From the NCBI GenBank assembly GCA_020444065.1, contig JAHLLQ010000004.1:262662-326661 (forward strand): a DNA stretch of 64,000 nt, read 5' to 3'. Positions 1 to 64,000 of this stretch are shown one piece after another. Position numbers and translations under genes: made by a program. Below the pieces are notes generated by a model. The model was not told the origin of the DNA, did no database searches, and worked only from the letters and a program-made list of their open reading frames with translations. The first letter of the stretch is position 1, and each line of letters begins with the position of its first letter. The stretch is from a bacterium (lineage in GTDB: Bacteria > Sumerlaeota > Sumerlaeia > SLMS01 > JAHLLQ01).

Positions 1-595
1 GGCCGGGGCCTCGATGCGGTTCCTGACCGAAGCCGGCGTGTACTCGGCCGAAGTCTCCGGCAGCCGTGTCAGCGTCGCCTTCCCCGATATCCCGGCGACG
101 CCGCGCGATCTCACGCTCGAAGCGCTGGGGCGCGAGTGGGATTGCTCATTCCTCCTCGCGGGGGTTCCCCACTTGATTGTCTGGGTCGATGATCTTGCCA
201 ATGCTGCGATCGACGAGTGGGGTCGGGCATTGCGGTTCCATCCGGAGTTTCAACCCGCGGGTACAAATGTCAATTTTGCCCAGCCCGACGCTGCAGACCC
301 GGAAGTCGTGCGGATTCGCACCTACGAGCGCGGCGTCGAGGGCGAAACGCTCGCCTGCGGCACGGGCGCCGTGGCTTCTGCAATTTGCTTCGCGCATCGA
401 AAAGGCCGTCCAGGCCCGAATCGGATTGGTGTCATACCAACCAGTGGGGATCGCCTGAACATCTCATTCACATCTCAGGCGGAAAACACCACAGGCGTTC
501 ATCTCGAAGGCCCCGCTCGACGCGTTTTTGCGACAACAGTTGACATTGCTGATTTGACTGAAGATCTCCCGAGTATTCCAAAAATGGACCGCTAG
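1..595 (+). CDS. dapF: Diaminopimelate epimerase, C-terminal part (cut by window edge)
   Basis: DapF interconverts LL- and meso-diaminopimelate, the last shared step toward lysine and the peptidoglycan cross-linking residue; it acts in the cytosol. The reading frame is open to base 2 (codons for A-G-A-S precede the first Met at 14), so the true start and the first catalytic Cys lie outside the window. The visible 193 residues hold the C-terminal half: a segment ending in GVPHLIVWVDD, then GTNVNF, and the second catalytic-cysteine motif ETLACGTGAVASA near residue 112. This is typical of the C-terminal lobe of DapF. The protein ends RVFATTVDI... with a short extra tail. No partner gene is visible upstream. 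The family call is secure. Confidence 0.93.
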   Translation, partial: AGASMRFLTEAGVYSAEVSGSRVSVAFPDIPATPRDLTLEALGREWDCSFLLAGVPHLIVWVDDLANAAIDEWGRALRFHPEFQPAGTNVNFAQPDAADPEVVRIRTYERGVEGETLACGTGAVASAICFAHRKGRPGPNRIGVIPTSGDRLNISFTSQAENTTGVHLEGPARRVFATTVDIADLTEDLPSIPKMDR

Positions 596-723
596 AAAGC
601 CGTTAGCTCGCCTTCTTCGATTGCATGACCGCCAAATTCCAGGCAGTCTTTGGAGCAGATAAAGGCCGGTCTGGACACTTAGCGCGAGATCCGCAAAAAG
701 TGTCCTTCTTGAACACGATCAGG

Positions 724-820
724 TTGACACGGCCAGGGGGTGCAGTCACTATTCGTGTCTTAGGCCTTTATTGGAAGACCCGCGCCCGGCGCGGGTATAC
801 ACTACTGAGACAGGAGAATT
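724..820 (+). promoter_or_regulatory. Possible promoter and leader hairpin of the secreted propeller gene
   Basis: TTGACA stands at 724-729, but no good -10 lies 17 bp downstream (CACTAT at 747-752 is weak). Just before the coding region, ACCCGCG (778-784) and CGCGGGT (790-796) can pair around a CCCGG loop. They are followed by the ribosome site AGGAG at 812-816, 8 bases before the ATG. The hairpin is perfect; a promoter role is inference. Confidence 0.35.
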
Positions 821-824
821 ATCG

Positions 825-1991
825 ATGAAGAAAGTATTAGGTATGGCAGCAGCTTCTCTGCTGGTCGCCGGCGCCCTTCAGGCCCAGCCGGCATCGCCGC
901 TCGATGTGGAAGTTCTGTTCCTGCAGGACGCCGCCGCCGCCGTGACCGGCTCCGGTGGCGCTGCCGAATTCAACGGAATCGTCAGCAACAGCGCTGGGAC
1001 GACCCAGTATATATTTGACTCTATCAGCGCGATGGATGGAATTCTGTCCTACACCAGTGGCTCGGCGGCCGTGTTTGCGACCGAGAGTGAATTGTCTGGC
1101 GGCGCCTCCGCTTCGGCTGGCGACATGGCCATCGACGCCGCAGGCAACGTCTACTGCTTGATGTATGATGGAACAGCAAATCGCGTTTGGCAGATCGATC
1201 CGGCCGGCTTCGCCACGGCGGCTACGGACATGGTCCTCGACTCGACCGGAGATCTTGGTAAGATCGCCGTCGACGAGAAGAACTCTCGCCTGATGATCAT
1301 GAACTCCTTCTTCCATGCGAACCATGACCTTCAGTATGTTGCTCTCACCGCGAGTGGCGCAACGCCCACTGTTCTTGCCACCGAAGCGACGCTGCAGACC
1401 GCGCTCTCCGCTCATCCCGACTACGTGGATGCCACGACGAACGCCTTCAACCCGATTGATATCGCCGTCCAGTCCGATGGCGACGTGATCTTCTCGCAAG
1501 GCTACAGCTCGAACCAGGGCGCGCTCGGCGGAACCCTCCTTCGCGTGACCGAAACGGGAACAGCCGACATCCTGATCACCAGCAACGACATCATCACCGG
1601 CGTCGGTGCCGATCCGAACACCTACGGAATCGGCAATATGTTCATCGACGTCCTGTCCGATGATTCGATTATTGTCTACAATGTGTTCAGCAGCGACGAC
1701 GTCAATTTCCCGAACTTTGTCGCTGTTGTTGCCGCCGATGGCTCGTCCGTGACTCCGCTGACCAACATTGACGAGATGGCACTCGATAGCGATGTCGTCG
1801 CCGCAGGTACGGCTCTGATCCCGTCCGGCAACCTCTTCTACTTCGACGGCACGCCCGGCGGCGTGGATGGCAACGATGACTTCTACTTCACCCGCCAGGG
1901 CACATCTAATGGCAATGGCGCGTTGAAGCTGTCCGGCATCCGGTCTTTCCTGGATGGCGGCTCCAACGTCGACAACTGGAACATGTACTGA
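825..1991 (+). CDS. Secreted protein with a beta-propeller-like (NHL/SMP-30-like) body
   Basis: 388 residues starting MKKVLGMAAASLLVAGALQAQP, a clear Sec signal peptide, so the product is exported. I chose the ATG at 825 rather than an upstream in-frame start because it gives the signal peptide at the N-terminus and has AGGAG 8 bases ahead. The body is acidic and alternates short beta-strand-like segments with Asp/Gly turns, such as GDMAIDAAGNVYCLMYDG, GKIAVDEKNSRLMIMN and DIAVQSDGDVIFSQG. These resemble blades of an NHL/SGL-type propeller. No catalytic residues are recognisable. It is monocistronic: a strong terminator follows and the next gene has its own ribosome site. Function unknown; an adhesion or binding role is only a guess. 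Confidence 0.6.
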   Translation: MKKVLGMAAASLLVAGALQAQPASPLDVEVLFLQDAAAAVTGSGGAAEFNGIVSNSAGTTQYIFDSISAMDGILSYTSGSAAVFATESELSGGASASAGDMAIDAAGNVYCLMYDGTANRVWQIDPAGFATAATDMVLDSTGDLGKIAVDEKNSRLMIMNSFFHANHDLQYVALTASGATPTVLATEATLQTALSAHPDYVDATTNAFNPIDIAVQSDGDVIFSQGYSSNQGALGGTLLRVTETGTADILITSNDIITGVGADPNTYGIGNMFIDVLSDDSIIVYNVFSSDDVNFPNFVAVVAADGSSVTPLTNIDEMALDSDVVAAGTALIPSGNLFYFDGTPGGVDGNDDFYFTRQGTSNGNGALKLSGIRSFLDGGSNVDNWNMY

Positions 1992-2018
1992 TCCTCACCT
2001 GACAGTCTGACGTTTCAC

Positions 2019-2051
2019 CTGCCGCCCCGGTTCGCCGGGGCGGCAGTTCTT
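2019..2051 (+). terminator. Intrinsic terminator
   Basis: CTGCCGCCCCGG (2019-2030), loop TTCG, CCGGGGCGGCAG (2035-2046): a perfect 12-bp stem with a tetraloop, followed by TTCTTTG. It lies 27 bases after the stop of the secreted propeller-like gene. Confidence 0.85.
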
Positions 2052-2142
2052 TGATCGCCTCACTCTCCCCCAACAATGTCTTGCGTCGTCGTGCGCCAGT
2101 CGGATACCGTTCCTTCTTTTATGATGAGAAGGAGACACCATC

Positions 2143-3339
2143 GTGCAGGTTTACTTGAGACTATCACTGATTCTGGCAACGATCGCTTTTCTGGGAGGAT
2201 GCGCAATGAATGCTCCGCGCGTGGAGCCACCGGCCAAGGGGGCATTTCGAATCGCCGTCTTCAACATCCAGGAGCTGGACACCGAAATCCTGACGAACGT
2301 TGATGAAGACGGAGTGGGCATCGACCCCCGCGGTGTGACCTCGGCACGCATCGTCCAGCGTGTTCGCCCCGATGTGCTCGCCATTCTTGAGATCGATCAC
2401 GACTACCGCACGCCCGGCGCGGCGTTGGATTTGAACGCCCGGCGCTATATTGAGAACTACCTCATGCACGGCGATCATCCGATTGATTACCCGTACACCT
2501 ACGCGGCCCCCAGCAACACTGGGATCGTCTCCGGCCAGGACCTGAACATGGACGGCAAGATCGCGACCGCCGAGGACGAAGGCTCGCGCATCTACGGCGG
2601 CGATGCGTTTGGATTTGGCAACTACCCGGGTCAGTATTCGATGGTGTTGCTGTCCCAGTATCCGATCGACGCCGAGAATGCCCGCACGATGCAGAAGTTC
2701 CTCTGGAAGGACCTACCCGGCAATCACTTGATCGACGAGTTGTTTACGCCCGAAGGCCTTGAGGTTGCCCGCCTGTCCAGCAAGTCGCACTGGGACGTGC
2801 CCGTGCTCCTCAATGGCACGACGGTTCATGTGCTGATCAGCCATCCGACCCCGCAAGGATTCGATGGCCCCGAGGATCGCAACGGCCGCCGGAACTTCGA
2901 CGAGATCAAGTTGTGGGCCGACTACCTGAATAACGACTCCGCGATCTACGATGACAACGGCCGACACGGTGGCCTGGCCGAGGGCGAGCACTTCGTCCTG
3001 CTCGCGGACATGAACGCCGATCCGCGTTGGGGATCGATCTACGAGAATATGCACTCGATCGAGCAACTTCTCGATCACCCACGCGTCTTCGATCCGATCG
3101 AATTCCAAGTCAGTAACGGCGCGCTGCGCGGCCGCCCGGCCGGCCCGCCGTCGAACCTTGAATGGAACACGCACGGCTACCGCGACGGCTCGCGCCTCGA
3201 CTACGCGCTGCCGAGCCGCACGCTCAATGTGACCGGCGCTGGCGTCTTCTGGCCGGCCGCAGACGAGGACCTGATCGGCTGCACCTTCGCCGAACACGCA
3301 AGCGACCATCGCCTGGTGTGGGTCGACGTCATGGAGTGA
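2143..3339 (+). CDS. Exported lipoprotein of the endonuclease/exonuclease/phosphatase superfamily
   Basis: 398 residues from a GTG at 2143, preceded by AGAAGGAGA at 2127-2135. The N-terminus has a hydrophobic stretch and the lipobox LGGC followed by A, so a lipid-anchored envelope protein is likely. Superfamily landmarks in order: FRIAVFNIQELD (first strand and metal-site Asn), DVLAILEID (the Asp/Glu region), VLISHPTPQG with HP in the H-x-N-like position, LLADMNADP (D-x-N motif) and the C-terminal EHASDHRLVWVDV (S-D-H motif). All catalytic positions of a Mg2+-dependent phosphodiesterase or nuclease are represented. The substrate is unknown; an extracellular nuclease or a phosphatase is equally possible. 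A Ca-site-like stretch DLNMDGKIATAEDEG sits near residue 130. Confidence 0.8.
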   Translation: MQVYLRLSLILATIAFLGGCAMNAPRVEPPAKGAFRIAVFNIQELDTEILTNVDEDGVGIDPRGVTSARIVQRVRPDVLAILEIDHDYRTPGAALDLNARRYIENYLMHGDHPIDYPYTYAAPSNTGIVSGQDLNMDGKIATAEDEGSRIYGGDAFGFGNYPGQYSMVLLSQYPIDAENARTMQKFLWKDLPGNHLIDELFTPEGLEVARLSSKSHWDVPVLLNGTTVHVLISHPTPQGFDGPEDRNGRRNFDEIKLWADYLNNDSAIYDDNGRHGGLAEGEHFVLLADMNADPRWGSIYENMHSIEQLLDHPRVFDPIEFQVSNGALRGRPAGPPSNLEWNTHGYRDGSRLDYALPSRTLNVTGAGVFWPAADEDLIGCTFAEHASDHRLVWVDVME

Positions 3340-3355
3340 CGAAAAAAGACGGGGT

Positions 3356-3380
3356 CGCGCAGAGACGCAAAGACGCAGAG
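3356..3380. repeat. 25-bp repeat, intergenic copy
   Basis: A purine-rich sequence made of AGAGACGC/AAAGACGC units on the + strand. The same 25-mer with one mismatch occurs in inverted orientation at 3803-3827, inside the neighbouring GxxExxY gene. The two copies bracket the second GxxExxY unit. Confidence 0.8.
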
Positions 3381-3394
3381 AGGCTGCCTCGTAC

Positions 3395-4261
3395 CTAGTC
3401 TGGAAGGCCATGCACGACCCGCGTGATTCCGTCTTTGAGCAGCGGTGAGCCGAAATTCAGCAGGAGTCCCAGCCGGAGCCCTGAGATTTTCAGGTATGTC
3501 GAGACACACTTGGCGCAGACGGGCACGAGAATCTCCTGCGATTTGACTTCAACGAGCACTCGCCCGTTGACAACCAGGTCTGCTCGAAATGCCTCGCCCA
3601 AGTCTTTGCCGTCCCAGTTGAGTGCGAATGGCACCTGTCGGTCGACTCGGCACCCAGCATTGAGCAGTTCCGCTTCCAAGGCTCTTTCATAGACGCTTGC
3701 AAGAAGACCTGGTCCGAGCGAGCTATGGATTGTGTAGGCGGAGTCCAGAATGAGTCCTGCTGACTCGTTCTCGCCTACCTCAAGATGTTCGGATGCTCGC
3801 CCCTCTGCGTCTTTGCGCCTCTGCGCGGAGTGCTTGTCACTGCGACAAGGAAACTCACTGGCGCCAGGGCTCTCATCAAAGCCATTCACCAGTCGGCGGA
3901 TTCCGTCCTTCATGTATGGAGCACCGAAATTCAGAAGCAAGCCCAGCGTCATGCCTGTCAGTCGAAGATAAGTGATGAGTTGCTTCGCATGTACCGGTGC
4001 CAACTTCTCAATCGCCTTGATTTCGACAATGACTCTGTCATCAACGATCAAGTCCGCTCGAAACGCTTCTCCCAATTCTTCATGGTCCCAAACGACCGGC
4101 ACAGGCACTTGACGTTGGGTCAAGAATCCCCTCTGCCTTAGACTCATCTCCAGCGCCCTTTCATACGCGCTCTCGTGCAGACTTGGCCCCAGTTCCTTGT
4201 GGATGTGGAAGCTGGCATCCACGATTTGCCCGGTAATCTCATTTGGGTGCAGGCTCATCAC
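3395..4261 (-). CDS. Tandem GxxExxY protein (two PD-(D/E)XK-like units in one chain)
   Basis: 288 residues formed of two homologous halves, each about 125 residues, the length of a normal stand-alone GxxExxY protein. Half 1 (7-130) has SLHESAY (27-33), then D70 and the E-I-K pair E80/K82. Half 2 (163-286) has GLLASVY (185-191), then D228 and E238/K240. The D...ExK pattern fits the PD-(D/E)XK nuclease core to which this family is assigned (PDDEXK_3). The name-giving motif is damaged once in each half: Gly to Ser in the first, Glu to Ala in the second. The linker residues 146-153 (AQRRKDAE) are the translation of the 25-bp repeat. No internal start codon with a ribosome site is visible for half 2 (its expected start codon is GTA, Val162). 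Biological role of the family unknown. Confidence 0.85.
   Translation of the reverse strand: MMSLHPNEITGQIVDASFHIHKELGPSLHESAYERALEMSLRQRGFLTQRQVPVPVVWDHEELGEAFRADLIVDDRVIVEIKAIEKLAPVHAKQLITYLRLTGMTLGLLLNFGAPYMKDGIRRLVNGFDESPGASEFPCRSDKHSAQRRKDAEGRASEHLEVGENESAGLILDSAYTIHSSLGPGLLASVYERALEAELLNAGCRVDRQVPFALNWDGKDLGEAFRADLVVNGRVLVEVKSQEILVPVCAKCVSTYLKISGLRLGLLLNFGSPLLKDGITRVVHGLPD
3803..3827. repeat. 25-bp repeat, copy translated inside the GxxExxY gene
   Basis: Inverted relative to 3356-3380 and differing at one base. It is in frame and encodes the linker residues AQRRKDAE between the two domains. Confidence 0.8.
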
Positions 4262-4289
4262 ACCTCTTGTCCAGACGTCTCGTTGGTCT

Positions 4290-5786
4290 TCACACCAGCA
4301 GATTCACCACGAAGTCGATTACGATGACTGCGGCTGCGGAAAGCGTCGTGGCGAGCGTCGTGGCCTGGCCGATGTCTTCGCTGGAGCGCGGCGGGCGGCG
4401 GCCGACGACGTAGGCGCACAGCGAAATCCCGAAGCCGGCCAGAAGACCCTTCAGCATCCCGACAGCCACATCGCGCGCGGCGATCTGCTGAACCAGGTCG
4501 CTGAGATAGAACGTGACGGTCAGTGTCGATTGACCGGGCAGGATGTAGTACAGCGCGCCGCTAAACAGCGCGGCCGCTTCGCCGACCAGGACCAGCACCG
4601 GCAGCACGATCATCAGCGCTGCCGCTCGTGGGCCGAACAACTCGCGATCGGCATCGTGCCCTGAGAGCCAAAGCCCTTCCCACTGGCGCGACAGGCGCTT
4701 CATGCCGACCTCGCTGCACTGAGACGATCCCGCGCGCCCGGCCATCAGCAGTGCAACCAGCAGCGGTCCAAATCCCTGGACCACAGACCGCGCCATCGCC
4801 TCCGGAATGCGATTCGACATTCGCAGGGGCGATAGCACGCTTTCCGTCTGGATCACGAGCGACAGTCCGACGATCAGGTTCACGATCAGGATGAACGGCA
4901 GAGACAGAAAGCCATAGCGCAGGGCGAATTCCACGAATCGGCCGTGCATCATTCCCGCCGGCAGGCCAAGCAGCAGCCGCGGTAGCAACAATACGCCTTC
5001 CCAAAGAGCCGTGCCGACCTCGCGGGCCTGGCGGCGCAATTCCTCCGCGAGCGACGCCGGCGGGGGAGAAGCCGGGCGATGTGGTGAAGCCGCCGCCGCG
5101 CTTTCTAACTCCGTCCCCAGTTTTTCAATCGGCACGTCGACCATGGCTCGATCTGTTGGGCGAAGCACAAGGGCGCGATCGCACAACCCTGTCAGGACGT
5201 CCAACTCGTGCGCCACGACGATTGCCGCCATATTCGGATGCTCGCGGCGAACCTCTTTCAGCCAGGCAACCAGCACATCGCGGGTGCCTGGGTCGACACC
5301 GGCCAGGGGCTCGTCCAGAACGAGCAACTTCGGAGGGCGCACGAGGGCGCGCGCGAGAGCCACTCGTCGCGCCATTCCACCGCTCAGCGCGGACGGCAAC
5401 TTGTCTGCATCTGCATCCGGATCCAATCGAGCGCGTGTGAGCAGTTCGCGTACACGCTCGGGCGTGGCTCCGGCAGCTTCCAGGTTTTCCGCGACGGTTA
5501 GCTCATCAAGGAGCGCATTCTCCTGAAACACCGCCGCGATGGAATCGTAATACTCGCCGTTTGGCGGCCAATGTCGCGCGGCGGGGGAGCGTCCATCCAC
5601 ACGCACGTTTCCCGTCAGGCCGGGTTCAAATCCCAGCAGCCCCGCCAGCAGGCGCGACTTGCCGGAACCGCTCGGGCCTGCGAGCGCGACCCATTCGCCC
5701 GACACAATCGTCAGGTCCGCGGCATCCAGCAGCGCCGCCGAGCCGATCTGGAGGGACAGGCCTCGGGCCTCGAGCAGGGAGCCCAT
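4290..5786 (-). CDS. Fused lipid-transport ABC protein: MlaF-like ATPase plus MlaE-like permease
   Basis: 498 residues. Residues 1-225 are an ABC ATPase with Walker A GPSGSGKS (38-45), a Q-loop FQENALL, signature LSGGMARRVALARAL, Walker B KLLVLDEPLAG and switch His in VVAHELD. Residues about 262-498 form an MlaE/YrbE-type permease with several membrane segments, including the conserved run FVEFALRYGFLSLPFILIVNLIVGLSLVIQ and GPLLVALLMAGRAGSSQCSEVG. In most bacteria these are separate proteins (MlaF, MlaE) of the phospholipid transporter between inner and outer membranes; here they are one chain. No MlaD (MCE) or MlaC gene is nearby. The gene follows the DUF507 gene by 11 bp and is probably co-transcribed with it. 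Substrate direction and partners are unknown. Confidence 0.85.
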   Translation of the reverse strand: MGSLLEARGLSLQIGSAALLDAADLTIVSGEWVALAGPSGSGKSRLLAGLLGFEPGLTGNVRVDGRSPAARHWPPNGEYYDSIAAVFQENALLDELTVAENLEAAGATPERVRELLTRARLDPDADADKLPSALSGGMARRVALARALVRPPKLLVLDEPLAGVDPGTRDVLVAWLKEVRREHPNMAAIVVAHELDVLTGLCDRALVLRPTDRAMVDVPIEKLGTELESAAAASPHRPASPPPASLAEELRRQAREVGTALWEGVLLLPRLLLGLPAGMMHGRFVEFALRYGFLSLPFILIVNLIVGLSLVIQTESVLSPLRMSNRIPEAMARSVVQGFGPLLVALLMAGRAGSSQCSEVGMKRLSRQWEGLWLSGHDADRELFGPRAAALMIVLPVLVLVGEAAALFSGALYYILPGQSTLTVTFYLSDLVQQIAARDVAVGMLKGLLAGFGISLCAYVVGRRPPRSSEDIGQATTLATTLSAAAVIVIDFVVNLLV

Positions 5787-5797
5787 CGCGTGATCTC

Positions 5798-6079
5798 TCA
5801 GAGTGGATAGCCGCGCTTGGCGGCGACGTCCTGCTTCAGCTTCTGGAACATGGCTTCGTATTCGCCGGTGCCCTGGGGCGGCAGGTTGCGTTGGCGCGCC
5901 AGCATCCCACGCACCTCTTCGTCGATCTCATCCTCGCGTCGCAGATCGTTGATCATAACCTGAGCGATCAGCGTGGCCAGGTTCTCCGTCCCGACCTTCC
6001 GATCCACGGCGCCGTCCCGGATCATCTCTTTCGCCATCTTGTTCGCCAGGTGGTGAATGCGTTCTTCCGACAGCCGCAT
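5798..6079 (-). CDS. DUF507 family protein
   Basis: 93 residues, MRLSEERIHHLANKMAKEMI..., matching the small all-helical DUF507 family, which is found mostly in deltaproteobacteria and related lineages. It has no signal peptide or membrane segment. The motif pattern RREDEIDEEVRGMLARQRNLPPQGTGEYEAMFQKLKQDVA is typical of the C-terminal half. The family's function is unknown. It is the first gene of a two-gene minus-strand unit with the fused Mla-like transporter. Confidence 0.85.
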   Translation of the reverse strand: MRLSEERIHHLANKMAKEMIRDGAVDRKVGTENLATLIAQVMINDLRREDEIDEEVRGMLARQRNLPPQGTGEYEAMFQKLKQDVAAKRGYPL

Positions 6080-6292
6080 GGGGGACGCTCCGGTTTGGGG
6101 ATGGGCACACCGCCACTGTTCGGGGAATCGGCGTCCGGTTCAAGGGACAAATCGATGGTGGTTCCGCTCATTCAATCTCCAAGTTGACCATTGCAGCCCA
6201 CCGGCCACGCGTGCGATGATAGCAGTATAGCAGTCAACGAAACCGTTCGTCGCCTTAGCGCGACGTTTTTCTCGAGTCATGGAGGATTTTGA

Positions 6293-6751
6293 ATGAATGA
6301 TTTTGGTGGTAACAGCTTCCCGCCCCCGGACGCCCCAACGCCGGATGAGAAGACCATGGGGATGCTTGCGCATCTCTTGGGTGTCTTCACGGGGTTTATC
6401 GGCGCTCTGATCATCTGGGCGATCAAGAAGGATGAATCGAAGTACATCGCAAAGCAGAGTATGGAGGCGCTTTTTTTCCAGATTGGCATGGCCGCTCTCT
6501 GGCTTATTGTCACGCTCATCTCGGTTGTAACATGTGGCTTTGGAGCGGTTCTTTACTTGGGCGTCGTTGTCATCGGTCTCGGCTACACTATCATCGCCAC
6601 GATCAAGGCGAACGACGGCCTGATCTACGAGTACCCCTTCACAACTCGTTTCGTGAATGTCGACCTTGGCGGTTCCGTCCGCGTTTCGGACACGCCGCCG
6701 AGTGCGGAGCACCCGCAGAATCCTCCTCCGCCGCAGCCGCCGGAGGAATAA
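6293..6751 (+). CDS. DUF4870 (Tic20-like) small membrane protein
   Basis: 152 residues with GGAGG at 6281-6285, 7 bases before the ATG. After a Pro-rich lead come MGMLAHLLGVFTGFIGALIIWAIKKDESKYIAKQSMEALFFQI, a membrane hairpin with the basic loop that marks DUF4870, then two further membrane segments (about 66-85 and 87-105). The C-terminus is cytosolic-looking and Pro-rich. The family is unassigned functionally. It is monocistronic and ends at a strong terminator. Confidence 0.85.
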   Translation: MNDFGGNSFPPPDAPTPDEKTMGMLAHLLGVFTGFIGALIIWAIKKDESKYIAKQSMEALFFQIGMAALWLIVTLISVVTCGFGAVLYLGVVVIGLGYTIIATIKANDGLIYEYPFTTRFVNVDLGGSVRVSDTPPSAEHPQNPPPPQPPEE

Positions 6752-6759
6752 AGAAATCG

Positions 6760-6786
6760 GGCGGGGCTTTCGGGCCCCGCCTTTTC
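6760..6786 (+). terminator. Intrinsic terminator after the DUF4870 gene
   Basis: GGCGGGGC (6760-6767), loop TTTCGG, GCCCCGCC (6774-6781) followed by TTTTC. It separates two convergent genes. Confidence 0.85.
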
Positions 6787-7636
6787 ATTCTTTGCCTTTT
6801 TCCTTCCGCTTCGATTCTTCCCACAACACGTCCATTTCCTCGAGCGTCATTTCCTCGAGTTTTCGGCCCATTTCGCGGGCGCGTGCCTCGATGTAGTGGA
6901 ATCGCCGCGTGAACTTCGCATTTGTGCTGTGGCATGCCTGTTCCGGATCAACCTTCAGGAAGCGAGCAAGATTCACGAGCGCGAAGAACAGGTCGCCCAA
7001 CTCGTCCTCGATCTTCTCCGGATCCATCAGATCGTGCTGCTCGCGCAGCTCATCGATCTCTTCATGGATCTTCGACCACACCGGGCCGATGGTGCTCCAA
7101 TCGAACCCAACACGCGCGGCTTTTGTCTGTAGACGCTGCGCGCGCTGCAAAGCGGGCAGTGCCTTCGGGACACCATCCAAAGCGGAAACGGGCCTGTCTC
7201 CGTCCCTCTTCTCTTCGCGTTCCTGACGCTTGATCGCTTCCCAATTCTTCAGCACCGTGCCGGCGTCGTCCGCGGTCACCTCGCCGAACACGTGCGGGTG
7301 GCGGCGGATCAGTTTTTCGCAAACGCCGCGATAAACGTCGTCGACATCGAACAGGCCTTCGCGCTTTCCGAGCGCGGAGTGAAACACGATCTGCAATCCC
7401 AGGTCTCCTAGTTCGGCGCGCAGCTCATCCCAGTCTTCGAGATCAATCGCCTCGCAGACTTCGTAGGCTTCCTCGACCACATACGGCCGCAAGGTACGGT
7501 GGCTTTGCTCCCGATCCCACGGACAACCGTCGGGAGCCAGAAGGCACTCCATGATTTCCACTAGGCGGCGGAACTGATCGGGATTATCCGGTGCAGGTCT
7601 GCCCGCGGATTGGTTCTTGTTTTCGCTCTCAGACAT
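6785..7636 (-). CDS. mazG: Nucleoside triphosphate pyrophosphohydrolase MazG
   Basis: Hydrolyses (d)NTPs to NMP and PPi, cleaning the nucleotide pool and influencing (p)ppGpp. 283 residues with two MazG repeats. The first carries VVEEAYEV followed by ELGDLGLQ, the second KIHEEIDEL followed by ELGDLFFALVN. These are the E-E-x-x-E...E-x-x-D metal sites. CPWDREQSHRTLRPYVVEEAYE is the family signature at the start of the first repeat. I prefer the ATG at 7636: AAGGA (complement of 7644-7648) lies 7 bases ahead, while the in-frame ATG at 7657 has no ribosome site and overlaps the preceding gene. It is the last gene of the UbiD-GT87-mazG run. A charged KRKEKGKE tail ends the protein. Confidence 0.95.
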   Translation of the reverse strand: MSESENKNQSAGRPAPDNPDQFRRLVEIMECLLAPDGCPWDREQSHRTLRPYVVEEAYEVCEAIDLEDWDELRAELGDLGLQIVFHSALGKREGLFDVDDVYRGVCEKLIRRHPHVFGEVTADDAGTVLKNWEAIKRQEREEKRDGDRPVSALDGVPKALPALQRAQRLQTKAARVGFDWSTIGPVWSKIHEEIDELREQHDLMDPEKIEDELGDLFFALVNLARFLKVDPEQACHSTNAKFTRRFHYIEARAREMGRKLEEMTLEEMDVLWEESKRKEKGKE

Positions 7637-7649
7637 CAAACTATCCTTT

Positions 7650-9077
7650 TCATTCAATTGCTTTCATTCGTTTCTTCATGTGCAGCAGACCGGCGACCGT
7701 CACAAACAGGATCGCCGCGGGACGCTGCCAGAAATACAGCAGACCAAGAAGCGTTTGCGCGGGCTCGATGTTGTTCGCCTGCGCCCACAAGAACGGCAGC
7801 CAGAGCGAAGGCGTGCCTGCGCCAACCCATGTAACGATCGCTTGCCAGGGCTTCAGAACGCCGAAGATCAGCCAGAACGCAACGAGCGCCTGCAGCAGAA
7901 CCATGTGGTGTTCCCACGTGTCGCGGTAAGCATAAAACCAGATCAGCCAGAACATCCCCATCGCGACGGGGCTGAAGCCTTTTCGGTAGTCCTTCAGCGA
8001 CCAGAGCACTGCAAGTCCGAAGATCCCGAGCATCGCGCCGACCGCCCACGTCACGGGATCGCGCAATGGACTCGTCGGAGCATCCTCCGGCGCGAGTGGC
8101 TGGTTGAAACTGCGACCTTGCAGAACCCAAATCGTTGCGTTGACTCCGGCCTGCATGCCTTGCGCGCCGGCGTATGGTTGTTGCTCGTGCATCAGCACGC
8201 GACCTTCAAGGCCGCGCGACTGGAAGTAGTCTCGACTCTGTGGGTTGAGTGCGAAGTAGCCGATCGTTGTGCTGCCCAGAATCACGGCGGTGAGAATCAC
8301 CGTCCTTCGCCAGTGCCACAACCACAGCGGCAGTGCCATCGCGCACGTGTAGACTTTCAGCGCCACAGACGCTGCCCACAGCCATGCCCCCAACTTCACT
8401 CCGCGCGATAGTGCGTCGAGGCTCCAGAGCATCAACGACGCCATTAGCAACGAGAACTGCCCCATGTACCACTCGACCGACAGCGGAAACCATGCGAGCC
8501 AGATCACACCGAGCACGAGCAATGCTTTCGGACGGCGCCCAACGCAGAGCAGAAAGTTCGCAATCAACAGCACGAAGTTCAATGCAATCCACGCAACGTA
8601 CGCCGACCAGGGCGGCAACACGTTGAGCGGCACGCCAAGCAGAACCGCCGTCAGTGGCAAGTAGCGGTAGGTCGCAACCCACGGCGCGCGCGTCGGTGGA
8701 TGCTTCAACGGGTCGGCGCTGATGAGATTCACAAGGAATGGATCGCGCCCATGCAGAACCAGCGAACCGGCTTCGTAGACGCAGAAGTAGTCCGTCGCGA
8801 TGCGGTCCTTGAACAGGTAACCCGAATCCACCGCCAGCGGCTTCCAGATTCCACCGCCAAGCCGCGCCGGTTGGTTGGCCATCGCGTTACCGGGCTCATT
8901 CCCGATGTGCGCCCCTGGACTGGTGCGACCAAATGGCAGGAAGGTGATCGCCAGAAGAAGCAGCAGCGCGAGGCAAATCTTCTCTATATGCGAAGCCGAA
9001 CGCACACAATCCCATCCACGCCGAATGGCGTGCAATGCAGGATCGTTCAGTGCGGGATCGTAATCTTCAGTTTTCAC
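7650..9077 (-). CDS. Polytopic membrane glycosyltransferase-like protein (GT87/DUF2029 type)
   Basis: 475 residues from a GTG at 9077, with about ten hydrophobic segments. The first is at about 33-53; a long extracytoplasmic loop then holds DYFCVYEAGSLVLHGRDPF. The pattern 'acidic pair/Tyr after the first helix, then ...GRDPFLVN..., then YLPL' resembles polyprenol-phosphate-sugar-dependent GT-C enzymes of family GT87 (DUF2029). Such enzymes transfer mannose or arabinose from a lipid carrier on the outer face of the inner membrane. The gene lies 27 bp after the UbiD-family gene and about 13 bp before the chosen mazG start, so it is operonic. Substrate unknown. Confidence 0.7.
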   Translation of the reverse strand: MKTEDYDPALNDPALHAIRRGWDCVRSASHIEKICLALLLLLAITFLPFGRTSPGAHIGNEPGNAMANQPARLGGGIWKPLAVDSGYLFKDRIATDYFCVYEAGSLVLHGRDPFLVNLISADPLKHPPTRAPWVATYRYLPLTAVLLGVPLNVLPPWSAYVAWIALNFVLLIANFLLCVGRRPKALLVLGVIWLAWFPLSVEWYMGQFSLLMASLMLWSLDALSRGVKLGAWLWAASVALKVYTCAMALPLWLWHWRRTVILTAVILGSTTIGYFALNPQSRDYFQSRGLEGRVLMHEQQPYAGAQGMQAGVNATIWVLQGRSFNQPLAPEDAPTSPLRDPVTWAVGAMLGIFGLAVLWSLKDYRKGFSPVAMGMFWLIWFYAYRDTWEHHMVLLQALVAFWLIFGVLKPWQAIVTWVGAGTPSLWLPFLWAQANNIEPAQTLLGLLYFWQRPAAILFVTVAGLLHMKKRMKAIE

Positions 9078-9104
9078 GTTGTTTCTGCGTTTCCTTCATG
9101 CGCC

Positions 9105-10904
9105 CTAGACCAGGTGCCCGAAATCGCTGGAGCCCATCGCGACATTGCGCTTCGGGAAGTAATCATTCCACCGCTCATCCACGCGCTTTGCAATCTCCGG
9201 CGCGGCAAACAACTCATCCGGGTACCACGGCTTCATCCGTGCATCGATCACGATCGGCCCTGTGTAGGCGATATGATTGCGGACGATGCGCTTCTCAGCG
9301 GCGTGAATGTCGGCGGCCGGTTCGAATCGGGTGAACGTCGTCCATAGGAAACTGATCGAGTTCGCTGCCGCGCGGGCAGGATCATCGCACAGCACGATGA
9401 GAGGCCATTCCGCGAAATCCGGATGGCGCGCGATCGTCTCGCCGAAGTTCTCATCTTCGGCAAACGTCGCCCCGCCAACGACAAGACAACCGGGGCAGAA
9501 AACCTGCACCTCGCGGCATGGGCCGGAATCGCCGCGGAATTCACGGGGCAACTCGCGGATTGGGTCGCCAAGACCGACCAGTACGCCTTTGCTTCCCTTG
9601 TTCACTTCCGGCCCGGTGTAATCCAACGTATCCATCGACAAATTGCTGAAGACGAACAGATCCGTTTCCCAACGGCAGCGCGCCAGGATGTATTCGAGCG
9701 TTGTCGGGAAGTCGCGCAACTCGATCGGCGCATCGGTGGCGAGAAGGAACTTCGTCAGCGAAAGCTGCCCCTCGCCCAGAATCCGGAAGGCTGACATCAT
9801 CGCCTCGCGCGGATACCGCTCTCGAACCACCGCGCCGGCCAGCGAATGGAACCCGGTCTCGCCGTAGCTCCAAAGGTCCCGCACCGCCGGCATCACCAGC
9901 GGGAATAGCGGACTCAGCAATTCCTGCAGGTAATCGCCGATATAGAAATCTTCCTGGCGCGGCTTGCCAACCACCGTGGCCGGCCAGATTGCATCGCTTC
10001 TGCGCCAGACACGTTCGCATTGGAAAACCGGATAGGGGTGCTTCAGGCTGTAGTAACCATAATGATCCCCGAACGGCCCTTCGTCGCGGCGCAGCCGCGG
10101 CGGTACGCGCCCCATGAAGGCAAATTCCGCCTCCGCCACCAGCGGATGCGGCCAGCCCTTGCGCCGGACGACCGGCAGCTTCCGGCCGAGAAGCAACGAG
10201 GACAGCAGCAGCTCCGGAATGCCTTCCGGCAGGGGAGCGATCGCGCCGAGAATCAGCGCCGGCGGCCCCCCGGCGAAGATCGTCACCGGCAGCGATTCAT
10301 TCTGTGCCTCGGCTTCCGAGTAGTGGAACCCGCCGCCTTTGCCGATCTGCCAATGGATGCCCGTCTCACGGGCGTTGTAGCGCTGGATGCGATACATGCC
10401 CAGGTTGGGCGTGCCGTCCTGGGGGCTGGTCGTCAGGACCAGCGGCAGCGTCATGAACGCCCCGCCGTCCTCCGGCCACGTCTTCAGCATCGGGACGCGT
10501 TCCAGGTTGGGGCGCTCGCGGACCTCGAGCACCGGGCCAGCGGAGCGAGTTTTCAGCCCCACCTTCAGCCCATCCCGGATCAGCCCTCGGGCCTTCCAGA
10601 GATCTCGTGGCCTCGGAGGCATCGCTTCCTTGGCGAAGCTCGCGGCCTCTCGGACGAATTCCTCGGGCCGGGGGCCGAATGCCAGCCGCGTCCTTTCCAG
10701 CGTTCCAAACAGGTTCGTGACGACTGGAAAGCCCGCACCCTTGACATCGCGAAACAGCAGGGCGGGACCATCCGCGGCGATCACGCGGCGGTGGATCTCG
10801 GCAATTTCCTGGTCCGCGTCGACGGGCGTGTCGATCTCGACAAGCTCACCGCGGCGGCGCAGGAGGTCGAGGAACTCACGCAGATTAGAGGGCGAAACGG
10901 CCAT
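9105..10904 (-). CDS. UbiD-family prenylated-FMN decarboxylase
   Basis: 599 residues. UbiD enzymes decarboxylate aromatic or unsaturated acids with prenylated FMN, as in ubiquinone and menaquinone synthesis or aromatic degradation. Landmarks: GPALLFRDVKG near 48, NLGMYRIQRYNARETGIHWQ (cofactor/Mn2+ region with the conserved Arg), a Glu in VAEAEFAFMGRVPP, EGPFGDHYGYYS, and the late block LDYTGPEVNKGSKGVLVGLGDP. The catalytic R-E-E arrangement appears intact. AAAGGA stands 6 bases before the ATG. No UbiX flavin prenyltransferase gene is in the window, so the cofactor must come from elsewhere. It heads the operon with the GT87-like gene and mazG. Substrate not assignable; menaquinone biosynthesis is one option. 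Confidence 0.88.
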   Translation of the reverse strand: MAVSPSNLREFLDLLRRRGELVEIDTPVDADQEIAEIHRRVIAADGPALLFRDVKGAGFPVVTNLFGTLERTRLAFGPRPEEFVREAASFAKEAMPPRPRDLWKARGLIRDGLKVGLKTRSAGPVLEVRERPNLERVPMLKTWPEDGGAFMTLPLVLTTSPQDGTPNLGMYRIQRYNARETGIHWQIGKGGGFHYSEAEAQNESLPVTIFAGGPPALILGAIAPLPEGIPELLLSSLLLGRKLPVVRRKGWPHPLVAEAEFAFMGRVPPRLRRDEGPFGDHYGYYSLKHPYPVFQCERVWRRSDAIWPATVVGKPRQEDFYIGDYLQELLSPLFPLVMPAVRDLWSYGETGFHSLAGAVVRERYPREAMMSAFRILGEGQLSLTKFLLATDAPIELRDFPTTLEYILARCRWETDLFVFSNLSMDTLDYTGPEVNKGSKGVLVGLGDPIRELPREFRGDSGPCREVQVFCPGCLVVGGATFAEDENFGETIARHPDFAEWPLIVLCDDPARAAANSISFLWTTFTRFEPAADIHAAEKRIVRNHIAYTGPIVIDARMKPWYPDELFAAPEIAKRVDERWNDYFPKRNVAMGSSDFGHLV

Positions 10905-11173
10905 GGGCGTCCTTTCTCAATTCCGGTCACGTTGCAGGGAATGGGCCGCGGGATCAACGTGGAATGACAGTGTCCGGATTTGGACCGAATCGGACAATTA
11001 AGACAACGTAGGTTCAATATATCGGAGAATTCCAGTTGAGTCCCACGGGGGTACTCCGGTTAATCGCGCTGACTGCTTGAAGTCCGGAGAGGGCCCGGGG
11101 GAGGGCCCCGCGATTCCGCCACTCTCCGCGCCCCTCACACCAGTCAAAATCTTCCATTTTGGAGACTTGGGGA
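10905..11173. other. Divergent intergenic region between ubiD-like and oadG genes
   Basis: 269 bp carrying regulation for both directions. TGTCCG (10971-10976) and CGGACA (10991-10996) form a 6-bp inverted repeat around GATTTGGACCGAAT, an operator-like arrangement. A GC-rich stretch around 11090-11112 (GGGCCC and GGGCCCC) can fold. I see no convincing sigma-70 promoter pair. Confidence 0.4.
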
Positions 11174-11452
11174 ATGCCGGAGACACCTCATCTCGTCGCA
11201 TATTGCTTTATAGCAATGTTGACGGTCGCCAGCCTCTTGAGCATCATGGCGATCATTATCTGGGGGATCACCGCCGTCTTCCCGGGCAAGGTCACAGCGC
11301 CCCCACCCCGGCGCAAAAAGCCCGGTTCCGCCCGAGCCTCCTCCGCACCCACAAACCAGACTGATCAGGCGGTTGTTGCCGCCATCTCGACGGCTGCCGC
11401 CGGGGCTCATCCCGGCATGGTCGTCACAAATATTCAGGAGCTGAAGCAATGA
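11174..11452 (+). CDS. oadG: Small membrane subunit of a sodium-pump decarboxylase (OadG-like)
   Basis: 92 residues with one N-terminal membrane segment (about 7-31, VAYCFIAMLTVASLLSIMAIIIWGI) and a basic, Pro/Ala-rich tail. This is the architecture of the gamma subunit that anchors the alpha subunit to the beta subunit of Na+-translocating decarboxylases. ATG 11174 has GGAGA 8 bases ahead; a TTG start at 11159 is less likely. The stop overlaps the next start (ATGA), implying translational coupling with oadA. The sequence of this family is poorly conserved, so the call rests on size, topology and operon position. Confidence 0.75.
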   Translation: MPETPHLVAYCFIAMLTVASLLSIMAIIIWGITAVFPGKVTAPPPRRKKPGSARASSAPTNQTDQAVVAAISTAAAGAHPGMVVTNIQELKQ

Positions 11453-13356
11453 TAGCCGCGTCTTCCCCCCGTCAAATCCGTGTGATGTTCACGACATTCC
11501 GCGACGGTCTGCAGTCCGTCTTCGGAGGCAAGGTCCGCGTCAAGGACCTCATCCCAGCCATGGAAGCCTCAGTCGCTGCCGGCATCCGCCACTACGAGTT
11601 TGGCGGCGGCGCCCGGTTCCAGGCCCCCCTCATGTACTGCGGCGAGGATCCGTTTGAGTGCATGAAGCAGATGCGCGAGGTCCTCGGCAAGGACGCCATC
11701 ACGCAGATTCTGACGCGCTCGGTCTCCGGCGTGACGTTGACCACCCAATCGCCCAACGGCCTGAAGCTGCAGGGCAAGCTGATGAAGGAATTCGGCACCG
11801 ACTGGGATCGTAACTTCGACTATATGAACGACGTGTCGATGCTCGAGGCGACCGGCAGACCGATCGTCGAGGCCGGCATGCACCACCAGGCCGTCGTGGC
11901 CCTGATGGGTCTTCCCTTCGAGGACGACAAGGTCCACACAGCCGCCTTCTATACGGCCGTGGCCGAGCGCATCCTCAAGATGGACTGCAAGGTCGATTCG
12001 ATCTGTATGAAGGACGCCAGCGGTACAACAACGCCGCACGTCGTCTACGAGACGGCCAAGGCGATTCGCAAGATCATGCCGCCCAAAATGCCCTTGTGGT
12101 TCCACACGCACGATACCGCCAGCACGGCTGTTGCCTGTAACATGGCGGCCATCGAGGGCGGCGTCGACGGCATCGACCTGGCCGTTCGACCGCTCGCCAG
12201 CGGCACCAGCCAGCCCGACGTCCGCAGCATGGCCCATGCCCTGAAGGGCACCGGCTACTCGCTCGATATCGACTCCACGAAGATGGGCGAGATCGAAGAG
12301 CTCCTGGCCGAGGGGCTGAAGGATTACGCCTTCAACCCGGTCGTCATGGCGCCCGACGCGCGCGTCTGCGGATTCCCGATGCCGGGCGGCGCCATCGGCC
12401 CGAACGTGCAGATGATGATTTCCGCCGGCATCCTGGACAAGTACGACCAGGTGCTGGCCGAGTTCCCGGTCGTCGTGGAAGCCGGCGGCGCCTGGACCAG
12501 CGTGACCCCAGGCAGCCAGCAGTACTGGCTTCAGGCCTTCAGCAACGTGCTCTACGGCCGCTGGGAGAAGATCGACCCGGGCTACGGCCGCGCCGTCCTC
12601 GGTTACTTCGGCAAGACGCCGCTGCCCCCGGACTCCAAGGTCGTCGAGATCGCGTCCAAGCAGCTCGGCCTTGAGCCCTTCGACGGCAATCCGCTCGAGG
12701 CGGCTCCGGACAATCTGGATAACGCCCGCGAGGAGCTGAAGAAAGCAGGTCTTGAGGTCAACGACAAGAACACGTTCCTGGTGCTGTCATCGATGGTGCC
12801 GGGCAAGAAGATCGAACTGAACGAAGGTATGCGTCTGCTGCAGGGCAAGGCCCGCGTGCAATTGCCGCTGAAAAAGAAGGAAGAGGCTCCGGCCGCCAAG
12901 CCCGCTGCCGCCGCCGCTTCTGCCGCACCCGCCGCTGCTCCCGCTGCGGCCCCTGCCGCCGCCGGCCCGACGTCGACCATGTGCACGGTCACCGAGAATG
13001 GCCAGACGCGTCTGTTCCAGGTGACGCTGATGCCGGCCGGCGCCGGAATGCCCGCCGGGATGATGATGCCGATGGCAGCTCCTGCAGGAGCTCCGGTCGG
13101 TGCGCCTGCCGCTGCCGTGGCCAAGGAAGCTGTTGAGATCTTCTCCCCGTTCGAGGGCGAGTGCCCGATCACGGATCTGAACGTCGATGAAGGCGACAAG
13201 GTGACGAAGGGACAGTCCCTGGCAGCCGTCGAGGCGATGAAGGCCACCCACGAAGTCCGCTCGCCAGTCGACGGCACCGTTTGTGCCGTTCATCTGGGAG
13301 TTGGCGATGTGACCGACGCCCACAACCCGATCCTCTCCATTACACCGGATAAGTAG
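11449..13356 (+). CDS. oadA: Biotin-dependent decarboxylase alpha subunit (OadA-like carboxyltransferase plus biotinyl domain)
   Basis: 635 residues. Residues 5-300 form an HMGL/pyruvate-carboxylase-type TIM barrel: TTFRDGLQSVFGGKV near 15, DSICMKDASG near 185 with the carboxyl-carrier Lys, and metal-site HTHD near 221. A conserved carboxylase domain follows to about 480, then an Ala/Pro linker (about 485-515) and a C-terminal biotinyl domain with VEAMKATHE (biotinylated Lys near 596). In family members a carboxyl group moves from the substrate to biotin and is then released by the beta subunit while Na+ is exported. The barrel differs from classical oxaloacetate decarboxylase (FEFGGGARFQAP-like in place of EVWGGATFD), so the acid could be another 2-oxo acid or acyl-CoA. 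Confidence 0.85.
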   Translation: MIAASSPRQIRVMFTTFRDGLQSVFGGKVRVKDLIPAMEASVAAGIRHYEFGGGARFQAPLMYCGEDPFECMKQMREVLGKDAITQILTRSVSGVTLTTQSPNGLKLQGKLMKEFGTDWDRNFDYMNDVSMLEATGRPIVEAGMHHQAVVALMGLPFEDDKVHTAAFYTAVAERILKMDCKVDSICMKDASGTTTPHVVYETAKAIRKIMPPKMPLWFHTHDTASTAVACNMAAIEGGVDGIDLAVRPLASGTSQPDVRSMAHALKGTGYSLDIDSTKMGEIEELLAEGLKDYAFNPVVMAPDARVCGFPMPGGAIGPNVQMMISAGILDKYDQVLAEFPVVVEAGGAWTSVTPGSQQYWLQAFSNVLYGRWEKIDPGYGRAVLGYFGKTPLPPDSKVVEIASKQLGLEPFDGNPLEAAPDNLDNAREELKKAGLEVNDKNTFLVLSSMVPGKKIELNEGMRLLQGKARVQLPLKKKEEAPAAKPAAAAASAAPAAAPAAAPAAAGPTSTMCTVTENGQTRLFQVTLMPAGAGMPAGMMMPMAAPAGAPVGAPAAAVAKEAVEIFSPFEGECPITDLNVDEGDKVTKGQSLAAVEAMKATHEVRSPVDGTVCAVHLGVGDVTDAHNPILSITPDK

Positions 13357-13359
13357 TCC

Positions 13360-14511
13360 ATGGATACCCTGATGCAACTGGTGCAAAGCTCCGGCTTTGC
13401 CTCCCTGCAATGGCAGAATCTCGTAATGTTCGTGGTGGCGGGTGTACTCATCTACCTCGCCATCGTGAAGGAATTCGAGCCGTTGCTACTGATCCCGATC
13501 GGTTTTGGCGCCATCCTGGCGAATCTGCCCGGCGCAGAGATGCTGGCTGAGCACGTCGCGATCAAGGACGGTGAATTCGGCAATGTCCCGATGTTCAAGC
13601 TGCTCTACAGCACGGTGTTCTCTGTGATGCCTCCGATCATCTTCCTGGGCGTTGGGGCATTGACGGACTTCCGGCCGTTGCTGGGCCGTCCCATTACGTT
13701 CCTCCTCGGCGCGGCTGCCCAATTGGGAATCGCCGTGGCCGCGTGTGCTGCTTTTCTGCTGCTGGGCTTTGACGCCAACGAAGCTGCCTCCATCGGAATC
13801 ATCGGGGGCGCGGATGGCCCGACCTCGATCTTCGTTGCATCGAAGCTGGCTCCGCACCTTCTCGGTCCGATCGCCGTGGCGGCGTACAGTTACATGGCCC
13901 TCGTTCCGATCATCCAGCCTCCGATCATTCACCTGATGACCACGCAGAAGGAACGCGAGATCGACATGCCGCAGGCCAAGCCTGTCTCGCGCACTGCCCT
14001 GATCCTGTTTCCGATCGTCATGGCAATCCTCGGCATCCTGGCCGTTCCGGACGCGGGCCCGCTCCTCGGCCTGTTGATGTTCGGCAACCTGATGCGCGAA
14101 TGCGGCGTCGTGGATCGCCTGGCGAAGACCGCCGGCGCCCAGTTGATCGACATCGTCACGATCTTCCTCGGCCTGCTGGTCGGCATGAAGATGCAGGGCG
14201 ATACTTTCCTGCAGGTGCAGTCCCTTTACATCCTCTTCCTCGGCATGATCGCGTTCAGCTTCAGCACCTTCGGCGGCCTTGCGTTCGCCAAGATCCTGAA
14301 CCTCTTCCTGCCGGAAAAATCGAAGATCAACCCGTGTATCGGCGCTGCCGGTGTGAGCGCCGTTCCGATGGCGGCCCGCGTTGTGCAGAATTACGTGCAC
14401 AACAAGACCGAAGGCCGCGTAAATCCGTTGATGGCAGCCATGGGTCCGAACGTGGCCGGCGTGATTGGCTCTGCCGTCGCGGCGGGCGTTTTCCTGGCCC
14501 TCCTGCACTGA
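13360..14511 (+). CDS. oadB: Sodium-ion-translocating decarboxylase beta subunit
   Basis: 383 residues, highly hydrophobic, with about nine to eleven membrane segments. The key family stretch IGIIGGADGPTSIFVASKLAPHLLGPIAVAAYSYMALVP carries the Asp needed for Na+ binding. The later blocks NLMRECGVVDRLA, NPCIGAAGVSAVPMAARVVQ and GPNVAGVIGSAVAAG match OadB and its relatives MmdB and GcdB. It decarboxylates the carboxybiotin of the alpha subunit and pumps Na+ outward across the inner membrane. The ATG lies 3 bases after the oadA stop. It completes a gamma-alpha-beta operon. Confidence 0.95.
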   Translation: MDTLMQLVQSSGFASLQWQNLVMFVVAGVLIYLAIVKEFEPLLLIPIGFGAILANLPGAEMLAEHVAIKDGEFGNVPMFKLLYSTVFSVMPPIIFLGVGALTDFRPLLGRPITFLLGAAAQLGIAVAACAAFLLLGFDANEAASIGIIGGADGPTSIFVASKLAPHLLGPIAVAAYSYMALVPIIQPPIIHLMTTQKEREIDMPQAKPVSRTALILFPIVMAILGILAVPDAGPLLGLLMFGNLMRECGVVDRLAKTAGAQLIDIVTIFLGLLVGMKMQGDTFLQVQSLYILFLGMIAFSFSTFGGLAFAKILNLFLPEKSKINPCIGAAGVSAVPMAARVVQNYVHNKTEGRVNPLMAAMGPNVAGVIGSAVAAGVFLALLH

Positions 14512-14620
14512 GAGCTTCCCGGGGCCGGGCGAGTTTGACTTGTCCGGCTCCTTTCCCCTGCGCTTGACGCGGGGCCTCGCCTCCAGGGAAGCTGGCTCCT
14601 CGAATCCGAAGGAGCATCGC

Positions 14621-15664
<1,044 letters not shown>

Positions 15665-15665
15665 C

Positions 15666-15797
15666 GATCAGGGCATTCTCATTGCACCAATCTCTTCGTT
15701 GCACGGCGGTCGGCAGTTTCGGTCACGTACTTCAGTACGCTCCCTTCAACTGCCGCCTTGTGCGCCTCGATCTTGGCACAAGCAGAACACCCTGATC
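15666..15797. repeat. 132-bp nested palindromic element
   Basis: The outer ends are a perfect 8-bp inverted repeat: GATCAGGG (15666-15673) and CCCTGATC (15790-15797). Inside, GGCAGTT (15712-15718) pairs with AACTGCC (15748-15754). The tip is a perfect CGTAC-TTCA-GTACG hairpin (15726-15739). The intervening arms also align with many G-U-compatible changes (for example TTCT, TTG and CCAA blocks on the left with their complements on the right). Read as RNA the whole element could form one long imperfect hairpin. It fills the space between the oppD stop and the ribosome site of the methyltransferase. Confidence 0.65.
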
Positions 15798-15832
15798 CCC
15801 GAAGGAGAACGTGGGAAGGAACTCTCAAGTCA

Positions 15833-16546
15833 ATGTCCCCCTCCTGGTTTCGCCGCTCCAAAGAACCACCCCGAAAGCCTACGCGCGAATCGTTGGCCGC
15901 GACGTTTCTTCGTGGAGAAGGCATCGAAATCGGTGCGCTGAACCAGCCCACTCTGCTGCCGCCTGATCTGCGCGTCCGCTACGTCGATCGGTTCGCCGTG
16001 GCCGATTTGAAGAACCAGTACCCCGAACTTGCAAACGCCGATCTCGTTGATCCCGACATCGTGGATGATGGCGAAACGCTCGGGAAGATCGACGACGCGT
16101 CGCAGGACTTCGTGCTCGCCTGTCACTTCCTCGAGCACTGCGAAAATCCTCTGAAGGCTCTGGAGAACATGGTCCGTGTTCTCCGGCCCGGAGGGATCCT
16201 CTTTCTTGCAATTCCGGACAAGCGATTCACGTTCGACATCGACCGTCCGATTACGCCGCTTGAGCATCTCGTTCGCGACTACGAGGAAGGCCCCGAGTGG
16301 TCGCGCGAGCCGGCGTATTGGGAGTGGGCGCAGATCGTCGACAAGCTCGATGACGTGAAAGCCCGCTATCAGGTCGAGCACTATATGGGCATTCGCTACA
16401 GCATTCACTTCCACGCCTGGACCCCGGCCGAGATGGCCGAGATGTTCGTCCACTTGCAGCGCGGCATGGGCGTCCCGGCGGACATCAAGTTATTCTATCA
16501 CATGGACGATCAGGTGATTGCGCTGTTGGAGAAACAGCGGCCTTAG
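15833..16546 (+). CDS. SAM-dependent class I methyltransferase
   Basis: 237 residues. The fold is indicated by GIEIGALNQP (motif I, near 31-40), VDPDIVDDGETLGKIDDASQDFVLACHFLEHCENPLKALENMVRVLRPGGILFLAIPD (motifs II-IV with the typical FLEH-x-x-(D/N)P and LRPGG signatures). A lid or substrate domain follows, DIDRPITPLEHLVRDYEEGP..., HFHAWTP. Similar proteins occur in polysaccharide or natural-product loci, but no such neighbours exist here. The start is uncertain: AAGGA at 15816-15820 lies 12 bases before the ATG. It stands directly after the nested palindrome, so it may be a separate transcript. Substrate unknown. Confidence 0.82.
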   Translation: MSPSWFRRSKEPPRKPTRESLAATFLRGEGIEIGALNQPTLLPPDLRVRYVDRFAVADLKNQYPELANADLVDPDIVDDGETLGKIDDASQDFVLACHFLEHCENPLKALENMVRVLRPGGILFLAIPDKRFTFDIDRPITPLEHLVRDYEEGPEWSREPAYWEWAQIVDKLDDVKARYQVEHYMGIRYSIHFHAWTPAEMAEMFVHLQRGMGVPADIKLFYHMDDQVIALLEKQRP

Positions 16547-16557
16547 CAGAGCGATCC

Positions 16558-16590
16558 GAAAACAAGAAACGCCCCCGCGAAGGGGGCGTT
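16558..16590 (-). terminator. Intrinsic terminator of the tRNA-Leu gene
   Basis: AACGCCCCC (complement strand), loop of five, GGGGGCGTT: a 9-bp stem at 16568-16590. On the minus strand it is followed by TTCTTGTTTTC. It sits 15 bp past the 3' end of the tRNA. Confidence 0.85.
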
Positions 16591-16605
16591 GCTCGTTGAA
16601 AGCTG

Positions 16606-16693
16606 TGGTGCCCAGAGTGGGACTCGAACCCACACGAGGGTTATCCTCGCCAGATTTTGAGTCTGGTGCGTCTGCCAATTCCGCCATCCGGGC
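16606..16693 (-). tRNA. tRNA-Leu (anticodon CAA)
   Basis: 88 nt read on the minus strand. Acceptor GCCCGGA pairs with TCTGGGC, followed by A and an encoded CCA. The D arm is ATGGCGGAATTGGCAGAC. The anticodon stem CCAGA/TCTGG holds the loop CTCAAAA, anticodon CAA. A long class II variable arm, CGAGGATAACCCTCG, is followed by the T arm GTGGGTTCGAGTCCCAC. The long variable arm and CAA identify a leucine tRNA reading UUG. Confidence 0.97.
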
Positions 16694-16909
16694 AACGGCG
16701 CCTTGTTTCCAAAGCACCGGGGCAGGAACGAACCACACCCCCCCAGCCGCGGCAAGGGTTTTTCCCGCTCTGCGGCTTCCGGCATGCTTTGACTTGCCCT
16801 CTTCTTCCCCTCTGTGAGAGACATCGGTTTAGAACTCGCCGACGCAACAAGGGGCGCATTTGGGACGGGCGCCGGCATTTCTCTTGGAGAGGAATGAGGA
16901 GGAATTCCC

Positions 16910-18922
16910 ATGCGACTGCTATCGACTTGTGCGATGGCCGGGCTCTTTGCCTGTGCTGCGACGACCGGTTATTCGGCTGTGGAGGTCACTGCCCCCAAAG
17001 CGATCGATATCGACTGGACCTACGTGTCGGGAGCCGAGGTCTCCGAATACAGCATCTTACCCTATGGCTATCTGCGCGATTACTCGGGCGATGGGATCCC
17101 GGACTATTTGCTCGCCGAAGATATCGAGGCAAATGGCGCTATTCGTTTGTGGGCAATCGACTCCGCAGCAACCGGAGGATCGAAGGCCTATCCGGCGGAT
17201 CGAGCAGCCGGGCGCGAGTTCACCATCGATCTCGGCACCTTCTATCCCGACATGGTTCAGATGATTCACCAGGAAGGAAGCTGCGACATCGACATCTACG
17301 TGCAGGGCGACAACCGCACGACCGACGATGGAGAATACACGCAGTTGATCTACAAGCGCCTGAATCTCGACGATCCGAATTTCCCGGACGCCGCGACCTT
17401 CACGATCCCCGTGCAGTCAGAGTTGTGGCCATACACACACTGGTCGGAGGACTTCACCGGCGATGGTTATCCCGACATCGTACTCGGGAATTCGCTGACG
17501 AATTCCTCGGACAAGTTCTTCGTCGCTTGCTACAACGGCAAAGACGGAGCAGAGGTCTGGAGCATCGAGCTCGATCCCGATCCGAACGACCCGGGCGGGA
17601 CGGTGCTTGGGCTGCCGCAAATGTTTGCTACGATCCTGCCGATGAGCGACACAAACACCGGCACCGGCGATCTGGATGGCGATGGGAAGCCGGAGATCTT
17701 GCTGGAATACACCTACGGATACATGATGGGAGAGTTCAGCTTTGGCACGCGCGGAATGATTCGCGTCCTCAATGGCAACGGCACGCTCTTTACGGGATAC
17801 TCGGATGCGTGGGTCGAGTTGATCGACCTGCCCGGCAATCTGACCGGGCCGTCCCTCAACAGCATGGTTGACTTCAACAACGACGGAAAGACGGACATCC
17901 TTGTTTCTATCCTGGACCTCGGAATGGACACGGCTCCGCCGCCATTCCTTGGTTTCGATCTTCTCGCGAAGCAGGAACTCTTCCGTGCGGACGCTGCGGA
18001 ATTCAATTGGTTCGAAGATACGCTCAACGCGATGACCTTCCATGCCCTCCGATCGAACTACAGGTTCGGCGATGTCGATGGAGACGGTTTCGGCGATCTG
18101 ACCGTGCATGGCATGCAGCCAAACACGATCGGGAATCTTACGTTCGGTGTCTTCCACGCCTACTCTTCGAATGCCAACAATCGTGGCAAGGCCATGAGCT
18201 TCATGGCGACTGCCGGCGATGCGACGATCTGGTGGGCGAACGATTTCGGCGGCAGCGACATCCTCGACTTCCTGATCGTGGACCATCCTGATGCGCCCGG
18301 TGCCTCGACGGTCGACTTCAAACTTCAGACAACGGCTATCTGGCCAAGCAACATCGATATACCCGGCCAAGGCACCTTCAAGTTCCCGCACGAGTTCGGC
18401 ACCGTCGATCCGGATGATTTCGATGTTCAAACGATGATGGGGTTTCCGATGGGCGACCTTGACGGAGATGGCCAGAAGGACACGTTTGTTTCTATCGGTT
18501 ACAAGCACGCGGGCAACGATGTACCGAGCCCGTTGGCATACGGACAAGCGCTGTTCTTCGACAACACGGCGCCTGGCACGCCGCTCGAGGAGACCGCGCG
18601 CCTGCAGATCAAATCCGACTCCGACCGCACGCCATATCCCTTGTATGAGACGGCCATCATTATCGGGCATTACGAAGTCGGTTGCCCAACTTACGTCGAT
18701 CAAAACAGTGACGGAAAGCGCAACGACGGCGTTGTTACCACTGATCACGTTGTTGCTGCGATCAGTTTCAAATACGACGGAAGCGGCTTTCTGCCGGAGG
18801 ATGTTCTTGGTTTCCTGCTCGGCCAACAGGAACTTAGTTCCGGGCAGCTCCCTCAGGCCGATTCGAACAGTGATGGTCTTTGCGACGCAGGCGACCTGAT
18901 TCAGAAGATTACGGCGAGGTAG
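16910..18922 (+). CDS. Large secreted FG-GAP/VCBS-repeat protein with a dockerin-like tail
   Basis: 670 residues; GAGGAGG at 16896-16902 precedes the ATG by 7 bases. A signal peptide (1-23) is followed by repeated calcium-site blades: DYSGDGIPD, DFTGDGYPD, DLDGDGKPE, DFNNDGKTD, DVDGDGFGD and DLDGDGQKD. These match the D-x-D-x-D-G core of FG-GAP/VCBS propeller repeats (integrin-alpha-like). Near the C-terminus DQNSDGKRND and ADSNSDGLCDAGDLIQKITAR resemble dockerin type I calcium loops, the last being the best match. The protein is exported and probably surface-associated. Ligand unknown; no cohesin is in the window. Its last 14 bases overlap the convergent cca gene. Confidence 0.8.
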   Translation: MRLLSTCAMAGLFACAATTGYSAVEVTAPKAIDIDWTYVSGAEVSEYSILPYGYLRDYSGDGIPDYLLAEDIEANGAIRLWAIDSAATGGSKAYPADRAAGREFTIDLGTFYPDMVQMIHQEGSCDIDIYVQGDNRTTDDGEYTQLIYKRLNLDDPNFPDAATFTIPVQSELWPYTHWSEDFTGDGYPDIVLGNSLTNSSDKFFVACYNGKDGAEVWSIELDPDPNDPGGTVLGLPQMFATILPMSDTNTGTGDLDGDGKPEILLEYTYGYMMGEFSFGTRGMIRVLNGNGTLFTGYSDAWVELIDLPGNLTGPSLNSMVDFNNDGKTDILVSILDLGMDTAPPPFLGFDLLAKQELFRADAAEFNWFEDTLNAMTFHALRSNYRFGDVDGDGFGDLTVHGMQPNTIGNLTFGVFHAYSSNANNRGKAMSFMATAGDATIWWANDFGGSDILDFLIVDHPDAPGASTVDFKLQTTAIWPSNIDIPGQGTFKFPHEFGTVDPDDFDVQTMMGFPMGDLDGDGQKDTFVSIGYKHAGNDVPSPLAYGQALFFDNTAPGTPLEETARLQIKSDSDRTPYPLYETAIIIGHYEVGCPTYVDQNSDGKRNDGVVTTDHVVAAISFKYDGSGFLPEDVLGFLLGQQELSSGQLPQADSNSDGLCDAGDLIQKITAR

Positions 18923-20240
18923 ACCCCTCGCCGTAGTCTCTCCGCACAAACTTCAGCGCTTGCTCGCGCGACTCGATTTCGCCTTCGAGTTGGCGTTCCT
19001 GCACGGCCAGCAGAATCTCGCGAAACAGCGGTCCTGGATGCAGGCCCATTGCAATCAAGTCGGTACCCGTGATGAGCGGGGGAGGAACGGGCTCCTCGTG
19101 CCGCGATCGAAATTCCTCCAGCGCCTCGCGCACCAGATTGTAGTTCGTCAGACCGCCAAACGACCCGAGGCAATCCGCCTTGTGAATGGCGAGATCTTCC
19201 TCAATCGTCTCCGCGCCCAGGAAGCGCCGCATTGTGGACTTGTTCCACTCGTTTGCATTCATAAAGCGCATGTGTCGGCCGACGATCGCGCTGATGCGCT
19301 CGGTCGCTTCGTTTGAGAAACGGAATCGCCGGCAGATCCTACGCGCCATCTCTGCGCCGACCTTGTCGTGTCCGTAGAATGTCAGCTTCCCCGGTGCGCG
19401 CTCGCACGTTGGCGGTTTCCCGACATCATGCAACAACATCGCCCAGCAAGTAATCGGCGTGCGAGTCTCTAACTTGTCGAGGCATAGCAGCGTGTGGACA
19501 AAGACATCGCCTTCCGGATGGTAGGTCGCGCCCTGTTCGACGCCTTTCATGATGCTGATTTCGGGGAGAATCAACTCCAGCAAACCCGCGCGATCCATCA
19601 TCTCGAAGGCGCGCGAGGGCTTGTCTGCCAGCATCATCCGTGTAATCTCGTCGCGCTGTCGCTCGGGGCTGATGAACTTGATGGTCGGCGCAAGCTCGAC
19701 CATCGCGCGCCATGTTTCTTCTTCGATTTCAAATTCCACACGTGCTGCGAATCGAATGGCACGCAGCAATCGCAGAGCATCCTCACCAAAGCGTGCACGC
19801 GGATCGCCGACTGTGCGTAGGCGTTTGCGGGCGATGTCTTTCTGTCCGCCGACGAAATCAATGATCTCGTCGGCTTCCGGATCGTAGAACAACGCATTGA
19901 TCGTGAAGTCCCGACGCTGGGCGTCCTGTTCCGGCGTGCCATATTCCACGGTTTCGGGGTGCCGATGATCGACGTACTTCCCGTCGCGCCGGAATGTGGC
20001 GACTTCGTAATGATGCTCGCCCTCGACAACGATACAGACCCCGAAACTCGCGCCGACGAGTCGGACCTTCTCGAAGAGCCCTTCGATTTGATCGGGTCGT
20101 GCATCGGTCGCGATGTCGATGTCTTTCATCGGCATGCCGAGCAACCGATCGCGCACGCAACCTCCTACCCAATACGCCATGTGACCCGCGTCGCGCAGGC
20201 AGTTTACTATGCGACGAGCCCCCTGCTCCAACGCGTTCAT
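18909..20240 (-). CDS. cca: CCA tRNA nucleotidyltransferase / poly(A) polymerase family protein with HD domain
   Basis: 443 residues. The class II nucleotidyltransferase core is YWVGGCVRDRLLGMPMKDIDIATDARP, with the metal Asp pair in DID. The motif QRRDFTINALFYDP and the RNA-binding motif GEDALRLLRAIRFAARVEFEIEEETW follow. An HD domain appears at HTLLCLDKL...CWAMLLHDVGKPP. Proteins of this layout add CCA to tRNA 3' ends or act as poly(A) polymerase; the sequence alone does not separate the two. The nearby tRNA-Leu already encodes CCA, so the enzyme may serve repair. The start lies 4 bp after the thioredoxin-like gene, so the two are co-transcribed. Confidence 0.92.
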   Translation of the reverse strand: MNALEQGARRIVNCLRDAGHMAYWVGGCVRDRLLGMPMKDIDIATDARPDQIEGLFEKVRLVGASFGVCIVVEGEHHYEVATFRRDGKYVDHRHPETVEYGTPEQDAQRRDFTINALFYDPEADEIIDFVGGQKDIARKRLRTVGDPRARFGEDALRLLRAIRFAARVEFEIEEETWRAMVELAPTIKFISPERQRDEITRMMLADKPSRAFEMMDRAGLLELILPEISIMKGVEQGATYHPEGDVFVHTLLCLDKLETRTPITCWAMLLHDVGKPPTCERAPGKLTFYGHDKVGAEMARRICRRFRFSNEATERISAIVGRHMRFMNANEWNKSTMRRFLGAETIEEDLAIHKADCLGSFGGLTNYNLVREALEEFRSRHEEPVPPPLITGTDLIAMGLHPGPLFREILLAVQERQLEGEIESREQALKFVRRDYGEGSTSP

Positions 20241-20244
20241 GACA

Positions 20245-20814
20245 TCAAGGCTCCAGGCAGGTTGCCGTCTCGATGATCTCCATCAGTTCGCGGACGACGA
20301 TCTCACAATTTGGATCGGACTCGTACATCCCGCTGACGCGTTCGCGCGCCTTACCGCCTTCGCCGGTTGCCTTGCCGCGCGCGATGATGCGGCGGCACTC
20401 GTGCGGCATCGGACCCCAATTGCCGCATTCGATAAACTGGTCGCTCAGGAAAACGAACTTCGGAATCGCCTCGCCGCCATTCGTCAGGAAACGCGCAAAG
20501 ACTTCGCGGTGTTGCTCGCGCGTGATGAAGCGCAGATGGATTCGGCCGGACATTACTGCCAGCTTCGCAAGGACCGGTGCATGGCGGTGCACATCGCCGC
20601 ACCAACCTTCGGCGATTGCGACAACATGAACATCGCGCGGAAGGCTCTGCAGAAACGCCATCGTTGTTGGATCGAGCTTCTGATTCTCGAAAGCGGCCTG
20701 CATCTTCTGGCGATTCTCATCGCTCTCGGCCTGGCCAAGCCAGTCCTCCCAGGTCGTTCCCGAATCGACAATGGACTTCCAATCAAGAAGAGGCAGAATA
20801 GGTGGGCGTGGCAT
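20245..20814 (-). CDS. Thioredoxin-fold protein with a single-cysteine WCGD motif
   Basis: 189 residues with a thioredoxin-like core: VHVVAIAEGWCGDVHRHAPVLAKLA near 65-90 (strand, active-site helix) and IPKFVFLSDQF with the cis-Pro after Ile. The active-site motif is W-C-G-D, not C-x-x-C, so a normal dithiol/disulfide oxidoreductase cycle is unlikely. This matches the Thioredoxin_9 group of uncharacterised proteins. There is no signal peptide, so it is cytosolic. It sits between the DUF2851 gene and cca in a run of minus-strand genes. Confidence 0.8.
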   Translation of the reverse strand: MPRPPILPLLDWKSIVDSGTTWEDWLGQAESDENRQKMQAAFENQKLDPTTMAFLQSLPRDVHVVAIAEGWCGDVHRHAPVLAKLAVMSGRIHLRFITREQHREVFARFLTNGGEAIPKFVFLSDQFIECGNWGPMPHECRRIIARGKATGEGGKARERVSGMYESDPNCEIVVRELMEIIETATCLEP

Positions 20815-20874
20815 GGGTGAATTCTCCTGTGGTCTGAATCTGATGGGGATTTACGGTGCAAGAATCGTACGCAC

Positions 20875-22446
20875 TCAGGCCATAGCCATGAGCGGTTCAT
20901 ATGGCGCGTTCAGGAATGTGCAGTTTGCGCAGGCGCGTTCGTTTTGTGCACAGCAATCGTGGAAGACCTTGAAGAGTGCCTGCTGCATCAGTTCCGTACG
21001 GAACAGGCCCTTGTCGAACCCGCTTTCGCCGAAGAGCCGTCGCTTCATGAACTCGGTCACAGAATTCTTCGGCAGGGCCGGGAAACGCGCCGCTACCACC
21101 CATGCCTGCTGTTCCAATCGCGTATCGCCTTCCTGGCGCGCGCGGAGAATTGCCAGGGGCAGCAGCACGTTGAAGAACAACGTTCTTGCGGCCGGTTCGC
21201 CCAGCAATGCCTGAGGTCGGCAGGGCTTTCCTCCGAGCGTGTAGTGCGTCCCGAAGTAATTCTGATCGCCGTCGACTTCGAGCATCTTCGTGACATCGCG
21301 ATAGAACTTGCGCCAATCTTTCGGCTTCTCGTTCTCCGGTGCCCCATTTCGGATCATCGAGCAGAAGACATCGAAGAGCGGCGCATCCACATCCACCAGG
21401 CGTGTCAGGAGAATCGCCACCGCGGCCAATCGCCGGCCGGGAAATCCCGGCGGCCGCATGCCCGAGTACCACCGTCGCGTCGGCGGAAGCAGGCGATCTC
21501 GAAAGTAGGGACGGACTCGATTCCAATGCTTTTCCAGCCGCTCTGCGAACGCGATCGTTTCCTTGTCCGCACCGTCAAAGAGGTCCTGTTGAGTGGGGAA
21601 CAACTGTGCGACATGAAGGAGAATCGCCAGAAACAGATCGGGGCGTTCCGGTGGTGCGATGTCGTGCGCATGGTCCATTAGCTCCGTGAATGGAGCGCGC
21701 TTGCTGAGCAGGAAGTACAACGTCTTGTTGGACTTGTAGCCCTGTCCCGTCATGATCGACTGATAGATGAGTTGCTGTGTCGTTGCCGAGGCCAGTTGTG
21801 CCTCGAATCGCGCAATCTTGTCCTCGATCCGCATACGTCCGGCGATCGTCAGAAACTCCGTCAATTGCGGCTCGGGAATGCGCGTGAAGTGATCGTGGCA
21901 AATCCCCACATCCGCCGGTCGGCCGTAGGGATAGTCATCCACATTGATCGTCCGGCGCAGCGTCTCCAGGTCCGGATCGAGTGCATCGAGCAGCACCATG
22001 CGCTCGAGCCGTTCGCCGTTTTGTTTTTCTTCGTAGGGCCGATCGTCCGCCGGATTCAGGCACACGTGCAGGACGACGTTGTTGTACTCGAAGTCCTGAT
22101 GATGGCCGTGGTGAAACCAGTCGGCGGAATTCACATGGATCTCGACATCGCCCGCGAGTTCTTCGCCTGCCAGCCGAACACGTGCGCCCTGAAAATCCGG
22201 TCCACGGCTCGTGTTCCACCGCCCTGCATCCAGAACCTCGACGCGCTTGCCACTGGCCGTGCGCAGTTTATCCGCCCGCAGCAACTGATCGAACCAGATG
22301 CACTGCACGAGTCGCTCCTCAACGTGACGCGACTCGCCGCGATCCTGCCCCTCGGCAACTCGAATCGCGCGGCGCAAAGCATCGCCAAACTCCTCGTGGA
22401 GTTCGCGCCAGCGCGTTCGCGTTGTCTCGAGAGACGTCATCTTCAT
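20875..22446 (-). CDS. DUF2851 family protein
   Basis: 523 residues. The N-terminal part has VEERLVQCIWFDQLL, NTSRGPDFQGARVRLAGEELAGDVEIHVNSADWFHHGHHQDFEYNNVVLHVC, the conserved nuclease-like block that defines DUF2851. A long helical middle is followed by a C-terminal Cys cluster (HDCC...CANC) that may bind zinc. The preferred start is the ATG at 22446 (an ATG also occurs at 22440). A GTG at 22470 is possible but would overlap pfkA by 19 bases. The start follows the pfkA stop by 5 bp, so the two are coupled. The conserved D...ExH pattern suggests hydrolase chemistry, but the function is unknown. Confidence 0.82.
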   Translation of the reverse strand: MKMTSLETTRTRWRELHEEFGDALRRAIRVAEGQDRGESRHVEERLVQCIWFDQLLRADKLRTASGKRVEVLDAGRWNTSRGPDFQGARVRLAGEELAGDVEIHVNSADWFHHGHHQDFEYNNVVLHVCLNPADDRPYEEKQNGERLERMVLLDALDPDLETLRRTINVDDYPYGRPADVGICHDHFTRIPEPQLTEFLTIAGRMRIEDKIARFEAQLASATTQQLIYQSIMTGQGYKSNKTLYFLLSKRAPFTELMDHAHDIAPPERPDLFLAILLHVAQLFPTQQDLFDGADKETIAFAERLEKHWNRVRPYFRDRLLPPTRRWYSGMRPPGFPGRRLAAVAILLTRLVDVDAPLFDVFCSMIRNGAPENEKPKDWRKFYRDVTKMLEVDGDQNYFGTHYTLGGKPCRPQALLGEPAARTLFFNVLLPLAILRARQEGDTRLEQQAWVVAARFPALPKNSVTEFMKRRLFGESGFDKGLFRTELMQQALFKVFHDCCAQNERACANCTFLNAPYEPLMAMA

Positions 22447-22451
22447 TTCAA

Positions 22452-23570
22452 CTACTCGTCTCCGAAGCACGTTCCTACGGCACGTGCGGCTTCGATCATT
22501 GGATCATCCTTGGACACAAGCTTCAACTTGCTGATGGCATCGCCCAACTCCACAGAGACGATGTCCTGGCCGGACAGCGCTGCCATGCGGCCGAACTCGC
22601 CGCGTGCGATCATGTTCGCCGCGAAGTTTCCAAACCGCGTTCCCAGCGTGCGGTCGAAACTGCAGGGCGAGCCGCCGCGTTGCAGATGCCCGAGCACCGT
22701 CGCGCGCGATTCCAGGCCCGTGCGTTCCTGGATTGTCTCGGCCAACACCTTGCCGATACCGCCGAGGCGAATCGGGTCCGGACTGTCTTCCAGGATCTTC
22801 GCCACCACCATCTTGCCGCCCTTCTGCTTCGCCCCCTCGGAGACGGCGATGATCGTGAAGCGCTTTCCAACGCGCGAACGCTTCAGACAGTAATCGCACA
22901 CGACTTCCATGTCGTATTCGATCTCGGGGATCAGGATCACGTCCGCGCCGCCGGCCACGCCGGACTCCAGCGTCAGCCATCCGGCGTAGCGCCCCATCAT
23001 CTCGACGATCTGGACGCGATGATGCGCCATGGCCGTCGTATGGAGTTTGTCGATCGCCTCCGTTGCCGTATCGACCGCGGTGCGGAATCCGAACGTCAGA
23101 TCCGTCGCCATCAGATCATTGTCGATCGTCTTCGGAATACCGACAACCGGCACGCCGAGATCGGCGAAACCCTTCGCCATATTCATCGTGCCATCACCGC
23201 CGATGCAGACCAGCGCATCCCACCCCATCTCCTTGATGTATTCGACGCAATCAGCGGCGACGTTCACGCGCTGCTCTTTGCCATCGATCTTCATGACGTG
23301 ATCGAAGGGATTCGCCTTGTTGCTGCTGCCGAGAATTGTTCCGCCCAGCGTCAGGATGCCGGACACATCGCCGGTTTTCAGTTCATAGGAGTTCTGGTGA
23401 ATCAACCCATCGAAGCCATCCGTGATGCCGAAGACGCGCATGCCGTAGCGGTACATCGCGGTCTTGGCAACGGCCCGGATCACGGCGTTCAACCCAGGGC
23501 AATCGCCGCCGCCGGTCAGAATCGCGATGCTTTTCGGAGTCTTGCCGGAATCGGCCTTGCTTTCGGACAT
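22452..23570 (-). CDS. pfkA: 6-phosphofructokinase
   Basis: 372 residues; phosphorylates fructose 6-phosphate in glycolysis. Motifs: ILTGGGDCPGLNAVIR (start of the fold), VCIGGDGTMNMA (phosphoryl-donor site), GIPKTIDNDL (catalytic TIDND with Lys ahead), MGRYAGW and LGHLQRGGSP. The donor-site residue is Gly (GGDGT), the type linked to ATP use. The residue before TIDND is Lys, common in PPi-dependent and group III enzymes. I infer an ATP-using member of the group III/mixed clade. The start at 23570 has AAAGG 7 bases ahead; a 16-residue upstream extension is less likely. First gene of the pfkA-DUF2851-Trx-cca run. Confidence 0.95.
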   Translation of the reverse strand: MSESKADSGKTPKSIAILTGGGDCPGLNAVIRAVAKTAMYRYGMRVFGITDGFDGLIHQNSYELKTGDVSGILTLGGTILGSSNKANPFDHVMKIDGKEQRVNVAADCVEYIKEMGWDALVCIGGDGTMNMAKGFADLGVPVVGIPKTIDNDLMATDLTFGFRTAVDTATEAIDKLHTTAMAHHRVQIVEMMGRYAGWLTLESGVAGGADVILIPEIEYDMEVVCDYCLKRSRVGKRFTIIAVSEGAKQKGGKMVVAKILEDSPDPIRLGGIGKVLAETIQERTGLESRATVLGHLQRGGSPCSFDRTLGTRFGNFAANMIARGEFGRMAALSGQDIVSVELGDAISKLKLVSKDDPMIEAARAVGTCFGDE

Positions 23571-23684
23571 GAAAAAACCTTTCAGAAACGCGCGAATCGC
23601 GCGGGCGTTTGCATTCAAGGCCCATCATGCCAGACACCGGTCGATGGGCAAGCCTGTTCCACGGGTGCAGAGGGATGGGGGCTA

Positions 23685-24245
23685 CTAGCCGCCCGTCACG
23701 GCTCGGATCACGCGGGCGGGCACGCCCGCGGCCAGCACTCCCGGCGGGATGTCGCGCGTCACGACGCTTCCGGAGCCGATCACGGAGTTCTTTCCAATCG
23801 TTACGCCCGGATTGATCACCGTGCGACCGCCCACCCACACGTTGTCTTCGATCGTGATTGATCTGCCGGATTCCACGCCTGCCAGACGCTCCTCGGGGTC
23901 GATCGGATGCGTCGCGCCATACAGATGCACGCCCGGGCCGAACATCACGCGGTTGCCGATACGCACCCAGCCGCAGTCCAGTATCACGCAGCCATAGTTC
24001 GCGAAGAATCGGTCGCCCAGTTCGATGAAGCACCCGTAGTCGCAGTGAAACGGAGCCATGATCATGCACGAATCCGGCGCCTTGTGGAAGAGCTGGCGCA
24101 ACTTCGCAATGGCGTCGCTGTATTGCGATGGGGGCGCCTGGTTGAAGGCGTAGACTGCCTCTGCCGCGGCGAGCCGCAGATCGACCAACTCCTGCTCGAA
24201 CGGATCGTAGTTCTCTCCGGCAAGCATCTTCTCTCGTTCAGTCAT
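23685..24245 (-). CDS. maa: Sugar O-acetyltransferase of the maltose/nodulation (Maa/NodL) type
   Basis: 186 residues. Left-handed beta-helix acetyltransferase with an N-terminal helical Mac domain: MTEREKMLAGENYDPFEQELVDLRLAA. The hexapeptide repeats run through GCFIELGDRFFANYGCVILD, VRIGNRVMFGPGVHLYGATHPIDPEERLAG (catalytic His) and ITIEDNVWVGGRTVINPGVTIGKNSVIGSGSVVTRDIPPGVLAAGVPARVIR. It transfers acetyl from acetyl-CoA to sugars in the cytosol. About 115 bp separate it from pfkA downstream, and a terminator lies upstream, so it has its own promoter region. Acceptor sugar unknown. Confidence 0.93.
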   Translation of the reverse strand: MTEREKMLAGENYDPFEQELVDLRLAAAEAVYAFNQAPPSQYSDAIAKLRQLFHKAPDSCMIMAPFHCDYGCFIELGDRFFANYGCVILDCGWVRIGNRVMFGPGVHLYGATHPIDPEERLAGVESGRSITIEDNVWVGGRTVINPGVTIGKNSVIGSGSVVTRDIPPGVLAAGVPARVIRAVTGG

Positions 24246-24310
24246 GGTGGAAGTCCTCTCTGATTGAGCGATTCGGAGGCGCAGCGCAGCGAGGGGTCAA
24301 AGGCCATCTG

Positions 24311-24353
24311 ATAAAAAAGCGGCGCGCCGACCCAAAGGGGAGAGGTCGGCGCG
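24311..24353 (-). terminator. Intrinsic terminator of the minus-strand ftsK/membrane-protein unit
   Basis: On the minus strand: CGCGCCGACC stem, 11-base loop, GGTCGGCGCG (24323-24353), then CCGC and TTTTTT (complement of 24313-24318). It is a 10-bp perfect stem with a six-T tract. Confidence 0.92.
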
Positions 24354-24474
24354 AATGCCGCGTTTCTCAGGAGGGTCAAACCCTAACTGGCCGAAGTCGG
24401 GGTCAAACCGGTTTATGCAGATGCAGGAATTTGATGCCGCGTCTCGTGGACCAATGTCAATGGGTTGGACCGGT

Positions 24475-25404
24475 TTAGGACACGAAACGCCCTCCGGATG
24501 AATCCATGTCCAAGTAGGCGCGCGTCTCGTCCAATCCGACGGCCAGCGTTCGCCGCCAGAAGCGCCGCGCCATCGCCAGGCGCCCGACGATGAAGCCCAC
24601 CTCCATCAGCCCCAGGATGACGAATCCCGTCCCCAAGTCGATCGGGACGCCGACGACGCGCGAGATGCTATACGGAACCAGCACACGAGCAAGCAGCGTA
24701 ATCATGTTCAGCATCACCAGTCCCGCGGTCGTCAGACCTCCCCACCAACGCGACGAAGGGTTCAACTGGCAGACGCCCGCCAGAATCGAAGCACGCAGGT
24801 AACATCCCGCTCCGTAATTGACTGCCATCAGGACGCCCGTTCCCGTCGCGATCCAGTTCCACGTTGGGTTGTTCTGGCTCAAGATCCCCCAGAATCGGAT
24901 CGGGCCGAGGAAATGATGGATCACCGTGTATCGCATATCGGAGGCAGCCGCGGCGTAATCCGTGTGGATCATCAGGATCAGGAAGAACGCCATCGTGGCG
25001 GGGACGGTGACGGCCAGGAAGACCCATGACAGCAGGCGCCCGTGTACCGCGGCCAGCGCATCGCGATCCGTCAGGTACGTGACCATTGCCTGGGGCAGCA
25101 GTGGGTCCTTCTCGAGGTGTTCGCGGGCGGCCGCCCCGAGTGCCGGCGAGATGAACGCAATCGACACAGCCATCGTGTAGGAAACCGTCGCCACGAATCC
25201 CGTGAAGCCGTCGACCAGGCCCTCTAGCGCCACAAACCAAAGCGCTGGCAGCACCATCGCCAGCAGCGCCACGATCGCCAGGCGCAGCCAATCGCCCAGC
25301 CGTCGGCGAGGCGGAATCGGCAGAGAGGTCACCCGCCGCACCCACGGATTGTCCGGAGCAAACGATTCGGCCAGTCGAATGGCCAATATGGAAGCAATCG
25401 ACAT
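24475..25404 (-). CDS. Membrane protein of unknown function downstream of ftsK
   Basis: 309 residues with six or so membrane segments (about 46-68, 75-100, 126-147, 180-205, 225-247 and 255-278). I place the start at the ATG 25404 (MSIASILAIRLAESF); a longer reading would run through the 3' end of ftsK and encode a low-complexity Arg/Thr-rich stretch, the shadow of ftsK's acidic tail. A conserved-looking motif is MRYTVIHHFLGPIRFWGIL. Topology recalls YIP1-like proteins, but I cannot assign a family. It is co-directional with ftsK, separated by 64 bp that contain a strong hairpin. Confidence 0.65.
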   Translation of the reverse strand: MSIASILAIRLAESFAPDNPWVRRVTSLPIPPRRRLGDWLRLAIVALLAMVLPALWFVALEGLVDGFTGFVATVSYTMAVSIAFISPALGAAAREHLEKDPLLPQAMVTYLTDRDALAAVHGRLLSWVFLAVTVPATMAFFLILMIHTDYAAAASDMRYTVIHHFLGPIRFWGILSQNNPTWNWIATGTGVLMAVNYGAGCYLRASILAGVCQLNPSSRWWGGLTTAGLVMLNMITLLARVLVPYSISRVVGVPIDLGTGFVILGLMEVGFIVGRLAMARRFWRRTLAVGLDETRAYLDMDSSGGRFVS

Positions 25405-25415
25405 CACAATGAACT

Positions 25416-25440
25416 GTCCCCGCCGTTGGACGGCGGGGAC
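25416..25440 (-). promoter_or_regulatory. Hairpin between ftsK and the downstream membrane-protein gene
   Basis: GTCCCCGCCG and CGGCGGGGAC form a perfect 10-bp stem with loop of five. No T tract follows on the minus strand (AGTTCATTG), and the end lies only 11 bases from the next start. It is a processing or attenuation hairpin rather than a clear terminator, and could bury the ribosome site. Confidence 0.55.
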
Positions 25441-25468
25441 AAGGGCAAGCGTGTTTCGGACCGGCGCA

Positions 25469-28400
25469 TCAGCGCCTCTGCTTCGGCCACGGCCTGTTCG
25501 GATCGCCGATGCCTTCCACGTCCTCGTCTTCTGGTCCGTAGTATTCCTCGTCGTCTTCGAGGTCTTCCTCTTCGTACTCGTCCTCTTCTTCGAGCGCCTC
25601 CGGGATCGGCTCTCCGCGCTCCAGGGCGTGTTCCAGCTTGTCCAGTTCCTCGATCGCGGCATCGCAATCGACGATGATATCGCGGGGCTTGGAGCCCTTG
25701 AACTCGCCGACGATGCCCATTTCTTCGAGCATGTCCATCAGGCGACCGGCTCGCGCGAAGCCGACCTTCAGGCGCCGCTGAATCAGCGAAACGCTGGCCT
25801 TACGCGCCTCCAGAATCAGGCGAGCGGCAGCCCGCACAAGCGCTTCGTCGATTTCCTCGTCGCCTGCCCGGGCCGAACCACCTTGATGCGGCATGAACAT
25901 ACCGGCGTGGACTTTGCCCATCACGCGATTCGTGCCGCGGACCATGCGGTCCTGAGCATCCAGATCGTCCATGCCATCTGGGTTGCCCATCATACGAGCC
26001 AACTCGCGCTGTTCCTTTTCGCTCAGCTTCGGCTCGAACTCCTCGATTTCGTATTCGGCCGGGCATTGCGTACGGACACAGTCGGCGATCCGTTCGACTT
26101 CATCATCACTGACAAAGCAGCCCTGGATGCGGATGGGCTTCGGCATTCCGCCGCCGTGGAACAGCATATCGCCGCGGCCGAGCAGCGACTCGGCGCCGTT
26201 CATGTCGAGAATCGTCCGCGAGTCCACCTTCTGCGAAACCTGGAAGGCGATGCGGCTCGGGAAGTTCGCCTTGATGATACCCGTAATGACGTTAACGGAC
26301 GGGCGCTGGGTAGCGAGGATCAGGTGAATACCGACGGCGCGCGACATCTGCGCCAGCCGCTGGATGGACTCTTCCACGTCCGCCTTCGCGATGATCATCA
26401 GGTCCGCCAACTCGTCCACAATGACGACCATGTACGGCATCGGCTGCAGCTTGCGGCCCTTCAGCTTCGGGTGGCCTTCCGGATCTTCGACGATCTTGTT
26501 GTAGCCGTCGATGTTGCGCACGCCCAGTTCCACCAGCCGCTTGTAGCGCTCTTCCATCTGCTCGACGGCCCAATCTAGAGCGGCCGCCGCGCACTTCGGC
26601 TCGCAAACAACCGGAGCCAAAAGGTGCGGAATATCGCCATAGACCGAGAGCTCGACGCGCTTCGGATCCACCATGATCAGCTTCACGCGATCGGGCGGCT
26701 GGCGATAGAGGAACGACGCAATGATCGTGTTCAGACACACCGACTTACCGGCGCCCGTGGCACCGGCGATCAGCAAGTGCGGCATCTTCTTCAGGTCCGC
26801 GAAGTACGGCGCGCCGTCGATCGTCTTACCCAGCGCAAACGCGAGCGGGCTCTGGTGCTCCCAGAAATCTTCGCAACTGATCAGCTCCTTCAGGTAAACG
26901 CCTGCGCGCTTCTTGTTCGGTACTTCGATACCGACCACTGACTTGCCTGGGATCGGAGCGAGGATACGAACGCTCAGGGCCTTCATTGCCATCGCGATAT
27001 CGTGCTCCAGGCCTGTGATGCGGCTGATCTTGATGCCGGCCGCGGGTTTGAACTCGAACCGCGTCACAACGGGGCCCTGCTTGACCTGGGTCACGCGGCC
27101 CTCGACGCCGAAGTGCGACAGCGTCTCGGTCAGCGTACTGCTCAGTTCGTAGACCTCCTCGCGCGACATCCGGTGGTCGACCACCGGCGGATCCGCCAAC
27201 AACTGAATCTCCGGCAGATGATATTCGCGCGGCGTCCTGCTGAGTTCCATCTCCAACTGCTCACCCTCGAGCGGCTGACCGTTCGGGCCGTGCGGGCGCG
27301 TATCGAACTCCTCATTGAACAGCGGATCGTCTTCCGTGGGGGTTTCGTCGTTCTCGCGAGTCTGACGCAGCAGGCGCTCCTCCGCCTTGCTTCGGATGTC
27401 TTCTTCAGTCTCTTCTTCGTTTTTCTTCCGTGATCCGGCCGGGACGCCTTCATCTTCCCAGCGCGTCGGGAACAACTTGGCCAGTCCCGCACCCAGCGCA
27501 GGGCTCTTCTCCTGCATTGGATTGCCTTCACGGATCGGCAAGGGCTTCGAGTTGTCTTCAAAGAGGATTTCTTCTTCCGCTTCCTCTTCGTCCTCAAGCT
27601 CCGCCGCTTCATCGTCCTCGAAGTCCTCTTCCTCATCTGGAAGCTCTTCGTACTCGTCGTCGTACTCGTCTGCGTAGTCTTCCTCGTAATCTTCTTCGAT
27701 GTCCTCTTCCACGACGCGCGAGCGCAGTCGGCGCTGCAGTCGCAACTCGAGGTCGTGCGCTTCGAGAGCGCGCGCGGCGGCTGCCACGTCATCGTCCGCC
27801 GGGTCATCCCAGCCAGTGGGCTCATCCAACTCTCCGAGCAACGTCATGCGGCGCTCGGTGGCCGGCTTCTCGCGGCGGCGAAGCGCATTCTTCAGCCAAA
27901 GCCCAACACGCGACGGCTGCTTCACCCGCGGCGTCTCCACGGCCTCTTCTTCCTCGTCTTCGATGATGCCATCGGCGGGCACGGGCTCCATGCCGCGTGT
28001 GCGGCGCAGAACCATCGCCGCCAGGGCCGACAACCCCAAATTGGTCATCAGCACCAACCCGACCAGCGTCATGCCGGACAGGATCAGCGCGGCGCCAACG
28101 ACGCCAAACTGGCCGACCATCCGAAGGCCTTCCCATTCAACAAGGAAGCACCCCAAGGCGCCCGCGCGGCGGAAGGTTTCCTGGCTCAGCTCCGGGTTGT
28201 CTGCCCCCGGCAGCGCCAGCAGGCCGTTGATCGCCATGATGACCAAAGCCACGCCCAGCGCGCGCGCGCCGGGCCACTTGGCCTTCAATCCGCGGAACGT
28301 CCGAATGCCCAGCCAGACCAGCACGGCGGGCACACCGAACGACATCGGGACGCCGAAGAACATGGTCAGCGCGGCGCTGATCATCTCTCCGACAGGACCG

Positions 28401-28573
28401 ACGAGCGAACGCCCGTCGCCCCCTACCAGCAAGCTGACAAAGATGAAAATCCCCGCCAGAACAAGCACGGTTCCGGCCACCTCGCGCCGCAAAAGGCTGG
28501 AATCCAACCTCGGCGTCGGCATCTCGTCATTCGTTATCACTGCGCTTTGTTCCGATCTGGACCTGGACGGCAT
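25469..28573 (-). CDS. ftsK: DNA translocase FtsK/SpoIIIE
   Basis: 1034 residues from the ATG at 28573 (GAGGAG 9 bases ahead). N-terminal membrane segments (about 30-190) anchor it at the septum. A long linker follows, exceptionally acidic (EEDIEEDYEEDYADEYDDEY-like, about 290-350). The motor has LLIAGATGAGKSVCLN (Walker A), PYMVVIVDELADLMI (Walker B) and ILATQRPSVNVITGIIKANFPSRIAFQVSQKVDSRTILD. A gamma/winged-helix domain, VSLIQRRLKVGFARAGRLMDMLEEMGIVG, recognises oriented KOPS-like DNA. The motor pumps chromosomal DNA through the division septum and aids dimer resolution. Oddly, the gamma domain is followed by a further acidic tail of about 55 residues (EEEDEYEEEDLEDDEEYYG...); in most FtsK proteins the gamma domain is terminal. 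Confidence 0.96.
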   Translation of the reverse strand: MPSRSRSEQSAVITNDEMPTPRLDSSLLRREVAGTVLVLAGIFIFVSLLVGGDGRSLVGPVGEMISAALTMFFGVPMSFGVPAVLVWLGIRTFRGLKAKWPGARALGVALVIMAINGLLALPGADNPELSQETFRRAGALGCFLVEWEGLRMVGQFGVVGAALILSGMTLVGLVLMTNLGLSALAAMVLRRTRGMEPVPADGIIEDEEEEAVETPRVKQPSRVGLWLKNALRRREKPATERRMTLLGELDEPTGWDDPADDDVAAAARALEAHDLELRLQRRLRSRVVEEDIEEDYEEDYADEYDDEYEELPDEEEDFEDDEAAELEDEEEAEEEILFEDNSKPLPIREGNPMQEKSPALGAGLAKLFPTRWEDEGVPAGSRKKNEEETEEDIRSKAEERLLRQTRENDETPTEDDPLFNEEFDTRPHGPNGQPLEGEQLEMELSRTPREYHLPEIQLLADPPVVDHRMSREEVYELSSTLTETLSHFGVEGRVTQVKQGPVVTRFEFKPAAGIKISRITGLEHDIAMAMKALSVRILAPIPGKSVVGIEVPNKKRAGVYLKELISCEDFWEHQSPLAFALGKTIDGAPYFADLKKMPHLLIAGATGAGKSVCLNTIIASFLYRQPPDRVKLIMVDPKRVELSVYGDIPHLLAPVVCEPKCAAAALDWAVEQMEERYKRLVELGVRNIDGYNKIVEDPEGHPKLKGRKLQPMPYMVVIVDELADLMIIAKADVEESIQRLAQMSRAVGIHLILATQRPSVNVITGIIKANFPSRIAFQVSQKVDSRTILDMNGAESLLGRGDMLFHGGGMPKPIRIQGCFVSDDEVERIADCVRTQCPAEYEIEEFEPKLSEKEQRELARMMGNPDGMDDLDAQDRMVRGTNRVMGKVHAGMFMPHQGGSARAGDEEIDEALVRAAARLILEARKASVSLIQRRLKVGFARAGRLMDMLEEMGIVGEFKGSKPRDIIVDCDAAIEELDKLEHALERGEPIPEALEEEDEYEEEDLEDDEEYYGPEDEDVEGIGDPNRPWPKQRR

Positions 28574-28707
28574 AACCGGAGACTCCTCGGGCAAATTACC
28601 ATACTGGCTCCCGAGGATCGAAAGTGGGCCGGAACAACGGCAAGAAGAGATTCGCAGAAATGGAAGTGGCTAAGTCATTGATCTACGTTTGTAGCAGTCT
28701 GCGGCGC

Positions 28708-30216
28708 TCAGTCCTCATCCCGCCCGTGGTAGTTCGCAGCGTCCTTCATGTGATGGATATCGTGGGGGTGGGATTCGCGCTTGCCAGAGGCTGTCACGCG
28801 CACGAAGCGAGCGCGCTCTTGAAGTTCCGGGATCGTGCGACACCCGTTATATCCCATCGAGGCACGCAGGCCGCCGGTAAACTGGTGCAGCACGGCTTCG
28901 GCCCGCCCGGCATACGGCACCAGGCCCTCGATTCCCTCCGGGACCAGTTTCGGCGCGGCTGCACCGCGCTGCCCGTAGCGATCCGCCGACCCGTGCCGTT
29001 GGCTCATGGCACCGAGTGAGCCCATTCCGCGATAGCTGATGTACTGGCGGCCGCTGATCAGTACACGCTCGCCGGGGCTCTCGTCGGTTCCAGCCAGGAC
29101 GCTGCCCATCATGACGGCTGTCGCGCCCGCGGCCAGCGCCTTCGCCACGTCGCCGCTGTAGCGAATCCCGCCATCCGCAATGACGCCGACTGGCTGGCCG
29201 CGCAGCGCCCGAGCCGCCATGTAAACGGCGCTGAACTGCGGCACACCGACGCCCGCGATCACGCGCGTCGTGCAGATCGATCCCGGCCCGACGCCGACTT
29301 TCACCGCATCCGCGCCCGCGTCTGCGAGCGCAACGGCGCCTTCCGCGCTGGCCACGTTGCCCGCGACGACCTGCTGCTCGGGGCGGTGCTGCTTGATCCA
29401 GCGCACCATTTCCAGAACGCCCTTCGAGTGCCCGTGCGCCGTGTCCACCACCAGCACGTCAACGTCCGTTTCGAGTAAGGTTTCAACGCGCTCGAAATCC
29501 GACGGGCCGATCGCCGCGCCGGCGCGCAGGGAATACGAGTCATCCACGCACTGGTTCGGCGAGTCCGTGCTCAGAATGCGCCGCACGTCCTTGAAGCTGT
29601 AGAGTCCGTGGAACACGCCGGCATCGTCCACGACCGGCAGGATGCTGATGCGGTTGTCGACCATGATGTCGAAGGCCTGGCCGATGGTCGTGCCGACCGC
29701 CGCCGTCACGGGATCGCGCTCCATGACGTCATCAACTTTCGCGTCCATCGTTCGCGCGTAGCGGAAATGCTGCCCCGTGACGATGCCAAGCAGCCGTCGG
29801 TTGCCGTCGAGGACGGGGAAACTGCTGAAGCGGAAGCCCTTTTCGCGCTTCCAGTCTTCCACCTGCGCCAGCGTCTGGCCCGGTTCGATCGTTCGCGCCT
29901 TCGTCAGGAATCCATTGAGGTAGAACTTGATGCGCTTGATTTCCATCCGCTGATCGTGCGGGGGCAGATTCTTGTGCACGATGCCGATCCCACCGGCCAA
30001 GGCCATCGCGATGCCCATATCCGCCTCGGTCACCGTATCCATCGCGGCGGAGACGAATGGGACATTCAGTCGAATTGCGGGGGTCAGAAAGCTGCTGGGG
30101 TCGGCGTCTGCGGGCAGAAAATCAGCGTATTGCGTAACCATCGACACGTCATCGTACGACAATCCCGTGTGGCGATGGGCCTCCATGAAATCGTCGAGCG
30201 CAACATTGACGGGCAT
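28708..30216 (-). CDS. guaB: IMP dehydrogenase
   Basis: 502 residues; oxidises IMP to XMP with NAD+, the committing step of GMP synthesis. Features: [17 protein letters not shown] at the N-terminus, [32 protein letters not shown], two CBS motifs (about 100-215: [20 protein letters not shown]), [31 protein letters not shown] with catalytic Cys, [26 protein letters not shown] and the flap [11 protein letters not shown]...RYGQ. The ATG at 30216 is favoured, with AAAGGA 10 bases ahead. Standing alone, 97 bp from hrpB. Confidence 0.97.
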
Positions 30217-30313
30217 AGGCGGCGCGTCCTTTCGTAGGCTGGCTGCTCGACAGCAACCTCCGCCACAGCCGCGCGCCGGACGCAACCCGCGCGTGCGTCG
30301 TAGAAGGAAAAAG

Positions 30314-32815
30314 TCAGGATTTGCCGCGCCGTCGACCTCCGACGGCGCGGGCTTGAGCGGAAAGCGGGTCCTCGGGCCACGGGTGCTTCGGATAGCGCGC
30401 CCGGAGTTCCTTGCGGACTTCGGCGTAGGTTGATTTCCAGAAATTCGCCAGATCGGACGTGATCTGAACCGGTCGGAAGTTCGGCCCCAGCAGATGCACC
30501 ACCACGGGCACGCGGCCGCCGGCCACGGTTGGCGTTTCGCGCTGGCCGAACATTTCCTGCAAGCGGACTGGCAGCACCGGCGACTGCCCCGGCTCGTAGC
30601 GCAGTCGAATGCGGCTGCCGCTCGGGACCTCGATGCGTTCCGGCGCGTGCCGATCGAGCGCTTCGCGCTGCTTCCACGTCAGCTTCGCTTCCAACAAATG
30701 CCGCAGGCCCAACTTGCGAATGGCATCCAGTGACGTCCGCCCGGCCGCGGATTCTGCGGCAATCTTGCCCAATCCCGCTTCATCGAACGACGGCATATCC
30801 AAGTCCGGCATGGCGCAATTGAGGAATCGGACGCGCGCCAGGAATTCCGCCGCGGAATCGTTCGCGGCGAAGAACTCCACACCATGTGATCTTAGCCATT
30901 CCGCCAGGGCGCGCGATGCGCCCTCCGGGTCGTCCGCCGCACCGACCGCATCGCGGCGGATGGCGAGTCCTGCAAATGCGATCTCGCGTTCGCTCACAAC
31001 GCGGCCTCGTTCTTCATCGAACCGATGCACGAGCTTCCGCTGCAAGAGGTCCGGATGAACTTCCGCGAGCCATTCCTCTTCGATGGCACTCGCCAGCGAC
31101 ACGCGCGCTTCGCTTCCGACATCGCGCGGATCGAGACTCAGGAACAGACGGCCATGTCGCACAACCGACGAGGGTTCCAGAATCACACCCCGGGCGCCTA
31201 CCATCACACCCCGCGATGGATCATTCTCTCGTCGCAAAGTCACGCGATCGGGGTATGCATGCAGTGGCAGCTTTGAAAAGTCCGTCCCTCTTTTTGATTT
31301 TGGCCTGATATCGGCAACAAGGCGCTGAAGATCATCGCGCACACGCCGCACCGAACGCGCCGCGGTGGGATCGAGACGCGCGTGGCCTTCCTCGAGCCAA
31401 TCGAGGCGTTCGAGCAGATCCGATTCTCCGTGCCAGTCGGCCTGCCTGCGGCGTGATCGTGGTCCGCCCGATAGGATATCCCGTTCCGATAGTAGCGCAG
31501 CCATCGCTGCGGCTTCGCGAGGGATGCCGGCCTCTGCGCCGGCAATCAGCAGGCAACCCAATCGCGGATGAAGTGGGAGGTTCGCGAGTTGCCTTCCGAG
31601 TTTCGTGAACTGCCCGCGCGCATCGACCGCACCAAGCAGTCGCAGCAATTCTTCCGCACGCCGCAGCGCCGCCTCCGGCGGAGATTCGAACCAACCGAAC
31701 TGCGTCGGATCGGAAATGCCATAGGCTCGCAATGCCAGCAACGTCGCCGCCAGATCGATGCGTTCGATTTCCGGCGGGGTCGCTTCATCCAACGCAGCGT
31801 CTTCTCCGCGCGTCCACAGACGCACGCATCGTCCCGCCGCCGTGCGCCCCGCACGGCCTGTGCGCTGATTCGCGGAGGCGCGACTGATCCGTTGCACTTC
31901 CAATCGATCGATTCCCAGGCGAGGATCGTTCACCAGCACGCGCGCCAGCCCGGAATCGATCACCGTACGCACGCCGTCGATTGTCAGCGAAGTCTCCGCG
32001 ATGTTTGTCGCCAGGATGATCTTTCGCTCGCCCGACGGGCGAAGCGCACGATCCTGATCTTCGTTTGAAACGGAACTGTGCAGAATATGGACAGAGCCCG
32101 CCACGCCGCCGATGCGCTCTTGAGTACGAGTGATTTCTCCCATGCCCGGCAGAAAAACCAGAATGTGACCGGTTGTTGCTGCGTCCCCACTTTCTCGGAC
32201 AGCCGTGGCGGCGCGATCCCAGATCGGATCGGTCGTGTGCCGAGGAGCAAACTCGATGTCGACGGGAAACAAGCGTCCGGCGCTCTCAAAAACAGGCGCA
32301 TCCCCGAGGAATCTCGCCACGGGCCCTGGATCCATCGTCGCCGACATCACAACAATGCGCAGGTCCTCGCGCACCGATGTTTGGATTTCCCGCAGTAGCG
32401 CAAGGGCAAGATCCGTATGAATGCTGCGCTCGTGGAACTCGTCCAGGATCACCGTCCCGAGTTTCTCCAGGAACGGATCGCTTTGAATCCAACGCGTCAG
32501 AATGCCTTCTGTCACAACGCGGACGCGCGATCGCGGACCGATGCGATTGTCGAATCGCACCTGGTAGCCAATCTCTTCGCCGATGCGCCAGCCGTGCTCC
32601 GTCGCAATCCGAGCCGCCGCCGCACGGGCCGCCACGCGACGAGGTTGCAACATCGCCACGGCGCCGTTGCCGATGTTCGCTTCGGCAATCGCCAGCGGAA
32701 TTCGGGTCGTCTTCCCGGCGCCGGGCGGAGCGACCACAACCGCGTTCGGCCGCCCGCGCAGCGACCGAACAATGTCCGGTACGATCTCATCAATCGGCAG
32801 GGGAGAGAGCTTCAT
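30314..32815 (-). CDS. hrpB: ATP-dependent RNA helicase HrpB (DEAH/RHA family)
   Basis: 833 residues. Motif I APPGAGKTTRIPLA near 30, motif Ia QPRRVAARAAA, motif II VILDEFHERSIHTDLAL (DEFH, characteristic of HrpB), motif III SATMDPGPV, motif V ILATNIAETSLTIDGV and motif VI QRTGRAGRTAAGR. These are followed by the HA2-like and HrpB C-terminal domains (GVILEPSSVVRHGRLFLSLDPRDVG..., WKQREALDRHAPERIEVPSGSRIRLRYEPGQSPVLPVRLQEMFGQRETPTVAGGRVPVVVHLLGPN). HrpB is a cytosolic helicase of uncertain target in most bacteria. Full length for the family. No good ribosome site is seen before the ATG. Confidence 0.95.
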   Translation of the reverse strand: MKLSPLPIDEIVPDIVRSLRGRPNAVVVAPPGAGKTTRIPLAIAEANIGNGAVAMLQPRRVAARAAAARIATEHGWRIGEEIGYQVRFDNRIGPRSRVRVVTEGILTRWIQSDPFLEKLGTVILDEFHERSIHTDLALALLREIQTSVREDLRIVVMSATMDPGPVARFLGDAPVFESAGRLFPVDIEFAPRHTTDPIWDRAATAVRESGDAATTGHILVFLPGMGEITRTQERIGGVAGSVHILHSSVSNEDQDRALRPSGERKIILATNIAETSLTIDGVRTVIDSGLARVLVNDPRLGIDRLEVQRISRASANQRTGRAGRTAAGRCVRLWTRGEDAALDEATPPEIERIDLAATLLALRAYGISDPTQFGWFESPPEAALRRAEELLRLLGAVDARGQFTKLGRQLANLPLHPRLGCLLIAGAEAGIPREAAAMAALLSERDILSGGPRSRRRQADWHGESDLLERLDWLEEGHARLDPTAARSVRRVRDDLQRLVADIRPKSKRGTDFSKLPLHAYPDRVTLRRENDPSRGVMVGARGVILEPSSVVRHGRLFLSLDPRDVGSEARVSLASAIEEEWLAEVHPDLLQRKLVHRFDEERGRVVSEREIAFAGLAIRRDAVGAADDPEGASRALAEWLRSHGVEFFAANDSAAEFLARVRFLNCAMPDLDMPSFDEAGLGKIAAESAAGRTSLDAIRKLGLRHLLEAKLTWKQREALDRHAPERIEVPSGSRIRLRYEPGQSPVLPVRLQEMFGQRETPTVAGGRVPVVVHLLGPNFRPVQITSDLANFWKSTYAEVRKELRARYPKHPWPEDPLSAQARAVGGRRRGKS

Positions 32816-32871
32816 GGGCGGAGGCTACTTGCTCGCCTCATGGGTGTCGAGGCCCACGAGCATCGCCTCCG

Positions 32872-34563
32872 CTAGTCATACCACTGCATGGCGTAATCCG
32901 AGAACTCGACAATCGCCGCTTCGCGTTCGAACGCAGTCTCCAGATGGCGTTCGAAATCAGGCCTGGCATTCTCCAACACCTTCAGAGCGTGATCCGCCGC
33001 CAGTTGGCGTCCGGCCCAGCCTCGGCGCGTGTTCAATGCGACCCTGGCTTTCAGTTTGAGATACTCTTTCGCCAGGACTGCCTGCATTCCATTCCGCACG
33101 GCACTGCTCTCGTGACCCATCAGCGGGATCAACTGTGGCACGCCGAGCGCATTGGGCGGATGGGCTGCGATCTGAACCAGAGGAGCGTCTTCTCCCGCCA
33201 GGATGCCCTTCACGTTCTGACGCGTCACGTACCAGTCGATCGGCGCGACAAAGAGCACGACCAGCGTAATGGCCAACGCCCAAAGCTGCCTTCGAATCAG
33301 CCACTGCAGGTTGTGCTGGCGCTTAACCATCCACACAACCAACGCGAAGCCTGCCACAACGACCGAGATGCCGAGAATCGCAACGACGCGCATCCGCGAC
33401 ATTCCATTGTAGTCCACGTATATCCATGTGCGGTGGAATGTTGCCATGGCGAGAAGAAGATTCTCGACCGACCAGATCCACGCTGCACGCCTCAGCACCG
33501 CAACCTTTGGATGCTGCGTGAGTGGCCCATGAAACACGAGGCCCAGCACACCGGTCGAGATTGCGAGAGCAACTGTCAGCCAGGCTGCGCCTTCGTGCGC
33601 GTAGCCGGCGTAGTGGAATCCTTCCGGGAACTTCCGGAACCAGAGCGTCCCGAACTCGAAGAGCAGGTAGGCCGCGAACAGTCCGATCACAGCATACAGC
33701 GTATTGCGGGAAGACAGGAAGGCGAACTCCGTCCCTGATTTCACCTTGTCTGGATCGATCCTCTCGCCCTTCGCGTCGATCCACTTCAGGATCATCCGAT
33801 CGAGAATCGGCCGGATCAGACCACTTCCGAGCCAGAAGATCAGGATCCAGAACAGCACGCGTACCGGGCTGAGATCCTCGAACCGTATCACGCGCAGAAG
33901 GCTATTGAGGGACTCGCGGAGGAAATCCCGCAGGCTTGGATTCGCCATGATGAACACGAAGGCGAAGATGAGGACAACGACTGCCGGGATGATGAAATGG
34001 TCGACACGTTTGCCGGATTTCTTTCCGGTCTCTGGATCAGGACTTCCATGTGCGTAGAACGCCAGATTCCAGAGCGGTGAGAATAGCGCGACGACTGAAA
34101 AGTAGAAGAGTTCGACGAAGAAGCCGCGTCCCGTGGCGAGGCTCATTCCGGCCATGTAGACCAGTATCAGTCCCAGTGGTCTTGTCGGCGGCGATCCCAA
34201 CACCATCAGGCGAACCCCAAGCGCAAAGAGGAGCGCGGTGGCCAGCAGGAACGTCCCCTTCCACTTGCGATGAACCGATCCAGGTAACAGCAGCAGCGGC
34301 GCCACGATGAACCACACGCCCCATCCGAAGTAACCCCCGTGGCCCCCGTACAGAAAGATGTCGCTGGCGACGATCAACAACCCGAGCCCAACCAGTTCGG
34401 TCCAACTGAACGGCGGGACATCTGGTCCCGGTCTTGGTGGCAGGAACGCGTTTGACGCTGGCGGTTTACTCGGCGGCTCTGCGACTCCCGGTCCGCTCAT
34501 TGACTGAAATGTTGGTTGGTGTTCCTCCGGTCTCGGCTGCCAGGCGTAACGATTCTCATCCAC
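32872..34563 (-). CDS. Polytopic membrane protein, DUF4153/DUF4173-like
   Basis: 563 residues from a GTG at 34563 (GAGAGGGGG 6 bases ahead; protein begins VDENRYAWQPRPEE). After about 60 cytosolic Pro-rich residues come roughly twelve hydrophobic segments. The central stretch VFHGPLTQHPKVAVLRRAAWIWSVENLLLAMATFHRTWIYVDYNGMSRMRVVAILGISVVVAGFALVVWMV resembles the conserved part of DUF4153/DUF4173 proteins (NGLT-R-x-x-R-type motif). The C-terminal 110 residues are soluble and helical, with IPLMGHESSAVRNGMQAVLAKEY reading like a HEAT-type helix pair. Function unknown. Confidence 0.6.
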   Translation of the reverse strand: MDENRYAWQPRPEEHQPTFQSMSGPGVAEPPSKPPASNAFLPPRPGPDVPPFSWTELVGLGLLIVASDIFLYGGHGGYFGWGVWFIVAPLLLLPGSVHRKWKGTFLLATALLFALGVRLMVLGSPPTRPLGLILVYMAGMSLATGRGFFVELFYFSVVALFSPLWNLAFYAHGSPDPETGKKSGKRVDHFIIPAVVVLIFAFVFIMANPSLRDFLRESLNSLLRVIRFEDLSPVRVLFWILIFWLGSGLIRPILDRMILKWIDAKGERIDPDKVKSGTEFAFLSSRNTLYAVIGLFAAYLLFEFGTLWFRKFPEGFHYAGYAHEGAAWLTVALAISTGVLGLVFHGPLTQHPKVAVLRRAAWIWSVENLLLAMATFHRTWIYVDYNGMSRMRVVAILGISVVVAGFALVVWMVKRQHNLQWLIRRQLWALAITLVVLFVAPIDWYVTRQNVKGILAGEDAPLVQIAAHPPNALGVPQLIPLMGHESSAVRNGMQAVLAKEYLKLKARVALNTRRGWAGRQLAADHALKVLENARPDFERHLETAFEREAAIVEFSDYAMQWYD

Positions 34564-34703
34564 GGAAAGCCCCCTCTCTCGTATCGATCTACCATCGAGA
34601 AACGAATGTGCATCATTGCATCGCTGCATTGCGGGCTTGCCACGTATCGGCGGCAAATCGGTGCCCGTCCACCGTTTCTCCGAATCCTGTGCCAGTGCGC
34701 AGA

Positions 34704-34740
34704 GATAAAAAAGTTAACCGCCCCGGCGAACCGGGGCGGG
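34704..34740 (-). terminator. Intrinsic terminator of the cold-shock gene
   Basis: Minus strand: CCGCCCCGG, loop TTCG, CCGGGGCGG (34718-34739), then TTAACTTTTTTATC. A strong stem with a six-T tract, 84 bases after the coding region. Confidence 0.92.
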
Positions 34741-34822
34741 GGAAGTGTCTTGGTCTGTTGGTTGAGCGTTTACGACTCAGCCTATACCGTGTCTTGACGG
34801 CGTCGGCCAGGTCCGGTTGGGG

Positions 34823-35032
34823 TCAGGCTTCGACCTTGGAGACGTTCGAGGCCTGCATGCCCTTCGGGCCGCGGACGGCTTCAAACTGGACCCGCATGCC
34901 TTCTTCAAGCGTGCGGAAACCATCCATCACGATCGCCGTGTGGTGCACGAAAAGATCGTTGCCATTGTCGTCCGGCGAAATAAAGCCGTAACCCTTGGCG
35001 TCGTTGAACCACTTCACGGTTCCTGTCTGCAT
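34823..35032 (-). CDS. cspA: Cold-shock family protein (CSD)
   Basis: 69 residues, one complete OB-fold cold-shock domain: [19 protein letters not shown] (RNP1 KGYGFI), [10 protein letters not shown] (RNP2 LFVHH) and [15 protein letters not shown]. It binds single-stranded nucleic acid and melts RNA structure. AGGGAG precedes the ATG. Many cold-shock genes are autoregulated through a long 5' leader, and about 440 bp of non-coding DNA lies upstream, but a defined cold box is not recognisable. Confidence 0.97.
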
Positions 35033-35402
35033 AGTACTACTCCCTGCTATTGGGTGGATTCAGTGCTGATCAAATTGAACCTGACCTGACGAAACCAACA
35101 AGTATCTTCCTCGACACCGGCCGGTTGACGTTCAAAACGCCTCAAACCCACTTCCCACGGGTCCGAGGCGAAACAGAAACATCAACTTCGTAAATAGTGT
35201 GCGTGGTTCTTCAAGCGACTTGCGTAGGCCTTCTTTGTTCTTGATCATGCGCGGGTAATCATCCGGACTTTCCCCCCCCGGTCAACGGAAATCGGCGGCC
35301 TTTTCGTCAATCAAATCGTCATTTGCCATGGACGCTTCAAAACGCACGAGTTGCGTTACAAACGAATCGCAAAAAGACTCGTTCGTATGTTCCGATCGAG
35401 CG
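35033..35402. other. Non-coding region upstream of the cold-shock gene
   Basis: 370 bp with no supportable gene on either strand. It presumably holds the cold-shock promoter and leader. A run of eight C at 35272-35279 (eight G on the coding side) is followed in the transcription direction by AAAGTCCGG. TTGACC lies just before the G run on the minus strand, 17 bases from ATGATT, a weak promoter candidate. Confidence 0.45.
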
Positions 35403-35438
35403 AAAAAAGCGCACAGATTCTTAACCCGAAGCCGTGCG
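35403..35438 (-). terminator. Probable terminator of the double-RHH gene
   Basis: On the minus strand CGCACG and TGTGCG can pair (one G-U) around a 17-base loop, followed directly by CTTTTTT (complement of 35403-35409). It is 36 bp past the stop. Confidence 0.6.
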
Positions 35439-35473
35439 TGCCGCCCTCAGCGATGATCTTGTTGGTTGGATCT

Positions 35474-35899
35474 TCAGACGGACCCGTTCCCATCCAGGTT
35501 CTGAATGACTTCTCCCGGACGTCCCATTGTCACCCGGCGGATATCGCACCATTCCATCAGTGCCAGGCGCGTCATCAGGGCCTCGGGCACGCGGGCCCAA
35601 CCCATGCGCTCCGCGGCTTCGCGGAAACTGCCGTGCTCTTCGGGCGCAAGGCTTACCTGCAGGCGGATCGACGTGACCACCGGCGGGGGCGTCTGCGCAT
35701 CGGCACCCAACTTCTCGATCAGGTCGGGAATCGGCAGCCGGCATTCCTTGCGGATCTGGATCCATTCAAAGAGCGCCAGGCGCACCATTTCCGAATCGCT
35801 GCGGATGTTTCCCCACCCGTATGCAGTCGCCAGTTGTTTGAATTCTTCGAAGTCTCGTGCGGAAAGGCTCGGCTGAAGTCTAATCGGCTTGCTATCCAT
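35474..35899 (-). CDS. Protein with two tandem ribbon-helix-helix-like repeats
   Basis: 141 residues built of two homologous halves. Residues 6-51 (IRLQPSLSARDFEEFKQLA...WGNIRSDSEMVRLALFEWIQIRK) align with 77-121 (IRLQVSLAPEEHGSFREAA...WARVPEALMTRLALMEWCDIRR). Each has a short strand (RLQ-x-SL), a first helix, Gly-Trp turn and a second helix with RLAL-x-EW-x-x-IR. This is the pattern of ribbon-helix-helix DNA-binding domains, which normally work as dimers of one copy per chain. Two copies in one chain would make a single-chain pseudo-dimer. The strand residues that would read DNA (R, Q, S) are conserved in both halves. Target unknown. No toxin gene is adjacent. Confidence 0.7.
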   Translation of the reverse strand: MDSKPIRLQPSLSARDFEEFKQLATAYGWGNIRSDSEMVRLALFEWIQIRKECRLPIPDLIEKLGADAQTPPPVVTSIRLQVSLAPEEHGSFREAAERMGWARVPEALMTRLALMEWCDIRRVTMGRPGEVIQNLDGNGSV

Positions 35900-36082
35900 G
35901 TACTCTAATTGATGGCCTCCAACTCAGTTACGGGACGGAAGAGGAGAACCGAGTACCCCTAGCACCCTCTGGTATCCCATCATACCCAGCGGGCAAATTG
36001 GCAAACCGAGACAGTTGAGTCAAGCGAACATGATGTTTTGTGAGGGCAAAGGCGGGGATATTCCGCAATGTTACCGATTGGC

Positions 36083-36127
36083 TAAAAAGAGGGTCCGCCG
36101 ACGACTCGCACCAATCGCCGGCGGACC
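36083..36127 (-). terminator. Second minus-strand terminator-like hairpin
   Basis: GGTCCGCCG (36092-36100) and CGGCGGACC (36119-36127) form a perfect 9-bp stem. On the minus strand it is followed by CTCTTTTTAGCC. It lies 164 bases beyond the kamA terminator and has no gene directly before it. Confidence 0.7.
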
Positions 36128-36286
36128 TGCCTTAGGGGGGAGTGAGGCTCCTGCTTTTGTGGGAAATGCAAATTTCCGCACAACCCTAGTGACAACGTGT
36201 CATTTCAAGCCGTGTTCTGGCAATCAAAAAAGGGCTCGTATTGCCACCCAATTTGCCCCCAAACGCCGAATATGGCCTTTATGGCA

Positions 36287-36316
36287 GAAAAGCCCCGGAG
36301 TCACGGCTCCGGGGCT
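36287..36316 (-). terminator. Terminator of kamA
   Basis: AGCCCCGGAG and CTCCGGGGCT (36291-36316) form a 10-bp stem with loop of six; the minus strand continues TTTCTGCC. Strong stem, short T tract. Confidence 0.75.
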
Positions 36317-36343
36317 CATCCTTCTCTTCTTGTGACAGGGTCT

Positions 36344-37729
36344 TTAGTGCAGAGACTTCTTGGCCTCGGCAACGGCTTCGGCCTTCATCTCTTCCCGCTG
36401 CTTCGGATCGAACCAGGCTTTCTGGATGTCGGAGCTCAGCGTGTCGACCGGGTCGAAGTACATGAAGTACTTGCCGGGCTTCACCGAAGGCGCCGTGTAG
36501 ACACTGATCCCGGTTTCGGGGTTGTAATGTTCGTAGCTGTGAATGGCGCGCTTGCCGCCGCCGCCCGGAGCATCGACCACGAACGTCGGCGTATTGAAGC
36601 CCGCCGTCGAGCCACGCACATATTTCTCGATATCGATGCCGGTCTGCAGGGTCGTCCGCAGGTCTTCGACGCCCTGGACGAGGTCGTGAATGTACACGTA
36701 GTACGGGTGGACGTTCAAGTAGCTCAGGCGCTTGCCCAGCATCATCATCGTGTCGGGCGTATCATTGACGCCGCGCTGCAGCACCGCCTGGTTGCGCACC
36801 GTGATGCCGTCCTCGAAGAAGCGGTCCATCGCTTCCTTCGAGATCTCGGTCACCTCGTTCGGGTGGCTGAAGTGGGTGTGCAGGCAGACTTCCTTGTGCA
36901 TCTTGCGGCCCATCTCCACCACATCGCGCAACGCTTCGTACCACTCATTGTCTGTAAGGACCTTCATCGGCATGATCGCCGGGCCCTTGCTGGCGAACCG
37001 AATGCGCTGGACGTTCGGGATGTTCAGCAGGGATTCACCGATCAGCCTCAGGCGCTTCGGGCGCAGCATGTAAGCGTCGCCGCCGCTGATCACGACGTCT
37101 TCGACCTCGGGGCGGCTGCGGATGTAGTCGAAGACCTGGGCGTAGCGCTTCTCGTCCTGAGAGTACTTCACCTTCTCGACTTCGTCCGTATCGAACCCCA
37201 CCGCATAGCTGCGCGTGCAGTAGCGGCAGTAAACGGGGCAGATATCCAGCGCCAGGAAGAGGACCTTGTCCGGGTACCGATGCGTCAGGCCAGGAACCGG
37301 GGAGTCTTCCTGCTCCATCAGCGTATCCAGGTGCAGCTCCGGATGATCGCGGAACAGGCGAGTCGACACCGGAATGAACTGCCGGCGCAGCGGATCGTCG
37401 TACGGGTTATCCCAATCCATCAGGCTGAGGGCGTACGGGGAAACGCGGACGGCCATCGGTGCCTTGGCGAAGCCCTTCTCCACGTCCTTGTGGAAGTCTT
37501 CGCTGATCACGTCGCGGAGCGTATCGAGGAGTTTCGAAACGCTCGTCACCGAGTTCTTGAGTTGCCAGGTGTGATCGTAGAACTGCTCCTTGCTGACATT
37601 CGCGTAGGCGGGGATTTTCTTCCAGAACTCTCCGCCGAGCAGCTCCCGATGGCGCAGGTCCGGAGTGGACTCTTCCTTCTGCGCAGTCCCCGGCGTCACG
37701 GGGTTCAGGGCGCTGTTATCCATCGTCAT
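36344..37729 (-). CDS. kamA: L-lysine 2,3-aminomutase (radical SAM, PLP)
   Basis: 461 residues from the ATG at 37729 (AGGAGA 9 bases ahead). Converts L-lysine to L-beta-lysine using a 4Fe-4S cluster, SAM and PLP. The cluster motif is CPVYCRYC (C164, C168, C171). The PLP lysine motif is DAPGGGGK near 400. The N-terminal helical domain (FWKKIPAYANVSKEQFYDHTWQLKNSV) is the usual KamA one, longer than the translation-factor modifier EpmB, so KamA is preferred. No beta-lysine mutase, acetyltransferase (ablB) or other lysine-fermentation gene is next to it. It may serve osmolyte (N-acetyl-beta-lysine) synthesis or catabolism with distant partners. Monocistronic, with its own terminator. Confidence 0.93.
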   Translation of the reverse strand: MTMDNSALNPVTPGTAQKEESTPDLRHRELLGGEFWKKIPAYANVSKEQFYDHTWQLKNSVTSVSKLLDTLRDVISEDFHKDVEKGFAKAPMAVRVSPYALSLMDWDNPYDDPLRRQFIPVSTRLFRDHPELHLDTLMEQEDSPVPGLTHRYPDKVLFLALDICPVYCRYCTRSYAVGFDTDEVEKVKYSQDEKRYAQVFDYIRSRPEVEDVVISGGDAYMLRPKRLRLIGESLLNIPNVQRIRFASKGPAIMPMKVLTDNEWYEALRDVVEMGRKMHKEVCLHTHFSHPNEVTEISKEAMDRFFEDGITVRNQAVLQRGVNDTPDTMMMLGKRLSYLNVHPYYVYIHDLVQGVEDLRTTLQTGIDIEKYVRGSTAGFNTPTFVVDAPGGGGKRAIHSYEHYNPETGISVYTAPSVKPGKYFMYFDPVDTLSSDIQKAWFDPKQREEMKAEAVAEAKKSLH

Positions 37730-38087
37730 ATTATGAAATCTCCTGAGAGTAATTTGCTCATATCTATCGAGTGGGAGTTTCTTCGGCCAATCCCGAGGCC
37801 AAAAAAATCCCCGCCATGCCGATTCGGCAAATAACGAGGCACTTAAGAGTGTCTTAAGGACCCCCGGTTTGTCAAGGTCAGCCCCGGATGATTCGATTGC
37901 CGAACCGCCTGTATTCGCTGGCCTCCGAGGGGGCACGCAAGTCCCCTGCCGCCCATTGGTAATGCTTGATTTCCGCCTTTCCAGACGGATTGACTCGATA
38001 ACGGCCGCAATCGCGAAAAACCGTTGCCGCACAGTGCTTCCCAGGCCCAGGGTCGCCCTCGATCACGCCCTCGGGGGGAATTCCTTC
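37730..38087. other. Divergent kamA/dacB intergenic region with an operator-like palindrome
   Basis: 358 bp. The clearest element is CTTAAGAGTGTCTTAAG at 37842-37858: 7-bp arms around GTG, suitable as a repressor site between two divergent genes. On the minus strand TTGGCC and TAGATA (18-bp spacing, just before the kamA leader) could be a weak kamA promoter. An A-rich tract lies at 37801-37807. No gene is supported. Confidence 0.45.
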
Positions 38088-39596
38088 ATGCGCCGCCAGT
38101 CCTTCCATTCTCGCACACGAATCACTCTCAGCGTTGCCCTTATGGTCATGCTGGTCTCGATCGCGAGCGCTGCCCTTTCCACGCGGCCCATGGACGACTT
38201 CACGAGTTCCGTCACTGCGCCGTTCTTCGAGGCCCGACTGGGGGAGAATGCCTCGCTGGCCGTTTTGGTGTTCGATCCCGACACGGGTCGCCGATTCGTG
38301 GATTACAGTTCCACTCAGGTTCTCCGGCCGGCCTCGCTGCAGAAACTCCTCACGGCGGCTGCCGCGCTGGATGTTCTGGGGCCGTCCCACCGGTTCGTGA
38401 CCAGCCTCGAAACCTACGGCGAGGTGGATGAGAAGGGCATTCTCCACGGCGATCTGATCATTCGCGGCGGGGGAGACCCAACGCTCGGGCCGCACTTCCA
38501 GCCCGATCCCTCGGACACCACCCGGGTCTTCCGCGAGTGGGCGGCCGACTTGAAGGCCGCCGGCATCCTGGCGATCCAGGGAAACATCATCGGCGACGAT
38601 CGCCTCTTCGAGGGCGACCCCCACGCGATCGGCTGGGATCCCGTCGACTTCGGCGAGTGGTACGCGGCGGAGGTTTCGGCTCTCACGTTCAACGATGGTT
38701 GCATCGACGTTCGGTGGCGTGGCGCCGGTTCGCAGGGCAAGTCAGCTGCCTATAAGCTCAGCCCGCCCACCACTTACATGAACTTCGAATCCGGCGTGAA
38801 GATCGGCCGGGTTCCCGGCAGCCCCGCCGCGATCTCAAACTACCGGGCCGACGATCAGGGCAAAACGATTGCCCGTGGCCTGATCGATGCTGGAGCGGAG
38901 GTTGTCGAGTCCACCGCCGTTCGCAACCCGGCGCACTACACCGCTTACGTTTTCCAGGAAGTCCTCGCTCGGGAAGGCATCGAGGTCTCGGGCCAGGCCA
39001 CGACGCCCTGGCCCGGCCAGGAGATCGATCCGCCTGGCACCGAGCCTTGGGTCATCGTTCGGCATTACTCGCCGACGCTGGCGGAGATCCTTCCCGCTGT
39101 TCTTGCAGGAAGCCAGAACATGTATGCCGAGACGATCCTCCGCGCCGTCGCCGTGGAGATGCGCCATCCGCCATCGTTCGACGGCGCTGCGGATGCCTTG
39201 ACTAAGTGGGCGCAGCAGAACGGCTTCGCCCGAAGCGGATTTCTCGTCACCGACGGTTCCGGGCTCTCAACGTACGATCGGATCTCGGCTCAATCGATCG
39301 GCGAAGTTCTCGATTCGATGAGCGGCTGGGGCGAGAAGAGAGCGATCTTCCGTCAGTCGCTGGCACGAGCCGGCGAATCCGGCAGCCTGAGGGGCCGGCT
39401 TGCCGGACTGAAGGGGCGCTTCATCGGCAAGACCGGAACGCTGACCGGTACATCGAATCTGGCTGGCTATCTGGAAACGGAAGCTGGCAACGACTATATT
39501 GCTGTCTTCATGATCGACGGCGCCGCGGGCACCACCCACCTGCACCGCGAGGTGCTGGACGAGATGCTCGAACGACTGGAGGCGCGCCTGCCGTAA
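38088..39596 (+). CDS. dacB: D-alanyl-D-alanine carboxypeptidase/endopeptidase (PBP4/DacB, S13)
   Basis: 502 residues. Trims or cleaves peptidoglycan peptides in the periplasm. A signal anchor is at about 11-30 (LSVALMVMLVSIASAAL). The SxxK motif is SLQK (S83-K86), SxN is SQN in LAGSQNMYAE, and the KTG box lies in GKTGTLTGTSNLAGYLET. The large insertion between SxxK and SxN (GDLIIRGGGDPTLG, DDRLFEG) is normal for the S13 family. The start at 38088 follows a GGGGGAA site. Upstream in-frame codons to 37869 lack sense as an export signal. The stop is 3 bp from the stop of the convergent pilin gene. Confidence 0.92.
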   Translation: MRRQSFHSRTRITLSVALMVMLVSIASAALSTRPMDDFTSSVTAPFFEARLGENASLAVLVFDPDTGRRFVDYSSTQVLRPASLQKLLTAAAALDVLGPSHRFVTSLETYGEVDEKGILHGDLIIRGGGDPTLGPHFQPDPSDTTRVFREWAADLKAAGILAIQGNIIGDDRLFEGDPHAIGWDPVDFGEWYAAEVSALTFNDGCIDVRWRGAGSQGKSAAYKLSPPTTYMNFESGVKIGRVPGSPAAISNYRADDQGKTIARGLIDAGAEVVESTAVRNPAHYTAYVFQEVLAREGIEVSGQATTPWPGQEIDPPGTEPWVIVRHYSPTLAEILPAVLAGSQNMYAETILRAVAVEMRHPPSFDGAADALTKWAQQNGFARSGFLVTDGSGLSTYDRISAQSIGEVLDSMSGWGEKRAIFRQSLARAGESGSLRGRLAGLKGRFIGKTGTLTGTSNLAGYLETEAGNDYIAVFMIDGAAGTTHLHREVLDEMLERLEARLP

Positions 39597-39599
39597 CGA

Positions 39600-40217
39600 T
39601 CAGGGCGCGAGGTTGTCGGGGTTGATGTTTCCTTCGGGGCTGCGTTGCGTGCGGATGATGTCGCCTTCGCTGACGGTGCCGTTCGTCGGATCATACAGAC
39701 GCGAAGGATTCCAGATGCGATCCGGCCCCACACATTGCAGCCGCCAGTCGCCACTCCACTCAATAGCCTCGTCCCGATAACGATTCGCCAGAATCGGAAA
39801 CGCGTCTCGCGCGGCCATCAGATCGCGGATGTTCTCGTACCCGTACCGCCGCCAGATTTCATCCGGGAAGTACGGCTCCTTGTCCCAGTTGCCTCCGAAC
39901 GGGCAGCGCAGGTCCGCCGTCGACAGGTACGATATCGGCGTGCTCAGCGCATCCGGCACGTACCACCACTTTAAGTCCGCACCGACCAGCGGAGGAACGC
40001 CGCCGGTGAAGCCGCGCTCCAGCATCGTTGGAGGGGCATTGTTGTCCACGCGGTAGGACTCCAGGGCCGTGGCGACCGAACGCATATCGGCATGGGCCCG
40101 AGCGACCTTGGCGCGGGTCTGGGCCTCCAGCATATTCGGAACCGCGATCGCCGCCAGGATGGCGATGATCGCAACAACGATGAGCAATTCGATCAGGGTG
40201 AATCCGGTTCGCTTCAC
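39600..40217 (-). CDS. Type IV pilin / type II secretion pseudopilin-like protein
   Basis: 205 residues from a GTG at 40217 (GGGGGAG 5 bases ahead). The short positive leader MKRTG is followed by FTLIELLIVVAIIAILAAIAVPNM: the prepilin peptidase site G-F with Glu at +5 and the membrane helix that packs the filament core. The helix continues ...LEAQTRAKVARAHADMRSVATALESYRVDNN, as in GspG-like proteins. The C-terminal part is acidic and Trp/Tyr-rich (CPFGGNWDKEPYFPDEIWRRYG) with Cys residues that may form a disulfide. No assembly ATPase or peptidase is nearby, so it depends on machinery elsewhere. Confidence 0.88.
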   Translation of the reverse strand: MKRTGFTLIELLIVVAIIAILAAIAVPNMLEAQTRAKVARAHADMRSVATALESYRVDNNAPPTMLERGFTGGVPPLVGADLKWWYVPDALSTPISYLSTADLRCPFGGNWDKEPYFPDEIWRRYGYENIRDLMAARDAFPILANRYRDEAIEWSGDWRLQCVGPDRIWNPSRLYDPTNGTVSEGDIIRTQRSPEGNINPDNLAP

Positions 40218-40414
40218 AAGCGCTCCCCCAAGTGTGACTGGCCCTCGTCATTCCGAAGGCGGCCGTGTTGTGGGCGACGGTGGACACGGGCACAACGGGA
40301 AAGCGCATGCGAATTCTGGCATAGAACAGCCCCAGAACCGGGCAATTCTGCGTGCCACCCATTTGACCTTGACAGGCAGCCTCCGCGTGTCGTGAACATC
40401 GGCCTGTAAAGATT

Positions 40415-40433
40415 GAAAGGCTGACAGCCTTTC
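40415..40433. promoter_or_regulatory. 19-bp palindrome upstream of the ylxM-like gene
   Basis: GAAAGGCTGACAGCCTTTC: 9-bp arms around a central A, 26 bp before the ylxM-like start. A TTGACA at 40369-40374 is upstream without a good -10. The palindrome could be an operator or a leader hairpin; no T tract follows. Confidence 0.5.
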
Positions 40434-40459
40434 CAGACCAGACGGGGTGTAGATGCCCG

Positions 40460-40966
40460 ATGGAAGCTGAAAATCAGACTCAATCTCAAGCCGATCCGCT
40501 CGACAAGGTCGTGCGTATTGGCCAGTTGATGGACTTGTACGGTGGTCTGTTGACCGATCGGCAGCGCCTGTTCGTGCAACTTCACTATGAGGACGACATG
40601 TCCTTCGGCGAAGTCGCTCGTCAGCACGGCGTCTCGCGCCAGGCCATTCACGATGCGGTGAAGCACGCCGAGCAGAGCCTCGAAGACTACGAGTCGAAGC
40701 TCGGTCTGCTCGCAGGCGGCGTGACGCGCCCGACCGGCGCCGCGGCACAAGATGCCCGCGAGAGCCAGAGCGAAGGTGCCACAAGCGCGGGCGCAGCCCT
40801 GGCCGGCGACCAGGTCCCCGCCGTGAAGGAGGCCGCCGAGCGATTGCGCGCGATCTTCCTGAAGCTGCGCAGCAGTGGCGGCATCATCTACAATGCCGAA
40901 GGCATTACACGAGAGATCGGCAGCCTGGCCGACGAGTTGGAAAAGGTCGCGGCGAGCGGCGAGTAA
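40460..40966 (+). CDS. YlxM/p13-like helix-turn-helix protein
   Basis: 168 residues. Residues 15-80 match the small YlxM/UPF0122 regulators that accompany ffh: LMDLYGGLLTDRQRLFVQLHYEDDMSFGEVARQHGVSRQAIHDAVKHAEQSLEDYESKLGL, a sigma-region-4-like helix-turn-helix. In Gram-positive bacteria YlxM modulates the signal recognition particle. The C-terminal half is an Ala/Ser/Glu-rich linker plus a helical segment, an extension beyond the usual ~110-residue size. It lies 23 bp upstream of ffh, so the pairing is typical. Confidence 0.85.
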   Translation: MEAENQTQSQADPLDKVVRIGQLMDLYGGLLTDRQRLFVQLHYEDDMSFGEVARQHGVSRQAIHDAVKHAEQSLEDYESKLGLLAGGVTRPTGAAAQDARESQSEGATSAGAALAGDQVPAVKEAAERLRAIFLKLRSSGGIIYNAEGITREIGSLADELEKVAASGE

Positions 40967-40989
40967 CTTAGAGACGGAATCCGTAACGC

Positions 40990-42579
40990 ATGTTTGAATC
41001 GCTTGGCGAAAAGTTCGAAGGTGTCTTCAAGAAGATACGGGGTCAAAAGACCCTGACGGAAGACAATATTAAGGACGCCCTCCGGGAAGTGCGCATGGCG
41101 CTTCTGGAGGCGGACGTCAACTATCTGGTCGTCAAGGATTTCGTCGCCCGGATCCGCGAGCAGGCGGTCGGCGAGGAAGTCGTCAAGGGCGTCAATCCCG
41201 CCCAGCAGTTCTTCTCCATCGTTCACAAGGAACTTGTCCGGATGATCTCCGGCGCCGAGGAAGGCGAAGGCGCAGCGGATTTCGAGATCGAACCGGGCAA
41301 GGACAGCACGATCCTGATGCTCGGCCTGCAGGGCGCTGGCAAGACGACGTTCTGCGGCAAGCTGGCTCGTTTCCTGGCCGACAAAAAGTGCAAGCCCATG
41401 CTCGTGGCCTGCGATATCTATCGTCCGGCCGCTATCGAGCAGTTGAGGCAAGTTGGTCACTCGCTTGGCTATCCCGTTTTCGAGATGGGCACCGATCACA
41501 CGCCCACGGAGATTGTCGCCGAGGCTCGCAAGAAGGCTCGCGAATCCGGCCGCGATGTCCTGATTGTCGATACAGCCGGTCGTCTGCACATCGACGAAGT
41601 GAAGATGGATGAGCTGTGTGATCTGCGCGACCGCCACGCGCCCGACTACACATTCCTTGTTGCCGACGCGATGACAGGCCAGGACGCGGTGAATTCCGCG
41701 AAGGCCTTCAGCGAGGAAGTCGGCATCGACGGCGTTTGCCTGACCAAGCTGGACGGCGATGCCCGCGGCGGTGCGGCGCTCTCGATCAAGGCCGTGACTG
41801 GCAAACCGATCGTCTTCGCCGGTATTGGCGAGAAGTCCACCGATCTTGAGCGTTTCCACCCGGATCGCGTGGCGCAGCGCATCCTCGGCATGGGCGACGT
41901 CGCATCGCTGGTCGAGAAGGCCCAGGAGGCCATGGACGAGAAGGACGCCATGGCGCTGCGCGACAAGCTGGGAACCGGGCAGTTTAACTACAACGATTTC
42001 GTCAAGCAGATGAAGACGATCAAGCGCATGGGATCGCTGAAGGGCCTGCTGGGGATGATCCCCGGTCTGGGTGGCATGATGCGCGGGATCGATGGCGATC
42101 TTCTGAGCGGCGAGCTCCGGCGCGTCGAGGCCATGATCCTCTCGATGACGGTTCAGGAACGGGAAAACCCGGACCTGGTGCGCTCCGAAGGCCACCGCCG
42201 TGACCGCATCGCGAAGGGCTCCGGCCATACGCTGAAGCAGGTCAACGAGCTCGTGAAGCAGTTCGAGCAGATGCGCGGCATGATGCAGCAGATGGCCGGC
42301 GGCGGTCTGTTCGGCGGCTTGAAGGGGATGATGGGCGGAGGTGACGGCGAAGATGCCCCCGAGATGCCCGATCCGTCGGAGATTCTGGCCGGCGGAGGCG
42401 GAATGCCTCCCGACATGGGGGACATGCCCCCGATGCCGCAGCCGGGAACTCCCGAATTCCGGAAGTACCAGAAGCAGATCAAGCAGATGAAGGCCTTCGA
42501 AAAGCAGGCCGCACGCCCCTCGCTGAAGGCCGCGCGCGAGAAGGCCAAGAAGCGGAAAAAGAAGAAATCCCGCCGCTGA
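40990..42579 (+). CDS. ffh: Signal recognition particle protein Ffh (SRP54)
   Basis: 529 residues; binds signal peptides on ribosomes and delivers them to FtsY. N domain (MFESLGEKFEGVFKKIRGQKTLTEDNI), G domain with GLQGAGKTTFCGKLA (G1), DIYRPAAIEQL, DTAGRLHIDE (G3) and TKLDGDARGG (G4). The M domain from about 300 has KGLLGMIPGLGGMM and the RNA-binding SEGHRRDRIAKGSGHT with EVNELVKQFEQM-like helix. A long Met/Gly/Pro tail, rich in MPPDMGDMPPMP, ends in a Lys-rich stretch. Complete and of normal architecture. Confidence 0.98.
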   Translation: MFESLGEKFEGVFKKIRGQKTLTEDNIKDALREVRMALLEADVNYLVVKDFVARIREQAVGEEVVKGVNPAQQFFSIVHKELVRMISGAEEGEGAADFEIEPGKDSTILMLGLQGAGKTTFCGKLARFLADKKCKPMLVACDIYRPAAIEQLRQVGHSLGYPVFEMGTDHTPTEIVAEARKKARESGRDVLIVDTAGRLHIDEVKMDELCDLRDRHAPDYTFLVADAMTGQDAVNSAKAFSEEVGIDGVCLTKLDGDARGGAALSIKAVTGKPIVFAGIGEKSTDLERFHPDRVAQRILGMGDVASLVEKAQEAMDEKDAMALRDKLGTGQFNYNDFVKQMKTIKRMGSLKGLLGMIPGLGGMMRGIDGDLLSGELRRVEAMILSMTVQERENPDLVRSEGHRRDRIAKGSGHTLKQVNELVKQFEQMRGMMQQMAGGGLFGGLKGMMGGGDGEDAPEMPDPSEILAGGGGMPPDMGDMPPMPQPGTPEFRKYQKQIKQMKAFEKQAARPSLKAAREKAKKRKKKKSRR

Positions 42580-42657
42580 TTAATGCGGCTTTAGATTTGA
42601 AAACACACAGCTTAGGCAAGATGCCGAGAAGCAATTCCAAAGGAGACAGTACAGAAG

Positions 42658-42960
42658 ATGGTTAAGATCCGTTTGACCCGCGTTGGACGCAAGAAAGCCC
42701 CCTACTACCGCCTGGTCGTCGCCGATTCGCGGCGCGCCCGTGACGGCAAGTTCATCGAGATCATCGGCCGCTATCAGCCGCTGAACAAGAACACCGAAGA
42801 GCAGATCGTCTGCGAAGAAGAGCGGGCTTTGTACTGGCTGAACAACGGCGCCCAGCCCACGGAAACGGTTCGTGCGCTGCTTCGGAAGCTGGGAATCTTG
42901 AAGAAGTTCCACGAGGGCAAGGTTGAGGCTCGCAAAGCGCGGGCTGCCGCCCAGGGATAA
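42658..42960 (+). CDS. rpsP: 30S ribosomal protein S16
   Basis: 100 residues, [42 protein letters not shown], the invariant start of bS16. AAGGAG lies 11 bases before the ATG. It begins the common rpsP-khpA-rimM cluster, here placed directly after ffh. Confidence 0.99.
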
Positions 42961-42975
42961 GACCACGCTGAAGCT

Positions 42976-43008
42976 CCGGCCGCGGGACCCGCAAGACGCG
43001 GTTTTTTC
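42976..43008 (+). terminator. Possible intrinsic terminator after rpsP
   Basis: CCGCG (42980-42984) can pair with CGCGG (42997-43001) and six T follow (43002-43007). The stem is only 5 bp, and a GC palindrome CCCCGGCCGGGG follows at 43021-43032. It may be partial attenuation rather than full termination within the rpsP-khpA-rimM run. Confidence 0.45.
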
Positions 43009-43116
43009 TTGCAGCGGTGGCCCCGGCCGGGGCGTCATCGGCGTACGCATTATAGCGTCAGGAACTCTTCCCGCCCTCGATCCTTTCGCACCTGCCCCAG
43101 GAGGCTGACCGATACC

Positions 43117-43365
43117 ATGTACCAAGAACCAGATCTCAAGGACCTGATCGAGTTCATTGCCAAGGCGCTCGTGGACGACCCCGAGAACGTCAGCGTCTCG
43201 GCTGTGGAGAGCGAGACCAGCGTCATTATCGAATTGAAGGTCCATCCCGAAGACGTTGGCAAGGTCATCGGAAAGGGCGGCCAGACGGCAAAGGCTCTTC
43301 GCAAGATCCTCAGTGCCGCCGCGACCAAACATCGCAAGAAATCACTTCTGCAGATTGTGGAATGA
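43117..43365 (+). CDS. khpA: KH-domain RNA-binding protein KhpA (YlqC)
   Basis: 82 residues: LIEFIAKALVDDPENVSVSAVESETSVIIELKVHPEDVGKVIGKGGQTAKALRKILSAAATKHRKK, a single KH domain with the GxxG loop as GKGG. KhpA pairs with KhpB to bind RNAs involved in cell elongation and division; KhpB is not here. AGGAGG is 12 bases ahead of the ATG. The stop overlaps the rimM start (ATGA), so translation is coupled. Confidence 0.95.
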   Translation: MYQEPDLKDLIEFIAKALVDDPENVSVSAVESETSVIIELKVHPEDVGKVIGKGGQTAKALRKILSAAATKHRKKSLLQIVE

Positions 43366-43907
43366 CCCCGGACAATCAATCTGATCCGTGGGTGGCCGTG
43401 GCTGTCGTCCTGCGGCCCCACGGGTTGGACGGAACCATGCGCCTCAAGCCCCTGACAGGCCAGGATGACGACCTTCTACAGGTCGGGATTCGTCAGTTCC
43501 GCGTTCGAAACAAGGGACGCGTGATGGACGAGCCGCTCACTCTCCGTGACGGCACCCTGCGTCAGGGGCTTTTGTACGTCCACTTCGAAGGCATTCATGA
43601 TCGAACTGCTGCTGAGAAGTTCACCAACTGCGATCTTGTGATTCCCGAAGACGAGCGTTGGGACTTGCCCGCGGGCGAGTACTACGCCGACGACCTCGTT
43701 GGTCTCGAAGTTCGCGATGAGGCGGGCAAACCTATCGGCAAGGTCCTCCGCGCCGACAACGGATCTGCCCACGATTATCTTATCCTGAGCCTTGAAGGTG
43801 TGAAGGCAAAGGAGACCATGCTTCCGCTGCTTCCCGACTTCGTTCCCCTGATGAATATCGCCGATGGGTTCGTTGAAGTCCGGATTCCGGAAGGACTGTT
43901 GGATTGA
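43362..43907 (+). CDS. rimM: Ribosome maturation factor RimM
   Basis: 181 residues; helps assemble the 30S head by binding S19. N-terminal barrel DPWVAVAVVLRPHGLDGTMRLKPLTG and the C-terminal PRC-barrel LPAGEYYADDLVGLEVRDEAGKPIGKVLRADNGSAHDYLILSL...LPLLPDFVPLMNIADGFVEVRIPEGLLD are both complete. In most genomes trmD and rplS follow; here a UbiA-family gene follows instead, 4 bp downstream. Confidence 0.97.
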   Translation: MTPDNQSDPWVAVAVVLRPHGLDGTMRLKPLTGQDDDLLQVGIRQFRVRNKGRVMDEPLTLRDGTLRQGLLYVHFEGIHDRTAAEKFTNCDLVIPEDERWDLPAGEYYADDLVGLEVRDEAGKPIGKVLRADNGSAHDYLILSLEGVKAKETMLPLLPDFVPLMNIADGFVEVRIPEGLLD

Positions 43908-43911
43908 GCCG

Positions 43912-44823
43912 ATGATCGTTGCCTTTCTGAAAGCCCTGCGGCCCAAGCAATGGGTGAAGAACCTGCTCCTGTTTGCGGGCATCGTGTTCGCCCGGCGCTG
44001 GGACGATCCCCAGATGATTATGAATGCCGTCATCGGCTTTGTGGTCTTCTGTGCGCTCAGTGGCGTCGTTTACATTGTCAACGACATCATCGACGTCGAG
44101 CAGGATCGCAAGCATCCCAAGAAGTGCAAGCGCGCCATTGCTTCCGGGGCGATTTCGCCCGTCGCGGCGGGCATCGGCGGAGCAATCCTGGCCACCATCG
44201 CGATCGGTTACAGTTTCCTGTATCTGCCATTGCCGTTCGCGATTCTGGCAGTGACCTACTTCATCCTGGTCTCGCTTTACTCGCTGAAGTTGAAGCACGC
44301 GGTCGTGCTGGATATTCTGCTGATTGCGCTCGGATTTGTTTTGCGGGCGCTGGCCGGCATCGAAGTCATCCGCATCGAAGGCGCCGTGATCGAGGTGACG
44401 TCGTACTTCCTGCTCACGACGCTTTTCCTGGCTCTTTTCCTGGCCATTGCGAAGCGCAGGAATGAACTCGTGATGCTGGGCACCGGCGCTGGCAGCCACC
44501 GCAAGGTTCTCGAAGACTACTCGACGGAATTCCTGGACGTTATGCTGACGGTTGCAACCGCCGGCACGCTGTTCAGCTATGCCCTCTGGACCACGCAGGG
44601 CCAGTTCGCCACGGGCGGATCGGAATCCGGGAACGGCAACACGTACCTGCTTGTCTTGACGCTGCCGTTTGTGCTGTACGGGATGTTTCGGTATCTTTGG
44701 CTGGTGTTCAAGCGCGACGAGGGGGGCGCGCCCGAACTGCTGTTATTGGAGGATTACCCCCTTCTGACGACCGTCGTGCTTTGGATGATTACGGTCGTTG
44801 CAGTCCTGGCGCGCCTGCGCTAG
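43912..44823 (+). CDS. UbiA-family prenyltransferase, decaprenyl-phosphate phosphoribosyltransferase-like
   Basis: 303 residues with about eight membrane segments. The first Asp-rich motif is YIVNDIIDVEQDRKHPKKCKRAIASG, nearly the consensus NDxxDxExDRxHPxKxxRPIASG of DPPR synthase-like UbiA proteins (as in arabinan precursor synthesis). The second region is IALGFVLRALAGIEVI...SYFLLTTLFLALFLAIAKRRNEL. DPPR synthase joins 5-phosphoribosyl diphosphate to polyprenyl phosphate. The start ATG is 4 bp after rimM; GGAAGGA lies rather far ahead (16 bases). Whether ribose, arabinose or another group is transferred is not decidable here. Confidence 0.82.
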   Translation: MIVAFLKALRPKQWVKNLLLFAGIVFARRWDDPQMIMNAVIGFVVFCALSGVVYIVNDIIDVEQDRKHPKKCKRAIASGAISPVAAGIGGAILATIAIGYSFLYLPLPFAILAVTYFILVSLYSLKLKHAVVLDILLIALGFVLRALAGIEVIRIEGAVIEVTSYFLLTTLFLALFLAIAKRRNELVMLGTGAGSHRKVLEDYSTEFLDVMLTVATAGTLFSYALWTTQGQFATGGSESGNGNTYLLVLTLPFVLYGMFRYLWLVFKRDEGGAPELLLLEDYPLLTTVVLWMITVVAVLARLR

Positions 44824-44897
44824 GCTGCTGAACTCAACGGGGGAAGCGGGATCGTTTCACCCTCTGAATCTTCGACCCGTAACTGGTAGAGGCAATC

Positions 44898-45908
44898 ATG
44901 AGTGAGAAAATTCGCGTTGGCGTAATCGGCGTTGGCCACCTGGGCCAGCACCACGCCCGCATCTACGCAGAAAGCCCGAATGCCGAGTTGCTCTACGTCT
45001 GCGATACGCATGGCCATCAGGGCCGCACCATCGCACGCAAGTTTGGCGCAAAGGCGACGAAGAAATACAGCGACATGATTGGCAAGGTGGATGCTGTCAG
45101 CATCGCGACGCCCACCGTTAGCCACTTCGATATTGCGCACGAGTTGCTCGAGAGCGGCGTTCATTGTCTCGTTGAAAAGCCGATCTGCACGACCGTTGTG
45201 GAAGCCGCGAAGCTCTCCATCCTGGCCGGGCAGAAAAACCTGATTCTTCAGGTCGGCCACATCGAGCACTTCAACGTCGCGGTCCAGCGATTCAAGGAAG
45301 TCCTGACTCAGCCGCTGTTCATCGAATGCCACCGCCTCGGGCCGTTCAACCCGCGCGTGAAGGACATTGGCGTCGTGCTCGATCTGATGATCCACGACAT
45401 CGACATCATCCTTCGCATTGTGAACTCCCCGGTCGAGCACATTGAAGCGACCGGCGTCGCGATTCTGACCAACAAGGAAGACATCGCGAACGCTCGTATT
45501 CGTTTCCAGAATGGTTGCATCGCGAACATCACGTGCTCGCGCGTCACGCCGAAGCCAATGCGCAAGCTGCGCGTCTTCCAGGACAACGCCTACATCTCGC
45601 TCGATTACGCGAAGCAGACGATGGAGATCCACCGGCGCTTCGAGCGCAAGGGCTCGCTGAAACCGAACGAACCGCGCTACTACATCGAAACCGAGAAGAA
45701 ACGCGTGAAGCGCAAGGAGCCGCTCAAGCTCGAGCTCGAGCATTTCCTGGATTGTATCCGCCAGGGTCGCACGCCGCAAACCACCGGCGAGCAGGCAATG
45801 GAAGCGCTCGATATCGTCATCAAGATCACCGAGATGATCCGCCAGACGACAGTGCCTTTCATCGACGTTCCGGCGGTGCCGCCGCCGACCGAGGAGAGTG
45901 GCGCTTAG
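44898..45908 (+). CDS. Gfo/Idh/MocA-family oxidoreductase
   Basis: 336 residues. Rossmann N-terminus VGVIGVGHLGQHHARIY, catalytic VEKPICTT (Lys-Pro of the EKP motif), and MIHDIDIILRIV (His-Asp of the C-terminal domain). Enzymes of this family oxidise or dehydrate sugars, often UDP-sugars, with NAD(P). Its position before lpxB and the match in style to oxidoreductases found beside LPS genes suggests a role in lipid A or cell-wall sugar modification, possibly making a 3-keto intermediate; this is inference. AGAGG is 5 bases before the ATG. Confidence 0.88.
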   Translation: MSEKIRVGVIGVGHLGQHHARIYAESPNAELLYVCDTHGHQGRTIARKFGAKATKKYSDMIGKVDAVSIATPTVSHFDIAHELLESGVHCLVEKPICTTVVEAAKLSILAGQKNLILQVGHIEHFNVAVQRFKEVLTQPLFIECHRLGPFNPRVKDIGVVLDLMIHDIDIILRIVNSPVEHIEATGVAILTNKEDIANARIRFQNGCIANITCSRVTPKPMRKLRVFQDNAYISLDYAKQTMEIHRRFERKGSLKPNEPRYYIETEKKRVKRKEPLKLELEHFLDCIRQGRTPQTTGEQAMEALDIVIKITEMIRQTTVPFIDVPAVPPPTEESGA

Positions 45909-45938
45909 GCATGACTTCAAGCCGGCGCGCGACCGATT

Positions 45939-47174
45939 ATGGCCACCGACGACCCCAAGCAGCGTGAGATCCGCCTCTTTGTAATCGCGGGCGAGAATTC
46001 CGGCGACATTCACGCCGCGAATCTCTTCCGTGGTCTGAAGCGGATCTACCCGCGCTTCCGCGCGTGGGGACTCGGTGGGCCGCAGATGGAAAGCGTCGGC
46101 GTCAAGCTGCGCGCCAACATCGTTGAGGACCTTGCCATCATCGGCATCGTCGGCGTGATTACGAACTTTCCGGAAATCCGGCGCCTCTTCAACGACACGG
46201 TGAGGTTCCTCGAGAGGAAGCGGCCCGACGCCATTCTTCTTGTCGACTATCCCGGCTTCAATATTCGTATTGCCCGCGAAGCGAAACGCCTTGGCATCCC
46301 GGTCATCTGGTACATCAGCCCGCAAATCTGGGCCTGGCATCGCAGCCGTCTGTATACATTGGCGAAACTCGTCGACAAGATGATCGTCATCTTCCCGTTC
46401 GAGGTCGGCCTTTACAAGGAAGAGAATGTCGACGTCGTGCACGTCGGGCATCCGTTGTTCGATCTTGTGAAGATCGACATGACGCGCGAGGAAGTTTGCG
46501 CCGAGTTCGGCCTCGATCCGAATCGCCCCATCATCAGCATTGTTCCCGGCAGCCGTCGAAAAGAAGTCGATCACTTCCTGCAGTTGTTGCTCGAGGGCGC
46601 CCAGCGTTATCACGAGATGGTGCCGGATACGCAGTTCGTGATCATTCGCGCCACGACCATCGCGCGCGAACAACTTGAGAAAGTCATCAATCGCGTCGAG
46701 CTCGACTTCGAGCCCGTGATCGTTGATCGTCTGCGCTACAACATGCGCAACTGGTCTGACTTCTCTTGGGTGAAGTCAGGCACGTCGACGTTGGAAGCCG
46801 CGATCCTTGCGGCACCGATGCTGATTGTCTATCGCGTGAACTTCCTGACCTGGGTGATCGGCAAGCAAGTCTTCTCTATCGGTCACATCGGATTGCCGAA
46901 CATTGTAGCCGGTGATCGCATTGTGCCGGAACTCCTGCAGGATGAATTCACCCCGCGCAACCTGGCAGAGAAGACACACTTCTACATGACCAACAAGCAG
47001 GCCTACGACGAAATGGTCGCGGACCTGGCGGAAGTGCGTGACAAGCTCGGCGGCCCGGGTGCATCGGAGAAGGCGGCGCGCGCCGTTCTCGAGGTCTGCG
47101 GCGTCGACCCAATCGAAGCTCCCCAAGCGGAAAAACCCTCCCCTGAAAATCAAACTACAGACGAGATCGAGTAA
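45939..47174 (+). CDS. lpxB: Lipid-A-disaccharide synthase
   Basis: 411 residues; condenses UDP-2,3-diacylglucosamine with lipid X, a step of lipid A synthesis at the inner membrane. Conserved blocks: LFVIAGENSGDIHAANLFRGLK, FRAWGLGGPQMESVGV, VGVITNFPEIRR, ILLVDYPGFNIRIAREAKRLGIPVIWYISPQIWAW, HVGHPLFD, SIVPGSRRKEV, WVKSGTSTLEAAILAAPMLIVYRVNFLTW, GLPNIVAGDRIVPELLQDEF. Complete, with a short acidic tail. Its presence supports a lipopolysaccharide-type outer membrane. It follows the oxidoreductase by 30 bp and precedes der by 12 bp. Confidence 0.97.
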   Translation: MATDDPKQREIRLFVIAGENSGDIHAANLFRGLKRIYPRFRAWGLGGPQMESVGVKLRANIVEDLAIIGIVGVITNFPEIRRLFNDTVRFLERKRPDAILLVDYPGFNIRIAREAKRLGIPVIWYISPQIWAWHRSRLYTLAKLVDKMIVIFPFEVGLYKEENVDVVHVGHPLFDLVKIDMTREEVCAEFGLDPNRPIISIVPGSRRKEVDHFLQLLLEGAQRYHEMVPDTQFVIIRATTIAREQLEKVINRVELDFEPVIVDRLRYNMRNWSDFSWVKSGTSTLEAAILAAPMLIVYRVNFLTWVIGKQVFSIGHIGLPNIVAGDRIVPELLQDEFTPRNLAEKTHFYMTNKQAYDEMVADLAEVRDKLGGPGASEKAARAVLEVCGVDPIEAPQAEKPSPENQTTDEIE

Positions 47175-47186
47175 TCAAAGTTTCCC

Positions 47187-48626
47187 ATGAGTAAGCGTCT
47201 CCCCATTGTTGCGATTGTGGGCCGGCCGAACGTCGGCAAGTCTACCCTGTTTAACCGAATCATTGGCAAGCGCCGGGCCCTGGTGCATGACCAACCGGGC
47301 CTGACCCGCGACCGGCATTATGGTCATGCGGTCTACCGCGAGCGTCCCTTCACCGTAATCGACACCGGCGGCTACGAAGATGCGACCAACTCGCCGATGC
47401 TGACGCTGATGCGCGAGCAGACCTTGATCGCAGTTCAGGAAGCCGACCGTATCGTTTTTGTAACCGAGAACGAGATCGTCAACGATCCGATCGATCAGGA
47501 AATCATCGAACGCCTGCGCGCTTCGGGAAAGCCCTTCTACCTGGTTGTCAACAAGTCGGACGATCCGAATCGCCGCCTCCAGGCGATCTCGGACTTCTCG
47601 CTCTACGGTCTGGACCAGGTCTACCCGATCTCCGCGCTGCACGGCGAAGGCGTCTTCGATCTCCTCGATGATTTGACGGAGGAATTCAGCGAGCGCGACG
47701 ATGAGGAAGTCGACCCGCGCAAGGGGCCGATCAAGATCGCTCTCGTCGGCAAGGTCAACGTCGGCAAGTCAACCCTCGCCAACCGTCTGCTCGGAATGAA
47801 TCGCATGATCGCGTCGGATATTCCCGGCACGACGCGCGACTCGATCGATTCGGTCGTTCGTGTCGATGGCGAAGAATTCATCCTCATTGACACGGCGGGC
47901 ATTCGGCGGCGCGCCAAGACCGAGAAGGGAGCCGAGACGCTGTCCGTGCACTCCTCCTTTGCGGCGATCGATCGAGCCGACGTGGCGTTGCTGATTCTCG
48001 ATGCGACCCAGGAGATCTCCAACCAGGATGCCCGGATCGCCGGCTACATTCTCGAGGCCGGGTGTGCATGCGCGATCGTCCTGAACAAGTGGGACGCCGT
48101 GAAGAATCGCGACGACTACGGCAAGTACATCCAGAGCGTGCGCGAGGAGTTCAAGTTCTTGCGCTGGGCCCCAATCTTGACAATCTCGGCCTCCACTGGC
48201 CAGCGCACTCATCGCATCTGGGAACTGATTCGCAAGTGCGCCGAGAATTACCGCCGAGAGATGTCCACCTCTGATTTGAATCGCATCCTCGAACAGGCGA
48301 AGGCCCACGTTTCGCCGCCCATCACCGGGCGCAAGGCGCTGAAGATCAATTACGTCACGCAGACCGGCTACTGCCCGCCGGCCCTCAGTTTCTTCGTGAA
48401 CGACCCGGACCTTCTACATTTCAGTTACGAGCGCTACCTGCAGAACCAGTTCCGTCGCCAGTTGGACCTGGAGGGGACGCCGCTGCGCTTCCGATTCCGC
48501 CGCAAGGGGAAGGACCGACTTCGCGAAGATTCTCGCGGTCCCGCGAAGGCTCCCCCCATGCAGCGCGTATATGATTTAGACGAATCGGAATTCGAAGCCG
48601 GCGTCTACGAACAGGAAGACGAATAG
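47187..48626 (+). CDS. der: Ribosome biogenesis GTPase Der (EngA)
   Basis: 479 residues with two tandem GTPase domains and a KH-like tail. Domain 1: GRPNVGKSTLFNR, DTGGYED, NKSDD. Domain 2: GKVNVGKSTLANRLLG, DTAGIRRRAK, NKWDAVK. The KH-like C-terminus is APPMQRVYDLDESEFEAGV. The protein acts in 50S assembly. Complete, and in a run with lpxB and a small lipoprotein gene. Confidence 0.98.
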   Translation: MSKRLPIVAIVGRPNVGKSTLFNRIIGKRRALVHDQPGLTRDRHYGHAVYRERPFTVIDTGGYEDATNSPMLTLMREQTLIAVQEADRIVFVTENEIVNDPIDQEIIERLRASGKPFYLVVNKSDDPNRRLQAISDFSLYGLDQVYPISALHGEGVFDLLDDLTEEFSERDDEEVDPRKGPIKIALVGKVNVGKSTLANRLLGMNRMIASDIPGTTRDSIDSVVRVDGEEFILIDTAGIRRRAKTEKGAETLSVHSSFAAIDRADVALLILDATQEISNQDARIAGYILEAGCACAIVLNKWDAVKNRDDYGKYIQSVREEFKFLRWAPILTISASTGQRTHRIWELIRKCAENYRREMSTSDLNRILEQAKAHVSPPITGRKALKINYVTQTGYCPPALSFFVNDPDLLHFSYERYLQNQFRRQLDLEGTPLRFRFRRKGKDRLREDSRGPAKAPPMQRVYDLDESEFEAGVYEQEDE

Positions 48627-48642
48627 ACTGGAGGGTGCACTT

Positions 48643-48912
48643 ATGAAGCGACGGTTTGCAATTCTGGCAGTTCTCGTACTGACGGCATCAATGCTGTCTT
48701 CTTGCGCCGTGTTCTACTACGACCACGTGATCCTGAAGGACAACAAGCACGAGCACTACGAGTTCGGCTTGCTGGGTTTCCCCGAGGATAAGGTCGACGA
48801 TCACGGCCCGGGCGGGCTGGTCCCGATCTACCGCACGACAAACCCCGTTGAGGAAAACGATATTCCCGAGCACGCCTTTTGCCATGACAAGGACGCCCAC
48901 GAAGAGGAGTAG
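48643..48912 (+). CDS. Small lipoprotein of unknown function
   Basis: 89 residues with GGAGG 8 bases ahead of the ATG. The N-terminus MKRRFAILAVLVLTASMLSSC is a lipobox signal (LSSC), so the mature protein starts at Cys21 and is lipid-anchored. The body is His/Asp/Glu-rich and includes a second Cys in HAFCHDKDAHEEE. It shows no domain I recognise. It sits 16 bp after der and 77 bp before a radical SAM gene. Confidence 0.75.
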   Translation: MKRRFAILAVLVLTASMLSSCAVFYYDHVILKDNKHEHYEFGLLGFPEDKVDDHGPGGLVPIYRTTNPVEENDIPEHAFCHDKDAHEEE

Positions 48913-48989
48913 TGGGCGCTGGCAAGATTGCCCCATACTGAATCTGGGTTGGTGAGGGTCTTGCTGCAAATTGGGTCGGGACAGTTAGA

Positions 48990-50078
48990 ATGGCTTTGAA
49001 CGTTTCCGCGATCAACAGTGTGAATCTGCATAAACTCCTGCGTCGAACGCTGGAGCCGATCGCCTATGCTTCGGATGCATCATTCGTGAAGCCGAGCAAC
49101 GTGACGCTGTCGCTTACCGATCGCTGCAACCTGCGCTGTCCGACCTGCTGTTTCTGGAAGACGCCTGACAGTGTCAAAGAAACCGAGCTGACGCTTGACG
49201 AAATGGTGAAGCTGCTCCGTCAGCTCCGTGAATGGCTGGGGCCATTCGAGTTAGGCCTGACAGGTGGCGAGCCGTTCCTGCGCCCGGAGATCTTCGATCT
49301 GCTCAACGAGGCCGACAAGCTGGGCATTCGCACGATCACCGTCAACAACGGGAGCTTGCTTCCCCCGCGGCGGATTGAGCAGTTGAAGAAGACGCCGATT
49401 TACCAGATCAGTTTCTCTCTGAATCATCTCGATCCGGAGAAACACGACGAGACACGCGGCTTTCCCGGCAGCGCAGAGCGCATCTTCAAAGCCATCGATG
49501 AGCTCAATTACGCCGACAGGCACTTCCGCTTGACGCTGGCGACGATCCTGATGGGCTTCAACATCGATCACCTCCCCGAGATGGTGAAGTGGGTCGAGGA
49601 GAAGGGACTGGATGGCATTACGTTCCAGATCCTGTACTTCGAGAGCGGCAACGACGATTATGAGCCCGGATGGTACAAGAGCAGTCCCTTCTGGGATGAC
49701 GATGCGGACAAGATTAATCGCGGCATGGATAAATTGATCGAGATGCGCCGGGGGGGTGCCCCGATCACCAACAGCGTCGAGCAGATGGAGTACATGCGCC
49801 GCTATCTGCTCAATCCCGAGGGCGAACAGGACATTCCCTGTAAGGTCGGCGTTGCGAACATCGACATCGAGCCCAACGGCGATGTGCGCCTCTGCGACGT
49901 CATGGAAACCGTGGGGAACGTGCGCGAGATGCACCCGCGGGACATCTGGAAATCCATGGCTGCTCGCCAGCGCCGCATCGAAATCCACGGCTGCAAAGCC
50001 GCCTGCCGAATCAAGACCTGCAACTTCCGCAAGCCCCTGACCGCAATCGCGCGGGATCAGCTCCTTCGAACGAAGTGA
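48990..50078 (+). CDS. Radical SAM protein with SPASM-type C-terminus
   Basis: 362 residues. The 4Fe-4S motif is DRCNLRCPTCCFWKTPD (C-x3-C-x2-C near 47-54), followed by LGLTGGEPFLRPEI (SAM binding) and a TIM-barrel body. The C-terminal third has DIPCKVGVANIDIEPNGDVRLCDVMETVGNVREMHPRDIW and HGCKAACRIKTCN, the Cys pattern of SPASM auxiliary clusters. Such enzymes modify peptides, sugars or cofactors. No precursor peptide gene is clear, although a small lipoprotein gene lies just upstream. Ribosome site is poor. Substrate unknown. Confidence 0.88.
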   Translation: MALNVSAINSVNLHKLLRRTLEPIAYASDASFVKPSNVTLSLTDRCNLRCPTCCFWKTPDSVKETELTLDEMVKLLRQLREWLGPFELGLTGGEPFLRPEIFDLLNEADKLGIRTITVNNGSLLPPRRIEQLKKTPIYQISFSLNHLDPEKHDETRGFPGSAERIFKAIDELNYADRHFRLTLATILMGFNIDHLPEMVKWVEEKGLDGITFQILYFESGNDDYEPGWYKSSPFWDDDADKINRGMDKLIEMRRGGAPITNSVEQMEYMRRYLLNPEGEQDIPCKVGVANIDIEPNGDVRLCDVMETVGNVREMHPRDIWKSMAARQRRIEIHGCKAACRIKTCNFRKPLTAIARDQLLRTK

Positions 50079-50169
50079 CCAGGTTTCGACCGCAAATATC
50101 CTAAAAATATAGACAAAACTGGCGCCCTCCTTGCTTCAGGTATGATCCACGATCACCCGGAGCGACCCG

Positions 50170-51543
50170 ATGCCGCGTTACACCTGCAAAACCCTGATGC
50201 CCGTCTCCGCCGAGGAGCTCTACGCCTGGCACACCCGGCCTGGAGCCTTCGAGCGGCTGACTCCACCGTGGGAAGACGTCGAAATCATTTCGCCGCCGGA
50301 CGGCTTGGAGGACGGCAGCGAGGTAGTCCTTCAGGTTAACAATGGTCCCATCGGGGTGAAATGGGTGGCGCGCCATCACGGTGTACAACCCGGGCGGGAA
50401 TTCCGTGATCGCCAGGTTGCCGGGCCGTTCGCCTCGTGGGAGCACCGTCACCGGATGATCCCGCGGGATGACCGCTCAAGCTACCTGGAAGATCAGGTCG
50501 AATATCAGGTGCCGTTGGGCTTGATTGGCCGGAAGTTTGCAGGTTCGATGGTGCGTCATCGGATCGATCGCATGTTCCGTTATCGTCACGAGGTCACACG
50601 TAATGACTTGCACGCCCATCTCAAGGGGGACGCCGAGCCGATGCGGATTCTGATCAGCGGTTCGACAGGGCTTGTGGGCGGCCGTCTCGTGTCGTTCCTG
50701 ACATCGGGTGGGCACGACGTTGTCCGGCTTGTGCGTTCGCGGCGACCGGGGGACGAGAGTTCTCTGTTGTGGGATCCAACGACCGGCCTGTGTGACGATT
50801 CGTCCCGACTGGAGGGCTTTGACGCCGTCATTCATCTGGCGGGGGAGAGCATCGCCTCGGGTCGATGGACGGCCGCGCAGAAGCGCCGGATTGAGGACAG
50901 CCGAGTTCAGGGGACTCGAGTCCTGGCCGAAGCGCTTGCCCGGTGCGAGACGAAGCCGAAGGTCCTGCTGTGTGCCTCCGCGATCGGCTACTACGGCGAC
51001 CGGGGGGCGGAGAAGTTGAGCGAATCTGCCGCACCTGGGCGCGGATTTCTGGCACAGGTGGCAGAGAAATGGGAGGCCGCGAGCCAGCCGGCAGCGGACG
51101 CCGGGATTCGCGTCGTGAATTTGCGGTTCGGCATGATCCTCAGCCCCAAGGGTGGCGCGCTGAAGAAGATGTTGCCGGCATTCAAGTTCGGCTTCGGCGG
51201 TCGGCTCGGTTCCGGGGAACAATGTGTCAGTTGGATCGCCCTCGACGACGTTGTCGGCGCCATTCATCATGTCCTGGGGAACGACCACATTTCCGGCCCG
51301 ATTAATCTGGTTTCGCCAAATTCGGTCAGTAACAATGACTTCGCCGCGACGTTGGCGAGCGTCCTGGGGCGCCCGAAAGGACCGCCTGCGCCTCGGTTTG
51401 CGCTGCGCCTGGCACTTGGCGATATGGCGGATGAACTTCTGTTGGCAGGGGCCAACGTCCATCCCGTGAAGCTGCAGGAAACCGACTACGAATTTCTCTA
51501 TCCCCGCCTGGAAGATGCCCTTCGGCATCTGCTCGGGCGATAG
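50170..51543 (+). CDS. SRPBCC domain fused to an SDR39U1/YfcH-type epimerase (TIGR01777)
   Basis: 457 residues. Residues 1-150 form an SRPBCC (START/Bet v1-like) ligand-binding domain: YTCKTLMPVSAEELYAWHTRPGAFERLTPPW...EVTRNDLHAHL. Residues 157-457 form an atypical short-chain dehydrogenase: MRILISGSTGLVGGRLVSFLTSGGHDVVRLVR (NAD-binding), FDAVIHLAGESIASGRWTAAQKRRIEDSRVQGTRVLAEAL, SAIGYYGDRG, LSPKGGALKKMLPAFKFGFGGRLGSGEQCVSWIALDDVV. The fusion itself is known in other bacteria. The family's substrate is unknown. It sits 24 bp before the CarH-like regulator, so the two are probably co-transcribed; SDR39U1 genes are often near light-stress genes, though that link is inference here. Confidence 0.9.
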   Translation: MPRYTCKTLMPVSAEELYAWHTRPGAFERLTPPWEDVEIISPPDGLEDGSEVVLQVNNGPIGVKWVARHHGVQPGREFRDRQVAGPFASWEHRHRMIPRDDRSSYLEDQVEYQVPLGLIGRKFAGSMVRHRIDRMFRYRHEVTRNDLHAHLKGDAEPMRILISGSTGLVGGRLVSFLTSGGHDVVRLVRSRRPGDESSLLWDPTTGLCDDSSRLEGFDAVIHLAGESIASGRWTAAQKRRIEDSRVQGTRVLAEALARCETKPKVLLCASAIGYYGDRGAEKLSESAAPGRGFLAQVAEKWEAASQPAADAGIRVVNLRFGMILSPKGGALKKMLPAFKFGFGGRLGSGEQCVSWIALDDVVGAIHHVLGNDHISGPINLVSPNSVSNNDFAATLASVLGRPKGPPAPRFALRLALGDMADELLLAGANVHPVKLQETDYEFLYPRLEDALRHLLGR

Positions 51544-51567
51544 CATCTCTCCGCGAGGAAACCTTTC

Positions 51568-52521
51568 ATGACCCCGAAGTCGCCCAAACAGAAGCTACTG
51601 AGCATCGGCAAGGTTGCCCGCGAGACGGGATTGAGCATCGACACGCTGCGCATGTGGGAGCGCCGCTACGGGGCGCCCCAGTCCATTCGGCTTCCGTCCG
51701 GGCACCGTCGATATGCGGCGGATGAAGTCGAGCGCCTGCAGATTGCGGCGAGGGCGTTGCAGGCCGGTTATCGTGCCAGCCAGGTTGCCGCGATGCCGCT
51801 CGACCAATTGCGCGCAATGCTGCGCGCAGGGCGTCGAAAGAGCGAACTGCCAACCTACATCACGGAATCCGGAAGCGAACTGGACCGGCAGGACCTGGCA
51901 GTGATCGAGGATTGGATCGACGCGGCCGTGCGGTTCGATGAGCTCACGCTGACTTCCGGGTTCCTGGAATCATGGGGGCGGTTGGGGCCGATGCGGTTTC
52001 TGCAGGAGCGCGCGGCTCCCTTTCTGAAGCGCGTCGGGGACAGTTGGGCCTCCGGCGAACTGTCGATTGCCGACGAGCACTTCGCAGGCGAGCGCCTGGG
52101 CGATTTCCTCTCTTCCATTTGGAGGCGACGCAACGAACAGACGATCGGGCCGAAGGTCGTCCTCGCAACTTTGCCTGACGAGTTGCATCATCTCGGACTG
52201 CAGATGGCGGCTACGGTCGTGACGCTGGCGGATTGCCGGGCCATCTATGTCGGCGCCTCCTCGCCCCCGGATGAAATTGCTCGAGCTGTTCGACAGTCGG
52301 GTGCTCCCATAGTAGCGATCAGCGCATCTGCGACGATGCCGAAGGCACAGGTTCGAGAGCATCTGACCGCACTCCGGAGAGAACTTCATCCTGAAGTGGA
52401 ACTTGTCTGCGGAGGAGAAAGCGCGCCCGATCCTGGTGAGGTCCCCGGAATCACCGTGATTACTGTGCTCCAGGACTTTCAGGATTGGCTGAAAGCCCGA
52501 AGCGCCAGCGTACCTGCCTAG
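51568..52521 (+). CDS. carH: MerR-type regulator with B12-binding domain (CarH/LitR-like photoreceptor)
   Basis: 317 residues. N-terminal MerR winged helix: LLSIGKVARETGLSIDTLRMWERRYGAPQSIRLPSGHRRYAADEVERL (9-56). A helical bundle follows with the B12-capping motif W-x9-EH, here W160 to E170-H171 (WASGELSIADEH). The Rossmann-like B12 domain has E-x-H-x-x-G at 205-210 (ELHHLG), with H207 as the presumed lower cobalt ligand. These residues match those that bind adenosylcobalamin in the light-sensing repressors CarH and LitR. In such proteins the dark tetramer represses a promoter and light splits it. A target is not proven: carotenoid and photolyase genes are absent from the window. The neighbouring SDR gene and the kinase downstream are the closest candidates. 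Confidence 0.85.
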   Translation: MTPKSPKQKLLSIGKVARETGLSIDTLRMWERRYGAPQSIRLPSGHRRYAADEVERLQIAARALQAGYRASQVAAMPLDQLRAMLRAGRRKSELPTYITESGSELDRQDLAVIEDWIDAAVRFDELTLTSGFLESWGRLGPMRFLQERAAPFLKRVGDSWASGELSIADEHFAGERLGDFLSSIWRRRNEQTIGPKVVLATLPDELHHLGLQMAATVVTLADCRAIYVGASSPPDEIARAVRQSGAPIVAISASATMPKAQVREHLTALRRELHPEVELVCGGESAPDPGEVPGITVITVLQDFQDWLKARSASVPA

Positions 52522-52546
52522 GCTTGGAGTCGTTCCTCCCCTGTCC

Positions 52547-52587
52547 TTGACAACCGCCGGTTCCTGATATGTACAAAGACGCATATC
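52547..52587 (+). promoter_or_regulatory. Candidate promoter and operator of the TPR kinase gene
   Basis: TTGACA at 52547-52552. The -10 could be TACAAA at 52572-52577 with a 19-bp spacer (long spacers are typical of MerR-controlled promoters) or TGTACA at 52570-52575 with 17 bp. GATATG (52566-52571) and CATATC (52582-52587) form a perfect inverted repeat around 10 bases. It lies between the CarH-like gene and the kinase start at 52610. Regulation by the adjacent MerR-type protein is inference. Confidence 0.45.
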
Positions 52588-52609
52588 ATTCTCTCTCAGG
52601 CATCGGCTC

Positions 52610-55600
52610 ATGGCAAACAACAATGAGGGCGTTGTTCCTCCTGGCGATTTGACGGAGGACGCCGGCTTCACTTACGTCGGCGCAACCGTCACGGGCACAC
52701 CGACGACTTTGCTTCCACGAATGGTGGTGGAGCGCACAGCCTCCTGGTGTTTGACGCAATCGACTTCCAAACCCTCGGGCTCGGGATCGACTGGAGCGCG
52801 GAGGAATGGTCCTTCGTATCGAATGATGCAGCGCCTCGGCCAGGGCGGAATGGGCGAAGTCTGGTCCGCTCGCCAGGAGTCATTGCATCGCACCATTGCG
52901 ATCAAGCGCATTCGGGCGGGTCGCATCGAGTTTGCCGAGCAGGATGAAGTGGATTTCATTGTTGCCGGCTTCGAACGCGAGGCCTTCATCACGGCACAAC
53001 TGGAACATCCAAACATCGTTCCGATTCACGATCTGGGTTTCGATGAGAATGCCTCTCCTTTGATCGGGATGAAACTCGTCGAAGGTCGTCCGTGGGATGA
53101 TGTTCTGCGGGAAGACCTGGGTGCTCTTCCGTACGATACTTACCTGGCAAAGCACCTGAACATCCTCGTCGATGTGGCGAATGCGTTGGACTATGCCCAC
53201 TCTCGACAGATCATACACCGCGATCTCAAACCCTCGCAGGTGATGCTGGGAAGCTACGGTGAAGTGCTTCTCATGGACTGGGGACTGGCCATCTTTTTGG
53301 GCGATCCGACGGAGTCCGAAAAGTTGGAGGGACATCCGAATGTTCTTCCTCTTCGCGAGGATGCTTCCTCGCCCGCAGGCACGCCGGCCTACATGGCGCC
53401 GGAGCAAACGCACGAAGATCCCAGCGAGTTGAACTACGCGACGGATATCTTCCTGCTGGGGGGAACGCTGTATAACATCCTCACGGGCGAGCACCCTCAC
53501 AAGGCGCCCACGGCGCAGTTCGCATTTGTTGCAGCCAGTCAGTGTCGGATTGAACCTCCGAGTGTTCGCAAGCCAGACTTCCCAGTACCGGAAGAGCTGG
53601 ATCGTCTCTGCATGGATTGTCTGCGCCCGCAGCCGAGCGAACGCCTCGAGAATGCGGGCCTTTTTCGCGAGCGGCTGGAGGCTTTCCTGACCGGCGAAAC
53701 CCGGAAGGCGGAATCGCGGAGTATCACCGCGGATGTCGCGGAGCTCGATTTTACAAACGAGCAGCACTACCGTCCATTCAACGAAGCACTGAACCGTCTG
53801 GACAAGGCCAGGACGCTATGGCCAGAGAATCCGAAGGTGCATGCGATCGAGCAGGATCTTCTGCAGCGCCTCTGCGTCTTGGCGATCGAATCCGAAGATT
53901 ACCGCTTGGCCTCGCTGCAGATTCCCCGTCTTGAGAATGCAAGAACGCGCGAGGAAATGCAGAACCGAATCGATCTGGCCGTTGCGACGAAGGCGCGAAA
54001 GGACAAGCAGAGGAGGCGCGCCATTGCGGCGGCGTTCGCCCTACTCATCGTCGTCCTTATATCGACGGCCTTCTTCCTCTCCGTTGTGCACCAGAAGAAT
54101 GCGGTTGTGATGGCTCGCAACCAGGCCATGGCCGATCGTGCGGATAAGTCATACGATTTCACGAATGCCATGCTCGAGGAACTGACGCGCGACCTCGATC
54201 TGCAATCGGCCAGAGATCAGAAAATCGCCGAGAGCGTTGCGATGGAGGTCCTCAAATACTACTCGGATATGGACTTGAGTCGCGACGATGATGAGATCGC
54301 CGGATTGCTGATCATGACCATGGCAGAAACAGCCTCGACATTGTTCAGCCTCGGACGATGGGAGGAGGGCGAGAAGTTGACCAACCTCTGTTACCAGAAA
54401 GCGTTGGAGAGATTTCCGCCGGACTCGTATTATACTGCCCGCGCGTATTCGGCACTCGCCGAGGCGGCAAAGACACGCGAGGATACCGAGACTGCCCTGG
54501 AGATGTATACGAAGTCGCTCGAAATCCTGGAACTCTACCCTGATAGACAGAAGGATTTCCCGAACGGCGTTCGTTTGGGCAAAGCGATGGCACTTCTTGA
54601 TCTTGAGGAGTACGATCAGGCGGAGGAGGAATTGCTGGAGGCCATTCATGCGGATCAGAAGCGTCTGGACGACGCGGAGACGATTGAGGAACGCAATGAA
54701 GTCCTCGAGGACCTGAGCTATGGCTACAACAACTGGGGGATTCTTCTGTCGGAAACCGACCGCCAGGAAGAATCCATCGCGAAGTTTGAAGAAGCAGTGC
54801 GTTTGAAGAGGCTCTATCGCGATCCGCGCAGTCCCGATCTGGCCGTCACCATTGCAAACCTGGGACTTCAGCACATGGAGCTCGGCCATTGGGAGAAGGC
54901 ACGCGAGCTTCTGCAGGAATCCTACGAACTTCACCTGGGATACTTGGAGCCGGGAAATCCGGAATTGCAATGGATCTGCGAGAATCTGTTCTACGTGGAG
55001 TTCGATCTGCGAAATTATGAAAAGGCCGCCGAGTACGGCGAGAAAGATCTCGCATCGACCAAGTCAGCATACGGTGTCGTCCATGAAGAAACAGCCGATC
55101 TTGAGGAGGACCTTATTGACGCGTACGTGCGGTCTCGCAACTGGGAGCAAGCGGCCGCTCATCTGAAGGAGTACATCTTCATCGTCGACCAGTTGGACGA
55201 CGAGGTTCGGCATGCCGTGCAGGCACGCGGCGACTACTACGCTGTACTGACGCGCCTCGGACGCGATCAGGAGGCGCAAGGAATCCAGCACCAGTGGGAG
55301 GAGCAGTATGAACGGCTGGATTCTGACTCACGCCGTGTCCGAGCTCTCTACTACAGCACGGAATATATGAATCCGGAGATGCACCACGACATGCTTGGGA
55401 AGATCCGCGACCGGATGCTGGAGATTGACTTCGACTCGCTCAGCGAGAGCAACCAAGGACGCTACCAGTCAGTGTTGATTCTTTATCAGGTTGGCGTTGC
55501 GCTGCAGTCGGAAGGTTCATCGAAGAGTGCGGAGGAATGGCAGAATGTGATCAATCTTTTCGATGAAACCGGAGAGATTCCTTATCGCGAGGAAATTGTC

Positions 55601-55792
55601 TGGATTGGAATCGCATACACAAGACTTGGGGACAAAGAAAGAGGGACGGAGTTGATATGGCGTTTCCTTCAGGATGAAGAAGAGATGCTGACTCCGCCGC
55701 TCGAATGGGCACTGATCGATCACGGACTGGGAGACATTCTCGCCAAGTGGGAACCTAAGCGACTGGCTATGCTTGAGGAAAGGGATGGCTAG
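52610..55792 (+). CDS. Membrane Ser/Thr protein kinase with TPR-like C-terminal region
   Basis: 1060 residues. Kinase domain about 70-365: LGQGGMGEVWSA (glycine loop), AIKR (Lys99), IIHRDLKPSQVML (catalytic Asp205), MDWGLA (DWG in place of DFG, Asp223), GTPAYMAPEQ. One membrane helix at about 471-493 (AIAAAFALLIVVLISTAFFL). The C-terminal ~560 residues are all-helical with TPR-like units such as ESIAKFEEAVRLKRLYRDPRSPDLAVTIANLGLQHMELGHWEKARELLQESYELHLGYL and EEYDQAEEELLEAI. Predicted topology: kinase inside, repeats outside. Substrates unknown. The stop shares the CTAG tetranucleotide with the opposing kinase. Confidence 0.9.
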   Translation: MANNNEGVVPPGDLTEDAGFTYVGATVTGTPTTLLPRMVVERTASWCLTQSTSKPSGSGSTGARRNGPSYRMMQRLGQGGMGEVWSARQESLHRTIAIKRIRAGRIEFAEQDEVDFIVAGFEREAFITAQLEHPNIVPIHDLGFDENASPLIGMKLVEGRPWDDVLREDLGALPYDTYLAKHLNILVDVANALDYAHSRQIIHRDLKPSQVMLGSYGEVLLMDWGLAIFLGDPTESEKLEGHPNVLPLREDASSPAGTPAYMAPEQTHEDPSELNYATDIFLLGGTLYNILTGEHPHKAPTAQFAFVAASQCRIEPPSVRKPDFPVPEELDRLCMDCLRPQPSERLENAGLFRERLEAFLTGETRKAESRSITADVAELDFTNEQHYRPFNEALNRLDKARTLWPENPKVHAIEQDLLQRLCVLAIESEDYRLASLQIPRLENARTREEMQNRIDLAVATKARKDKQRRRAIAAAFALLIVVLISTAFFLSVVHQKNAVVMARNQAMADRADKSYDFTNAMLEELTRDLDLQSARDQKIAESVAMEVLKYYSDMDLSRDDDEIAGLLIMTMAETASTLFSLGRWEEGEKLTNLCYQKALERFPPDSYYTARAYSALAEAAKTREDTETALEMYTKSLEILELYPDRQKDFPNGVRLGKAMALLDLEEYDQAEEELLEAIHADQKRLDDAETIEERNEVLEDLSYGYNNWGILLSETDRQEESIAKFEEAVRLKRLYRDPRSPDLAVTIANLGLQHMELGHWEKARELLQESYELHLGYLEPGNPELQWICENLFYVEFDLRNYEKAAEYGEKDLASTKSAYGVVHEETADLEEDLIDAYVRSRNWEQAAAHLKEYIFIVDQLDDEVRHAVQARGDYYAVLTRLGRDQEAQGIQHQWEEQYERLDSDSRRVRALYYSTEYMNPEMHHDMLGKIRDRMLEIDFDSLSESNQGRYQSVLILYQVGVALQSEGSSKSAEEWQNVINLFDETGEIPYREEIVWIGIAYTRLGDKERGTELIWRFLQDEEEMLTPPLEWALIDHGLGDILAKWEPKRLAMLEERDG

Positions 55793-58700
55793 TTTCGCGT
55801 GCCAAAATCGTAGACGACGTAGATGTCGCCCTTCTTGCCCTTGAACGCCGTGACAGCGGGATCGGGCAGCACACGATTCGGGCCGCCGGTCCATTCTTCC
55901 GTTCCCGGCCAGTCCGCTCCGGGACGTCCGTAAGTGAACTTGAACTCCATCTCTTCGAACTTCGTATCGAAGACCCAGAGGTGCCCGCCTCCCACGCGTC
56001 CCTTGTACTTCAGTGCAGTCGTGTTGGGCGTCCAATCACCGAGCGAGTGCGTGCTGCCGGCGATGAACACGAAGTGACCATCATCTTTGCGCCCCATTCT
56101 CACGATGAAGTGCAGCGGGGTGCCCTCCTCGATCTTCGTCTTCTCCCACGAGGACATCGGTTGCGCGTCGCCAGGAACCACTTCGTAGAACCACCGCACG
56201 TCGGCGGGCTCGACACGAGCCTTCAGGCGTTCGAGGCGCTTCCAGTATTCGACGCGATCCGCAACCGTCATGCACGGCGGTCCGATTTGGTCGTCGCTCC
56301 TCTTCCAGGAAATCGTATCCCAGATAATGTCCTGGTCTTCCTCGACCGAAGCGATAATCTGCGTGCCGTTTTCGCTGAAGCGCGCCCGCAGGATCGTTCC
56401 ATTGGTTTCGCCGAGCGTCAGTATCTCGCGACCGCTGTCGGGATCCCAAATCTTGACCGTGCCATCCGAGGACGCCGTCACGACGCGATGATCGTCGGGA
56501 CTGAAAGATGCGCTCAGGACCTCGTCCGAGTGCCCGGTCAGCAGCGCCAGTTCTTCTCCCGTCGTCGCATCCCACACGCGGGCCATGTGATCGCCCGATG
56601 CGGTGACTATCCGTTTGTCGTCATTGCTGAATGCGGCACTCGTAACCCACGAAGTATGACCTTCCAGCGAGACGAGCAGCTTACCGGTGATGGAATCCCA
56701 GATCTTTGCCGTCCGATCGTTCGATGCCGTCACGACGCGCGTTCCATCATTGCTGAACCTGGCCGAACGAACGCCTTCGGAGGAGTGCCCAGCGAGCGTC
56801 ACGATCACGTTGCCTGTCTTCGTATCCCAGATCTTGGCGGTGGAATCCCAAGATCCCGTGACGATTCGTCGGCTGTCGGGGCTGAATGCCGCAGAGAGAA
56901 TTCCGTGCAAGTGACCTTCCAGGCGGGCGATTTCGATGCCCTTGTCGAGGTCCATCACGATGGCCGGTTCCTCCGCGCCCTCCGGTCGATAGTGCGGCGA
57001 GAATTTGACCATGAACTTCCCGTCGGGACTCGTCACAGCCTTCTCGACCATGCGCGCGGAACGTTCCACAACCTGGCGTCCTCGAATCGCCGAGACGTTC
57101 CAGACGCGGGCCGAACCATCTTCCGACGAGGTCAGAATGCGCTCGTCGTCCGCGCTGACGGAAACCGTCACGAGCGGACCCAGATGCCCGCGCATGACGG
57201 CGATTTCGCTGCCGTTCTCCGCATCCCACATCCGGGCCGTCCTGTCCGCCGATGCCGTCAGAATCCGATCGCCCGCGTTGTTGAAACACACATCGCGCAA
57301 GGCATCCGAGTGCCCAATCAGAGTCTGCTGAAGCTGTCCGCTGATCACATCCCAGACGCGCGCCGTGCGATCGCGAGACGCCGTAACGATCTGCGTGCAG
57401 TCAGGACTGAAACTCACTCCGGTGATCCAGTCGGAATGGCCGACCAGCCTCGAGACCGGCTGGCCCGTCGTCGTCTTCCAGATGGCTGCGCTGTTGTCTT
57501 GATAAGTCGTTACGATGTAGCGCCCGTCGGGGCTGAACGATGCGAGTTGCATCAACGCAGATCGCTCCGGAACCGTGTAAAGTAACTTGGCCGTCTCGGA
57601 GTCCCAGACCTTCGCCGTGTTATCGCGCGACGCGGTCAGGATACGCGTGCCATCGGCATTGAACATCGCGCTGTTGACGACGTTGATGTGGCCTTGCAGC
57701 GTCATGATCTCGCGCTTCAGCGAAACGCTCCAGACTTTCGCCTCGCCGAACGACGTCAGGACAAGCCGATCTCCATTCGGGCTGAATTGGCCCTTCAAGC
57801 GGCAGTCAAACATGCCGGTGATTGTCGCCAGCAGTTCGCCAGTGCGCGTCTCCCAGATCTTGGTCGTATTGTCCTGGTAATTCGCGAGAATCATCTCGCC
57901 GTCGGGGCTGAGTGTCGCGCCTTCGAGGAATGCATCGCGGCGCAGCAGAACGAGCAGTTCGCGACCAGTGATTGCGTCCCAGACATGAGTCGTTCGATCC
58001 GCGGCCGCAGTCAGGATGCGCGCACCATCCATACTGAATTCTGCGTTCAACAATCGATCGCCGTGTCCGGAGAGCGTGATCAAATCGGGATGGCTGCGCC
58101 AGATGAGACGCCCCCATTCCCACTGGCGCAGATGGGCGGGTGCATCGAACAAGGTCATGCGCGCTACATCGTAGCGCCCATCGCGAATCGCTGAATCGGC
58201 GAACCCGATCGAAGCGAAATACTGCTCCTCCTCGGCGCGGGCCAGATTCTCTTGGGCCAGCCGACGTTCTTCTTCAGCCAGCGTGAGACTATCCTGCGCG
58301 ATCTTCTTCTGCTCGATCGCCTGTTCCTCTGCAACTTCGGCGGCCTCACGCAACTGGGCCTCGCGGTGAGCGTTCAGTTTCTCTCGAACCGCCACGCCCA
58401 TCATTCCGATAAAGATAATGCCCAGCGCCGTCATCATTGCCATTTTCAGACGACGGCGCTGGCGATGTTGACGCTGGATGGCGTCTTCTTCTTCGTGAAT
58501 CCGCTGCTCGAGGGGCTCTTTATTCTTCTTGTAATACAGACCCCGCACGAGCGTCTTCGCCAGCGAGAGGTCGCCGTGTTTCAGCGCAAGTCGCGTGTGC
58601 GCCGCGCGGACTTCTTCCTGGAGAGAAAGCGCCGCCGGGTTGTTCGGCCAGAGGCTGGTCGCGCGCGCCAGGTTCTGCTCAATCTGCGCGAACTCGTCGT

Positions 58701-59910
58701 AATCGTGAACGCCGCTGATCGCCAGTTTGCGGCTGATGTCGCGAGCGATCTCGCGGCTCTCGCGTTGTCGACTCGCGCCGGTCAGATAATCCTCAACCGC
58801 CTCGCGGAATTCGCGCACCGATTTCTGCCGGGCTGTTGGATTGCCATTCAGAGCTTTGTCGATGATGGCGCGCAGCGCCTCCGGGCAGTCCTGCGGCAGA
58901 GGCAGGACTTCGTTCGTCATCGCCAGCTCAAAGGCCTCTTCCGCAGTTTCCGCTTCGTGCGGCGGAACGTTCGCAACGATCTCGAAGAGAATGGCACCCA
59001 GCAGGTACACGTCCGTGGCGAAGCCGAGTTCATTCGTATCTTCCGCGGTCTGCTCCGGCGCCATATAGACCGGCGTGCCGCACCGATTCATCGCTTTGTC
59101 GCGTGTTCGGAACTTCGGCAGGTTCACGCCGGCTTGCGTGTCGCCGGGGTCCTTCACACTCATTGCCAGGCCCCAATCCATCAGGAGCACTTCGCCGAAA
59201 TCGCCAATCATCACCTGCTGGGGCTTCAGGTCGCGGTGGATGACATGTTTGGAATGCGCGAACTCGACCGCGTGGCAGACATCCAGCAGAACGCGCAGAT
59301 GCCGCGACAGATGCAGGTCGAAATTGAAGTCCTTCTTCTTCCTGTCTTCCTCGATTTCGCGATCCCAGGGGCGGCCATTGACCATCTTCATGGCCAGCAG
59401 AGGACGCTCCGTGCCGTCCACTTCCGTGCGGCCGAGTTCATAGATCGGGATGATGTTCGGGTGATCCAGTTCGCCGGTCGTGTAGGCTTCCTGGAGGAAA
59501 TCGCGAATGCTGCCGCTGGTCTGGCGCTTCACGGCGACGCGGCGCATCAGGCTCGACTGCCACGCCTCCCAGACTTCGCCCTGGCCACCTTGTGCGATCT
59601 TCCGGATCAGAACGAAGTCGGCCGGCGTCGCGTCGAATCGCACCGGCGGGAGCGACTCCATTGCCGCTACCGCGGAGGGTGACGTGTCGCGCTCGACGAC
59701 AGTGACCGTCGCGCGCAGCGGCAGCGCCGTGTCTTCTTCCTCCTCCGCGTAGCCTTCCCGGTCGGATCGACTCCAGCTCAGAGTGTCCGATGGACGCAGC
59801 GCAGCCAACGTCTGCATCTGGTCCTTATCAAAAGGCAGACGAGAAGTGCGTCGATTGCGAGTCGTCCGCGACTTACGGCGCGCGGCTGCCTCCTGGTTTT
59901 CCGGACCCAT
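55789..59910 (-). CDS. Membrane Ser/Thr kinase with 14 WD40-like repeats and a CBM20-like starch-binding domain
   Basis: 1373 residues from the ATG at 59910 (a GTG at 59931 would add 7). Kinase domain about 97-378: IAQGGQGEVWEA, VAVKRQ (Lys128), VIHRDLKPQQVMI (Asp227), MDWGLA (Asp245), GTPVYMAPEQ. Membrane helix about 490-509, then a Glu/Ala-rich coiled coil to about 563. WD40-like repeats run from about 611 to 1208; I count 14, with the ninth degenerate, enough for two seven-bladed propellers. The last ~110 residues (about 1261-1371) read FIVRMGRKDDGHFVFIAGS, LGDWTP, EFKFTYG, EEWTGGPNRVL: the landmarks of CBM20 (strand GxxVFxxGS, LGxW, FEYKF, WExGxNR). Predicted topology places the propellers and the CBM outside the membrane. 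Ligand and targets unknown. Confidence 0.88.
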   Translation of the reverse strand: MGPENQEAAARRKSRTTRNRRTSRLPFDKDQMQTLAALRPSDTLSWSRSDREGYAEEEEDTALPLRATVTVVERDTSPSAVAAMESLPPVRFDATPADFVLIRKIAQGGQGEVWEAWQSSLMRRVAVKRQTSGSIRDFLQEAYTTGELDHPNIIPIYELGRTEVDGTERPLLAMKMVNGRPWDREIEEDRKKKDFNFDLHLSRHLRVLLDVCHAVEFAHSKHVIHRDLKPQQVMIGDFGEVLLMDWGLAMSVKDPGDTQAGVNLPKFRTRDKAMNRCGTPVYMAPEQTAEDTNELGFATDVYLLGAILFEIVANVPPHEAETAEEAFELAMTNEVLPLPQDCPEALRAIIDKALNGNPTARQKSVREFREAVEDYLTGASRQRESREIARDISRKLAISGVHDYDEFAQIEQNLARATSLWPNNPAALSLQEEVRAAHTRLALKHGDLSLAKTLVRGLYYKKNKEPLEQRIHEEEDAIQRQHRQRRRLKMAMMTALGIIFIGMMGVAVREKLNAHREAQLREAAEVAEEQAIEQKKIAQDSLTLAEEERRLAQENLARAEEEQYFASIGFADSAIRDGRYDVARMTLFDAPAHLRQWEWGRLIWRSHPDLITLSGHGDRLLNAEFSMDGARILTAAADRTTHVWDAITGRELLVLLRRDAFLEGATLSPDGEMILANYQDNTTKIWETRTGELLATITGMFDCRLKGQFSPNGDRLVLTSFGEAKVWSVSLKREIMTLQGHINVVNSAMFNADGTRILTASRDNTAKVWDSETAKLLYTVPERSALMQLASFSPDGRYIVTTYQDNSAAIWKTTTGQPVSRLVGHSDWITGVSFSPDCTQIVTASRDRTARVWDVISGQLQQTLIGHSDALRDVCFNNAGDRILTASADRTARMWDAENGSEIAVMRGHLGPLVTVSVSADDERILTSSEDGSARVWNVSAIRGRQVVERSARMVEKAVTSPDGKFMVKFSPHYRPEGAEEPAIVMDLDKGIEIARLEGHLHGILSAAFSPDSRRIVTGSWDSTAKIWDTKTGNVIVTLAGHSSEGVRSARFSNDGTRVVTASNDRTAKIWDSITGKLLVSLEGHTSWVTSAAFSNDDKRIVTASGDHMARVWDATTGEELALLTGHSDEVLSASFSPDDHRVVTASSDGTVKIWDPDSGREILTLGETNGTILRARFSENGTQIIASVEEDQDIIWDTISWKRSDDQIGPPCMTVADRVEYWKRLERLKARVEPADVRWFYEVVPGDAQPMSSWEKTKIEEGTPLHFIVRMGRKDDGHFVFIAGSTHSLGDWTPNTTALKYKGRVGGGHLWVFDTKFEEMEFKFTYGRPGADWPGTEEWTGGPNRVLPDPAVTAFKGKKGDIYVVYDFGTRN

Positions 59911-59931
59911 CGGACGTGTCGATCCCCCCAC

Positions 59932-60063
59932 TATGCAGCTAGGCCCCTACCGGCGCACAGCGACATAGAAGGATGTTCCAAAACCATCCGGGATGCAATC
60001 GTGTATTGCGTCGACTGCAGGTTCCGGCACCCCACAGGCGATTTTGGGAATCTCGGGAGGCTG
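59932..60063. other. Short intergenic region between the WD40 kinase and gph
   Basis: 132 bp. It carries the start region of the kinase (minus) and the end of gph (minus). No clear promoter or terminator is seen; GATTTTGGGAATC near 60042-60054 is a small inverted repeat. Confidence 0.35.
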
Positions 60064-60729
60064 CTATTCCGGGCAATCTTCGAGCAGGCGCTGCACAACG
60101 TCATAGATCCTCGGCACCTCATCGACAACTGTCCCGAAGCCTTCAAGCACCGGGGCGGGCTCGATTCCCCAGCCGACCCCGATGAAGTGAGCGCCTCCGC
60201 GCTGCGCGACCTTGGCATCCGGCAGTCCATCGCCCACCAGTACGACCAGTTTCGCCCCGAAGAAGTCCCGCAACTCGTGCAGTGCGGCCGGGTCCGGCTT
60301 GATCGGGACTCCCGCTCGTTCACCAAGCACGCGATCGACCAGATCAGACAGGCCAAGGTGGGCGGCAATCATCTGGACAAGCTCATCGGTCTTGTTGCTG
60401 AGCACGGACGTCTTTGCTCCAAGCCTGCGAAGGTCCAGCAGCAGCTTCTCAACTCCCGGATACAGGCGAGCGTGATCGACCGGGTGTTTTGCGTAGTATT
60501 CGCGCGTCTCGGCCAGGATCTCGTTCAACTGATCGCGTGCTTCCGGCGGGGTCGCGCGCTCGCACAGTTTGCGAAGACCATTGCCAACGAAACCGCGAAT
60601 CGCTTCAATGTCGTGCGTTGGCAGATTGCGACGTGCCAGTGCCTGGTTGACGGAAGCGCGGATGTCTCCGAACGCGTCCACCAGCGTACCATCGAGATCG
60701 AAGACGATCAGACTGTCAGAGGGTTTCAC
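60064..60729 (-). CDS. gph: Phosphoglycolate phosphatase-like HAD hydrolase
   Basis: 221 residues. HAD motif I IVFDLDGTLVDA (nucleophile Asp and acid/base Asp), helical cap to about 85, motif II VLSNKT (Ser/Thr), motif III KPDPAALHEL (Lys), motif IV VVLVGDGLPDAKVAQRGG (Asp pair; the family more often has GDxxxD). Gph-type enzymes remove phosphate from 2-phosphoglycolate and similar small phosphates in the cytosol; close relatives act on beta-phosphoglucomutase-like or pyrophosphatase substrates, so substrate is not certain. The start lies 18 bp from the divergent start of the membrane-protein gene. Confidence 0.85.
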   Translation of the reverse strand: MKPSDSLIVFDLDGTLVDAFGDIRASVNQALARRNLPTHDIEAIRGFVGNGLRKLCERATPPEARDQLNEILAETREYYAKHPVDHARLYPGVEKLLLDLRRLGAKTSVLSNKTDELVQMIAAHLGLSDLVDRVLGERAGVPIKPDPAALHELRDFFGAKLVVLVGDGLPDAKVAQRGGAHFIGVGWGIEPAPVLEGFGTVVDEVPRIYDVVQRLLEDCPE

Positions 60730-60747
60730 GGGGTTCTATCCTTGTCG

Positions 60748-61641
60748 GTGAGTCACTCCAATCCTATTCCGCCGGACATCGATCCGAACGAGTACTACGG
60801 TACTCCGCTGGTCGACGAGAGCACCATCCCGTCTCCGGGCTCACGGGGCAAGGTGTTCAATCCGGTCATTCGGGCAGAGTTCCGACGTTGGCGTGCCCGT
60901 CCGTTTACTTATCTGGGAATGGTGCTGCTTGTCCTGGGCGCAATCGTCTACGCCTACCATGCACGGATCGCCGGCGGGCTTGTTATTCTTGCCGGCACTC
61001 CCTTCTCGCGATTTCTGAATCTCCTGATCGGACACGTCGTTCGGCCGAGCACTATTCTGCCCGCGATGATGGTCTGGCGCGCGCTGGTCAGCTTTCGCCC
61101 GATGGGCTTGTATAGTTCCTTCCGCACGACCTTCCTGACGCCGGGGGAATTCCTGTGGGGGATCATCGCCGTCCCGTTCTTTGTTTCCGCGCTGATCCTG
61201 ATGGGATACACGGGCATCGTCCTCTCGCCGCGCTTCATTCAGAGCTTCTTCGCCCAGGAACCCGGGGCGATCGATTGGCGTCCTGTGTTTCAGGTCGCCG
61301 GGATTCTTGCCGAAGGATCGCTGAACGGCGCGTTGATCTGCTTCGTCGCGCTCTATCTGGGGCTGCGAACGAACGCGCGCCTCTGGGCGCTCTTTCCGCT
61401 GGTTGTCTTTATCCTGGCGATTCAGGCGGCAACGACAAGCCTTGGCGTCGATCCGATTTACAGTTGGCTGACGGGCGATTTCCGAAAGTGGCTGCTGAAC
61501 CTGAACCTGGTCGATGATCCTCGCTGGGCGATGACCGCCTTCATGTTCTCGCAATACCTGATTCTGGCCATTCCGAAGCTCATCCTGTGCATCGTGATCT
61601 GGGGGATGACGACGAGGTTCCTGCACAAATCGGAGGAGTGA
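60748..61641 (+). CDS. Polytopic membrane protein, possible ABC-2-like permease
   Basis: 297 residues from GTG 60748 (a TTG at 60742 is the alternative). About 45 cytosolic residues with PPDIDPNEYYGTPLVDEST precede about six membrane segments (around 55-75, 80-100, 130-155, 175-200, 210-235 and 265-290). The pattern FNPVIRAEFRRWRARPFTYLGMVLLVLGAIVYAYH recalls ABC-2-type permease N-termini (NPVLxxExRxxxRxxxxY), but no ATPase gene is adjacent, so this is a weak inference. No good ribosome site. It starts 18 bp from gph in the opposite direction, which leaves little room for promoters. Confidence 0.6.
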   Translation: MSHSNPIPPDIDPNEYYGTPLVDESTIPSPGSRGKVFNPVIRAEFRRWRARPFTYLGMVLLVLGAIVYAYHARIAGGLVILAGTPFSRFLNLLIGHVVRPSTILPAMMVWRALVSFRPMGLYSSFRTTFLTPGEFLWGIIAVPFFVSALILMGYTGIVLSPRFIQSFFAQEPGAIDWRPVFQVAGILAEGSLNGALICFVALYLGLRTNARLWALFPLVVFILAIQAATTSLGVDPIYSWLTGDFRKWLLNLNLVDDPRWAMTAFMFSQYLILAIPKLILCIVIWGMTTRFLHKSEE

Positions 61642-61643
61642 GT

Positions 61644-62285
61644 TCAGCGCTTTGCGCGCAACTCGCGGCGGATGAAGAAAATCAATTCGATGGCCGCAAA
61701 CAGCAGGAAAGTCCCGGCAACGCCCTCGATGGACTCCTCGGTAGCGCGCTTGTACTCACGCGGAGCATCCAGTGTCGCCAACGTCTTGCCGGCGATCTGC
61801 GCCAAGATGTAACCGCCTGCCATGATATGCATCATGATGATCGGGGCACTCTTCAGGTTGCTGCGATAGAACGACCAGCAGTCCTTGAATTTGAAGATGG
61901 CGACAGCAAGCCCCGGCAGGGCGAAGGCAACGCGCAGCGTGTCGTAGACGATATCGAGCTCAAGCCCTTCCCAAACCCCATCCATTTCCCGATTGGCCGC
62001 CCAGAGCGCGGCACTTGTCAGGAAGATCATTGGGTAGGCTATGCGGCGATCGGCCTTCCAGGCCATCACTGTCGCAATGCCGAGGAGAATTGCGGCGAGT
62101 GTGAAGTTGACCGACTCCAGGACTTCGACCAGGCCATCCTCACGGAACGCATCGCGCAAATCGTCGCCCTCGTGCCTGATGAACCCGAGGATAACAAGAG
62201 AGACCATCCCGAGCAGATAGGCGGCGTAAATAAAGTACTGGGATTTTGGAGTCGCTTTGATTTCTGGAGAAACGTTCGCCTTCAC
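61644..62285 (-). CDS. Membrane protein of unknown function
   Basis: 213 residues with five or six membrane segments (about 20-36, 57-77, 84-97, 118-132, 148-168 and 190-205). Acidic residues lie in and near the segments: RHEGDDLRDAFREDGLVEVLESVNFTLAAILLGIATVMAW and AANREMDGVWEGLELD. The REMD stretch after the third segment recalls small membrane enzymes, but I recognise no family. Its stop is 2 bp beyond the convergent stop of the preceding plus-strand gene. Confidence 0.65.
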   Translation of the reverse strand: MKANVSPEIKATPKSQYFIYAAYLLGMVSLVILGFIRHEGDDLRDAFREDGLVEVLESVNFTLAAILLGIATVMAWKADRRIAYPMIFLTSAALWAANREMDGVWEGLELDIVYDTLRVAFALPGLAVAIFKFKDCWSFYRSNLKSAPIIMMHIMAGGYILAQIAGKTLATLDAPREYKRATEESIEGVAGTFLLFAAIELIFFIRRELRAKR

Positions 62286-62305
62286 TTCATTGCACCCGGC
62301 GTCTA

Positions 62306-62770
62306 TTAGTTCGCGTCGGATTCAGGCCCGATCGACCGATCTTTCCACTCCCGGGCCAGTTCATCCGGCAGGGGATTATCCGAACGACGCTTCTTGCGAA
62401 TCAGCAGAGCATTCCCGCGGGCCAGAACCTTTTCGCCCTCGGGGGACTTGCGCGAGACAATGGCCTCACCATAGCCCGTTGTGCGCCCCCGATTCAGGAT
62501 ACGCGCCTCCACCGTCAGTCTGCCGTCGCAGCATGAAGACAAGTAGGTGATTTGGAGCTGCGAGGTCAGGGCAATCTCCTGCGAGAGATCCAGCATCGCG
62601 TTCATTGCCTCGCCAATCGCATCATCCACCAGCGCCGCAATCAGGCCGCCATGGACAACGCCCAGCATCTGCAGGAATTCCGGCTTGATATCCACTTGCT
62701 GAACGCAATGGCCGGGCTCGTGCAGAACCGTGCGGGCATTGATGAAATTGAAGAAGTTCGTCTTCGCCAT
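62306..62770 (-). CDS. Hotdog-fold thioesterase, PaaI/4HBT-like
   Basis: 154 residues with the hotdog core: MLGVVHGGLIAALVDDAIGEAMNAM (the HGG motif followed by the central helix with an acidic residue), QLQITYLSSCCDGRLTVEARILNRGRTTGYGEAIV and a last strand VLARGNALLI. These enzymes cleave acyl- or aryl-CoA thioesters. The tail (RKKRRSDNPLPDELAREW...) is charged and extra. It lies between the membrane-protein gene and the radical SAM gene on the same strand; substrate unknown. Confidence 0.88.
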   Translation of the reverse strand: MAKTNFFNFINARTVLHEPGHCVQQVDIKPEFLQMLGVVHGGLIAALVDDAIGEAMNAMLDLSQEIALTSQLQITYLSSCCDGRLTVEARILNRGRTTGYGEAIVSRKSPEGEKVLARGNALLIRKKRRSDNPLPDELAREWKDRSIGPESDAN

Positions 62771-62820
62771 GCGTCTCTCTCCAACGTCCTCGCAAGTTTC
62801 GTTCGATTAAAGAAAGGCGG

Positions 62821-64000
62821 TTATCCTCGTACCACGATGTCCTTCAACTGAAACGCGCCGTATTTTACGAAATTCTTGAACTCGCGCATCGTCGAGACAC
62901 CCATCAGTGTGCGCGCGACAAAACGCGGCCGCATGTAGAACCGGCGCAGTCCCCACGTACGAAGACGCGCCAGTTCCTCGATGGGGATCTTCGTCGTCGG
63001 CATGGCCGGCATTCCGTAGGCTTCCTTCGGAATCTCGCCGTCCGTCAGCAGGCCCTTCGAGACTGCTTCTTCGTAAAGCGCCGTCCCCGGGAACGGATAC
63101 GGATAGAAGATTTCCAGGAAGTCGGGATCCACTTCCTTGGCGAAATCGATGTCCTTCTGCAGCGTGTCGCGATCGTCGTCAGGCAGGCCGAACAGCAAGT
63201 ACATGGAGCGCTTGATGCCCGCTTCGCGCGTGATGCGCAGCGCTTCCCGCGCCTGATCGACTGTGGCCTTCTTGTTAATCTTCTCGAGGGCCTCATCGTC
63301 GCCTTTCTCAACGCCGAATGCGATGATCCAGCACCCCGCCTTCTTCATCCACTCCAGCACTTCCGGATTCACCGTATCCACGCGCGAGTTCGACGCCCAC
63401 GAGATGTCCAATCCCTCGTCAATGATCGACTGGCAGAGGCGAATCACCCACTTCTTGTTTTGCGTGAACAGGTCACTGCGGAACAGGAAATTCCGGATCC
63501 CAAACTTGTGAACGCACTCGCGAATCTCGGCCATCACGTTCTCGACCGAGCGATAGCGATTCTTCAGGCCGCTGACCTGGTTCGCCAGACAGTAGGTGCA
63601 GGAAAAGGGGCAACCACGATTGGTCACCAGGGTCGTTTGCATCTGCTCCACGTCGGGGCGGATGTAGAGCGCGTTGTTTCCCAGGTGCCGGGCGGGAAAG
63701 GGAATCTCGTCCAAGTTGTCCGGCAATCCGCGAGCGGGATTCCGCACGATGCGCTCGCCATCGCGCCAGGTTACCCCCGCGACGTCGGCCGTTTCCATTC
63801 CGCGGGCGAGATCCAGGCAGGTCATCTCATACTCGCCGCGCAGGGCCAGATCGAGATCGGGGAAGCGCTCCAGGGACTGCACATCCAGCGTATTGAAGTG
63901 CGCGCCCTTTGCGATCGTTGTGATCGAGGGATCGACCTTCTTTGCCAGCGTTGCCGCCTTCATGTCGTCGTCGAAGGACGGCGTCGTGATCGAGAGAATC
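62821..64000 (-). CDS. B12-binding-domain radical SAM protein, C-terminal part (cut by window edge)
   Basis: At least 392 residues; the frame stays open to 64000 and the codons before the Met at 63963 read ILSITTPSFDDD, typical of the B12-binding domain, so the gene starts outside the window. Residues from that Met: end of a B12-binding fold (IAKGAHFNTLDVQSLERFPDLDLALRGEYEMT), then the radical SAM core TNRGCPFSCTYC (C-x3-C-x2-C), RSVENVMAEI, SNSRVDTVNPEVLEWMKKAGCWIIAFGVEKGDDEALEKINKK and YLLFGLPDDDRDT. The DIVVRG end is complete. Members of this large class methylate or cyclise varied substrates. Substrate unknown. Confidence 0.92.
   Translation of the reverse strand, partial: ILSITTPSFDDDMKAATLAKKVDPSITTIAKGAHFNTLDVQSLERFPDLDLALRGEYEMTCLDLARGMETADVAGVTWRDGERIVRNPARGLPDNLDEIPFPARHLGNNALYIRPDVEQMQTTLVTNRGCPFSCTYCLANQVSGLKNRYRSVENVMAEIRECVHKFGIRNFLFRSDLFTQNKKWVIRLCQSIIDEGLDISWASNSRVDTVNPEVLEWMKKAGCWIIAFGVEKGDDEALEKINKKATVDQAREALRITREAGIKRSMYLLFGLPDDDRDTLQKDIDFAKEVDPDFLEIFYPYPFPGTALYEEAVSKGLLTDGEIPKEAYGMPAMPTTKIPIEELARLRTWGLRRFYMRPRFVARTLMGVSTMREFKNFVKYGAFQLKDIVVRG

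Follow-up and report, generated by a model that had tools for sequence, protein, structure and literature searches.

A WD40 receptor-like Ser/Thr kinase with a C-terminal CBM20 domain, a candidate sensor of periplasmic alpha-glucans in Sumerlaeota

Near the end of the window, as we call the whole 64,000-nucleotide stretch of Sumerlaeota DNA analysed here, lies a long gene for a putative membrane kinase that closes with a starch-binding type of domain. This raises the question of whether a bacterial receptor kinase may take its input from alpha-glucans and, if so, how the glucan-binding module came to be part of it.

Domain organization, topology and catalytic loop

The original prediction had placed a kinase, a membrane helix, 14 WD40 repeats and a CBM20 in one chain, and this order was borne out by Pfam, hydropathy and a by-eye count of the repeats in the translation (Table 1). 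The single chain carries the kinase, transmembrane helix, charged helix, two WD40 propellers and CBM20 in that order, and having a Pkinase domain, a single transmembrane helix and a WD40 array together it belongs with the WD40 receptor-like Ser/Thr kinases. The WD40 array (Pfam E 7.6e-96) spans residues 613-1205 and its 14 repeats fit two seven-bladed propellers; a single-sequence AlphaFold model of the ectodomain was poor overall, its confident regions being limited to a portion of the propellers, chiefly the second. The frame runs without interruption across 1373 codons from the ATG at 59910 to the stop at 55789, with a possible alternative GTG start 7 codons upstream (59931). An assembly chimera or frameshift was ruled out by this uninterrupted frame and because the domain order and the four site-1 residues recur in another gene, which lies on a different contig.

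Table 1. Positions of the CBM20 kinase gene, its domains and site-1 residues, and the adjoining kinase gene in the window
Feature	Position	Strand	Basis or remark
Whole gene, kinase-TM-helix-14 WD40-CBM20, 1373 aa	55789..59910	-	Open reading frame
Pkinase domain, residues 101-362	58825..59610	-	Pfam E 1.2e-31
Single transmembrane helix, about residues 490-509, N-in (predicted)	58384..58443	-	Hydropathy, charge; RQHRQRRRLK precedes
Charged Ala/Glu-rich helix, probable coiled coil, residues 512-575	58186..58377	-	By eye
Pre-propeller region (QYFASIGFADSA...WEWGRLIWRSHPDLI), residues 563-611	58078..58224	-	Common to WD40 kinases of the phylum
WD40 repeats 1-7, residues 613-905	57196..58074	-	Pfam; by-eye count
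WD40 repeats 8-14, residues 906-1205, repeat 9 degenerate	56296..57195	-	Pfam; by-eye count; ectodomain model
Post-propeller tail (QIGPPCMTVADRVEYWKRLERLKARVEPADVRW), end point of homologous kinases	56191..56295	-	Comparison with homologues
CBM20 domain, residues 1266-1351	55858..56115	-	Pfam CBM_20 (PF00686)
W1293, equivalent to CGTase W616, site 1	56032..56034	-	Alignment
K1324, equivalent to CGTase K651, site 1	55939..55941	-	Alignment
W1340, equivalent to CGTase W662, site 1	55891..55893	-	Alignment
N1345, equivalent to CGTase N667, site 1	55876..55878	-	Alignment
Tail-to-tail neighbour, kinase-TM-TPR protein of the same kinase family	52610..55792	+	Ends overlap 4 bases

The single best hydrophobic stretch covers residues 490-508, and 7 of the 20 residues N-terminal of it are Lys or Arg. 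As the segment RQHRQRRRLK precedes this sole hydrophobic helix, the kinase is predicted to lie inside and the remainder of the chain outside the inner membrane. A periplasmic WD40 array agrees with this positive-inside charge pattern, and the arrays of such kinases are predicted to be periplasmic in a survey of Planctomycetota (PMC11032199). The window also encodes LpxB, so that an outer membrane is likely and the CBM20 is predicted to be periplasmic. The end of the protein earlier described as outward-facing would thus lie beyond the inner membrane, as the charge pattern indicates, but is better called periplasmic. Behind an outer membrane, polymeric or granular starch would have no direct access to the CBM20, and oligosaccharides are expected instead.

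The description of the Hanks-type kinase as intact held in part. It retains K128, D227, K229 and D245 (DWG), among which are the VAIK Lys, HRD Asp and DFG Asp of an active kinase (K128, D227 and D245), but the catalytic-loop Asn is replaced by Gln232, and Ala stands where the glycine loop has its first Gly. With HRDLKPQQ in place of HRDxKPxN, the kinase half might be dead or very weak and the protein a glucan-responsive scaffold, a reading that gains from the presence of Gln in every one of the 34 family members that yielded a readable motif across the phylum, while nine further kinases from this genome have Asn. We hold it to be highly improbable, as the retention of Lys128, Asp227, Lys229 and Asp245 is unlikely in a decayed enzyme and a family-wide Gln resembles a functioning variant rather than a decayed one. 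The window kinase may be active, and phosphotransfer is not certain given the Gln in its catalytic loop. The form HRDxKPxQV[MI]xG, with Gln at a nearly invariant Mg-binding residue, runs through the readable members of the kinase family (including 58825-59610, 52610-55792, L041-L051 and L088-L111). The PASTA kinase profile NF033483 scored 155 bits against a cut-off of 450, and no PASTA repeats were seen.

The CBM20 domain and its binding site

The C-terminal domain matched CBM_20 with 29.9 bits against a curated cut-off of 23.3 (E 4.9e-7), and a six-frame search of the genome located the match at the same place with 28.9 bits. Within the C-terminal 139 residues, CBM_20 was the only Pfam family with an E-value of 10 or less, and CBM48 had no profile match there at that threshold. 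Four composition shuffles of the domain gave no CBM match, and the paralogue's domain matched in the same test. The CBM20 assignment made earlier from inspection of the translation was in this way confirmed by a profile score above cut-off, with CBM48 absent.

The best solved relative of the domain is the CBM20 of CGTase (profile E 3e-5; 1uks, 6l2h), to which it is similar in sequence throughout and with which it shares four site-1 residues. The residue numbers of CGTase were derived from the start of the alignment. We take CGTase W616, K651, W662 and N667 to contact the sugar at site 1 and Y633 to do so at site 2. The site-1 counterparts of the tryptophans in glucoamylase are Trp543 and Trp590 (PMC4965820). 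The window domain differs from that of CGTase in standing on a kinase and not on an amylolytic enzyme, in the replacement of Tyr633, which aligns with Gly1309, and in a 3-residue deletion before the K651 strand. Absence of the aromatic binding residues from an alignment had been named beforehand as grounds for giving up the glucan-binding idea; site 1 kept four residues of four, but the site-2 tyrosine is gone. Given the loss of site 2, the domain may have a low affinity or an altered ligand. A single-sequence AlphaFold model of the domain failed to fold (pLDDT 36.5), and the beta-sandwich is thus unproved here.

We give an even chance to the reading that this is a WD40-type receptor-like kinase with an added one-site periplasmic CBM20 that modulates the kinase on binding short alpha-glucans. 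The kinase would be in the cytoplasm and the propellers and CBM20 in the periplasm, where site 1 would bind short alpha-1,4-glucans or cyclodextrin-like ends that occur there while starch or glycogen is broken down, the propellers acting as a scaffold or as a binder of partner proteins. Ligand binding may then act across the single helix through altered clustering or conformation, and in this way change the phosphorylation of cytoplasmic targets. In this scheme the topology, ligand, signalling direction and kinase activity of the window protein are all predicted.

A second CBM20 kinase and the origin of the module

The second copy, on contig C6 (L009:1750-6189), encodes 1480 residues in the same domain order, and differs from the window protein by about one more WD40 repeat and a longer linker before its CBM20 (27.2 bits). 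The genome has 14 close kinases of this family, two of them with canonical WD40 arrays, and both of these carry CBM20; TPR repeats are found on most of the others, and one kinase (L051) has degenerate propellers, with no CBM20 reported.

The pre-propeller region matches WD40 kinases in 12 of 39 genomes of the class, and the chains of these homologues end, where this was measurable, 7-28 residues past a WKRxxR motif that is conserved. Both this motif and the D[VI]xW ending of the homologues are present in the window protein, which then continues into the CBM20. In a subgroup (L096, L102 and L112) the tails are somewhat longer, lack CBM20 and are similar to the linker of the second copy. Among 40 genomes compared from the phylum, no CBM20 above cut-off was found in a kinase-sized frame outside the window's own genome. 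As the homologous kinases end where the CBM20 starts, we conclude that the domain was added to an existing receptor and is not part of the propeller. That homologous kinases do without the module, and that most positions around the site differ between the two copies, would also suit a CBM20 fold that binds no sugar and either serves for contact between proteins or caps the second propeller structurally. Such a cap, however, would be expected in the homologues too, and the four site-1 contacts are invariant between the two CBM20 domains despite their identity of 36%, which makes a role of this kind improbable.

The relationship of the two CBM20 kinases was compared in separate trees of the two halves. 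For the kinase half, the tree groups the window kinase with L041 (97/80), a TPR kinase from its own genome, and not with its CBM20 twin, and a simple duplication of the two CBM20 kinases was rejected for this half (AU p 0.021). The ectodomain tree places the two in one loose group, and their sisterhood was not rejected (p 0.30). The kinase halves of the two are thus probably not sister lineages, in which case the module was moved or gained onto two chassis; the pattern suggests a shift of the ectodomain, or of its CBM20, between kinase chassis, two separate gains of CBM20 being a possible alternative. The bolder proposal, that a receptor Ser/Thr kinase directly senses periplasmic alpha-glucans via CBM20 and that movement of the module between chassis produced two parallel receptors, is offered tentatively, at rather less than an even chance. 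Two scans of a larger genomic contig collection and one of a viral contig collection, made with narrow patterns of the CBM20 region, confirmed no relative, which speaks weakly for absence, and tblastn against plasmids and phages gave no match.

Genomic context and comparison with known systems

The neighbours read in the window were the kinase-TPR gene, a HAD hydrolase, radical SAM proteins, a thioesterase, LpxB and a Der-like GTPase, and no alpha-glucan gene was present among the neighbours read beside either copy of the CBM20 kinase. Two membrane kinases, the TPR and the WD40-CBM20 protein, here adjoin at their 3' ends. A defence-system reading was rejected, the PADLOC matches being generic kinase matches. 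GH13 matches make up 26 stretches in about 20 open frames of the genome, which also has one glycogen/starch synthase, so that alpha-glucan metabolism is prominent in it.

CBM20-like domains also occur in this genome on a predicted esterase, a polysaccharide deacetylase and an SGNH-type hydrolase (types assigned by eye), and a CBM20 need therefore not mean starch in this lineage. The site-1 WxGGxNR segment is absent from these three CBM20-like sequences, the kinase copies being nearer to the canonical site. WD40 propellers usually bind proteins. The CBM20 might be a tether to some glycan or glycoprotein of the periplasm or envelope, and the actual signal, a protein or peptide, would be recognized by the propellers; the usual role of such propellers, the several non-amylolytic exported enzymes with CBM20 and the missing site-2 Tyr all speak for this. 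We consider it unlikely, though worth serious attention, since both copies keep the site-1 residues, which a weak tether to another glycan would presumably not demand.

The CBM20-esterase-like gene (L011:253-2127, - strand) is divergent from a kinase-TPR gene of the same family (L011:1797-5480, + strand), and a functional pairing of the two is possible. The deacetylase-like and SGNH hydrolase-like proteins (L012:2397-4019 and L013:1998-3047, both - strand) exemplify non-amylolytic use of the domain. Two adjacent frames with CBM48-like landmarks, below the CBM20 threshold, adjoin sugar ABC permease-like genes (L010:2115-6683, - strand).

The preferred reading, of a receptor kinase with an added glucan-binding module, can be set beside several known systems. 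The window protein resembles the Planctomycetota WD40 receptor-like Ser/Thr kinases in its one transmembrane helix and long WD40 array, with the kinase predicted to be cytoplasmic and the array periplasmic, and differs in the CBM20 after the propellers, neither CBMs nor starch figuring in the main text of that survey (PMC11032199). A full-text literature search for CBM20, protein kinase and WD40 together gave a sole match, which concerns glycophagy. With the main text of the survey (PMC11032199), this agrees with the original statement, which knew of no described kinase with such a domain order. The parts are known and their combination appears to be new, and as the scans of larger collections were narrow, it may occur more widely. 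The inputs of bacterial WD40 and TPR receptor kinases are mostly unknown, according to the discussion of the survey (PMC11032199). A sensor domain whose ligand class is known and whose site can be tested would offer one entry point to them, with a defined ligand, two tryptophans open to mutation and phosphorylation as the read-out.

The PknB/PASTA kinases are receptor-like bacterial kinases with an exported end that binds sugar polymers, and are similar to the window protein in being receptor-like with an exported end, which is predicted for the window protein and in which no PASTA was seen. Laforin joins a CBM20 to a phosphatase and AMPK has a CBM48 on its beta-subunit, and both couple an alpha-glucan module to phospho-signalling. 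These differ from the window protein in being eukaryotic and soluble, in having a phosphatase or a separate subunit, and in having no propellers. If the preferred reading is true, the window protein would be a bacterial counterpart of these glucan-sensing signalling enzymes, independently reached. Plant GWD3 is a soluble plastid enzyme which phosphorylates the glucan itself, and its glucan dikinase fold is unrelated to the window kinase. The CBM20 of GWD3 is thought to have a single functional site (site 1), with site 2 absent, a low affinity and a suggested regulatory role, and is like that of the window protein a one-site CBM20 on a phosphotransferase (PMC6243121).
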